Origin: a virus | Direction: 5' to 3' (one strand) | Virus record (IMG/VR): IMGVR_UViG_3300009156_000049 | Coordinates: 1 to 43,373 of that record | DNA length: 43,373 nucleotides | Shown: positions 1 to 43,373 of the stretch, one piece after another | Numbering within the stretch: position 1 is the stretch's first letter | How the letters are laid out: every line of letters begins with the position of its first letter | Notes under the pieces: generated by a model | What the model was told of the DNA's origin: nothing | What the model saw: only the letters and a program-made list of their open reading frames with translations | The model's database searches: none | Position numbers and translations under genes: made by a program

Positions 1-144
1 GAGCATGGGGACGATGCGCTGTTGGAACCGCTATATTTGATCACAACTTCGTTGCAAACCCATAATGCAATCCACTACGGCGACGCTAGTCTGCTGCCAA
101 GGGGTCCGGTCGTGAGACAACGGGGTGACACTACACTTTGGTGA
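1..144 (+). CDS. Tail protein, C-terminal end only (partial)
   Basis: An open frame enters from the left edge and ends with TGA at 142-144, giving the last 47 residues. It reads through LEPLYLITTS and ends RQRGDTTLW. The frame stays open from base 1 and its stop is followed at once by a ribosome site and the next tail gene. The position, just upstream of a baseplate-like protein and collagen-like fibres, suggests a minor tail or baseplate component. No domain can be named from this fragment. Confidence 0.6.
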   Translation, partial: EHGDDALLEPLYLITTSLQTHNAIHYGDASLLPRGPVVRQRGDTTLW

Positions 145-154
145 GAGGAGGAGA

Positions 155-523
155 ATGGCGAAGATCAACCTTCAGCCACCCACGTTGGATTTGTCGTTAT
201 ATGCTGGAGACGGTATCTCCTTTCGATTAATTTGCACAGATGATGACAATCAGCCCGTTGATGTGTCCGGCGAAGTAAAAGCACAGGTAAAACAAGCTCG
301 TGGAACTGGAGAATCATCCCTAGCAGATTTTGCTACGGACATGGATAGCGCTTCGGATGGCATTATCGCACTTTCTTTGACCGGAGATCAAACGCAAGAG
401 CTGATTACAGACAGTTCAGGCAAGTTTACCGGGGTCTGGGACGTGCAGTGGACCGAAACGGATAAAGAACCGCGTACGCTATGCCAAGGCAAAGTGGAGT
501 GTTACGCTGATGTCACCCAGTGA
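155..523 (+). CDS. Small tail/baseplate protein (upper-baseplate-like)
   Basis: A 122-aa protein. I chose ATG 155 because GAGGAGGAG lies directly upstream; a GTG at 125 in the same frame has no good site and overlaps the preceding gene. The pattern ([10 protein letters not shown] near the start, an acidic middle, [12 protein letters not shown], then GVWDVQW and a final [13 protein letters not shown]) is that of short beta-rich proteins found beside fibre genes in many siphoviruses. It probably forms a small structural domain of the tail tip. Its end overlaps the fibre gene at 510, which suggests translational coupling. Confidence 0.75.
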
Positions 524-2015
524 TCTTGAAATTACCATTGATCCGAAAGACATTGAGATCAAAATCAATTCTGAGGGACCAGAGATCGAATTAACGGTCG
601 ACGAGACGCCCGATGTAGCCACTTTGATTCCTCCGGACGAGTTCAAACTGACTGTCGAGTCGAGAGAGATTGGTATCGACGTCAGCAACCAGATTTCGAA
701 CGTAGAGATCAATCTGGATTCAGCACCCGACGTTATTTTCCTGCCGACTACCGGTTTGACCGGTCCTCCGGGTCCGGAAGGAGATCCTGGACCAGCGGGT
801 CTCCCAGGACCTCGTGGTGCAACTGGTGCGGATGGGGCTGCCGGAGCTGAGGGTCCTAAAGGCGATACTGGCGACACGGGTCCGCAAGGTCTGACTGGTC
901 CTACTGGAGCTGAAGGTCCTAAAGGTGACACCGGTGATACTGGTGCTACCGGTCCTACGGGTGCTACGGGTCCACAGGGTAATCCAGGTGCTACAGGAGC
1001 AACCGGGCCGCAGGGACTAAAGGGCGATACTGGTGCAACGGGTAGTACCGGTCCTCAGGGTCCACAAGGAGATCCAGGCGCCGCCGGAGCAACGGGACCA
1101 CAGGGGCCGATTGGTAACACCGGTGCTCAGGGTCCACAAGGAAATCCGGGAGCCACAGGAGCGACAGGACCGCAGGGGCCGATTGGTAATACCGGGGCAA
1201 CGGGAGCTGCAGGTCCAACAGGTCCAGCTGGTGCCGTTGAGGTTTATGAACAACCTAGCGAGCCAGCAAGCACTCTAGTAGGTGCGCTTTGGATCGATAC
1301 CGATGAAGGACCGCCGAATTGGACAGGTGGCGGTGGAGCTCCTGGGATTGTTGGTGCACCAGTAGCTTGGTTGGTCGATGTGATTCCTGATGGTTGCTTG
1401 GAATTCAACGGGCAGGCGATTACAGCAGCTGCCTATCCAAAATTGTATGCCTTGTTCGGAGCTAATCTGCCTGATTTGCGGGGACTTACTTTACTAGGCG
1501 CCAGCGCAAGTCATCCGGTTGGTTCAACTGGTGGTACGGAGACTGAGACTTTGACTATTGCTCAAATTCCTTCGCATAATCATGGTGGTAGCACTGGAAC
1601 GGGTGTAACTGGTACTGGTACCTCGGGAACACAACCGGCAACTGCGACTGGTACTGAATCGGCGGATCATACTCACTCAGGTAACACGGGTTCCGCGGGT
1701 TCGCACTCGCATGACACTGCCGATGGCACCGGTTTCTTCATGACCAACGATTCCTCGACGATTACAGTTGGTTCCGGTGGTACGGCTCGTTATTATGCTC
1801 AGAAATTGCAGCTGACGGATGCTGCTCCAGCGCATACTCACACTCTAACCACCGGTGGTCGTAGTGCAGTCCATACGCACACGGTTCCGGCTCATTCGCA
1901 CACGGTTCCTTCGCTTTCGATTCCGGCACTCTCGATTTCAGCACAGGGTGGCGGCGGTAGTCATAATAACTTGCCACCGTTCAGAGCGGTGCGCTGGATT
2001 ACGGTGGCGGGCTAA
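510..2015 (+). CDS. Collagen-like tail fibre with collar domain and HxH needle
   Basis: A 501-aa fibre protein. Residues 1-85 are a beta-rich acidic head that likely attaches to the tail. Residues ~86-245 are Gly-Pro-rich triplets ([16 protein letters not shown]) expected to form a collagen-like triple helix. Residues ~290-335 fit a phage tail collar domain ([27 protein letters not shown]). The C-terminus carries six H-x-H motifs (HNH, HTH, HSH, HTH, HTH, HSH) spaced by Gly/Thr/Ser-rich sequence, as in the metal-binding needle of T4 long-tail-fibre gp37. It likely acts in host-surface recognition as a trimer. The stop overlaps the next fibre gene (TAATG). Confidence 0.9.
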
Positions 2016-3052
2016 TGGCTATCGTTACTCCCAAAGCCGTTCGAGTTCGTCGCAGTGCCGGTTGGCAGGACGTAGCAATCATCGGACCACAGGGACAACC
2101 GGGCGATCAAGGTCCTGTTGGAGCTACAGGCCCAGCGGGCCCGACTGGTCCGACTGGTGCTAAAGGCGATACAGGTAATACTGGTCCAACCGGCTCTACG
2201 GGTCCGCAGGGTCCACAGGGAGATGTTGGTCCAATTGGTACAACCGGTCCGCAAGGTCCGGCGGGGCCACAGGGAGCACCATCAACTGTTCCGGGTCCGC
2301 CCGGTGACGGTGTTCCGACTCCGATTGGTTCGACCGGTCAGTTTATTCGTGTCGCTGGCGGTGTCGCGGTTTGGCAGGATTATACGCCACCGGACGCGTC
2401 TTCAAGTAGTAAGGGAGTTGTACAACTTGCCGGTGATTTGGCAGGTACAGCCGACGCTCCGGCGATTGCTCCGGGTGTGATTGTCGATGCTGATATTTCA
2501 GCGATAGCAGCTATTGAAGGCCGAAAACTTAATTGGCATAAAGGTACTACTCCGCCTGCTAGTCCAAGCGATAATGATCTTTGGTACGACACTGAAATGG
2601 GCGGCGGAGTTGGCTGGGTCTTTGTTTACGATTCGACACAAGCTACTTATAAATGGGTAGCTGTTGGCTGCGAGCCGTATTTTAACTTTTCCGGTGGAGA
2701 TACCAGTGCCAGTTTGACCGCGAATACCTGGGGTGGATTTACAGTTACAGTTACTATCAACCGTAATGGAATTTATGTTATCGAAGGTGGATTCACCATT
2801 CGTACAAGTTCTGGCGGTGCGACCGTATGGGCCGGACTTCAGGTTGATGGGGTAAACCCGACGGTTGATTCGACGCATACAGCAGGTGGTTATTGCGCAG
2901 TTTCGTCTGCTCGTCAAAATCTTCATGTTCGTAGCGTAATCACACTTACAACTGCTCCAGCAAACATTATTTTGTTGGGTCAATCTACTGTTACACAGTC
3001 ACACTCTGTTAGTAACAGATACGTTTCGGTTACTCCACGAGCGATCATCTAA
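2015..3052 (+). CDS. Collagen-like tail fibre
   Basis: A 345-aa protein starting at the ATG inside the previous gene's stop overlap. A short N-terminal domain (residues 1-27, [17 protein letters not shown]) leads into Gly-x-y collagen-like repeats (~28-100). A linker with [11 protein letters not shown] follows, then a beta-rich C-terminal domain (~205-345) of alternating polar and hydrophobic strands that resembles C1q/TNF-like trimer heads by composition. It is probably a second receptor-binding or accessory fibre. The repeats resemble those of the upstream gene, which suggests duplication or repeat exchange. Confidence 0.85.
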
Positions 3053-3065
3053 AAAAGAGGTATGA

Positions 3066-3308
3066 ATGATCACAGTGAATACAAGTGTGCAATTTACCGC
3101 CGAGGACCGAGCCGATGCCGAAGCAAAAATTGCGTCCTGGCGGTTGCACGAGGGTTGTGTAGTGGTTTCGCATCTGAGCGAACAACTTGATGCACAGGAG
3201 ACAGTGGAAGGGTCTGGTGGCGAGTTGACGCGCCAGCCTACCGCGGATGAGCTAATGGCGGAGACGGAGTTAGCAACTCAGGGGAATGGAAATGAAACGA
3301 CCGGTTGA
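3066..3308 (+). CDS. Hypothetical 80-aa protein
   Basis: AAAGAGGT lies just upstream of ATG 3066. The protein has a short N-terminal segment (FTAEDRADAEAKIASW) like a small alpha/beta fold, then an acidic, Gln/Thr-rich and probably disordered tail. Its end overlaps the next gene by 23 bases. It lies between fibres and lysis genes. Function not recognised. Confidence 0.7.
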   Translation: MITVNTSVQFTAEDRADAEAKIASWRLHEGCVVVSHLSEQLDAQETVEGSGGELTRQPTADELMAETELATQGNGNETTG

Positions 3309-3528
3309 ACTTTTCAAACAACGCCCAGCTGAGTCAGCGATGCCACTGGCAACAGTTGGCGCAATTCTGATCGGTCGGGCTTTAGGTGTCGAAGATACAG
3401 ATACAATTGCCTACATTGCAATCGCACTTTCATTTATTCCAGCTGTTGTAACCTGGGTGACTGACATAATCAGACGAGACGAGTCCGATGGAACTGTTTA
3501 CCAGCCTCCTAGCGCTGGATCATCCTGA
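3286..3528 (+). CDS. Small two-helix membrane protein, holin candidate
   Basis: An 80-aa protein (ATG 3286 after AGGGGA; ATG 3292 is an alternative). Two hydrophobic stretches, ~18-32 (MPLATVGAILIGRALGV) and ~38-60 (DTIAYIAIALSFIPAVVTWV), are followed by a basic turn IIRRDE and a polar tail. Size, membrane content and position a few genes before the endolysin fit a holin, but holins share little sequence. It overlaps its neighbours at both ends. Confidence 0.65.
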   Translation: MEMKRPVELFKQRPAESAMPLATVGAILIGRALGVEDTDTIAYIAIALSFIPAVVTWVTDIIRRDESDGTVYQPPSAGSS

Positions 3529-3706
3529 CTGGACGCTCCCTTGGGCAGGGATTGGAGCAGTTCTACTTGGACTAGGAAGCGCGCTCAGTGGAGCTGCGGC
3601 ATTGATCACAGCTCGCAGAAAGGGTAGAAATGAAAGCTGCGCTGCTGCTAACACTGGGACTGGTAATGGCAACGGGGGCCGGGTATCTGGCGACGACAGC
3701 GTTTAG
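3488..3706 (+). CDS. Small single-helix membrane protein
   Basis: A 72-aa protein with one hydrophobic segment (~18-42, including [20 protein letters not shown]) followed by basic ITARRKGR and a Gly/Asn-rich tail. It overlaps the preceding gene by 41 bases and the next by 77 bases. It may be a second holin-like or accessory lysis protein. The ribosome site is weak, so expression is less certain than for its neighbours. Confidence 0.5.
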
Positions 3707-3971
3707 CGGAGCTCCAGATCCGGTTAGGACAGAAACAATTACTCTTAAGAATGGACCTACAGGACCAGCGGGTCCACAAGGTCCAAAAGGAGAACCGGGT
3801 CCTAAGGGCGAACGAGGTCCTAAAGGAGAAGTTGGTGCAACTGGTCCGGCGGGACCCCCAGGCTCGGGTAGCCCGTGCGCGGGCGCGCCTGTGGGATATT
3901 CTCCCGGAGTCTTGTTGATCAATCATCCTGGTGGACAAACAAGAATCTACACATGTCTGGAGGACAAATGA
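3630..3971 (+). CDS. Membrane-anchored collagen-like protein in the lysis region
   Basis: A 113-aa protein preceded by AGAAAGG. Residues ~3-24 ([20 protein letters not shown]) form a signal anchor or signal peptide. Residues ~42-76 are collagen triplets with charged positions ([17 protein letters not shown]). The C-terminal 35 residues contain two cysteines that could form a disulphide outside the membrane. A secreted or tethered collagen-like protein here is unusual. It might be a small virion appendage or a cell-wall-spanning lysis helper. The stop overlaps the next start (ATGA). Confidence 0.75.
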
Positions 3972-4117
3972 ACGAACAGGAAGCTCCAGTTCAGGATCCC
4001 GCAGAGCCGACTGAGCCCGCAACTCCAGAGCCTGCACCAGAACCAAGTGAGCCAACACCCGCACCGGATACGACACCACCGGACGAAGAAGACAACGGTG
4101 GCGACGGAGAGGAATAG
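3968..4117 (+). CDS. Short acidic Pro/Glu-rich protein
   Basis: A 49-aa ORF starting at ATG 3968, overlapping the previous stop, with AGGACAA upstream. It is nearly all Pro, Glu, Thr, Ala and Asp ([19 protein letters not shown]), so it is expected to be disordered. A longer frame reaches back to 3875, but the coupled ATG fits the local pattern better. Function unknown. Confidence 0.5.
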
Positions 4118-4119
4118 GA

Positions 4120-4305
4120 ATGCCGTTTGATACGGACGAAGAGGTAGAGCCAGATGAGGTTTCAGGCATAGACGCAGACGAGTCCGAAGCTCGCTTGACT
4201 GTTGTGATCGACAAGAATCTGATTCTCGAAGCTGGGGATATACCTGTACGCGAGTCAGAGCCTGAGCCGAAGGAGGAGGAAGAAGATGGCAGCTCCTCAG
4301 GTTAA
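4120..4305 (+). CDS. Short acidic hypothetical protein
   Basis: A 61-aa protein starting two bases after the preceding stop (TAGGAATG). It is strongly acidic with a short hydrophobic strand (ARLTVVIDKNLILEAG) and a Glu-rich tail. The GAAGGAGGAGGAAGAAG inside its 3' end doubles as the ribosome site of the endolysin gene, which overlaps its last 20 bases. Function not recognised. Confidence 0.55.
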   Translation: MPFDTDEEVEPDEVSGIDADESEARLTVVIDKNLILEAGDIPVRESEPEPKEEEEDGSSSG

Positions 4306-5071
4306 GTTCACCAGGGATATTCTCGTTGGTTGTCGAGGCGCTGACGTAATCGCGCATAAGCGAGCTATTTCAAGAGCTGCTCCAAACATGTATCCCTGGC
4401 ACGACTTTACCGAGTTGTGTGGAAGACCATTTATGCATGCGGTGGTAGCTTGGAAGCGAAGTAAAAAATTGAGTGGCGTGCCTCGGATTGGCTTGACTGC
4501 TCATAACGCTCTCGAGCGCACGCGCGCGAAGAAGAAGCCAGACGAATGGGCGTTTGATCCCTACTCGATTGCGCTTTGTCAGGAATACTGGAAACAGCAT
4601 CAGCAAGCTCCAGCAGAGGCGAAACGAGAGAAGGGTGTAAGTGCAGGTTTCTTCTGGTACGCACATCGAAACTCAATTGCCTATTCTCAGTATCGGCCTT
4701 TCTCACTGGGTAGGCCAGCTTGGCTTCCCAGTCGCTGGGATTGCTCAGCCTTTGCTACAGCTTGCCACTATGCGGCTGGCGCTCCGGATCCGAATGGCCG
4801 GGGCTATGACCATCAAGGCTATACCGGCACACTGATGGATCATGGAGTACACGTAGGTAGTATTCAAAATTTGAAACCACTTGATCTGATTTTCTACGGA
4901 CGAGCTCGTTCTGCACCGGGCTTCCCTGGTGGTTCTCCGACCCATGTAGCTGTTTATGTCGGGGTCAAAAACGGAACGCCGATGGTACTCTCGCACGGCC
5001 ATTATCCGATGAGCTACTACCCTTACAATTATCGAAGTGATATTCATCACTTTCGACACTACAAGATATAA
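4286..5071 (+). CDS. Endolysin, NlpC/P60-type peptidase
   Basis: A 261-aa cell-wall hydrolase. The C-terminal half fits the NlpC/P60 fold: catalytic Cys in WDCSAFATACHYAAG (~C152), the His strand SPTHVAVYVG (~H219) and a later polar HGHYPM. Such enzymes cut peptide bonds in peptidoglycan. The N-terminal 60 residues (RDILVGCRGADVIAHKRAI) resemble a short peptidoglycan-binding helix module. There is no signal peptide, so export would need a holin; membrane proteins of suitable type lie just upstream. The start is supported by a strong purine-rich site inside the previous gene. Confidence 0.85.
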   Translation: MAAPQVKFTRDILVGCRGADVIAHKRAISRAAPNMYPWHDFTELCGRPFMHAVVAWKRSKKLSGVPRIGLTAHNALERTRAKKKPDEWAFDPYSIALCQEYWKQHQQAPAEAKREKGVSAGFFWYAHRNSIAYSQYRPFSLGRPAWLPSRWDCSAFATACHYAAGAPDPNGRGYDHQGYTGTLMDHGVHVGSIQNLKPLDLIFYGRARSAPGFPGGSPTHVAVYVGVKNGTPMVLSHGHYPMSYYPYNYRSDIHHFRHYKI

Positions 5072-5105
5072 GGAAAGAACTTTGCTAGCGTAGAGGAGGA
5101 AAGCA

Positions 5106-5231
5106 ATGGCGGATCCGAAGCTGCCGACGCCTGATGAAGTTGCTGAGCAGTCTTCTAAGGAAGAAAAAGATCCTAACAAGAAAAAGACCGAAGGCAAGAA
5201 GTACGACGGTGGAGAGATTCCCAAGCAGTAA
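5106..5231 (+). CDS. Short Lys/Glu-rich protein
   Basis: A 41-aa ORF from ATG 5106 with GAGGAGGAAAG upstream. It is very hydrophilic (EEKDPNKKKTEGKKYDGG) and probably disordered. It sits between the endolysin and the first head gene. No function recognised. Confidence 0.6.
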   Translation: MADPKLPTPDEVAEQSSKEEKDPNKKKTEGKKYDGGEIPKQ

Positions 5232-5252
5232 TCATTCAAGTAGGTGAGGTAG

Positions 5253-5705
5253 ATGGAAGAAAGTATTCTTCTTAGTACAAAGAAAATTTTGGGTGTTGCA
5301 GAAGAGTATACAGCATTCGATCTTGATATTATTACTCATATTAATACCGCTCTTTCTACGCTCACCCAACTGGGCGTTGGACCTGCAGAAGGATTTACGA
5401 TCGACGATGCGTCCGAGCTCTGGCATGATTTTATCGAGGACGATAAACAGTACCATTCGGTCAAATCATACGTTTTTCTCCGGGTTCGACAGCTCTTTGA
5501 TCCTCCGGCAACATCATATCTAATTGCTGCCTTTGACAAGCAAATCGAAGAGCTCGAATGGCGTTTGAATGTGCATCGAGAAGAGACGGACTTTGTCGAC
5601 CCAGATCCAGACGTCTACTATCTTGAAGACATGTTTTCTGGAGAAGTTGTGGAGGTGAGCGGTGGCAAACGGAAGATCATTGGAGGAGCAGGAAGCGGAA
5701 CGTAA
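5253..5705 (+). CDS. Head-tail connector-like protein (gp6-like)
   Basis: A 150-aa mainly helical protein. The pattern (STKKILGVAEEY near the start, DIITHINTALSTLTQLGV, WHDFIEDD, then VKSYVFLRVRQLFDPP and QIEELEWRLNVHREE) matches gp6-like adaptor proteins that join the portal ring to the tail. Here it lies upstream of the terminase instead of after the capsid gene, so the role is inferred from pattern only. GTGAGGTAG precedes ATG 5253. It overlaps the next gene by 44 bases. Confidence 0.6.
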   Translation: MEESILLSTKKILGVAEEYTAFDLDIITHINTALSTLTQLGVGPAEGFTIDDASELWHDFIEDDKQYHSVKSYVFLRVRQLFDPPATSYLIAAFDKQIEELEWRLNVHREETDFVDPDPDVYYLEDMFSGEVVEVSGGKRKIIGGAGSGT

Positions 5706-5898
5706 GAGTAAGGAAGACGCGCGAAACAAGCAGCGTCAGGAACGACAAGAGCGTCTTAACCAGGAATCGACAGAATCTGACGACGAGAAGATGGATCGAC
5801 TGGCACAGAGATTGTCGGCACCCGAACCATCTAAGCCGAAGGCGAAGTCTCGTGCGAAGAAGAAGGAAGAGAAGCCTGAAGAAACTCCAGTCGAATAG
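5662..5898 (+). CDS. Highly charged coiled-coil-like protein
   Basis: A 78-aa protein with GTG start at 5662; GGAGGTGAG lies 6 bases upstream inside the preceding gene. It is almost entirely charged (EEQEAERKSKEDARNKQRQE, later KPKAKSRAKKKEEK), so helical or disordered. Its place between a connector-like gene and the terminase could suit a small packaging helper, but no family was recognised. Confidence 0.6.
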   Translation: MANGRSLEEQEAERKSKEDARNKQRQERQERLNQESTESDDEKMDRLAQRLSAPEPSKPKAKSRAKKKEEKPEETPVE

Positions 5899-5906
5899 GA
5901 GGCGAA

Positions 5907-6338
5907 ATGTCCTCCGTTATAGATGATATTCTCGAGCATCATGGTGTAAAAGGGATGAAGTGGGGTGTTCGCCGAAAGGCAACAGTCGGGGCACAAGAGG
6001 TTATCGTCAGTGACAGACGAAAATCGATCAAGACGACTGGTGGAGCAGGACATCCTGCACATCCTGACGCAGTTCGCGTCCGTACGATCGGACAAATCGG
6101 CTCAAAGAGTGGCTTGAAAGCTCTCTCCGATAAAGATCTGCAGGATTACACCAAACGATTGAACTTGGAGCAGAACGCTAAGAGGCTTCGCTATAACGAC
6201 GCAAGTCCTCCGAAGAAATTTGTCCTGAGTGTGTTGGGACAAAGCGGTAAGACTGCTGTTCAATCAGCTGCAAACGATGTTGCAACTGCACAGGTTAAGA
6301 AACATTTGGCTAAGACTGCTCTGCTTGCTGCTGCTTAG
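5907..6338 (+). CDS. HHGVKGMKWGVRR-motif head-region protein
   Basis: A 143-aa protein preceded by AGGAGGCG. Residues 11-23 carry HHGVKGMKWGVRR, a short tag seen on many phage head-morphogenesis proteins. The rest is basic and helical, with a hydrophobic C-terminus (KTALLAAA). Head-gene placement and the tag suggest a minor virion or assembly protein. The biochemical role of the tag is not known to me. Confidence 0.65.
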   Translation: MSSVIDDILEHHGVKGMKWGVRRKATVGAQEVIVSDRRKSIKTTGGAGHPAHPDAVRVRTIGQIGSKSGLKALSDKDLQDYTKRLNLEQNAKRLRYNDASPPKKFVLSVLGQSGKTAVQSAANDVATAQVKKHLAKTALLAAA

Positions 6339-6353
6339 GGGAGAGGAGTTAGC

Positions 6354-8099
6354 ATGAGCCTATCTAATACCGCTGTACCGATTTATTATGGTCAATTCCG
6401 GGAAGCTGTAATCAGAGGTGACATTCCCGTAAACCGTGAGATCTCTTTGGAGATGAATCGGATTGATTCGCTCATTGCTAATCCCAACATTTACTACGAT
6501 GACGAAGCTGTAGAGGGATTCATTCGTTATTGTGAAGCTGAATTAACTTTGACGGACGGATCTGATTTACATCTTCTCTTCTCCTTTAAGCTTTGGGCAG
6601 AACAGATCTTTGGTTGGTATTTCTTTGTTGAACGCAGTGTCTATGTGCCGACCAAGGACAACCATGGTGGCCACTACGAGAAACGAACGATCAAAAAACG
6701 TCTTACGCTAAAGCAGTATCTAATAGTTGCTCGTGGGGCAGCCAAGTCGATGTACGCCTTTTTGATTCATAGCTTTTTCCTAAACGTCGATACAGCCACT
6801 ACCCATCAGATCAATACCGCGCCGACGATGAAGCAGGCCGAGGAGGTCTTATCGCCTTTTAGGACCTCGATTACTCGAGCCCGGGGCCCGTTGTTTAAGT
6901 TCCTAACTGAAGGGTCGTTACAAAATACTACGGGTTCTAAGGCCAATCGGGTCAAGCTTGCTTCAACTAAGAAAGGGATTGAGAACTTTCTTACCGGATC
7001 CATTCTCGAGATTCGTCCTATGGCCATTAACAAGCTACAGGGACTGCGTCCTAAAATTTCAACTATTGACGAATGGCTTTCTGGTGATCTTCGAGAGGAT
7101 GTTGTTGGTGCTGTTGAACAGGGTGCTTCCAAACTAGAGGACTATTTAATTGTAGCTATTAGTTCAGAAGGAACAGTCAGAGCAGGTTCCGGTGACACTA
7201 TCAAAATGGAGCTTGCCGACATTCTCAAGGGAGAATACCTCGCGCCGCATGTTTCGATCTGGCATTACAAGTTGGACGAGGTCGAAGAAGTTGCGGATCC
7301 GGCGATGTGGGTGAAAGCGAATCCTAACCTGGGAGCGACGGTTTCCTATGAGACGTATCAACTCGATGTTGAGAGGGCTGAGAAGGCGCCTGCGTCGCGA
7401 AACGACATCTTGGCCAAGCGCTTTGGGATCCCCATGGAGGGTTACACCTACTTCTTCACCTACGAAGAAACTCTCCCTCACCGTGCACGCGAATTCTGGC
7501 AGATGGGCTGTGCCCTTGGGGCCGATCTTTCCCAGGGCGACGACTTCTGCGCCTTTACCTTCCTTTTCCCATTGGGAAGAGAACAATACGGTATCAAAAC
7601 ACGCAGCTACATAACTGAGCTCACGTTGATGAAACTTCCTGCTGCGATGCGGCAGAAGTACGAGGAGTTTGTTAACGAAGGTAGTCTTCATGTCATGCCA
7701 GGGAACATTCTTGACATGATGGAAGTCTACGAAGACCTTGATCGTTTCATTATAGCGTCCGAATACGACGTTCGTGCGCTTGGTTATGATCCATACAACG
7801 CGAAAGAATTTGTTACTCGTTGGGAAGGCGAGAATGGACCTTTTGGTATTGAGAAGGTCATTCAAGGAGCAAAAACCGAGTCAGTTCCTCTTGGCGAAAT
7901 CAAGATTATGGCCGGAGAACGCTTGCTGATCTTCGATCAAGCCCTAATGTCTTTTGCAATGGGTAACGCAATTACGTTGGAAGATACGAATGGAAATCGT
8001 AAACTTCTAAAGAAGCGACAAGATGAAAAAATCGACAATGTCGCAGCGCTTCTTGATGCCTGGGTCGCATACAAGGCAAATAAAGAAGCATTCGAGTAA
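6354..8099 (+). CDS. Terminase large subunit
   Basis: A 581-aa DNA-packaging motor with ATPase and nuclease parts. The P-loop is IVARGAAKS (~124-132), a departure from the usual G-x-G-K-S with Ala before Lys. The Walker B region is KISTIDEW (~233-240), with coupling sequence nearby (AISSEGT). The C-terminal nuclease begins at LGADLSQGDD (~389), followed by an acidic site around EYDVRALGYDP. It would cut concatemeric DNA and pump it into the prohead through the portal encoded next. No small-subunit gene was recognised; it may lie outside the window or be one of the small proteins just upstream. GGGGAGAGGAG precedes the start. Confidence 0.92.
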   Translation: MSLSNTAVPIYYGQFREAVIRGDIPVNREISLEMNRIDSLIANPNIYYDDEAVEGFIRYCEAELTLTDGSDLHLLFSFKLWAEQIFGWYFFVERSVYVPTKDNHGGHYEKRTIKKRLTLKQYLIVARGAAKSMYAFLIHSFFLNVDTATTHQINTAPTMKQAEEVLSPFRTSITRARGPLFKFLTEGSLQNTTGSKANRVKLASTKKGIENFLTGSILEIRPMAINKLQGLRPKISTIDEWLSGDLREDVVGAVEQGASKLEDYLIVAISSEGTVRAGSGDTIKMELADILKGEYLAPHVSIWHYKLDEVEEVADPAMWVKANPNLGATVSYETYQLDVERAEKAPASRNDILAKRFGIPMEGYTYFFTYEETLPHRAREFWQMGCALGADLSQGDDFCAFTFLFPLGREQYGIKTRSYITELTLMKLPAAMRQKYEEFVNEGSLHVMPGNILDMMEVYEDLDRFIIASEYDVRALGYDPYNAKEFVTRWEGENGPFGIEKVIQGAKTESVPLGEIKIMAGERLLIFDQALMSFAMGNAITLEDTNGNRKLLKKRQDEKIDNVAALLDAWVAYKANKEAFE

Positions 8100-8120
8100 T
8101 TGTGGTGAAGGAGGTGAGAT

Positions 8121-9428
8121 GTGGCGCGATTTGGAAGGTTGAGACACGCTTGGAACGTGTTTACGAGTCAAGATCGCAAAGATAGAGTAACTTCTTGGCC
8201 TTATTACGGTTCAGGAAATTCCGGGCGTCGACCAGATCGTGGTAGATTGCTGATTCCCAATGAGCGCTCCATGGTCTCCTCGATTTATACGCGTCTTAGT
8301 ATTGACGTTGCGTCAGTAGATATGCGTCATGTTAGACTAGACGACGAAAATAGGTATAAAGAAGACATTGATAGCGGTCTTAATAACTGTTTGACTGTCG
8401 AAGCAAACATTGATCAAGCAGCTCGAGCGTTCCGACAAGACATCGCTATGACACTGTTTGATCGAGGTGTTTGTGCGTTGGTTCCGGTTGATACGTCGAT
8501 TAGTCCGGAAACTAACGGTGGATATGAGATCTTAACTCTTCGCGTAGGCGAGATCACACAGTGGTTTCCCAAGCATGTGCGAATGAGTTTGTATAACGAA
8601 GAAACTGCTCAGCGAGAAGAGATTACTTTGGCGAAAGCTGCGGTTGCCATTGTCGAAAACCCGCTTTATGCAGTGATGAATGAGCCAAATTCAACACTTC
8701 AGCGGCTGTTGCACAAGCTGAATTTGTTGGATGCAGTTGATGATGCGTCTGCTTCTGGAAAACTTGACATTATCATTCAGCTTCCGTATGTAATTAAGTC
8801 TGAAGCTCGGAGACAGCAGGCAGAACAACGTCGAAAAGACATTGAATTTCAGCTGTCTGGCAGCAAGTATGGCATCGCCTATACCGATGGGACCGAGAAG
8901 ATTACTCAGCTGAATCGACCAGCTGAGAATAATCTAATGTCTCAAATCGAGTTCCTCACCGAGATGCTATACGGCCAACTCGGCCTAACCGAAGAGGTCA
9001 TGAACGGAACAGCTGATGAAAAAGCTATGCTGAATTATTGGAATCGTACAATCGAGCCCGTTCTCACGGCCATGGCTGAAGCTATGCGTCGCACCTTCTT
9101 GACCAAAACTGCTCGGACTCAAAGGCAAAGCATTCAGTTCTTCCGAGACCCATTCCGATTGGTCCCAATTGAGAACATCGCTGAGATTGCCGACAAGTTT
9201 ACTCGTAATGAGATCATGACGTCGAATGAGATGCGGCAGGTAGTTGGTATGGCTCCCCATTCAGATCCAAAGGCAGATCAGCTACTGAATAGTAACATGC
9301 CGCAGGGAAGTCCAACTCCAACTGGAGTTACGACGGAAGGAAAGCAAGTTCTTAATCTAGTGCCGTCATCTGTCGACGAGCTTGATCCAGAACTGAGAAA
9401 GAAGGTTCAAAATGGGAGCAGAGGCTAG
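8121..9428 (+). CDS. Portal protein
   Basis: A 435-aa protein with GTG start at 8121 after GAAGGAGGTGAG; the nearby ATG 8119 is in a frame that closes quickly. The order is that of HK97-type portals: N-terminal clip and wing segments (IYTRLSIDVASVDMRHVRL), a helical core with LGLTEEVMNGTADEKAMLNY, and a C-terminal FTRNEIMTSNEMRQVVGM stretch typical of portal crowns. Twelve copies would form the DNA entry ring. The last 17 bases overlap the capsid-protease gene, implying coupled translation. Confidence 0.92.
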   Translation: MARFGRLRHAWNVFTSQDRKDRVTSWPYYGSGNSGRRPDRGRLLIPNERSMVSSIYTRLSIDVASVDMRHVRLDDENRYKEDIDSGLNNCLTVEANIDQAARAFRQDIAMTLFDRGVCALVPVDTSISPETNGGYEILTLRVGEITQWFPKHVRMSLYNEETAQREEITLAKAAVAIVENPLYAVMNEPNSTLQRLLHKLNLLDAVDDASASGKLDIIIQLPYVIKSEARRQQAEQRRKDIEFQLSGSKYGIAYTDGTEKITQLNRPAENNLMSQIEFLTEMLYGQLGLTEEVMNGTADEKAMLNYWNRTIEPVLTAMAEAMRRTFLTKTARTQRQSIQFFRDPFRLVPIENIAEIADKFTRNEIMTSNEMRQVVGMAPHSDPKADQLLNSNMPQGSPTPTGVTTEGKQVLNLVPSSVDELDPELRKKVQNGSRG

Positions 9429-11238
9429 GCCTGATTTTAGCGGCTACGCCACGAAGGCTGGTCTTAAATGCTCAGATGGCCGGACGATCATGCCGGATGC
9501 CTTCAAGCATCAGGACAAGGAGCAGGTCCCCTTGGTCTGGCAGCATGGTCATGGTGAACCCAGCAATGTACTTGGCCATGCGATTCTCGAGCATCGTGAT
9601 GATGGTATTTACGCCTACGGTTTCTTCAACGATACCGATCAGGCACAGAATGCCAGCACGCTAGTAAAGCACAAGGACATCAAGTCGCTGTCCATCTATG
9701 CCAATCAGCTGACGGAGAAGTCGAAGCAGGTTCTGCATGGCTTTATCCGTGAGGTAAGTCTAGTTCTGTCCGGCGCTAATCCGGGCGCTCTTATCGACAA
9801 CATCACACTGGCTCACGGCGATGGCGAAATGGTCACGCTGGAAGATGAAGCGATTATCTACACTGGCCTGGAGATTAATCATGGCGAAGAAGCAGCTTCG
9901 GAGAAGGAAGAGGAAGTTGAGCACTCTGAAGCAGAGCCAACCGTCCAGGAAGTTTATGATTCGATGAACCCCCAGCAGAAGGAAGTAGTTCACTTCATGG
10001 TGGCCCAGGCGCTCGAGAGTGTTAAGGCAACCACTGGTGGTGAAGCAGCTCAGTCCGAAACAGCTTCCACTGCTACTGGAACAGAAACCAAAGTTGAGAC
10101 AAGCACCTCGGAAGAGTCAAACACCTCGGAAGAGGAGTCTAAGACAGAACTAGTTCATGAGGAAAATAAAGAAGAAGGAGAGCGCATGTCTCGTAATGTC
10201 TTCGAGGAGCAGAATGGCAGGAAGAAGAAGCCAGTTCTTAGCCATGATGCCATTAATGGGATCGTCGAAGAGGCGCAGAGGGCTGGTTCGCTGAAGCATG
10301 CGGTTGAGGCATATGCACTTAGGCACGGCATCGAAGACATCGATGTTCTCTTCCCCGACGCGCGCACTCTTGCGGATACGCCGGAATTTGATTCACGGCG
10401 TGTCGAGTGGGTATCCGGTGTCATCAATGGTACGAGGCACTCCCCGTTTTCTCGTATCAAGTCGATCGTAGCCGACATCACTCAGGACGAGGCCAGGGCA
10501 CTGGGTTACGTCAAGGGCAACCTGAAGAAGGAAGAATTCTTTGGGCTGGTAAAGCGGGTGACAACTCCGTCGACCATCTACAAGAAGCAGCAGCTGGATC
10601 GAGACGACATCGTCGACATCACTGATTTCGACGTCGTTGCTTGGTTGAAGGCTGAGATGCGTCTGATGCTGGACGAGGAGATCGCTCGCGCAATCCTGAT
10701 TGGTGACGGTCGCGATGTTGCCAGCGAAGACAAGATCAAGGATCCGGCGGGTGCGAGCGAGGGTGCTGGTGTTCGCTCGATCATGCTCGATCACGATCTA
10801 TATGCCGCAAAGGTCGAAGTCGATCTCACTGACGCAAGTTCAAGCCCGGGTGAAGTCGTCGATGCTCTGATCACGAACATGGGCCTCTACAAGGGTTCTG
10901 GATCGCCGACGTTCTACACCACTATGCCGTTCACCACTACTCTCCTGCTGTCCAAGGATGGTATGGGACGCCGCATGTACCACAGCAAGGCGGAGCTCGC
11001 TGCTGAGATGGGCGTTTCCGATATCGTCTACGTCGAGGTAATGGAGCAGGAAGAGGATCTGCTCGGAATCGTCGTCAACCTGAAGGACTACACGGTTGGC
11101 GCCGACAAGGGTGGCGAGATCAACTTCTTCGACGATTTCGACATCGACTACAACCAGTACAAGTACCTGTACGAAACCCGTGTCTCGGGCGGTCTGACGA
11201 AGATCCGTTCCGCGTTGGTGCTTACGAAGAAGCCGTAA
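9412..11238 (+). CDS. Prohead protease fused to major capsid protein
   Basis: A 608-aa fusion. Residues ~1-130 fit an HK97/S78-type prohead protease, with the His region VPLVWQHGHGEP (H45/H47) and Ser region IKSLSIYAN (S94). Residues ~135-258 are Glu/Ser/Thr-rich and probably helical, like a scaffolding delta domain. Residues ~259-608 form an HK97-fold capsid protein (LMLDEEIARAILIGDGR, later LVNLKDYTVGADKGGE). The protease would process scaffold and itself during head maturation. The ORF overlaps portal by 17 bases. A strong in-frame internal start at 10186 probably yields capsid protein alone. Confidence 0.88.
   Translation: MGAEARPDFSGYATKAGLKCSDGRTIMPDAFKHQDKEQVPLVWQHGHGEPSNVLGHAILEHRDDGIYAYGFFNDTDQAQNASTLVKHKDIKSLSIYANQLTEKSKQVLHGFIREVSLVLSGANPGALIDNITLAHGDGEMVTLEDEAIIYTGLEINHGEEAASEKEEEVEHSEAEPTVQEVYDSMNPQQKEVVHFMVAQALESVKATTGGEAAQSETASTATGTETKVETSTSEESNTSEEESKTELVHEENKEEGERMSRNVFEEQNGRKKKPVLSHDAINGIVEEAQRAGSLKHAVEAYALRHGIEDIDVLFPDARTLADTPEFDSRRVEWVSGVINGTRHSPFSRIKSIVADITQDEARALGYVKGNLKKEEFFGLVKRVTTPSTIYKKQQLDRDDIVDITDFDVVAWLKAEMRLMLDEEIARAILIGDGRDVASEDKIKDPAGASEGAGVRSIMLDHDLYAAKVEVDLTDASSSPGEVVDALITNMGLYKGSGSPTFYTTMPFTTTLLLSKDGMGRRMYHSKAELAAEMGVSDIVYVEVMEQEEDLLGIVVNLKDYTVGADKGGEINFFDDFDIDYNQYKYLYETRVSGGLTKIRSALVLTKKP
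10186..11238 (+). CDS. Major capsid protein from an internal start (nested)
   Basis: Within the protease-capsid fusion, GAAGAAGGAG at 10171-10180 stands five bases before an in-frame ATG at 10186, which begins MSRNVFEEQNGRKKK, 258 codons into the fusion. The resulting 350-aa protein covers just the HK97-like capsid region. A ribosome site this good inside a coding region, exactly at the domain boundary, suggests capsid subunits are made in excess over the protease fusion, as lambda makes Nu3 inside C. Seen: site and frame. Inferred: use of the start. Confidence 0.65.
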   Translation: MSRNVFEEQNGRKKKPVLSHDAINGIVEEAQRAGSLKHAVEAYALRHGIEDIDVLFPDARTLADTPEFDSRRVEWVSGVINGTRHSPFSRIKSIVADITQDEARALGYVKGNLKKEEFFGLVKRVTTPSTIYKKQQLDRDDIVDITDFDVVAWLKAEMRLMLDEEIARAILIGDGRDVASEDKIKDPAGASEGAGVRSIMLDHDLYAAKVEVDLTDASSSPGEVVDALITNMGLYKGSGSPTFYTTMPFTTTLLLSKDGMGRRMYHSKAELAAEMGVSDIVYVEVMEQEEDLLGIVVNLKDYTVGADKGGEINFFDDFDIDYNQYKYLYETRVSGGLTKIRSALVLTKKP

Positions 11239-11249
11239 GGTAGGTCCTC

Positions 11250-11594
11250 ATGAGATTCTTTGGTCGTGTCGGTTATGACAGCGAGACCGTAGAAATTAGT
11301 CCTGGAGTATGGCAGGATGATATTGTTGAATTTGAATACTACGGCGATGTCATCCGCAATGCCAGAAATCTCCGCGAAGGAGAGAATCTCAACCCTGATC
11401 TCAGTGTACAAAACTCGATCAGTATTGTAGCCGATGCTTATGCCAATGAACATTTCTTTGCCATTCGTTATGTGGAATGGGCGGGGACTTTGTGGACGGT
11501 TTCTAGCGTAGAAGTGCAGAGTCCCCGTCTATTGCTTAGGTTAGGGGAGGTGTACAATGGGCCAAGACCGACTCCAGTTACACCAACTCCTTGA
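11250..11594 (+). CDS. Head-tail joining protein (stopper-like)
   Basis: A 114-aa beta-rich protein directly after the capsid gene (GTAGGTCCTC upstream). The pattern (RFFGRVGY, VEFEYYGDVIRN, ISIVADAYANEHFFAIRYVEWAG, WTVSSVEVQSPRLLLRLGEVYNG) is that of small head-completion or stopper proteins of actinophages. It likely closes the filled head below the portal ring. It overlaps the next gene by 38 bases. Confidence 0.65.
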   Translation: MRFFGRVGYDSETVEISPGVWQDDIVEFEYYGDVIRNARNLREGENLNPDLSVQNSISIVADAYANEHFFAIRYVEWAGTLWTVSSVEVQSPRLLLRLGEVYNGPRPTPVTPTP

Positions 11595-11859
11595 AACGTT
11601 TACAGATAACGTATATTTTCAGCCGCCTGAGAACATACAGCTGAAATATCCGTGCATTATCTACAAACGTGACTTCGCAGACACAAAATTTGCGGATGAC
11701 AAGCCATATCACTATACCAAAAGGTATATGGTTACAATCATTGATCAAGATCCTGATAGTGAGATTCCAGATAAAGTGGCAGCAATGCCAATGAGCCTAT
11801 TTAACCGCTTTTATACTGCTGATAATCTGAATCACGACGTGTATAATGTGTTCTTCTAA
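11557..11859 (+). CDS. Tail terminator-like protein
   Basis: A 100-aa protein starting at ATG 11557 after GGGGAGGTG. The sequence LLETFTDNVYFQPPENIQLKYPCIIYKRD, read in segments, then YHYTKRYMVTIIDQDPDS and a C-terminal SLFNRFYTADNLNHDVYNVFF is typical of minor tail/terminator proteins that cap the tail tube. It lies just before the major tail protein, as expected. Confidence 0.7.
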   Translation: MGQDRLQLHQLLETFTDNVYFQPPENIQLKYPCIIYKRDFADTKFADDKPYHYTKRYMVTIIDQDPDSEIPDKVAAMPMSLFNRFYTADNLNHDVYNVFF

Positions 11860-11873
11860 GGGAAAGGAAACAA

Positions 11874-12530
11874 ATGGCACCGCTGACATGGGACGAAGTT
11901 GGTGAGCGCCTCTACGAAGTTGGCGTAGACCATGGTGTCTTGTATCTTCCCGACGACGCTGGTGTTTACAACACTGGAGTTGCCTGGAATGGGCTCACCA
12001 CTGTCACGGAATCACCTTCCGGGGCTGAGTCCAACCCGCAGTACGCGGACAACATCAAGTACCTGAATCTGTATTCAGTCGAAGAGTTCGGTGGAACGAT
12101 CGAGGCATTCACATACCCCGACGAGTTTGCCGAGTGCGACGGTACATTTCAGCCTTCCGACGGCGTGGCCGTTGGCCAGCAGGCTCGAAAGCAGTTTGGC
12201 CTGTGCTATCGGACGAAGGTAGGCAACGACATTGATGGAGTTGATTTCGGTTATAAGCTGCATTTGGTTTATGGTTGTACAGCAGCTCCTTCGGAGAAGG
12301 CCTACGCAACCATCAACGATTCGCCGGAAGCAATTTCATTCAGCTGGGAGATTACAACCATTCCGGTTCCAGTCACCGACCACAAGCCGACCTCGCTGAT
12401 CGTGGTCGACTCCACTGTGGTTCAAGCAGCCGACCTCACTGCACTCGAGGCTCTGCTGTATGGTAACGGCGCAACTGAAGCAGCACTTCCGACTCCGGAT
12501 GCTGTGATTGCGCTGTTTGCTGGGCCGTAA
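11874..12530 (+). CDS. Major tail protein
   Basis: A 218-aa tail-tube subunit with GGGAAAGGAAAC upstream. Recognisable segments are LTWDEVGERLYEVGVDHGVL, WNGLTTVTESPSG, YPDEFAECDGT and SFSWEITTIPVPV. It should form stacked hexamers around the tape measure. A paralogue lies at 13119. The 42-base gap after it is unusually C/T-rich and ends with the next ribosome site. Confidence 0.88.
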   Translation: MAPLTWDEVGERLYEVGVDHGVLYLPDDAGVYNTGVAWNGLTTVTESPSGAESNPQYADNIKYLNLYSVEEFGGTIEAFTYPDEFAECDGTFQPSDGVAVGQQARKQFGLCYRTKVGNDIDGVDFGYKLHLVYGCTAAPSEKAYATINDSPEAISFSWEITTIPVPVTDHKPTSLIVVDSTVVQAADLTALEALLYGNGATEAALPTPDAVIALFAGP

Positions 12531-12572
12531 ACTTACCCTCTCCCCTCTCCCCGCCCGACAGGAGGCCGGAGA

Positions 12573-13115
12573 ATGCTTACGATTGTGGTTCCAGGTGTCG
12601 AAATGTTTGACGAGCACGGCCAGGAGTTCGTCACTCGCGATGATGTTACTTTGGAGCTAGAGCATTCTCTGGTCTCACTGTCAAAATGGGAGTCCAAATA
12701 CGAGAAGCCTTTCTTGGGTAAGGACGAGAAGACGACGGAAGAAGTTTTGGACTATATCAAGTTCATGACTTTGACCCCAGATGTTCCAGAGGAAGTTTTC
12801 CTCAAACTCAACGAAGCTAACATTGAGGCCATTAACAAGCACATTGACGCCAAGATGACTGCCACTTGGTTCAATGAGCCTCCTGGTGCCCCACAAAGCC
12901 GAGATGTGATTACTGCTGAGCTCATTTACTACTGGATGATCGCTTTCGAGATTCCATTCGAGTGTGAGACTTGGCATTTAAATCGTTTGTTCACTTTGAT
13001 TCGAGTTTGCAACATCAAGCAGGCTAAGCCGAAGAAGATGAGTCGCGCCGATGTCGCTGCTCGAAACCGAGAACTCAATGCGCAACGCAGGAAGCAACTC
13101 GGTACTAAGGGGTGA
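12573..13115 (+). CDS. Tail assembly chaperone
   Basis: A 180-aa protein with AGGAGGCCGGAG upstream. The motif [20 protein letters not shown] (~29-48), then [10 protein letters not shown] and a basic end ([18 protein letters not shown]), is typical of actinophage tail assembly chaperones, which coat the tape measure before tube assembly. Most such genes make a longer form by -1 frameshift. Here the ORF stops four bases before the next gene and I see no convincing slippery site or overlapping second ORF. It sits between two tail-tube paralogues. Confidence 0.78.
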
Positions 13116-13118
13116 CAT

Positions 13119-13922
13119 ATGAAACTTGCTTGGGATCAAGTCGGAGAACGAAGGTATGAAGCGGGCGTTGATCACGGAGTTCTTTATCTTCATGATGGCC
13201 GTGTTGAGGTTTGGAATGGTCTTACCAGCGTAGAAGAATCTTCTGATATCGAGATCAAAGATCATTATCTCGATGGAGTAAAGTATTTGGAGATTTTTAC
13301 TCCGGGGGACTTTTCCGGGAAACTAAAAGCAATCACCTATCCCGAGATCTTCGACTCGATTAATGGGATTGTCAGTCTTAATCCAGGGTTTTCCTATTAC
13401 AACCAACCTGCGAAAAGTTTTGACATGTCCTATCGAACAAAGAAAGGTAATGATTTAGACGGGATTGATCACGGCTACAAGATTCACATTCTCTACAACG
13501 TCTTTGCCAACCCTGATGCTAATACTTTTAACACAATTGGTGATTCGCCTGAACCAGTTGAGTTCGGTTGGACGCTAACCGGAACTCCGCCAGTAATTAA
13601 AGGAATCGGAATTAAACCGACGGTTCATGTTTCTCTTGATTCAGCCACAACACCTCCAGAAATTTTACAATTATTGGAAGAGCGGTTTTATGGTACGGAG
13701 ATAAGCAATCCTAGTCTTCCGTCCCTGCAAGAGATTGCCGAATATTTCGGGTATCTTGGCGCACTTATCATCGTCGATCATCGTGATGGTACTTGGTCGG
13801 CTGTTGACGAGGCAAACACTTATATCACTATGCTCGATCTCACCACCTTCGAGATCGATGATGTTGACGCAACATATTTGGATCCCGATACTTATGAAGT
13901 TTCGTCCACAAATGTTAGTTAG
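13119..13922 (+). CDS. Second major-tail-protein paralogue
   Basis: A 267-aa protein clearly related to the 11874 gene product: LAWDQVGERRYEAGVDHGVL, WNGLTSVEES, ITYPEIFDS, SYRTKKGNDLDGIDHGYKIH and FGWTLTGTPP align segment by segment. It is about 49 residues longer, with an extra C-terminal tail (VDEANTYITMLDLTTFEIDD) that could be a small surface domain. It may be a second tube subunit, a specialised ring or a tube decoration. The stop overlaps the AGGAGG ribosome site of the next gene. Confidence 0.8.
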   Translation: MKLAWDQVGERRYEAGVDHGVLYLHDGRVEVWNGLTSVEESSDIEIKDHYLDGVKYLEIFTPGDFSGKLKAITYPEIFDSINGIVSLNPGFSYYNQPAKSFDMSYRTKKGNDLDGIDHGYKIHILYNVFANPDANTFNTIGDSPEPVEFGWTLTGTPPVIKGIGIKPTVHVSLDSATTPPEILQLLEERFYGTEISNPSLPSLQEIAEYFGYLGALIIVDHRDGTWSAVDEANTYITMLDLTTFEIDDVDATYLDPDTYEVSSTNVS

Positions 13923-13930
13923 GAGGTGCA

Positions 13931-14827
13931 ATGGCTACAATTACTGGTCTTACTGCGGAACGAATGCTGGAAATCGAAGCTGCCTCGGTTATTGATGGTG
14001 ATGTTGTTGCCGGTAATCTCATTCTAAGCAAACATGACGGCTCCCAGATCAACGCAGGCAGTGTAGTTGGTCCCGCTGGACCAATCGGCCCTCCTGGTGT
14101 TGCAATCGTGGCGATCCCGGGTGAGGTTCGAATGTGGCCGAGCTTGGTTCTGCCGGATCTAATTAAATACGGTAAATGGGCCTGGGCTAATGGCGATCCT
14201 TTTGATATTGCTGCTTATCCGGAGGCAGCAGCCAACATCGATGATGTTTGGAACACGGCAATGGGTGTTGCTGCGCCACCCGCGGGTCAATTTCGGGTAC
14301 CGGACCTGCGAGGTCTAGTTCCGGCCTGTCTTGACGCGATGCCGAACGGAAGTCCTCGCGCTAACCGGTTGACTCGAGCTGATGCGATTGTGCTCGCCAA
14401 GAATACTGGTAAAGAAGTACATGCGATGGCCATGGCAGAGATGCCTGCTCATTCGCATCGCTCTGACGGAGCTGGTGGGGCGGGTGGACTGGTTGCTTCT
14501 GGCGGCGTTGCTCACACACATAGTGGTACGACTAGTGGTCGCACTGTTGCACATAAACACGGCATGTCTCAGTCACGCTCGTCGTATACCTTTGGCACCT
14601 CAGGAATCGGAGCAATTATTGTAGAGATTATCGGTAGGGGCGGTCAGTATAACACCGGTGTCGATATGGATACGGAATCTGCCGATCACGCACATAATTT
14701 CACCACAGGTGGCGCCTCGGCCTATAACCATCAGCATGGAATCAATACTGCTGGTGGCGGTAGTGGACATGAAAACGTTCAGCCTACGGTTTTCGTGCCC
14801 TATATCGTGAAGTTGGACGACACTTAA
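13931..14827 (+). CDS. Collar-domain tail protein with HxH needle motifs
   Basis: A 298-aa protein with TTAGGAGGTG upstream. A short collagen-like stretch (GPAGPIGPPG, ~51-60) leads into a tail collar domain (WANGDPFDIAAYPEAAANI, FRVPDLRGLVPACLD). A C-terminal Gly/Ser/Thr-rich region carries five H-x-H motifs (HSH, HTH, HKH, HAH, HQH), as in metal-bound fibre needles. It shares its architecture with the fibre at 510 but has almost no collagen shaft. Its place between the tail-tube paralogue and the tape measure is atypical for a tip fibre. Confidence 0.78.
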   Translation: MATITGLTAERMLEIEAASVIDGDVVAGNLILSKHDGSQINAGSVVGPAGPIGPPGVAIVAIPGEVRMWPSLVLPDLIKYGKWAWANGDPFDIAAYPEAAANIDDVWNTAMGVAAPPAGQFRVPDLRGLVPACLDAMPNGSPRANRLTRADAIVLAKNTGKEVHAMAMAEMPAHSHRSDGAGGAGGLVASGGVAHTHSGTTSGRTVAHKHGMSQSRSSYTFGTSGIGAIIVEIIGRGGQYNTGVDMDTESADHAHNFTTGGASAYNHQHGINTAGGGSGHENVQPTVFVPYIVKLDDT

Positions 14828-14828
14828 A

Positions 14829-15722
14829 ATGAGATTTGAACTGTCAGGAAGCCTGGTTCGCCCAGAACCATTAGTGATCAAGTTTGATAGTAACCAGACG
14901 TTTGATGTTGATCAGTATCGTGATATGGGCTACACACATTTCGACGCGATTTGCATTGGTGCCGGAGGTGGAATGGGTGGAGGAATCGATACTGGAAATA
15001 CGGGCACCTTGGTCAGAAATTATGGCGGAGCCGGTGGAGGCGGTGGTTTCCATCGAGTCCGAGGACTTCTCTCTGCGCTTCCGACGACGGTTCCTGTTGT
15101 CGTGGGAGCCGGAGGTAGTTTGGGAACTGAGCATGCATCCAACCCCGCTTCAACTACCGATGGTGGCGATGGTGGCGCTTCCTCCTTCAACGATCCTACT
15201 TGTCGCGCCTCAGGAGGTAAGGGTGGCAAGCGCGCTCAGTCCAATTCCCTAACAGTCACCACCCAAGCGAATGGAGGCGACGGTGGACTGGGAAACCGCA
15301 CTGCAGCTGGGGGTGGAGCTGCCGGAGGATCTGCGGGAACACCTTCATCAACAGGCCCTGGTGTTGCGGGATCAGCGGGAACAGATGGCACCATATTTTA
15401 TGATCTACTCTATCAGACCATCGGACAAGGAGGAGGCGGCGGAGCTGGTGGTGTCGGTAAGTACGGATCGGGGGGAACTACTTGTAATGCAGCTACATCC
15501 GGCGGCCGAGGGTCGTATAATCCTGGAGACACACTTGTTTACGGTCCAGGAGGAAGCCCATCCAATGATGCAGCTAGTGGATCACAAAACGTTGCTCCTG
15601 GGGGAGCCAGCGGAGCCAAAGCAGCACCGCTAAACGGTCTTCCTTACGTGTTCGGGCAGTCTAAGAGTGCTCGAGCTGTTGGCGATCCAGGTACGGTGAT
15701 TATTCGTCTTACCGCGGAGTAG
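14829..15722 (+). CDS. Glycine-rich tail protein
   Basis: A 297-aa protein starting one base after the previous stop. Residues 1-40 form a beta domain (RFELSGSLVRPEPLVIKFD). The remainder is dominated by Gly runs (GAGGGMGGG, GGAGGGGGFHRV, GQGGGGGAGG) with interspersed Asn, Ser and Thr, and ends DPGTVIIRLTAE. Such Gly-rich domains occur on phage tail tips and adhesins as polyglycine-II bundles. With its neighbour it may form a fibre or tail decoration. No enzymatic motif is visible. Confidence 0.7.
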   Translation: MRFELSGSLVRPEPLVIKFDSNQTFDVDQYRDMGYTHFDAICIGAGGGMGGGIDTGNTGTLVRNYGGAGGGGGFHRVRGLLSALPTTVPVVVGAGGSLGTEHASNPASTTDGGDGGASSFNDPTCRASGGKGGKRAQSNSLTVTTQANGGDGGLGNRTAAGGGAAGGSAGTPSSTGPGVAGSAGTDGTIFYDLLYQTIGQGGGGGAGGVGKYGSGGTTCNAATSGGRGSYNPGDTLVYGPGGSPSNDAASGSQNVAPGGASGAKAAPLNGLPYVFGQSKSARAVGDPGTVIIRLTAE

Positions 15723-15725
15723 CCT

Positions 15726-16103
15726 ATGATTACCATCACAGAGAAAGGCTCGTTCAAGAATACAGAAAGATATTTGAGCAGACTCAGTAAACTTGAGCTT
15801 AGCCGAGTCTTGAACAAGTACGGGAACTTGGGAATGGTGGCGTTGTCCAATGCTACCCCAATCGAAAGTGGCGAAACAGCACAATCATGGTCCTACTCAA
15901 TCGTTGCAAGATCAGGGTATTACTCTATTCGCTGGCATAACAGTCATGTCGAGGATGGAGTACCAATTGCCGTCATCCTTCAATACGGTCACGGTACTGG
16001 AACTGGAGGATACGTCCAGGGTCGAGATTACATCATGCCAGCAATGCGCCCTGTGTTTGATCAGATAGCCGAAGAAGCTTGGAGGGAGGTGAATAGAGTC
16101 TAG
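15726..16103 (+). CDS. HK97-gp10-like head-tail/tail component
   Basis: A 125-aa protein ending PAMRPVFDQIAEEAWREV, with NATPIESGETAQSW and ILQYGHGTGTGGYVQGRDYI, the recognisable signature of the HK97 gp10-like family of tail-completion proteins. These usually sit next to the head-completion and terminator genes. Here it lies more than 3.8 kb downstream, directly before the tape measure and sharing its last base with that start. GGAGTAGCC is a weak upstream site. Confidence 0.82.
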   Translation: MITITEKGSFKNTERYLSRLSKLELSRVLNKYGNLGMVALSNATPIESGETAQSWSYSIVARSGYYSIRWHNSHVEDGVPIAVILQYGHGTGTGGYVQGRDYIMPAMRPVFDQIAEEAWREVNRV

Positions 16104-25057: not shown

Positions 25058-25311
25058 TGAGCAAGAAACGAAAAAAAGGAACTAACAAACGCACTGAGCC
25101 ATCTGAAGAAAAAATACAGCGAATGAACAGAGAAGCTGCGCAGCTAGCAAAGAACGATATTCATGGTCCTCCAGATAGAGCTGCGGGATGGGGCACGCAA
25201 GGCAAAGCACAGTTCTATGGGAAAGCCACTTCGGAAGAAGCTACGCGCGTACAATGTCCAGACTGTGGATTTTCAAAAGGTCGACACGCAGCTAGCTGTC
25301 AGCTCAATTAA
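25057..25311 (+). CDS. Small basic protein with Cys/His zinc-like motif
   Basis: An 84-aa protein coupled to the previous gene (TAATG). The N-terminal half is very basic (SKKRKKGTNKRTEPSEEK). The C-terminus ends with CPDCGFSKGRHAASC, three cysteines and a histidine that could bind zinc. A nucleic-acid or protein-binding role is possible. Family not recognised. Confidence 0.65.
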   Translation: MSKKRKKGTNKRTEPSEEKIQRMNREAAQLAKNDIHGPPDRAAGWGTQGKAQFYGKATSEEATRVQCPDCGFSKGRHAASCQLN

Positions 25312-25314
25312 ACG

Positions 25315-25340
25315 ATCGCAGAAAAAACTTCCGCTTTAAT
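25315..25340 (+). promoter_or_regulatory. CTCGCAGA-family promoter, copy 5
   Basis: ATCGCAGA at 25315-25322, twelve bases, TTTAAT at 25335-25340, followed by AGAAGG. The TTTAATAGAAG end is identical to the promoter-like site near 41552. A hairpin leader follows. Confidence 0.6.
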
Positions 25341-25365
25341 AGAAGGCAAGGATGTGTTAGCATCG

Positions 25366-25402
25366 TCGGGATTTCGAAAGAGATCCCGATCCTTCTTTTT
25401 TG
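25366..25402 (+). terminator. Terminator-like hairpin in a leader (attenuator-like)
   Basis: TCGGGAT at 25366-25372 pairs with ATCCCGA at 25383-25389, followed by TCCTTCTTTTTTG. It stands between promoter copy 5 and the ribosome site GAAGGAGGTG of the gene at 25420, so transcription must read through it to express that gene. Confidence 0.7.
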
Positions 25403-25419
25403 TTTTCGAAGGAGGTGTC

Positions 25420-25569
25420 ATGATTGTTTACGTTGAGAAGGACAAGTACGGCTTCTTCAGTTTTATCTGGGACTGTTTCATGGTCCTGATCACCTGTGGG
25501 CTGTGGTTGATCTGGATCTTCGTACGTGAGATGCGCAAACGGAATTCTCAGTTTCCACCTCACCTATGA
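25420..25569 (+). CDS. Small membrane protein
   Basis: A 49-aa protein from ATG 25420, which has GAAGGAGGTGTC upstream; a longer frame from 25354 would run through the leader hairpin and is less likely. It begins IVYVEKDKYGFFSF, continues with a hydrophobic helix (CFMVLITCGLWLIWIFV) and ends basic (REMRKRNSQ). One membrane helix, basic end probably inside. The stop overlaps the next start (ATGA). Confidence 0.7.
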   Translation: MIVYVEKDKYGFFSFIWDCFMVLITCGLWLIWIFVREMRKRNSQFPPHL

Positions 25570-25736
25570 CATCGTCGAGACGAAAACACAGCAAGGTGTA
25601 TCGAGTGGTACTGCGTTTCCCTCCAGGCCTGAGCCGATCTGTATTCGTGTCAGGTAAGAACAGAAGAGACGCGGAGAAACACGCGCTGGCAAAATATCCG
25701 TCGGCGACAGGAATCGATCGTCACCCGGTCTACTAA
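25566..25736 (+). CDS. Small basic protein
   Basis: A 56-aa ORF coupled by ATGA overlap. It is strongly basic (TSSRRKHSKVYRVVLRFPPG) with an alpha/beta pattern ending SGKNRRDAEKHALAKYPSAT. It resembles small conserved phage proteins of unknown function. The coupling and codon pattern support it. Confidence 0.6.
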   Translation: MTSSRRKHSKVYRVVLRFPPGLSRSVFVSGKNRRDAEKHALAKYPSATGIDRHPVY

Positions 25737-25751
25737 GATGAAAGGTATACT

Positions 25752-26552
25752 ATGAACTTGACTGGATGGTCAGGCCTAGTTCAAAAGGCTAAGTTCTTGG
25801 TAGACGACAATCTACCTACTATCCTGACTGCAGTAGGTGTTACCGGAACAGTTACGACCGCGGTCTTGACAGGAAGGGCCTCGTTCAAGGCAGCTGAGCT
25901 GATCCGAAAAGAAGGTGTGCATCATGATCAATCCAACGGAGAGGTCGTCGACGCTCCTGAACTCTCGAACGCCGCTAAAGCCAAGCTGGTTTGGCATCTT
26001 TACTTGCCACCCGCTGCTGTGGGTGTCACCACAATTGCTAGCATTGTCATGGCGAATCGCGTTGCGTCGACGAGGCTAGCAGCTCTAACGGTTGCTTCCG
26101 CCTTGTCCGAGCGTCGTTTCCAGGAGTATCGCGATAAGGTAGCAGAGAAGTTCGGTGCCCGTGATGCCACCAAGATGCGGGACGAGATCGCACAGGAACG
26201 AGTTTTGAAGAATCCTCGTGATACTCGAGAGGTGATCATCGCTGGTTCGGGCGATGTGCTCTGCTATGACATGCTGACTGGGCGATATTTCATGAGCTCG
26301 GCCGAGAAGATCCGCAAGGCAGAGAATCGAATCAATCACGAGCTGAACAACTTCATGCATGCCAGCTTGACCGAGTTTTACGAGGAAGTTGGTCTGCCTC
26401 CAACCACCTATACCGACATGGTCGGTTGGCATGGCAACGACAATCTAGAAGTACAGATCTCGGCAGTAACCTCCGACGATGAGCGACCTTGTCTGGCAAT
26501 CGACTTCACTCCGCCGCCTAACTCTGAGTATCGACGCTCTCTGTACGATTGA
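25752..26552 (+). CDS. Large membrane protein, DUF6353-like (paralogue A)
   Basis: A 266-aa protein. Two hydrophobic segments, ~23-42 (TILTAVGVTGTVTTAVLTGR) and ~85-105 (PPAAVGVTTIASIVMANRV), are followed by a helical part (SERRFQEYRDKVAEKFGARD) and a soluble C-terminal domain with GSGDVLCYDMLTGRYFMSS and FYEEVGLPPTTYTDMVGW. The architecture matches the protein at 29341, so the two are paralogues of a family common in actinophages that I associate with DUF6353. Role unknown; the large soluble domain suggests a scaffold at the inner membrane. Confidence 0.75.
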   Translation: MNLTGWSGLVQKAKFLVDDNLPTILTAVGVTGTVTTAVLTGRASFKAAELIRKEGVHHDQSNGEVVDAPELSNAAKAKLVWHLYLPPAAVGVTTIASIVMANRVASTRLAALTVASALSERRFQEYRDKVAEKFGARDATKMRDEIAQERVLKNPRDTREVIIAGSGDVLCYDMLTGRYFMSSAEKIRKAENRINHELNNFMHASLTEFYEEVGLPPTTYTDMVGWHGNDNLEVQISAVTSDDERPCLAIDFTPPPNSEYRRSLYD

Positions 26553-26618
26553 AGAGCACATGCTCAGTTCATGGCTGATCTAGAACGAGCATATCTCCGA
26601 TTTGCTAATAGCAGCTAG

Positions 26619-26721
26619 CTCTAGGTGCGGGAGAGTTTCCGCGGGCTCGAGGCGAGACTAGAGTGTGTACGGTACGGCACCAAATAGAACCCGCTTTGCG
26701 ATGCACGGTGCTACGCGGTAC
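26619..26721 (+). ncRNA. Structured non-coding segment A
   Basis: Within the gene-free stretch 26553-26760. CTCTAG (26619-26624) pairs with CTAGAG (26658-26663) and encloses two hairpins: GCGGGA-gagt-TTCCGC (26627-26642, one G-T pair) and CTCG-agg-CGAG (26646-26656), a compact three-way junction. A second unit pairs GCACC (26677-26681) with GGTGC (26707-26711), with GTAC repeats outside it. No T-tract follows. It could be a leader of the small gene at 26761 or a separate RNA. Confidence 0.5.
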
Positions 26722-26760
26722 GCATAAATTTCGGAACCAATTATGAAAGGAATCACCCAT

Positions 26761-26883
26761 ATGAAAGACGTAATGGCAGACGATATGCTGATCGCAACAA
26801 CGCTTGTTGCTGTGCCAGTGTACGCGCTGGTGGTCGGGTTCTTTCTCGGTCTTGATGCCGCACGTTGGTTCGGCTGGGCGTAA
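26761..26883 (+). CDS. 40-aa membrane protein
   Basis: ATG 26761 with GAAAGGAATCACCC upstream. The product has an acidic start (KDVMADDM), a hydrophobic helix (LIATTLVAVPVYALVVGFFL) and an aromatic end (DAARWFGWA). It stands alone between two structured non-coding segments, an odd place for a lone peptide. It may be the coding part of a regulated RNA. Confidence 0.6.
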   Translation: MKDVMADDMLIATTLVAVPVYALVVGFFLGLDAARWFGWA

Positions 26884-26910
26884 CAACAAGTTTTAGCATC
26901 TCGTGATAAA

Positions 26911-27280
26911 CAGAAACTAGCGAATGCTAGCGATTTCCCTGTACGGGTAGAGAGTTTTCACAGATGGGTCGAGGACTGGCAGCCATGCCAGGGAGAAGTC
27001 AGCGGGTGAGTAGCGGGACTTCACGAATTCAAGAGTGGTGAGGATAGACCTACATGACGATCCCGTTGGGATAGCAGGCGGTATGTAGGGAGTGTTGGGT
27101 GCCCTCCCCGGGAACAACTGCCTCACCCGAATATTAGTCCGCGTAATAGAAAGAGCCGACAAAACTCGAGTAGGCGCAACCCTCTCGGGACAACGCGGCT
27201 GCCTCGTTGCGGAGGAATGCGTAACTCAGACTGCTTAGCGGTCACTGAGAATGGGGCCGTATGGGTCCTCGCCGCGGACT
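26911..27280 (+). ncRNA. Large structured non-coding RNA candidate B
   Basis: No convincing gene lies in 26884-27310, but perfect inverted repeats are dense: CTAGC-gaat-GCTAG (26917), CTGGCA-gcca-TGCCAG (26976), GAAGTC/GACTTC (26995/27017), CCTACAT/ATGTAGG (27049/27083) enclosing ATCCC-gtt-GGGAT (27060), and GGGTGAG/CTCACCC (27004/27122), which would make a pseudoknot with the GAAGTC helix. A 3' domain is closed by AGTCCGCG/CGCGGACT (27136/27273) and holds CAACG/CGTTG (27191/27205), CTCAG-ACTGC-tta-GCGGT-ca-CTGAG (27225) and GGGCC/GGTCC (27254/27264). Size and complexity recall ornate phage RNAs such as GOLLD or ROOL, but I recognise no class signature. Confidence 0.65.
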
Positions 27281-27310
27281 AACAATTTGTTGCAATTAAG
27301 GAGTCAAGAT

Positions 27311-27337
27311 ATGCAGAATGTAGTATGGGGCGAGTAA
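27311..27337 (+). CDS. Possible 8-aa leader peptide
   Basis: AAGGAG at 27298-27303 is ideally placed for ATG 27311, which opens an eight-codon frame (MQNVVWGE) whose TAA overlaps ATG 27337 of the next gene. Translation of that gene may therefore depend on reinitiation. The alternative is that AAGGAG serves the in-frame ATG 27325 directly, at a poor distance of 21 bases. Confidence 0.35.
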   Translation: MQNVVWGE

Positions 27338-27558
27338 TGGGACATATTTATCTTTTCGGAGTTTCTATACCAGCATTCCTGATCGTCCGGTATCTCGTTA
27401 TGCGTCCACTGAGGAGCTATCTCAAGTACAGGCGTGATCAAAAAAGACAAGAGGATCAGCACTGGCAAGAGTGGTACGCAAAAATGGATGAAGATTATCC
27501 TTTTCTGCAAGACTTGACGAGAATATCGCGGGAGGCGCGGCAGAAAAGGGATCTCTAA
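27337..27558 (+). CDS. Small membrane protein with charged helix
   Basis: A 73-aa protein; ATG 27337 chosen because it overlaps the stop of the short upstream frame, with ATG 27325 as an alternative adding four residues. A hydrophobic helix (HIYLFGVSIPAFLIVRYLV) is followed by a strongly charged helix (YLKYRRDQKRQEDQHWQEW). One-pass membrane protein, probably with a cytoplasmic coiled tail. Function unknown. Confidence 0.65.
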   Translation: MGHIYLFGVSIPAFLIVRYLVMRPLRSYLKYRRDQKRQEDQHWQEWYAKMDEDYPFLQDLTRISREARQKRDL

Positions 27559-27569
27559 GAAAGGACCCT

Positions 27570-28106
27570 GTGCTCAAGAAGACGATTACGTACAAAGACT
27601 TCAACGAAGAGGAAGTCAGTGAAGACTTCTTCTTCCATTTGTCTAAGGCGGAATTAGTCGAGCTCGAGATGAGTCATAAAGGTGGTCTTTCAGCTGCGCT
27701 AGAACGAATCATCGCAGCTGAGGATAATCAAGGTATTATTGCCGAGTTCAAGAATATCATCTTAACAGCCTACGGCAAACGATCTGAGGATGGTAAGCGT
27801 TTCATCAAGAATCAAGAACTACGGGACGAATTCACCTCGACAGAGGCATATTCAACCTTGTTCATGGAGTTGGTCACGGATACAGACGCAGCCACCGCTT
27901 TTATCAATGGAATTATTCCCGCCGATATGATAGCAGAAGCTGAAAAGCTGGTAGCGGCTAATGCAGAAAAAGAGCGGACGCCTGTTGTGACGCCAATCAC
28001 AAAACCAGAGCTAGTTAGCAGGCAAGAACTGACAGCAATGCCGCAGGAGGATCTCGCGAAGATTGGAGCTCGCATTCAGGCTGGTGAAGTGGAGCTAGTA
28101 GATTAG
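27570..28106 (+). CDS. Tail-assembly-chaperone-like protein outside the tail region
   Basis: A 178-aa protein with GTG start after AAGAAAGGACC. The first ~115 residues (TITYKDFNEEEVSEDFFFHL, LSKAELVELEMS, IILTAYGKRSEDGKRFIKNQ, TEAYSTLFMELVTDTDAATA, FINGIIPADM) match a family often annotated as phage tail assembly chaperone. The C-terminal part is polar with PITKPELVSRQELTAMPQED. This phage already has a chaperone in its tail operon, so this copy in an accessory region is unexpected and may do something else. Confidence 0.6.
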   Translation: MLKKTITYKDFNEEEVSEDFFFHLSKAELVELEMSHKGGLSAALERIIAAEDNQGIIAEFKNIILTAYGKRSEDGKRFIKNQELRDEFTSTEAYSTLFMELVTDTDAATAFINGIIPADMIAEAEKLVAANAEKERTPVVTPITKPELVSRQELTAMPQEDLAKIGARIQAGEVELVD

Positions 28107-28109
28107 CAG

Positions 28110-28135
28110 CTCGCAGAGAAAACTCGGCCTATAAT
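28110..28135 (+). promoter_or_regulatory. CTCGCAGA-family promoter, copy 6
   Basis: CTCGCAGA at 28110-28117, twelve bases, TATAAT at 28130-28135 followed by GAAACC. Same spacing as copies 2 and 3. It begins four bases after the preceding stop and drives the gene at 28162. Confidence 0.72.
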
Positions 28136-28161
28136 GAAACCCACTATTTTTAGGAGTTGAT

Positions 28162-28410
28162 ATGTCGGGACAGCTCACCACGCTTAAGTTGGCGGCACAG
28201 GTTGTCGCGAGCTTCGGTGTAACGAAGATTGTCAACGATATCATCGCGAACAACACCACGATTCAGACCACTGCTGACGCAGTCAAGGTTTGGACGGGGT
28301 CGCTTGTAATCGGATCGATGGTCGTTGATCAGTCGGCGAAACACATCGGAGAACGCATCGACCAGGCTGCTGACTGGTACGCGAGCCGTAAGACAGAAAC
28401 TACTGCATAG
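28162..28410 (+). CDS. Small membrane-associated protein
   Basis: An 82-aa protein after TTTAGGAGTTGAT. Residues ~8-28 (LKLAAQVVASFGVTKIVNDI) and ~44-58 (WTGSLVIGSMVVD) are hydrophobic; the end is charged (GERIDQAADWYASRKTET). It is a single-gene unit between promoter copy 6 and a strong terminator. Function unknown. Confidence 0.7.
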   Translation: MSGQLTTLKLAAQVVASFGVTKIVNDIIANNTTIQTTADAVKVWTGSLVIGSMVVDQSAKHIGERIDQAADWYASRKTETTA

Positions 28411-28417
28411 TAGGGCC

Positions 28418-28456
28418 AAGACTAAGATCTGAAACATGATCTTAGTCTTTTTTTCT
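28418..28456 (+). terminator. Strong Rho-independent terminator
   Basis: AAGACTAAGATC, loop TGAAACAT, GATCTTAGTCTT, then a T-rich run. A perfect 12-bp stem, the best terminator in the window. Its loop resembles that of the terminator at 24539. Confidence 0.93.
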
Positions 28457-28474
28457 TTCTAACTAAGGGAATAC

Positions 28475-29104
28475 ATGGAGCATCCTGAATTTCCGCCAAA
28501 TAGCGAAGTAAGTAAGAGACAGGGCTCCGAAAAGAACATCGAACAAGTTACAACGGGCTCTGTTCGAAGAAAAAGGCCGTCTTTGCGCAAGCAATTCAAA
28601 GACACGTTCATTTCTGGCACCGTCCGAGGTTCACTTCAGTACGCTGTTCTTGATGTGGTGCTTCCGATGGTGAAAGACATGGTTGTCGAAGCAGGAGCAT
28701 CTGCGCTTGAACGGCTGTTCTTCGGAGAGGGTCGACGTCGAGGTGGATCTGCTACGCCACCATCAGGCCCTTACGGTCACGTCAACTATACACGATATTC
28801 TTCGTCGTCCGCCAGATTACCATCTGGACAAAGAGCAATGAGTCGACGGGCACGTCAGGCACAGGACTTCGACGAGATCGTCCTCGATTCACGTACAGAA
28901 GCAGAAGAAGTCATTGACCGTCTATACGATTTGGTAGGTAAATATGACACAGCTACAGTTGCCGACCTCTATGAGCTTGTGGGCCTTGCCTCAAATCACA
29001 CGGATTACAAGTGGGGTTGGGCGGATCTTCATGGGGCAGGCGTTCAGAGAATCCGTGATGGTTATCTTCTCGATCTCCCAGATCCCATCCCCCTCGACTA
29101 CTGA
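28475..29104 (+). CDS. Conserved phage protein of unknown function
   Basis: A 209-aa protein after CTAAGGGAATAC. The N-terminal half is basic (RRKRPSLRKQFKDTFISG) with a helix (SLQYAVLDVVLPMVKDMVVE). A Ser/Gly linker follows, then a well-formed C-terminal domain (DFDEIVLDSRTEAEEVIDRL, TVADLYELVGLASNHTDYKW, GAGVQRIRDGYLLDLPDPIP). I recognise this C-terminal pattern from many Gram-positive phages but know no function. It opens the operon running to the replication genes. Confidence 0.72.
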   Translation: MEHPEFPPNSEVSKRQGSEKNIEQVTTGSVRRKRPSLRKQFKDTFISGTVRGSLQYAVLDVVLPMVKDMVVEAGASALERLFFGEGRRRGGSATPPSGPYGHVNYTRYSSSSARLPSGQRAMSRRARQAQDFDEIVLDSRTEAEEVIDRLYDLVGKYDTATVADLYELVGLASNHTDYKWGWADLHGAGVQRIRDGYLLDLPDPIPLDY

Positions 29105-29160
29105 GGAAGTACGCGCAGCCGCCAAGAAAGTCAAAGCCAGCGTGGAGGAGCTGACCTCCG

Positions 29161-29334
29161 ATGGAGATGAATCAAATCCGGAACTGGGTGAAGGATCTGT
29201 ATCCCCATAGCGCATCTTGGCATCGACGTGTAGATCGGATGTTCGATCAGCAGGTCTTTGCCATCTGGAAAGATCACGAGAGAAAGAAAGAAAAAGAAAT
29301 CGAGCTCAACGGTGAACAACTAACCCTATTCTAA
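29161..29334 (+). CDS. 57-aa conserved small phage protein
   Basis: Product begins EMNQIRNWVKDLYPHSASWH, continues RRVDRMFDQQVFAIWKDHER and ends with a charged helix. The pattern (IR-W-x-x-x-LYP, W-x-x-RV-x-x-M-x-x-x-QV-x-AI) is one I know from other phages, which supports this short ORF. The likely ribosome site GGAGG (29144-29148) can pair with CCTCC (29155-29159) just before the ATG, so initiation may be damped. ATG 29167 is an alternative start. Confidence 0.6.
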   Translation: MEMNQIRNWVKDLYPHSASWHRRVDRMFDQQVFAIWKDHERKKEKEIELNGEQLTLF

Positions 29335-29340
29335 GGAGTT

Positions 29341-30270
29341 ATGATGAAGCTCGTTCCGGGAGCGATCACGCAAAGGGTCGCCCGTGGTACGCTGCTCGCT
29401 CAGAAGAGCTCTCCAGGGCTTTTGCTCGGAGCGGGCATCGTCGGCGTGGGTGTAAGTACAGTTCTAGCTTGTCGTGCTACCCTAAAGATGGACGAAGTGT
29501 TGAACGAAGCGAAGGGTAAGGTCGAGCTGGCCAATACCCTTCAGCACGATGACTACAGCGATTTCGATCGTCGTCGAGATCTGCACGTCATTCGTGTCCA
29601 GACTGTCGTCATGATTGCCAGGCTGTATGCTCCGGCTGTCATTGTCGGCGGGCTCTCGATCGCTGCCCTGATGCGCTCTCATAACATTCTCACCAAGCGT
29701 AACGCAGCGTTGACAGCTGCCTATGCTGCTCTGGAGAAGGGATTTAACGAGTATCGCGCTCGTGTGGTATCCAAGTACGGAGAAGAAGAGGATCGAAACT
29801 TACGCTACGGAACTCGTGAGGTACCCGTAGTGGATCCAGAGACAAAAGAGAAGAAGATGATCACTCGAGTGGCGCCTGGAGAGCCCTCGATTTACGCTCG
29901 CTTCTTCGATCGAACTTGTGGATCCTGGAGTAAAGAACCAGAGTACAACCTGATCTTCCTCAAGGCCCAGCAGAATTGGGCCAACGATCTACTCCATGCT
30001 CGAGGTCATGTCTTCTTGAACGATGTCTACGACATGCTCGGGATGGAGCGCTCGACTGCAGGCGCCGTTGTTGGCTGGCTGTTGACTCGCGATGGCTCAA
30101 CCGACAATTTCGTCAGCTTCGGTGTATTCGAAGGTAAGACCGACAAGGCTCGAGACTTCGTGAATGGCTTCGAGGGATCGGTCCTGTGTGACTTCAATGT
30201 CGACGGGATTATCTACGACAAACTTGATAACGTTCCTAGGGAGGCACTGTCTTGGCAACGGAACAGGTAG
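29341..30270 (+). CDS. Large membrane protein, DUF6353-like (paralogue B)
   Basis: A 309-aa protein after CTAAGGAGTT (ATG 29341 or 29344). Hydrophobic segments at ~24-45 (SPGLLLGAGIVGVGVSTVLA) and ~92-113 (YAPAVIVGGLSIAALM) match those of paralogue A in spacing, as do the AAYAALEKGFNEYRARVVSK helix and the C-terminal DVYDMLGMERSTAGAVVGWL. It is larger, with an insertion near GTREVPVVDPETKEKK. Ends inside the next gene's start. Function unknown; likely acts at the inner membrane with neighbouring membrane proteins. Confidence 0.75.
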   Translation: MMKLVPGAITQRVARGTLLAQKSSPGLLLGAGIVGVGVSTVLACRATLKMDEVLNEAKGKVELANTLQHDDYSDFDRRRDLHVIRVQTVVMIARLYAPAVIVGGLSIAALMRSHNILTKRNAALTAAYAALEKGFNEYRARVVSKYGEEEDRNLRYGTREVPVVDPETKEKKMITRVAPGEPSIYARFFDRTCGSWSKEPEYNLIFLKAQQNWANDLLHARGHVFLNDVYDMLGMERSTAGAVVGWLLTRDGSTDNFVSFGVFEGKTDKARDFVNGFEGSVLCDFNVDGIIYDKLDNVPREALSWQRNR

Positions 30271-30953
30271 TTGAGCACGTAGCCGAAGGTCTCGAAGAAG
30301 CTGCTCAAGTAACCCGTGAGCTTGACATGGGACGGATCGGGTTTGGTCTTGGCGGTCTTGCTGTGGGACTCGCCTTCGGGTTCTACGTCGGATATAGGTT
30401 CAATCGCGCGAAAATTCGTGCTGAGGTGCTGCAGGAAGCCGAAAAAGATATTGAGCAGATTCGGCTGATGTACCGGGATCGAAACAAGCCTACTCCGGAA
30501 GCGATTGTCAGAGAGCAGGGCTACGAAACGCCCGAACCTCCGCGGCCGACTAGGCCTCCGGTTCCGGTACGAAAGCCTGAAACTCTGGTTGAGGAAGTCA
30601 GTCGGGACGAGTGGAACTACAACAAAGAAATCGCCCAGCGCGATCGGAACCATCCTTACATCATCCACGAGAACGAGTTTCAGGAAACGTTCCCGGATTA
30701 CCAGCAGTTGCAGTGGACCTATTATGCAGGCGACAACATCCTCTGCGACGAGCGAGATGAAGTTGTTGTTCGCCCAGAACTGGTGGTCGGTGAGGAAAAT
30801 CTGAAGCGGTTCGGGCACGGATCGAGCGATGACAACATGGTTTATATTCGCAACGACCGGCTCGAGATCGAGTGGGAGATCACCCGTAGTTGGAAGAGTC
30901 ACGCCGAAGAAGTGTTAGGACTGGATCCAGATGAAACTCAAAACTCAGCGTGA
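30252..30953 (+). CDS. One-pass membrane protein with soluble domain
   Basis: A 233-aa protein with TTG start after TAGGGAGGCACTGTC. Residues ~30-50 form a membrane helix (GFGLGGLAVGLAFGFYVGY). A charged helix follows, then a Pro-rich linker (ETPEPPRPTRPPVPVRK), and the C-terminal ~120 residues are a soluble domain (HPYIIHENEFQETFPDYQQL, TYYAGDNILCDERDEVV). Domain order and overlap with both neighbours suggest it works with the DUF6353-like protein upstream. Function unknown. Confidence 0.72.
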   Translation: MATEQVVEHVAEGLEEAAQVTRELDMGRIGFGLGGLAVGLAFGFYVGYRFNRAKIRAEVLQEAEKDIEQIRLMYRDRNKPTPEAIVREQGYETPEPPRPTRPPVPVRKPETLVEEVSRDEWNYNKEIAQRDRNHPYIIHENEFQETFPDYQQLQWTYYAGDNILCDERDEVVVRPELVVGEENLKRFGHGSSDDNMVYIRNDRLEIEWEITRSWKSHAEEVLGLDPDETQNSA

Positions 30954-31455
30954 TCATGAGTATTTTGACTGGTTGACGTCGCAGATTGCGATTCCGGAAA
31001 GAAATCCGAACACGTATCATGGCTTGTTCGAGCGGATGCATGAGACGGAATTTCTGTTTACGGTCATCGGTGACGACAATCGGGTACAAGATGCCCGAGA
31101 TCTACGGGTGCAGTTTTCGCATGGATCCTGGCGAGCACCTCGACGACCGATCTCAGTTCTTGAGATTCTGATCGCGGTTAGTCGCAGAACAGCTTTCATC
31201 TGTGGTGGGATTGCAGAAGAGTGGGCTTGGAATCTGCTCGAGAACCTGAAACTGAACAAAGCATCCGATCCTTTGGGTCGCGGTAAACTCAACCGCATCG
31301 ACGAGACCCTGGAGGCTCTGATCTGGAGAACCTACGAGTACAACGGTAGGGGTGGGTTCTTTCCTCTTCGCGATCCCAAGGAAGATCAAACTAAGGTAGA
31401 AATCTGGTTCCAAATGAACGCCTACGCACTGGAGATCATGGAACTAGATCCCTGA
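30931..31455 (+). CDS. Conserved phage protein next to replication genes
   Basis: A 174-aa protein, ATG 30931 inside the previous gene. Landmarks are HEYFDWLTSQI, YHGLFERMHETEFLFTVIGD, DARDLRVQF, ISVLEILIAVSRRTAF, WNLLENLKLNKAS and a final WFQMNAYALEIMELDP. I recognise the pattern as a family found beside replication genes in Gram-positive phages, but no enzyme motif is visible. It probably shares an operon with the polymerase. Confidence 0.7.
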   Translation: MKLKTQRDHEYFDWLTSQIAIPERNPNTYHGLFERMHETEFLFTVIGDDNRVQDARDLRVQFSHGSWRAPRRPISVLEILIAVSRRTAFICGGIAEEWAWNLLENLKLNKASDPLGRGKLNRIDETLEALIWRTYEYNGRGGFFPLRDPKEDQTKVEIWFQMNAYALEIMELDP

Positions 31456-31479
31456 CCGTGAGACTGGGAAGGGAGGGCA

Positions 31480-34400
31480 ATGGATTTCTATCAGATCCGT
31501 TCGAGAGAAACGAAAGATAAGAGAATGGAATTGTACCCTGATTTCATTGTCGGTCGTTCTCAGGATCTGATGGTACAAGGGCGGACCTTTTATGCAATTT
31601 GGGACGCAGAACGAGGTCTATGGTCTCGTGACGAGTATGATGTCCAGCGGCTGGTTGATCAAGATCTAGAAGCCGAAGCCGAAAGACTGCAGAAAGAAAC
31701 AGGAATCGACTATGTGATCAAGTACATGCGCTCGTTCCAAAGCAACACCTGGGCGCAGTTCAAGAAATTCCTGGCGAATCTCAGTGATAACAATCGCCCA
31801 CTCGATTCGAAGATTTTGTTTTCGAATTCAGAGATCACGAAGCAAGACTACGCGAGTAGGTACTTGAATTACCCGCTCGAAGAGGGTGATCTTTCAGCTT
31901 GGGACGAACTCGTTGGCACCTTATATTCAGTAGAAGAACGCGCAAAAATCGAATGGGCTATCGGATCCATCGTGGCGGGGGACTCGAAGAAGATTCAGAA
32001 ATTCTTCGTGTTCTACGGTCCCGCTGGATCCGGTAAGTCTACGATTCTAAACGTGTTGCATAAATTGTTTGAGGGCTACACGACCGCCTTTGACGGGAAA
32101 GCACTCGGTCGTGCCGATAGTAATTTCTCTACGGAAGCCTTCAAACACAACCCCCTGGTAGCCATTCAGCATGACGGCGATCTGTCAAAGCTAGAAGATA
32201 ACACTCGACTGAACTCGATCGTCTCGCATGAGCGAATGACGATCAACGAAAAGTACAAGCCAAGCTACACAGCACGAGCAGAAGCATTGCTGTTCATTGG
32301 CTCCAACCAGCCGGTAAAGATCACCGATGCAAAATCAGGAATCATTCGACGACTGATCGATATTCATCCAACTGGTGTACGAATTCCAATTCGACACTAC
32401 ACTTCCTTGATGAGCCGGATCGAATTCGAGCTCGGAGCCATTGCTTACCATTGCCAACAGGTATATTTGGAGATGGGTAAGAACTACTACAACGGCTACC
32501 GGCCTTTGGAAATGATGCTGCAAACAGACATCTTTTTCAATTTCATCGAGGCCTACTACGACATCTTCCGAGCTCAAAACTACGCTACCTTGAAGCAAGC
32601 CTACAGCCTGTACAAGGAATACTGCTTAGAGACGGGCATCGAGCGGCCGCTGGCACAGTACAAGATTCGTGAGATGCTACGTGACTATTTCGATACCTTT
32701 CAAGATCGAGGTCTAGTAGATGGAGAAAGAGTTCGAAGCCTATATCTGGGATTCAATGCAGAGAAATTTAAAGCGCCTAAGGACGGCGACGAGGATCTAC
32801 CTGCATTTTCTCTGGTTATGGACGAGTCTGATTCTCTATTTGATCGTATCTTTCACGATCAGCCTGCTCAGCTGGCTAATAAAGATGGCACGCCAGCTCG
32901 AATCTGGTCGAGAGTAGAGACTCGGCTTTCAGATATTGATACGTCGCTTCTGCACTATGTGAAGGTTCCTGAAAAACATATCGTGATCGACTTTGATCTG
33001 AAAGACATCAACGGACACACCAGTCTCGAGCGGAATCTGGAAGCAGCCAGCCTCTGGCCAGCTACCTATGCCGAGATCAGCAAGTCAGGAAACGGAGTTC
33101 ATCTGCACTACCGTTATCTAGGCGACCCTGCTGAGCTGGCAGCGACATATTCCGAAGGAATCGAGATCAAATCCTTCGTTGGGGATGCATCGTTGCGTCG
33201 ACGTCTGACGCTCTGTAACGCGGTTCCAATAGCTGAAATAAGTGGGAAACTTCCGCTTAAAAAGAAGAAGGAGAAGATGCTTAAGGCTAAGACGATTACC
33301 ACCGAAAAGGGTCTTAGGGATCTAATCGAGCGGAACCTGAAGAAAGAAATTCATCCTGGAACCAAGCCGTCGATCGACTTCATCGAGCATATTCTGCAAG
33401 AGGCCTACGATTCGAAGATGAGATACGACGTCAGCGATCTACGATCTCGAATTCTAGCCTTTGCCAACAACAGCACCAATCAGGCTTCGACTTGTACCAA
33501 GATCGTACAGACGATGAAGTTCATGTCCGAGGATGAGCTCGAGTCGGATAAGCAAATTCAAGTTAACGACGACAGGATGGCAATCTTCGATGTTGAGGTT
33601 TATCCAAATTTGTTTGTCATCTGCTGGAAGTTTCGCGGTGACGATACTGTTGTTCGGATGGTTAATCCGTCACAGGCCGAGGTGGAAGCGCTGACCAAAC
33701 TAAAGCTGGTCGGCTTTTACAATCGTCGCTTCGACAATCATATTCTCTATGCGGCAGTGCTAGGTTATACAGTTGAGCAGCTATACGATCTGACCAAGAA
33801 GATCGTAGTCGACAACAACCGTAACGCGATGTTTGCTCAAGCGTATAACTTGTCCTACAGTGATGTCTGGGATTTCAGCTCGATCAAGCAGAGCTTGAAG
33901 AAGTTCGAGATCGATCTCGGCATCCACCATATGGAACTAGATCTACCTCAGGACCAACCGGTAGACGAAGCAGACTGGCCAAGAGTCGTAGAGTATTGTG
34001 TCAACGATGTCCAAGCAACAGAGCACGTGCTTGAAGATCGTTGGGAAGATTTCGTAGCGCGACAAATCTTGGCCGAGTTGAGCGGATTGAGTGTCAACGA
34101 CACCACCCAGAGACATACCGCCAAGATCATATTTGGCAACGATAAGAATCCTCAGCAATATTTCGTCTATACAGACCTAAGCGAGGAATTCGATGGCTAC
34201 ACATTCGACGCGGGAAAGAGTTCTTATCGTGGGGAGGATCCCGGCGAAGGAGGCTACGTTTACGCTGAGCCCGGAATTTATACCGGTGTTGCTCTACTGG
34301 ACGTGGCGTCTATGCATCCAACGTCAATCGTATGTTTAAACTTATTTGGCAAATACACGGAAAAATTCAAAGACCTCCTAGACGCTCGTCTGGCAATCAA

Positions 34401-35247
34401 ACGCCGCGACTTCAATGCGGCCCGCCAGATGCTGGATGGTCGCCTGGCTCCTTTCCTAAAGAACGAGAGCGGCGCGGACAAACTTGCCTACGCCTTGAAA
34501 ATTGTGATCAACATTGTCTATGGGCTTACTTCCGCAAGCTTCCCCAACCCGTTCAAGGACAACCGGAACAAAGACAACATCGTAGCTAAACGCGGTGCTC
34601 TCTACATGATCGATCTGAAAAACGATCTCAAAGATAATCACCATGCGGTAATCCATATCAAGACAGATTCAGTAAAACTTCCTTACGCCACTGGTGATGG
34701 AGCAAACGTAATCGATTTTGTCAAAGAACACGGAGCTCGCTATGACTATGAATTCGAGCACGAAACAACGTATGAGAAACTGTGTCTTGTCAATGATGCA
34801 GTTTACATCGCTTGTAAGGACGGTCAATGGACGGCTGTCGGAAGCCAATTCCAGCATCCGTACGTTTTCAAGACTCTATTCTCCGGCGAGCAGCTCGAGT
34901 TCCGCGACTACTGCGAAAGCCGAGAAGTCCGCCAGGGATTAATGTATTTGGATCGCGAGGATCATGACGAGAAAACAGACCTTGATTATCATAATATGCG
35001 CCTCGTTGGTCGGAGCGGTAGCTTCATACCTGTACTTGAGGGTGGAGCCACGCTATACCGCGTTAAAGACGACCACTACTACGCCGTAACAGGAACCAAG
35101 GGACACAAGTGGATCGAGGCGGAGATTGCCGAATCAACGCCAGATCTGCAAATCGACATGTCATATTTCGAGAAGCTAAGTGATGAGGCCGTAAAAGCGA
35201 TCGAGGAATTCGGATCATTCAAGGAGTTTGTTAATGCCACCGAATGA
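31480..35247 (+). CDS. SF3 helicase, primase-like and family B polymerase fusion
   Basis: A 1255-aa replication protein. Residues ~120-340 are a D5/SF3-type helicase with Walker A GPAGSGKST (~180-188) and the loop SNQPVKITDAKSGIIRRL. Residues ~495-620 resemble an archaeo-eukaryotic-type primase: VIDFDLKD (~502) and EISKSGNGVHLHY (~531). Residues ~700-860 are a 3'-5' exonuclease: FDVEVYP (~702), GFYNRRFDNHIL (~744), YCVNDVQATEH (~838). Residues ~930-1100 are a family B polymerase: motif A DVASMHPTSI (~940), motif B KIVINIVYG (~1006), motif C IHIKTDSVK (~1061) with Lys where DTDS has its first Asp. One chain may unwind, prime and copy DNA. Confidence 0.85.
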   Translation: MDFYQIRSRETKDKRMELYPDFIVGRSQDLMVQGRTFYAIWDAERGLWSRDEYDVQRLVDQDLEAEAERLQKETGIDYVIKYMRSFQSNTWAQFKKFLANLSDNNRPLDSKILFSNSEITKQDYASRYLNYPLEEGDLSAWDELVGTLYSVEERAKIEWAIGSIVAGDSKKIQKFFVFYGPAGSGKSTILNVLHKLFEGYTTAFDGKALGRADSNFSTEAFKHNPLVAIQHDGDLSKLEDNTRLNSIVSHERMTINEKYKPSYTARAEALLFIGSNQPVKITDAKSGIIRRLIDIHPTGVRIPIRHYTSLMSRIEFELGAIAYHCQQVYLEMGKNYYNGYRPLEMMLQTDIFFNFIEAYYDIFRAQNYATLKQAYSLYKEYCLETGIERPLAQYKIREMLRDYFDTFQDRGLVDGERVRSLYLGFNAEKFKAPKDGDEDLPAFSLVMDESDSLFDRIFHDQPAQLANKDGTPARIWSRVETRLSDIDTSLLHYVKVPEKHIVIDFDLKDINGHTSLERNLEAASLWPATYAEISKSGNGVHLHYRYLGDPAELAATYSEGIEIKSFVGDASLRRRLTLCNAVPIAEISGKLPLKKKKEKMLKAKTITTEKGLRDLIERNLKKEIHPGTKPSIDFIEHILQEAYDSKMRYDVSDLRSRILAFANNSTNQASTCTKIVQTMKFMSEDELESDKQIQVNDDRMAIFDVEVYPNLFVICWKFRGDDTVVRMVNPSQAEVEALTKLKLVGFYNRRFDNHILYAAVLGYTVEQLYDLTKKIVVDNNRNAMFAQAYNLSYSDVWDFSSIKQSLKKFEIDLGIHHMELDLPQDQPVDEADWPRVVEYCVNDVQATEHVLEDRWEDFVARQILAELSGLSVNDTTQRHTAKIIFGNDKNPQQYFVYTDLSEEFDGYTFDAGKSSYRGEDPGEGGYVYAEPGIYTGVALLDVASMHPTSIVCLNLFGKYTEKFKDLLDARLAIKRRDFNAARQMLDGRLAPFLKNESGADKLAYALKIVINIVYGLTSASFPNPFKDNRNKDNIVAKRGALYMIDLKNDLKDNHHAVIHIKTDSVKLPYATGDGANVIDFVKEHGARYDYEFEHETTYEKLCLVNDAVYIACKDGQWTAVGSQFQHPYVFKTLFSGEQLEFRDYCESREVRQGLMYLDREDHDEKTDLDYHNMRLVGRSGSFIPVLEGGATLYRVKDDHYYAVTGTKGHKWIEAEIAESTPDLQIDMSYFEKLSDEAVKAIEEFGSFKEFVNATE

Positions 35248-35701
35248 CAATACCGTATTGATGGAAGGTGTACGAATCATCTTCCGTAATTTCGCTGGTA
35301 AGGAAGGCCAATACAACCGTGAAGGTGATCGCAACTTTGCTGTTCTTCTCGATGATACCACTGCACAAGCGATGGCCGAAGACAACTGGAACGTCAAGTG
35401 GTTGAGACCCCGCAACGAAGATGAGGAAGAAACTCCTCAGGCCTATCTTCCGGTCTCGGTAAACTTCAAAGGTCGGCCGCCTCGAATAGTGTTAATTACA
35501 TCTCGTGGTCGAACTAATCTCGATGAACGCCAAGTTGAAATGCTCGACTGGGCTGATATCCTCAATGTGGATTTGATCGTTCGTCCGTACGCCTGGACGG
35601 TCAACCAGAAATCTGGAGTCAAGGCATACCTACAGAGTATTTATGTCACGATCGAAGAGGATGCTTTGGAGATTAAGTATTCCGAACTAGACCAAGCCTA
35701 A
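35234..35701 (+). CDS. Single-stranded-DNA-binding-like protein
   Basis: A 155-aa protein; ATG 35234 has AAGGAG seven bases upstream inside the polymerase gene. Landmarks are GVRIIFRNFAGKEGQYNREG, WNVKWLRPRNEDEEE, PPRIVLITSRGRTNLDERQV and NVDLIVRPYAWTVNQKSGVK, ending in a beta strand with acidic residues. Actinophage proteins of this pattern are annotated as ssDNA-binding. Placement right after the polymerase supports a role at the fork. Confidence 0.75.
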   Translation: MPPNDNTVLMEGVRIIFRNFAGKEGQYNREGDRNFAVLLDDTTAQAMAEDNWNVKWLRPRNEDEEETPQAYLPVSVNFKGRPPRIVLITSRGRTNLDERQVEMLDWADILNVDLIVRPYAWTVNQKSGVKAYLQSIYVTIEEDALEIKYSELDQA

Positions 35702-35717
35702 CGGATAGGACTCTATC

Positions 35718-36035
35718 TTGGAACAGACTAGTTTGACCACCAAGTATGTGCGAAAGCCACTATTCGTGGATGCTGTGCAGGTGACAGAGCAGAACTTCGC
35801 CGACATTGCTCGTTGGTGCTTTGGCGAGATTGGCAACATCGACGAGTCCCCTGTCGACAGATCGCAGGAAGTTCAGCCGACCAAGCAGTACATCCATGTG
35901 CGGGTTCACAATCCGAAGAATCCGCGCCAGACAAAAGCGTTCGTGGGGGATTGGATTCTCTACACCGAGCGCGGCTACAAGGTTTACACGACAAAAGCCT
36001 TTCAGGCAAATTTCGATCCAGTAGAGTCGAGCTAG
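35718..36035 (+). CDS. Conserved small phage protein
   Basis: A 105-aa protein with apparent TTG start at 35718 and a modest upstream site (GGATAGGACT). The sequence YVRKPLFVDAVQVTEQN, HVRVHNPKNPRQTKAFVGDW and GYKVYTTKAFQANF follows a pattern seen in many actinophages and their hosts, of unknown function. It is followed by a structured leader, so it probably ends the replication operon. Confidence 0.75.
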   Translation: MEQTSLTTKYVRKPLFVDAVQVTEQNFADIARWCFGEIGNIDESPVDRSQEVQPTKQYIHVRVHNPKNPRQTKAFVGDWILYTERGYKVYTTKAFQANFDPVESS

Positions 36036-36039
36036 CAAG

Positions 36040-36183
36040 CCCCCCTCGGAGGTCTCGAGTGAGATCCTTTCCGGGAAGTCCCTCCGCCAGGATCTGCGAC
36101 TCTGCTACCAGAGGAGTGTCTATCTCTTCCCCCTGTTCGCAGGGATAGGCAGCTTGATACCTCCGCCCTTCAACACCGGAGGT
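36040..36183 (+). promoter_or_regulatory. Switch-like leader hiding a ribosome site
   Basis: The ribosome site of the gene at 36186 lies in CGGAGGT (36177-36183), which pairs perfectly with ACCTCCG (36159-36165) and would be blocked. An identical CGGAGGT (36047-36053) upstream can pair with the same ACCTCCG and free the ribosome site. Between them are stable hairpins: GATCCT/AGGATC, CTCTG-ctac-CAGAG, and CCTG-ttcg-CAGG with a UUCG loop. Two exclusive states with a folded middle make this look like a riboswitch, thermosensor or protein-bound leader. Ligand unknown. Confidence 0.55.
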
Positions 36184-36185
36184 TC

Positions 36186-36503
36186 ATGACTGTACTACTG
36201 ACAGCACTAGTGCTACTTATACCTGCACAGAACCAAGATATTCGCTGGCAAGCCGTTCGACCGTACAACGCAAAGCTGACTCGAATAGCGTATTGCGAAA
36301 CGAAGATGAATGGCAGAATCAGATGGTTTCTGAATTCAGGAAACGGCTATTATGGTGGACTGCAGTTTGATCTGCGTACATGGAAATCGGTGGGTGGACG
36401 CGGTTACCCACACCGCAACAACAAGTTAGAACAGAAGTATCGTGCCGTGAAGTTAATCAAAAGGCGAGGATATGCACCCTGGCCCAGATGCGGAAGTGCC
36501 TAA
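36186..36503 (+). CDS. Rpf-like/transglycosylase muralytic protein, secreted
   Basis: A 105-aa protein with a hydrophobic N-terminus (TVLLTALVLLIPAQNQ) that could be a short signal or anchor. The rest fits a resuscitation-promoting-factor-like lysozyme fold: IAYCETKM with presumed catalytic Glu38, NSGNGYYGGLQFDLRTWKSV, and a final APWPRCG whose Cys may bridge to Cys37. Such enzymes cut peptidoglycan glycan strands. Being outside the lysis and tail regions and next to replication genes, it may act on the wall of the growing host. Its translation seems to be under structured-leader control. Confidence 0.78.
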   Translation: MTVLLTALVLLIPAQNQDIRWQAVRPYNAKLTRIAYCETKMNGRIRWFLNSGNGYYGGLQFDLRTWKSVGGRGYPHRNNKLEQKYRAVKLIKRRGYAPWPRCGSA

Positions 36504-36672
36504 AGTTATTGTCCGTGACAGATGGATTATACATGACAACTGGTGGCTTCCGAAAGAGAAACAAATTCGTCGTGAATACGCCGACGTAGACTGGAATGGC
36601 CGTAGAATTGTATTCGCTCAAGAAGGATCGGATACAGTCTGGAGGATTAAATATGCGTCAAGTGCATTGTGA
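36472..36672 (+). CDS. Small hypothetical protein
   Basis: A 66-aa ORF, ATG 36472 with AGGCGAGGAT upstream, overlapping the previous gene by 32 bases. Product contains VPKVIVRDRWIIHDNWWLP and DWNGRRIVFAQEGSDTVWRI, which read as a compact beta-rich fold. Aromatic-rich sequence and coupling to its neighbours support it. It overlaps the next gene by 20 bases. Function unknown. Confidence 0.6.
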   Translation: MHPGPDAEVPKVIVRDRWIIHDNWWLPKEKQIRREYADVDWNGRRIVFAQEGSDTVWRIKYASSAL

Positions 36673-36928
36673 TGGCTGTGGATATTCGGAAGCGGACGAT
36701 CTGGCAAACTCGAAGCGAAAGATCCTTCCGGTTACGATCGGACTCGAACGAGATCCACGCTGGCCCGAAGGTACAGATAAAAATTCAGCCGATCTCTGCG
36801 CGAGTTGTATCGGCCTACTGTTGCACACCTACTTCAATGTACCAATGTCCGATCGACTTGAGCTCGAGGTACCAACCTTTCTCAGTGTCGAAGACCTGAA
36901 GCCGCTAGCTAGCAGACGCGCTGAATAG
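36653..36928 (+). CDS. Small protein with paired CxxC motifs
   Basis: A 91-aa protein from ATG 36653, with CTGGAGGATTAAAT upstream. CDGCGYSEAD near the start and DLCASCIGLLLHTYFNV further on give two CxxC pairs, likely one zinc site. Such small zinc-ribbon-like proteins are frequent in actinophages and may bind protein or nucleic acid. Function unknown. Confidence 0.68.
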   Translation: MRQVHCDGCGYSEADDLANSKRKILPVTIGLERDPRWPEGTDKNSADLCASCIGLLLHTYFNVPMSDRLELEVPTFLSVEDLKPLASRRAE

Positions 36929-36930
36929 AT

Positions 36931-37158
36931 ATGAGAGAGTGGATTGTCTTCAGACAAAATGAAAGTACCGATGATTGGGACGCCACGCTAGTCGATGTGG
37001 AAGCCGAATCAAATGTCGAAGCTTGTAAAGAAGCTGCTATCCATCGAGCAACCCCAGGGCGTTACATGGCTTTTCCCAACGATTACGCGTCTTATTTCGA
37101 AATAACGATCAGAAAAGTTACAGAAGTTGACGTAGGTCAGGGCCATTCAATGGTGTAA
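36931..37158 (+). CDS. Small hypothetical protein
   Basis: A 75-aa protein two bases after the previous stop. MREWIVFRQNESTDDWDATL, then VDVEAESNVEACKEAA and FEITIRKVTEVDV suggest a ferredoxin-like alpha/beta fold. Function unknown. Confidence 0.6.
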   Translation: MREWIVFRQNESTDDWDATLVDVEAESNVEACKEAAIHRATPGRYMAFPNDYASYFEITIRKVTEVDVGQGHSMV

Positions 37159-37172
37159 GTTTAGGAGGGGGA

Positions 37173-37304
37173 ATGCCAATTCGCAAAGCAAAGGGAGGCT
37201 ATCAGTACGGCAGTGGCGGTAAGGTGTACCGTGGTAAAGGAGCGAAAGCAAAGGCCGCCAAGCAAGGACGTGCGATTAAAGCCAATCAAAAGAAGCGCAA
37301 ATGA
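37173..37304 (+). CDS. Very basic Gly/Lys/Ala-rich protein
   Basis: A 43-aa ORF after TTAGGAGGGGGA. The product is PIRKAKGGYQYGSGGKVYRG followed by KGAKAKAAKQGRAIKANQKK. I recognise this pattern from other phages. The strong positive charge suggests nucleic-acid or wall-polymer binding. Its stop overlaps the next start (ATGA). Confidence 0.65.
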   Translation: MPIRKAKGGYQYGSGGKVYRGKGAKAKAAKQGRAIKANQKKRK

Positions 37305-37417
37305 GTTGGGAATGGGTGGTTCTAATTCTTGGCATCGTTGGCATCGTCGCGCTCTTATTCGGCTGGGTTGCCTGGACCAACACGAAAAGTTCTGATAGAC
37401 CTCAAAGTTACCAGTAA
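37301..37417 (+). CDS. 38-aa membrane protein
   Basis: Starts by ATGA overlap with the preceding gene. WEWVVLILGIVGIVALLFGW forms one membrane helix, followed by a polar tail. The stop is directly followed by two hairpins. Function unknown. Confidence 0.6.
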   Translation: MSWEWVVLILGIVGIVALLFGWVAWTNTKSSDRPQSYQ

Positions 37418-37478
37418 CCTCACTGCCTAGTGAGGACCACACGGGAGGGTCTGATCTGCTCAGTCTCGGGCCCTCCCG
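37418..37478 (+). other. Two intercistronic stem-loops
   Basis: CCTCACT-gcct-AGTGAGG (37418-37435, perfect 7 bp) and CGGGAGGG/CCCTCCCG (37442-37478, perfect 8 bp with a 21-base loop). Neither has a T-tract, so they are more likely mRNA processing or stability structures than terminators. TCTAAGGAGC follows as ribosome site of the gene at 37494. Confidence 0.6.
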
Positions 37479-37493
37479 AATATCTAAGGAGCT

Positions 37494-37676
37494 ATGATGG
37501 AATGGACTGAGGATCTTGTCCTGATGGGTGGAACTGCTGAAGAGCGGACCGCGGAATTCGAGGATAAATTCATCACAATCGTCGCGCAGATGATGATGCA
37601 CGGTATCTCCACCGGACAAATGATTAGTCTGATCGAGGCTCAACGCAGTGAGCGCCAAGAGGCTCTTAATGGCTGA
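37494..37676 (+). CDS. Small helical hypothetical protein
   Basis: A 60-aa protein (ATG 37494 or 37497) after CTAAGGAGCT. It is acidic and helical: MEWTEDLVLMGGTAEERTAE, DKFITIVAQMMMHGISTGQM, and IEAQRSERQEALNG. Overlaps the next gene by 8 bases. Function unknown. Confidence 0.6.
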   Translation: MMEWTEDLVLMGGTAEERTAEFEDKFITIVAQMMMHGISTGQMISLIEAQRSERQEALNG

Positions 37677-37890
37677 CGAAGCCTACGAGCGAGAACGAAA
37701 AATCGCCGAAGCAAAAACGGAGTTGTACGCTCAGCAAGAACGAGGTGAGTGGTCGGGCTTGATGGACACCAGTGGCTCCCCGATTTACACTTTGGCCGAG
37801 ATCGGTAATGCCGTGGTCAAGAGCCTCAGCGCCTGGGACCAAGAGGAGCTGAAAAACTGGCCACCTGAAGAATTAAGAGACCAAGATTAG
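37669..37890 (+). CDS. Small hypothetical protein
   Basis: A 73-aa protein; ATG 37669 overlaps the preceding stop and has AAGAGG upstream, preferred to a GTG at 37648. It starts ADEAYERERKIAEAKTELYA and ends LSAWDQEELKNWPPEELRDQ. Helical and acidic. The stop is followed by a gene-free structured stretch. Function unknown. Confidence 0.6.
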   Translation: MADEAYERERKIAEAKTELYAQQERGEWSGLMDTSGSPIYTLAEIGNAVVKSLSAWDQEELKNWPPEELRDQD

Positions 37891-37897
37891 CTTCGTG

Positions 37898-38145
37898 AGG
37901 GCTTGCGCCCCGAGGGTATTGCTAAGGACGACAAAATAACCAGTCTCTGCGAGGGCTGGTTCTAACAAATCGTCCGCCGTTGCAGCGGAAAGCGGAGCTA
38001 ACCCGACCGCGCGGAGCTAACAAATTTCCGGGAGCGCGCACCGCGAAAGCGGACAACACCAACCCGGAAAGGTCCGAGCTCCGGGACAGCACAGTCCAGG
38101 AAGACACCGGAGATAGGGTTCGATTCCCTATGTGCAGGACCACCA
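37898..38145 (+). ncRNA. Structured non-coding RNA candidate C with tRNA-like T-arm
   Basis: The gene-free stretch 37891-38306 starts with dense perfect inverted repeats: GGGC-ttgc-GCCC (37899), GGACGA/TCGTCC (37926/37970) enclosing AACCAG/CTGGTT (37938/37956), TTCCGGG/CCCGGAA (38026/38063) enclosing CCGC-gaaa-GCGG (38041), and CTCCGG/CCGGAG (38079/38107). Directly after comes TAGGG-TTCGATT-CCCTA (38114-38130), a perfect T-arm, then TGTGCAGGACCACCA. GCGGAGCTAAC occurs twice (37992, 38011). A normal tRNA cloverleaf cannot be completed. CTTGCGC (37902) could pair with GTGCAGG (38132) as a long-range acceptor-like stem. Class not recognised. Confidence 0.6.
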
Positions 38146-38174
38146 AGGGAGAAGACTCTGGCATAGGTCTTCAT

Positions 38175-38220
38175 CCCCTGCCGGTATGGAGAAGGACACT
38201 GCGGCGTCCTTTTTCAGGGG
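38175..38220 (+). terminator. Terminator-like hairpin downstream of RNA candidate C
   Basis: AAGGAC, loop ACTGCGGC, GTCCTT followed by TTT, enclosed by CCCCTG (38175-38180) and CAGGGG (38215-38220). The short T-run inside the outer stem makes either a terminator or a two-state structure possible. It is well placed to end the structured RNA at 37898. Confidence 0.6.
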
Positions 38221-38280
38221 AGACAGAGACACTTGACGCACCACCTAGGGGAGAGGGTGCTGAAAAGTGTCTTTGTCTCC
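38219..38280 (+). other. Long 16-bp hairpin before a gene
   Basis: GGAGACAGAGACACTT (38219-38234) pairs with AAGTGTCTTTGTCTCC (38265-38280), 16 bp with one G-T pair. Inside, GCACC (38238-38242) pairs with GGTGC (38256-38260). No T-tract follows; the gene at 38307 starts 26 bases later with its ribosome site outside the stem. It resembles an RNase III-type processing or 5'-protecting stem. Confidence 0.7.
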
Positions 38281-38306
38281 GCCGGTTATTTCGACGAAAG
38301 GAATTT

Positions 38307-38573
38307 ATGGGAATTAAGAATATAGAAACTGCATTTCCCGATTCAGATCCCCAATTAACATTTTTTGTAGTTGCGCCTGATTACGCTTGGTTTCAATCGT
38401 GGTGCCAGGACAATCAAATCAATTCTCACGACAAACGACACGCGATATTTGTAAACGATATGAAAGTTGTGCAAGGACATCGATTAACAACTGAAAAACA
38501 GATTATTGATCTGGGACCATTTGACTACACGCGGTATGAACTTGTATTAGCGCTTAAAAGTCGAGTGGTTTAG
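38307..38573 (+). CDS. Hypothetical protein behind a long leader hairpin
   Basis: An 88-aa protein, ATG 38307 after CGAAAGGAATTT. The product reads GIKNIETAFPDSDPQLTFFV, VAPDYAWFQSWCQDNQINSH, and IDLGPFDYTRYELVLALKSR, a compact alpha/beta pattern with aromatic residues. The DNA looks more A/T-rich than its neighbours, which may mean recent arrival. A longer frame back to 37980 would run through the structured RNAs and is not credible. Function unknown. Confidence 0.65.
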   Translation: MGIKNIETAFPDSDPQLTFFVVAPDYAWFQSWCQDNQINSHDKRHAIFVNDMKVVQGHRLTTEKQIIDLGPFDYTRYELVLALKSRVV

Positions 38574-38586
38574 TGAAAGGAGAAAG

Positions 38587-38751
38587 ATGACCTCATGGGT
38601 GAAGGCGTTGCAGACATACTTCACTGCTCCGCCGCACGGCAAGAAGATCGAGATCAGCGAGTTCAAGGAGTTGACAGATCAGGACAAGCAGGACTTCCAC
38701 GAGATGCTGACCGCCGAAGGCATCCCAGTCGATCCGATCAAGAAGGAGTAA
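38587..38751 (+). CDS. 54-aa hypothetical protein
   Basis: ATG 38587 after GAAAGGAGAAAG. Product TSWVKALQTYFTAPPHGKKI, then EISEFKELTDQDKQDFHEML and a Pro-containing end. It resembles small phage proteins with an EFKELTxxDKxxxxxML pattern. The stop lies one base before the next gene. Function unknown. Confidence 0.65.
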   Translation: MTSWVKALQTYFTAPPHGKKIEISEFKELTDQDKQDFHEMLTAEGIPVDPIKKE

Positions 38752-38752
38752 A

Positions 38753-39187
38753 ATGCCCCTGCAGGGTAGAGAATGGCGACCCCGTGAGATAGTGCTGTTA
38801 CTGTACAATGCTGGCTGGACTCACGTCAACAATCTCTGCATCATGACTGCGGTTATTGGTGCGGAGAGCGCTTACTACGAGCACGCCTACCATTGGAACG
38901 AGGATGGCACCACCGATTGGGGCTTGTTCCAGCTCAACGACGGACTGCGTGGTTACAGTGAGCCGGGTGATGGTGGAGTTGTCAGTGATCCAAAGCAGAA
39001 GGCATTCCGAGACCTCGCTTGGAATTCTGCCACCGCAGTAGTCAAGGCTCGAGAGCTGTACAACGAACGTAAGTTCCAACCGTGGGCCGCTTATAACAGT
39101 GGACGCTATAAAGAGTGCATGCCGCGGGCTTGTACGGGCGTCGCTAATTTCCTGGCTATCTTGAATGGATTTCAGCCAGTCGCTTAA
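38753..39187 (+). CDS. Lysozyme-like/transglycosylase protein
   Basis: A 144-aa protein. The segment AVIGAESAYYEHAYHWNEDG with presumed catalytic Glu38, then TTDWGLFQLND and FQPWAAYNSGRYKECMPRA, fits a lysozyme-like transglycosylase fold that cuts peptidoglycan strands. There is no signal peptide, unlike the Rpf-like protein at 36186. With the NlpC/P60 endolysin this makes three wall enzymes in the window, of which this one lies far from the lysis region. It may be virion-borne or a second endolysin. Confidence 0.78.
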   Translation: MPLQGREWRPREIVLLLYNAGWTHVNNLCIMTAVIGAESAYYEHAYHWNEDGTTDWGLFQLNDGLRGYSEPGDGGVVSDPKQKAFRDLAWNSATAVVKARELYNERKFQPWAAYNSGRYKECMPRACTGVANFLAILNGFQPVA

Positions 39188-39225
39188 CAGACTAGGACTT
39201 TTAATTTTTTTTAGGAGGACTGACT

Positions 39226-39435
39226 ATGGCAGCTAGCGCTAAGAATCCGATGGTTCTGCAGCACGCTCGCTCTGGCACGATTCACTTCTTCAACTCACAC
39301 GGCAACACCGGTTGCGGACATGGCGGCGGAGGGCGCGATGTCGAAGACAACTACCGCCGTCGCCGACTGGAAACAGCGCAGAAGCAAGAGGGTGCCAAGC
39401 TCTGTAATGCTGGCTGTAAGAAGCTGCATCCGTAA
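39226..39435 (+). CDS. Small Cys/His-rich protein
   Basis: A 69-aa protein after TTTTAGGAGGACTGACT. HARSGTIHFFNSHGNTGCGH followed by Gly-rich sequence, a basic YRRRRLET and a final LCNAGCKKLHP gives several Cys and His that could bind a metal. Shares its last base with the next ATG. Function unknown. Confidence 0.6.
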   Translation: MAASAKNPMVLQHARSGTIHFFNSHGNTGCGHGGGGRDVEDNYRRRRLETAQKQEGAKLCNAGCKKLHP

Positions 39436-39632
39436 TGCCGAATACAACTAGCCCACATTCCTTTCGTCCACTGCGCCCCTGGGATCTACGTCCTGGGGGC
39501 CGTTGTAAACATTGTTTCCTACCAATGTCGGCTCATCCAATTCACTACTGGGCTCCAGCAAGATCTCTGGGTGATAAACGAAAAGCTGAGTTATCGTTCG
39601 AAGCTCTGAGCGGAAAGAAAGATGGACCTTAA
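39435..39632 (+). CDS. Small zinc-site-like protein
   Basis: A 65-aa protein coupled by [25 protein letters not shown] contains a CxxC with two following His, a likely zinc knuckle. The end ([17 protein letters not shown]) is basic. It overlaps the helicase gene by 11 bases and may be a helicase partner. Function unknown. Confidence 0.6.
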
Positions 39633-40788
39633 ACCTCACCAGAAGCTGGCGCTAACCCAGTTGCAGAACGGCAACATTCTCTGGGGCGGCGTCGGCTCTG
39701 GTAAGTCTCGAGTCGCAGTCGCCTACTACCTGGAAAAGGAGCAGCCGAAGGACATCTATGTCATTACCACCGCTAAAAAGCGTGACAGTCTCGATTGGAA
39801 TCGGGAGTTCGCTGCGCAGGCGATTGGTACGAAACCAGATGCCACTATTGCGGGTGTGCTTACCGTCGATAGCTGGCAAAATATTCGTAACTACGTCGGA
39901 GTCGATGACGCTTTCTTTATTTTCGACGAGCAGAAAGTGGTTGGCTCCGGATTATGGGTCAAGTCGTTTCTTAAGATCACCAAGAACAATCACTGGCTTC
40001 TACTCTCCGCCACCCCGGGCGATACCTGGCTGGACTATATCCCTGTATTCATCGCCAACGGCTTCTACAAGAACCGTACCGCGTTTAAGCGCGAGCATGT
40101 GGTCTATAAGCCCTACGCGAAGTTTCCAAAAGTTGATCGTTATCTGGGGGAAGCACGGCTAGTCAAGCTGCGCAACCAGATCCAAGTCCATATGCCCTAC
40201 CAGAAGCTGACTATTCGCCACAATCTGACCAGAGAAGTAGCCTACAACAAAGAGCTGCTGGATAGCGTGATCAAGAAGCGTTGGCACATCTATCAGAACC
40301 GTCCGATCCGGGATATTTCCGAGCTGTTCCAGGTCATGCGCAGAGTGGTGAACGAGGATCCAAGTAGGGTAAAAGCGATCAGAGAGCTTCTAAGCTCGAA
40401 TCCCAAAATAGTGGTGTTCTACAACTTCGACTATGAATTGATGGCTCTCAGGCGCTTACAGGACGTTACAATGGTAGCTGAATGGAACGGACACAAACAT
40501 GAGCTGATTCCGGACACCGACAGCTGGGTTTATCTGGTTCAGTATGCGGCCGGATCTGAGGGCTGGAATTGCACCGAAACGGACACGGTTGTCTTCTATT
40601 CTTTGACCTACTCGTACAAAAACTGGGAACAGGCCCATGGAAGAATAGATAGAATTAATACGAATTACATAGATTTGTACTATTTCGTCCTGAGAAGCAA
40701 AAGTGTTGTCGATGGTGCGATCTTTTCGAGCCTGAAAAAGAAGGAAAATTTCAATGTGGCCAAATTTGACCACACGGTTTTGAAGTGA
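39622..40788 (+). CDS. SF2 DNA helicase
   Basis: A 388-aa helicase of the SNF2/RecG-like superfamily 2 type. Q-like [16 protein letters not shown] opens the protein. Walker A is [11 protein letters not shown] (~23-30), Walker B FFIFDEQ (~99, DEQ in place of DEAH), motif III LLSATPG (~128), and motif [12 protein letters not shown] (~337), with motif [12 protein letters not shown] before it. It would unwind or remodel DNA in replication or recombination. Two zinc-type small proteins precede it; a nested palindrome follows. Confidence 0.85.
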
Positions 40789-40826
40789 TTTGGCTAAAAC
40801 AAGCCAAAACGTGTAAGGGCCTTGTG

Positions 40827-40947
40827 GCCAAAAACGTTCCTAAAAACTTTTCCCCACGCGCGAACCTAATAAGTAATATATAGAATATAGGCAATAATAG
40901 ATATTAGGTTGATGATTATAGAAAGTTTTTGCGAGGCCGTTTTTGGC
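40827..40947. repeat. Three-step nested palindrome with AT-rich centre
   Basis: In the gene-free stretch 40789-41018 three perfect inverted repeats are nested: GCCAAAAACG/CGTTTTTGGC (40827/40938), AAAAACTTT/AAAGTTTTT (40842/40922) and AACCTAATA/TATTAGGTT (40863/40902). The 30-base centre (40872-40901) is almost all A/T. Side hairpins TTGGCT/AGCCAA (40791) and GGCC-ttgt-GGCC flank it. The only long frame on the opposite strand is implausible. The design fits an origin, a cruciform-forming site, or the landing or regulatory site of the HNH gene that follows. Confidence 0.7.
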
Positions 40948-41018
40948 GGGTTTTTGGCCACAGCTTCCCCAAGGGCTTTTAGCAGCTTGCCCGAGGGCTT
41001 TTTAAAGTTTGGAGTTAT

Positions 41019-41510
41019 ATGGAGCTCTGGAAACAGATAGAGAACTTCCCAGATTACAGTGTTAGCGATATGGGTAGGATCCGCGCTAACAATTCTTATA
41101 GGATCTTGGCACTGAATGAAAACCAATATGGCCTAGTTCAAGTAGGAATGATGCGAGATGGAGTCCAAAAACACAGATCGGTTCCGCTCTTGGTGGCGAA
41201 AGCTTTTATTCCGCAACCCTCTGGTGCTTTTGACACTCCTATCAATCTTGATGGTAATCGTCATAACAATCGTGTTGAAAACCTAGCCTGGCGACCACGT
41301 TGGTTTGCGGTTAAGTACAACCAACAGATCAGGCATCCGTATGAACAACCAATTCTTCATCCGCTGGTAGACTTGAAAACAGGTGAGGTAAGCCCAAATT
41401 CAACCGAGTGCTTTAAACGATATGGGTTGCTCGAGCAAGACCTGGTTTTTTCAGTCTTGAATCGTACTTATGTTTGGCCGACCTATCAGGAGTTTGGCAT
41501 AGTGGAGTGA
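41019..41510 (+). CDS. HNH homing endonuclease with NUMOD4 domain
   Basis: A 163-aa protein. MELWKQIENFPDYSVSDMGR is a typical NUMOD4 DNA-contact segment. NLDGNRHNNRVENLAW (~77-92) is an HNH catalytic motif with the H-N-N arrangement. The C-terminus (LVDLKTGEVSPNSTECFKRY) looks like a NUMOD1-type module. Free-standing, not inside another gene. TTGGAGTTAT precedes the start. A selfish element inserted between the helicase and nuclease genes is the simplest reading. Confidence 0.85.
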   Translation: MELWKQIENFPDYSVSDMGRIRANNSYRILALNENQYGLVQVGMMRDGVQKHRSVPLLVAKAFIPQPSGAFDTPINLDGNRHNNRVENLAWRPRWFAVKYNQQIRHPYEQPILHPLVDLKTGEVSPNSTECFKRYGLLEQDLVFSVLNRTYVWPTYQEFGIVE

Positions 41511-41544
41511 TAATTTAAGATTAGATATTAGTTAGTCACTGAAA

Positions 41545-41587
41545 CGCAGACTTTAATAGAAGAAGGAAGCTAACTCCTCGTCTTTTT
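41545..41587 (+). promoter_or_regulatory. Promoter-like box with leader hairpin
   Basis: TTTAATAGAAG at 41552-41562 is identical to the end of promoter copy 5, with CGCAGA close upstream at 41545-41550 (spacing differs from the family). A short imperfect hairpin (AGGA/TCCT with AGA/TCT, 41562-41583) and TCTTTTTTG follow, then GCGAAGGAGGCG of the gene at 41604. Same layout as at 25315: promoter, attenuator-like hairpin, strong ribosome site. Confidence 0.45.
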
Positions 41588-41603
41588 TGCGAAGGAGGCG
41601 CTA

Positions 41604-41915
41604 ATGACAGAAGGAGAGTATCAAAATAAGATAATTAAAAGGCTTGAATCTATGTTTCCGGGTTGTACAGTATTCAAAACTGATGCCAACTATCGTCAAG
41701 GTTTTCCTGATTTACTCATCCTTTGGAACCGACATTGGGCAGCCTTAGAAGTGAAGACTTCTCCGATGGCAGCATCGCAGCCTAACCAAGATTATTACGT
41801 CAATAGGCTGAACGAGATGTCGTTTGCTGCTTATATTTACCCGGAAAGTGAGGAGGAGGTTTTAAGTGCGCTTCAACAGGCATTTGAATCTCCAAGGAGA
41901 GCACGCGTTTCTTAG
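41604..41915 (+). CDS. VRR-NUC-like PD-(D/E)XK nuclease
   Basis: A 103-aa protein after GCGAAGGAGGCGCT. E5 lies in GEYQNKIIKRLE, D36 in GFPDLLILW, and the E-x-K pair is ALEVK (E49, K51), the full catalytic set of a small VRR-NUC nuclease. Such phage nucleases act in recombination, Holliday junction processing or host DNA breakdown. It overlaps the next nuclease gene by 50 bases. Confidence 0.82.
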   Translation: MTEGEYQNKIIKRLESMFPGCTVFKTDANYRQGFPDLLILWNRHWAALEVKTSPMAASQPNQDYYVNRLNEMSFAAYIYPESEEEVLSALQQAFESPRRARVS

Positions 41916-42423
41916 TCCTAGTCAGTGGCATTGGATTCACTACACGCCACATCGTTTGATTGAGCGTTGGACTTCAGCTCAGGCTGGAGCATATGGTGTC
42001 GCGCAACATGATTATGCGCAAAGAGAAATTCAAGCAGGCAGAAGATCGTTGCTAGTCGGAACCGTTGGCTTATACATCAATGATGCTATCAAGTACAAGA
42101 TGCAATGCGAACAGGTTCTGTACTATTCCGAAAATTGTTTTGGCACTGCTGATACCATTAGCTTTCGGTACAACACGCTTCGAATTCATGATCTAAAAAC
42201 AGGTGTGTTCCCAGGTTCAGTTCATCAACTCGAAGTTTATGCTGCACTATTTTGTCTTGAGTACGACAAGGATCCTCTCGAGATCAAAATTGAGTTGCGC
42301 ATCTATCAAGATAACGAGGTCATGGTTTATGATGCTGATCCAGATGACATTATCTTTATCATGGAAAAGATCCAAGAATTCGATCAGTTGCTCAATCATC
42401 GAAGACTAGAGGAGGAGTCGTGA
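41866..42423 (+). CDS. Cas4/RecB-like PD-(D/E)XK exonuclease
   Basis: A 185-aa protein with GTG start at 41866 after GAGGAGGTTTTAA. Active-site elements are FGTADTISF (~91-99), IHDLKTG (~106-112) and HQLEVYAAL (~119-127), the D, D-x-K and QxxxY set of RecB/Cas4-family nucleases. No iron-sulphur cysteine cluster is evident. It likely resects DNA ends for recombination. Overlaps both neighbours; its stop shares bases with the next GTG start. Confidence 0.78.
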   Translation: MRFNRHLNLQGEHAFLSPSQWHWIHYTPHRLIERWTSAQAGAYGVAQHDYAQREIQAGRRSLLVGTVGLYINDAIKYKMQCEQVLYYSENCFGTADTISFRYNTLRIHDLKTGVFPGSVHQLEVYAALFCLEYDKDPLEIKIELRIYQDNEVMVYDADPDDIIFIMEKIQEFDQLLNHRRLEEES

Positions 42424-43373
42424 TTCGTACTGAAGAAGCCCATCTTGCGCATTACGGCATCCTTCGTCGTTCTGGTCGCTATCCTTGGGGATCTGGTAGT
42501 ACACAAAATAAGCGCAATAAAGATTTTCTAGATTACATCGGTGGCCTTCGAGAGAAGGGCATGACCGATACTCAAATTGCAAAAGGTATTGGAATTTCAA
42601 GAAACGAACTCACTGCTGCGCGATCGATTGCTCGTGCTCAACAGAAGCAACAAGATATTCTCACTGCTCAGCGTTTGAAGGAAAAGGGTTGGTCAAACGT
42701 TGAAATTGGAAAGAGAATGGGTCGTAATGAATCTTCGGTTCGAGCTCTTCTCAATCCAGGTGAAAAAGACAAAGCTGACGCTTTGCAGACCACATCCAAC
42801 TTTCTTAAAGATCAAGTAAACGAAAAAGGTATGATCGACGTTGGTCGCGGAGTCGAAGCATGGATGGGTGTTACTCGAACTCGTCTTGATACAGCGATCG
42901 CTGCACTAAGAGAAGAAGGTTACGCGGTTCACAATATTCAGATCAGACAGATCTTCGGTCAAGATCAATTCACACACATGAAAGTTTTGGCTCCGCCAGG
43001 AACAACACTTTCTCATGTCCAGCAGAATAGAAAAGACATTAAGCAAATTGCTGGTTACTCAGACGATCACGGCCGCAGCTTCTTTCAAGTTCAACCACCG
43101 CTTTCAATCAGCTCGAAGCGGTTGCGTGTTAACTATGCAGAAGATGGTGGAGGTAAGGCAGACGGTGTTATTTATGTTCGTCCTGGGAAGAAGGATCTCG
43201 AGCTAGGATCTGACCATTATGGTCAGGTCCGAATTGCTATTGATGGTACTCACTACATCAAGGGCATGGCTGTCTACAAGGACGATCTTCCTCCTGGCGT
43301 GGATCTTGTGTTCAATACAAGTAAAAGTCATAGTGACGCTCCACGCAAGAAAGATGTAATGAAAGAGATGGAA
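42420..43373 (+). CDS. Helix-turn-helix phage protein with HYGxxRRSGRYPWGSG tag (partial)
   Basis: GTG 42420 overlaps the preceding stop with AGGAGGAG upstream; the frame stays open for 318 codons to the window edge. The N-terminus HLAHYGILRRSGRYPWGSG is a tag known from other phage proteins. Two helix-turn-helix-like units follow (MTDTQIAKGIGISRNELTAA; WSNVEIGKRMGRNESSVRAL). A longer alpha/beta region follows with TTLSHVQQNRKDIKQIAGYS. It probably binds DNA; full length and role cannot be judged here. Confidence 0.7.
   Translation, partial: MIRTEEAHLAHYGILRRSGRYPWGSGSTQNKRNKDFLDYIGGLREKGMTDTQIAKGIGISRNELTAARSIARAQQKQQDILTAQRLKEKGWSNVEIGKRMGRNESSVRALLNPGEKDKADALQTTSNFLKDQVNEKGMIDVGRGVEAWMGVTRTRLDTAIAALREEGYAVHNIQIRQIFGQDQFTHMKVLAPPGTTLSHVQQNRKDIKQIAGYSDDHGRSFFQVQPPLSISSKRLRVNYAEDGGGKADGVIYVRPGKKDLELGSDHYGQVRIAIDGTHYIKGMAVYKDDLPPGVDLVFNTSKSHSDAPRKKDVMKEME

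Follow-up and report, generated by a model that had tools for sequence, protein, structure and literature searches.

A portable RNA domain with kissing hairpin loops at intergenic sites of uncultivated phages

The locus and its predicted folds

The window considered here is the complete 43,373-nucleotide stretch of the IMG/VR virus record IMGVR_UViG_3300009156_000049. Positions 26884-27310, which hold no plus-strand ORF of 60 aa and in which a conserved protein was looked for and none found, lie upstream of the gene for a tail assembly chaperone (27570-28106, Phage_TAC_17 in Pfam). Two membrane proteins of similar appearance are encoded at 25752-26552 (DUF6353 in Pfam) and 29341-30270, and by eye the second looks like a paralog of the first. 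Promoter-like repeats of the form CGCAGAAA..ACA..TATAAT precede tiny ORFs at 24391, 24571, 24752 and 28112, several of them with hairpin-T tracts nearby, and folding z-scores reach -5.3 in 24001-24800. The structured elements of this region and of a second locus near 38 kb are as follows, with the segments of the principal element, module B, given individually.

26640-26735, plus strand: module A, a conserved structured element (compensatory changes at 9 of 14 pairs in six sequences)
26884-27130, plus strand: 5' domain of the preliminary description, not supported as a conserved RNA part (no homologue, near-chance folding energy)
27134-27282, plus strand: module B copy 1, a four-way junction closed by P1 (homologues at 73-80% identity; CM R2 E 6e-20, with this copy in the training set; 96.4% of cells paired; MFE)
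27134-27143, plus strand: P1 5' strand TTAGTCCGCG, pairing with 27273-27282 (permutation over 26 members, 0/20,000)
27154-27158, plus strand: P2 5' strand AGCCG, pairing with CGGCT at 27196-27200
27165-27189, plus strand: P3 hairpin, stem 27165-27174/27181-27189 (MFE of several homologues)
27175-27180, plus strand: kissing loop L3, CGCAAC (98.6% of cells paired, 6 of 6 pairs changed on both sides; unbiased test 0/20,000)
27202-27215, plus strand: P4 hairpin, CCTC/GAGG (pair counts, helix 3 of the composite)
27206-27211, plus strand: kissing loop L4, GTTGCG, complementary to L3 (loop permutation and pair counts)
27219-27272, plus strand: P5 arm with a variable interior and a putative pairing of GCG 27219-27221 with CGC 27270-27272 (by eye across members; arm present in homologue MFE)
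27273-27282, plus strand: P1 3' strand CGCGGACTAA (P1 permutation test; MFE)
37887-38020, plus strand: module B copy 2, loops CUGCGA/UUGCAG (CM R1 E 2e-4, this copy being absent from R1; R2 E 1.7e-14, with the copy in the training set)
38024-38145, plus strand: modules C (about 38024-38070) and T (about 38071-38145, with a tRNA-like T-arm), after copy 2 (partial matches in relatives G002, G003 and G007)

The preliminary description had read 26884-27310 as a single, ornate noncoding RNA of about 400 nt in two domains, and this is borne out in part, in that the demonstrable RNA is the 3' half only. All the inverted repeats it named occur in the sequence where they were placed, and the perfect 8-bp helix that it saw closing the 3' domain (AGTCCGCG at 27136-27143 with CGCGGACT at 27273-27280) is P1 of module B. 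Its assertion that the density of helices exceeds chance is weakly true on the sequence alone: the region has 11 perfect stems of at least 6 bp against 7.8 expected, a number reached in 46 of 300 shuffles, and the minimum free energy of the whole 427 nt (z = -1.55) is equalled by 6 of 100. Scanned in 200-nt windows, the region gives z-scores of -0.8 to -1.6 and no outlier (genome mean -0.77, sd 1.19), and the 3' domain folded by itself gives z = -2.34, with 3 of 200 shuffles as low. On energy alone the finding would have stayed undecided, and it is the homologues, not the folding energy, that establish the reality of the 3' domain.

The 5' stretch, 26884-27130, has no homologue in any of the searched sets, including blastn against phages and plasmids and the contigs of relatives. 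Its halves fold with z-scores of -1.3 and -0.9, and it has a modest surplus of perfect stems (6 of 300 shuffles). On these grounds the pseudoknot proposed there is unsupported, even though its strands, GGGTGAG at 27004-27010 and CTCACCC at 27122-27128, are indeed so placed that their pairing would cross the hairpin GAAGTC/GACTTC (26995-27000/27019-27024). A contact of the pseudoknot type does exist elsewhere, at 27175-27180/27206-27211, as the previously unlisted kissing of the P3 and P4 loops. Together with a 40-aa membrane-like ORF, the 5' stretch separates module A from module B, two elements that are in direct contact in the relative G003; it could be a lineage-specific domain or else inserted sequence. 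Right after module B, at 27311-27339, an 8-codon leader ORF (MQNVVWGE) overlaps the start of the next gene (TAATG), an arrangement suggestive of translational coupling.

Homologues and covariation of module B

The region returned no blastn match against phages and plasmids. The chaperone gene at 27570-28106 brought in 53 IMG/VR loci, and homologues surfaced only on searching the complete contigs of the relatives, where three phages match positions 27130-27226 of the window with 78-80% identity (E 3e-13 to 3e-15), the alignment running on over a domain of about 150 nt (27133-27290). Contig coordinates, with circular permutation assumed for G012, place the element of those phages on the downstream side of the chaperone gene, at a distance of some 10-14 kb. 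A covariance model built from four sequences (R1) yielded eight more for the next alignment, and the resulting 12-sequence model (R2), into which the kissing pairs were not entered, gave matches outside its training set at E 1e-9 to 1e-18. The family now comprises about 30 members, every one of them from an uncultivated phage contig of IMG/VR, and a phage carries one copy or two; some of the contigs are near-duplicates. Fifteen named or deposited phages related by their DNA polymerase gave nothing convincing (best E 0.04), a pattern scan of 84,980 species genomes returned 78 stretches of which none was accepted, and 397 genomes from the phylum of an Actinomycetes MAG gave no match at E<=1e-4, this being a weak negative given the strict filters and the absence of a positive control. 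Several pattern matches were set aside as chance, namely L066 and L070 inside coding sequence of unrelated phages, L204 within an HflX-like gene, and L238/L240, which resemble translated repeats of phage coding sequence; L233, L235 and L236 are members of module A.

The common fold can be written as P1(P2(P3), P4, P5), with complementary 6-nt loops on P3 and P4 (CGCAAC/GUUGCG in copy 1) whose pairing is usually 6 bp. P1 ranges from 8 bp to nearly 30 bp among members, and in copy 2 it is formed by TTAGCTTCG/CGGAGCTAA. Three unpaired strands are near-constant, namely CAAA after P2, ACAAA before P2' and AA[A/C] after P4; since the family was found partly by patterns that fix conserved letters, the conservation of those letters is overstated. 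Positions 27134-27282 contain each of the elements by which module B is recognized, i.e., P2 with the CAAA/ACAAA strands, complementary P3/P4 loops and P1. The loop pairs of other members are diverse, including CGUAAC/GUUACG, CGUACA/UGUACG, CGUGGA/UCCACG, CUGCAA/UUGCAG, CUGCCA/UGGCAG and CUGGCA/UGCCAG, and further CUGCCG/CGGCAG, AGGCAC/GUGCCU, CGUUAC/GUAACG, CGCACA/UGUGCG, UGGCAU/AUGCCA and UGGCAA/UUGCCA. We make no claim from the differing loop codes of the two copies in one genome, which are expected by chance given this diversity. In three members (G009, G014, L138) the loops are not complementary, although P1, P2 and the constant strands are all present, and the kissing contact is therefore not indispensable.

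Several lines of evidence converge on this structure. Single-sequence folds of the window domain and three homologues give the same arrangement (z of -2.3, -4.3, -5.6 and -4.0), with P5 of the window copy drawn as two separate hairpins. Across a gap-free composite of P2, loops and P4 from 24 members, 96.4% of cells are paired against 67.1% when shuffled and 33-46% when slid, and 13 of 15 pairs have changed on both sides, although many contigs come from related phages and the independent events are fewer than the rows. The kissing helix shows 98.6% pairing and changes on both sides at all 6 pairs over these members; as the composite loops were picked as complementary hexamers, the permutation test is the unbiased one for this contact. 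In that test, the longest complementary run between the P3 and P4 regions averages 5.75 when both regions come from one molecule and 4.17 when they come from different ones, a value that none of 20,000 permutations reached, and the result is unchanged with one representative per loop class. For P1 the helix score is 35.2 within and 19.1 between molecules (0 of 20,000). P2 is represented by 12 different pairings over 28 members, with 4 of its 6 pairs changed on both sides. Finally, the gene strand has 18 G-U cells that the opposite strand would show as A-C, which argues for the gene strand as the functional one and for an element that acts as RNA rather than DNA.

Thus, the covariation check proposed at the outset is passed by the 3' half, the 5' half having no homologues to align, and the claim of a structured noncoding RNA holds for the 3' half while that of a single two-domain RNA of about 400 nt does not, homologues existing for the 3' half only. 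That the 427 gene-free bases carry just ordinary hairpins is a very remote prospect: energy and hairpin number in the window sequence are indeed near the shuffled range, and chance is still the best reading of 26884-27130, but covariation and independent covariance-model matches exclude it for 27134-27282. It is nearly certain that the latter stretch encodes, on the strand of the neighbouring genes, a discrete RNA domain with kissing P3/P4 loops that behaves as a portable cassette.

Mobility, companion modules and tRNA neighbours

The cassette behaviour is seen most directly next to the chaperone gene. In the relative G001, the chaperone stop codon is followed first by module B, complete with P1, and then by a promoter-like site, CGCAGAGAAAACTCGGCCTATAATG; in the window the same flanks are joined directly at 28106-28112 without module B, and in G008 two copies occupy the chaperone-gene junction. 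At the locus matching the 38 kb site of the window the downstream flank is common and the B type differs (CGUAAC in G003, CUGCGA in the window). At the site orthologous to 26884-27310, relatives carry other cargo, such as a collagen-like protein. Both the distance to the next gene and the size of that gene vary among loci; the next ORF often begins 50-120 nt downstream, and many copies lie directly upstream of a ribosome-binding site. By reading, the order of modules is A-B-C-D in G003, B-C-T-D at the 38 kb site of the window, C-T-D without B in G002 and B-T in G007, with modules C and D being weaker, as they rest on partial matches. Module B is accordingly a portable cassette: intergenic sites have gained or lost it, and it occurs in varying combination with other structured modules.

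A few features of these neighbours may be recorded in their own right. Module A has the conserved single strands CGAGGCGAGACTAGAG and GATGCAC within 26640-26735. Module T (38071-38145), which drew no ARAGORN call, combines a T-arm, AUAGGGUUCGAUUCCCUAU, with a loop GCACA complementary to UGUGC, and has counterparts in G002 and G007; no region of the window has a more extreme folding z than 38101-38300 (-5.74). The collagen-like protein of the closest relative (L001, 3839-4885) has GXX repeats and a signal-like start, and marks a variable cargo site.

Regarding tRNAs, the module B of G062 is flanked by two tRNA-Thr genes within an island of 22 tRNAs, and that of G064 is followed by tRNA-Leu; in G007 and the window, module B adjoins module T, the tRNA-like element. 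Over the stretches covered, the other checked loci show either no tRNA or more distant ones only, and ARAGORN calls no tRNA or tmRNA gene in the window. As most members are not near tRNAs, the link may be incidental.

Relation to known RNAs and possible functions

In line with the preliminary description, which saw no signature of a known class, Rfam gives no match to the whole window at the gathering threshold and no relevant match to the region or the G007 copy at relaxed E-values, even at E<=10; this covers the riboswitches, ribozymes, introns and sRNAs of Rfam 15. The ROOL and GOLLD covariance models likewise do not match the window, the region or the G007 copy. One paper reportedly lists many candidate structured RNAs of viruses and phages, and may include module B elements. 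Module B has no entry in Rfam 15 or in the literature consulted, and a large published list of candidate phage RNAs may still contain some of its members. In plan it recalls the purine riboswitches, in which a P1-closed junction bears two hairpins joined by a loop-loop contact, but it has a further arm, no sequence or Rfam match to them and no constant downstream gene. The putRNA of phage HK022 consists of two stem-loops, whereas module B is a four-way junction with kissing loops and has no consistent promoter-proximal position. Like module B, putRNA lies between phage genes; it is an antiterminator that acts in cis on the transcribing RNA polymerase for early genes, its fold being the active part (PMC9378689). 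ROOL and GOLLD are phage-encoded structured noncoding RNAs of no known function, often found near tRNA islands, in which kissing loops are central to the fold, and many GOLLDs exceed 800 nt (PMC12286853). Module B shares with them carriage by phages, kissing loops and, in G062 and G064 as opposed to most members, a tRNA setting. In contrast, it is about 100-230 nt long, has loops that are complementary within one molecule, and is portable and duplicated; ROOL and GOLLD are far larger and have Rfam models of their own that do not match module B. A further mark of ROOL and GOLLD is the RNA-only multimeric nanocage.

Taking these observations together, we tentatively favor, at somewhat below even odds, a reading in which module B works as a noncoding RNA whose junction strands bind a host or phage factor, with a biology resembling that of ROOL and GOLLD though not as a member of either family. 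Under this proposal the RNA itself, and no message, would be the product. Made as part of transcripts of phage operons or tRNA islands, it would adopt a compact and stable shape locked by the kissing loops, and its constant junction nucleotides would bind a factor, probably one of translation or RNA processing, as a scaffold or decoy. A noncoding RNA acting via its constant unpaired strands is preferred on account of the variable neighbours, of one copy that precedes a promoter-like site, and of the copies in a tRNA island or beside tRNA-like elements.

A cis-acting role, be it an exonuclease block or antitermination, is the main rival, since many copies lie just upstream of a gene. In the first form, module B would serve its adjoining gene as a stable intergenic knot in the mRNA that blocks exonucleases or insulates neighbouring transcripts. 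The intergenic, same-strand placement before variable neighbours, often with the next ORF 50-120 nt away, and the stability expected of a long P1 with kissing loops agree with this; however, the G001 copy precedes the next promoter-like site, the G062 copy sits in a tRNA island with no mRNA to protect, and a stabilizer has no obvious need of constant unpaired ACAAA strands, so that we regard it as unlikely. Less likely again is an RNA antiterminator acting on the transcribing polymerase. Such an element would be expected near a promoter and upstream of the terminators that it suppresses, and the position of module B relative to promoter-like sites varies. A promoter-like site close upstream is missing from many copies, and the architecture is unlike the two stem-loops of putRNA; while the G007 and G015 copies do lie near promoter-like sites followed by hairpin-T tracts, these tracts are upstream of module B and not downstream. 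What speaks for it is a phage-borne, cis-located and portable element for which a precedent exists (PMC9378689).

The compactness of module B, its junction with a pseudoknot-type contact, its constant unpaired nucleotides and its freedom from any fixed gene would also suit a small self-cleaving ribozyme of a new kind with a role in processing the transcripts of the phage. Yet no known ribozyme family matches, a cleavage-site signature is not obvious and three members dispense with the kissing loops; this reading is marginally more doubtful than the antiterminator. A riboswitch aptamer is the least probable of these functions and very improbable in itself: junctions with kissing loops are a common aptamer plan and some copies stand ahead of a ribosome-binding site, but neither a constant downstream gene nor an expression platform is seen, and other copies lie upstream of a promoter-like site or in a tRNA island. 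Going beyond the noncoding-RNA reading, modules A, B, C, T and D could conceivably be an exchangeable kit shuffled into composite noncoding RNAs, with B as the joint whose pairing within or between molecules yields RNA-only assemblies. This is speculative and rather unlikely; if true, it would amount to a shuffling of RNA domains much like that of protein domains by phages.

Irrespective of function, module B is a well-supported orphan family that joins the few structured RNAs known from phages. Its strong covariation signature permits direct searching and experiment, and, being small, it can be studied more readily than ROOL or GOLLD. The occupied and empty site, along with the shuffling of modules, suggests that RNA domains are exchanged as cargo among phages, and the copies in tRNA islands open a further way to ask why structured RNAs are kept beside phage tRNAs. 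In the 22-tRNA island itself (L249, 80-4264), gaps of about 500 nt between tRNAs may hold more structured RNAs, and a contig with two B copies (G059; L252, 3073-3387) also has a tmRNA and two tRNAs.
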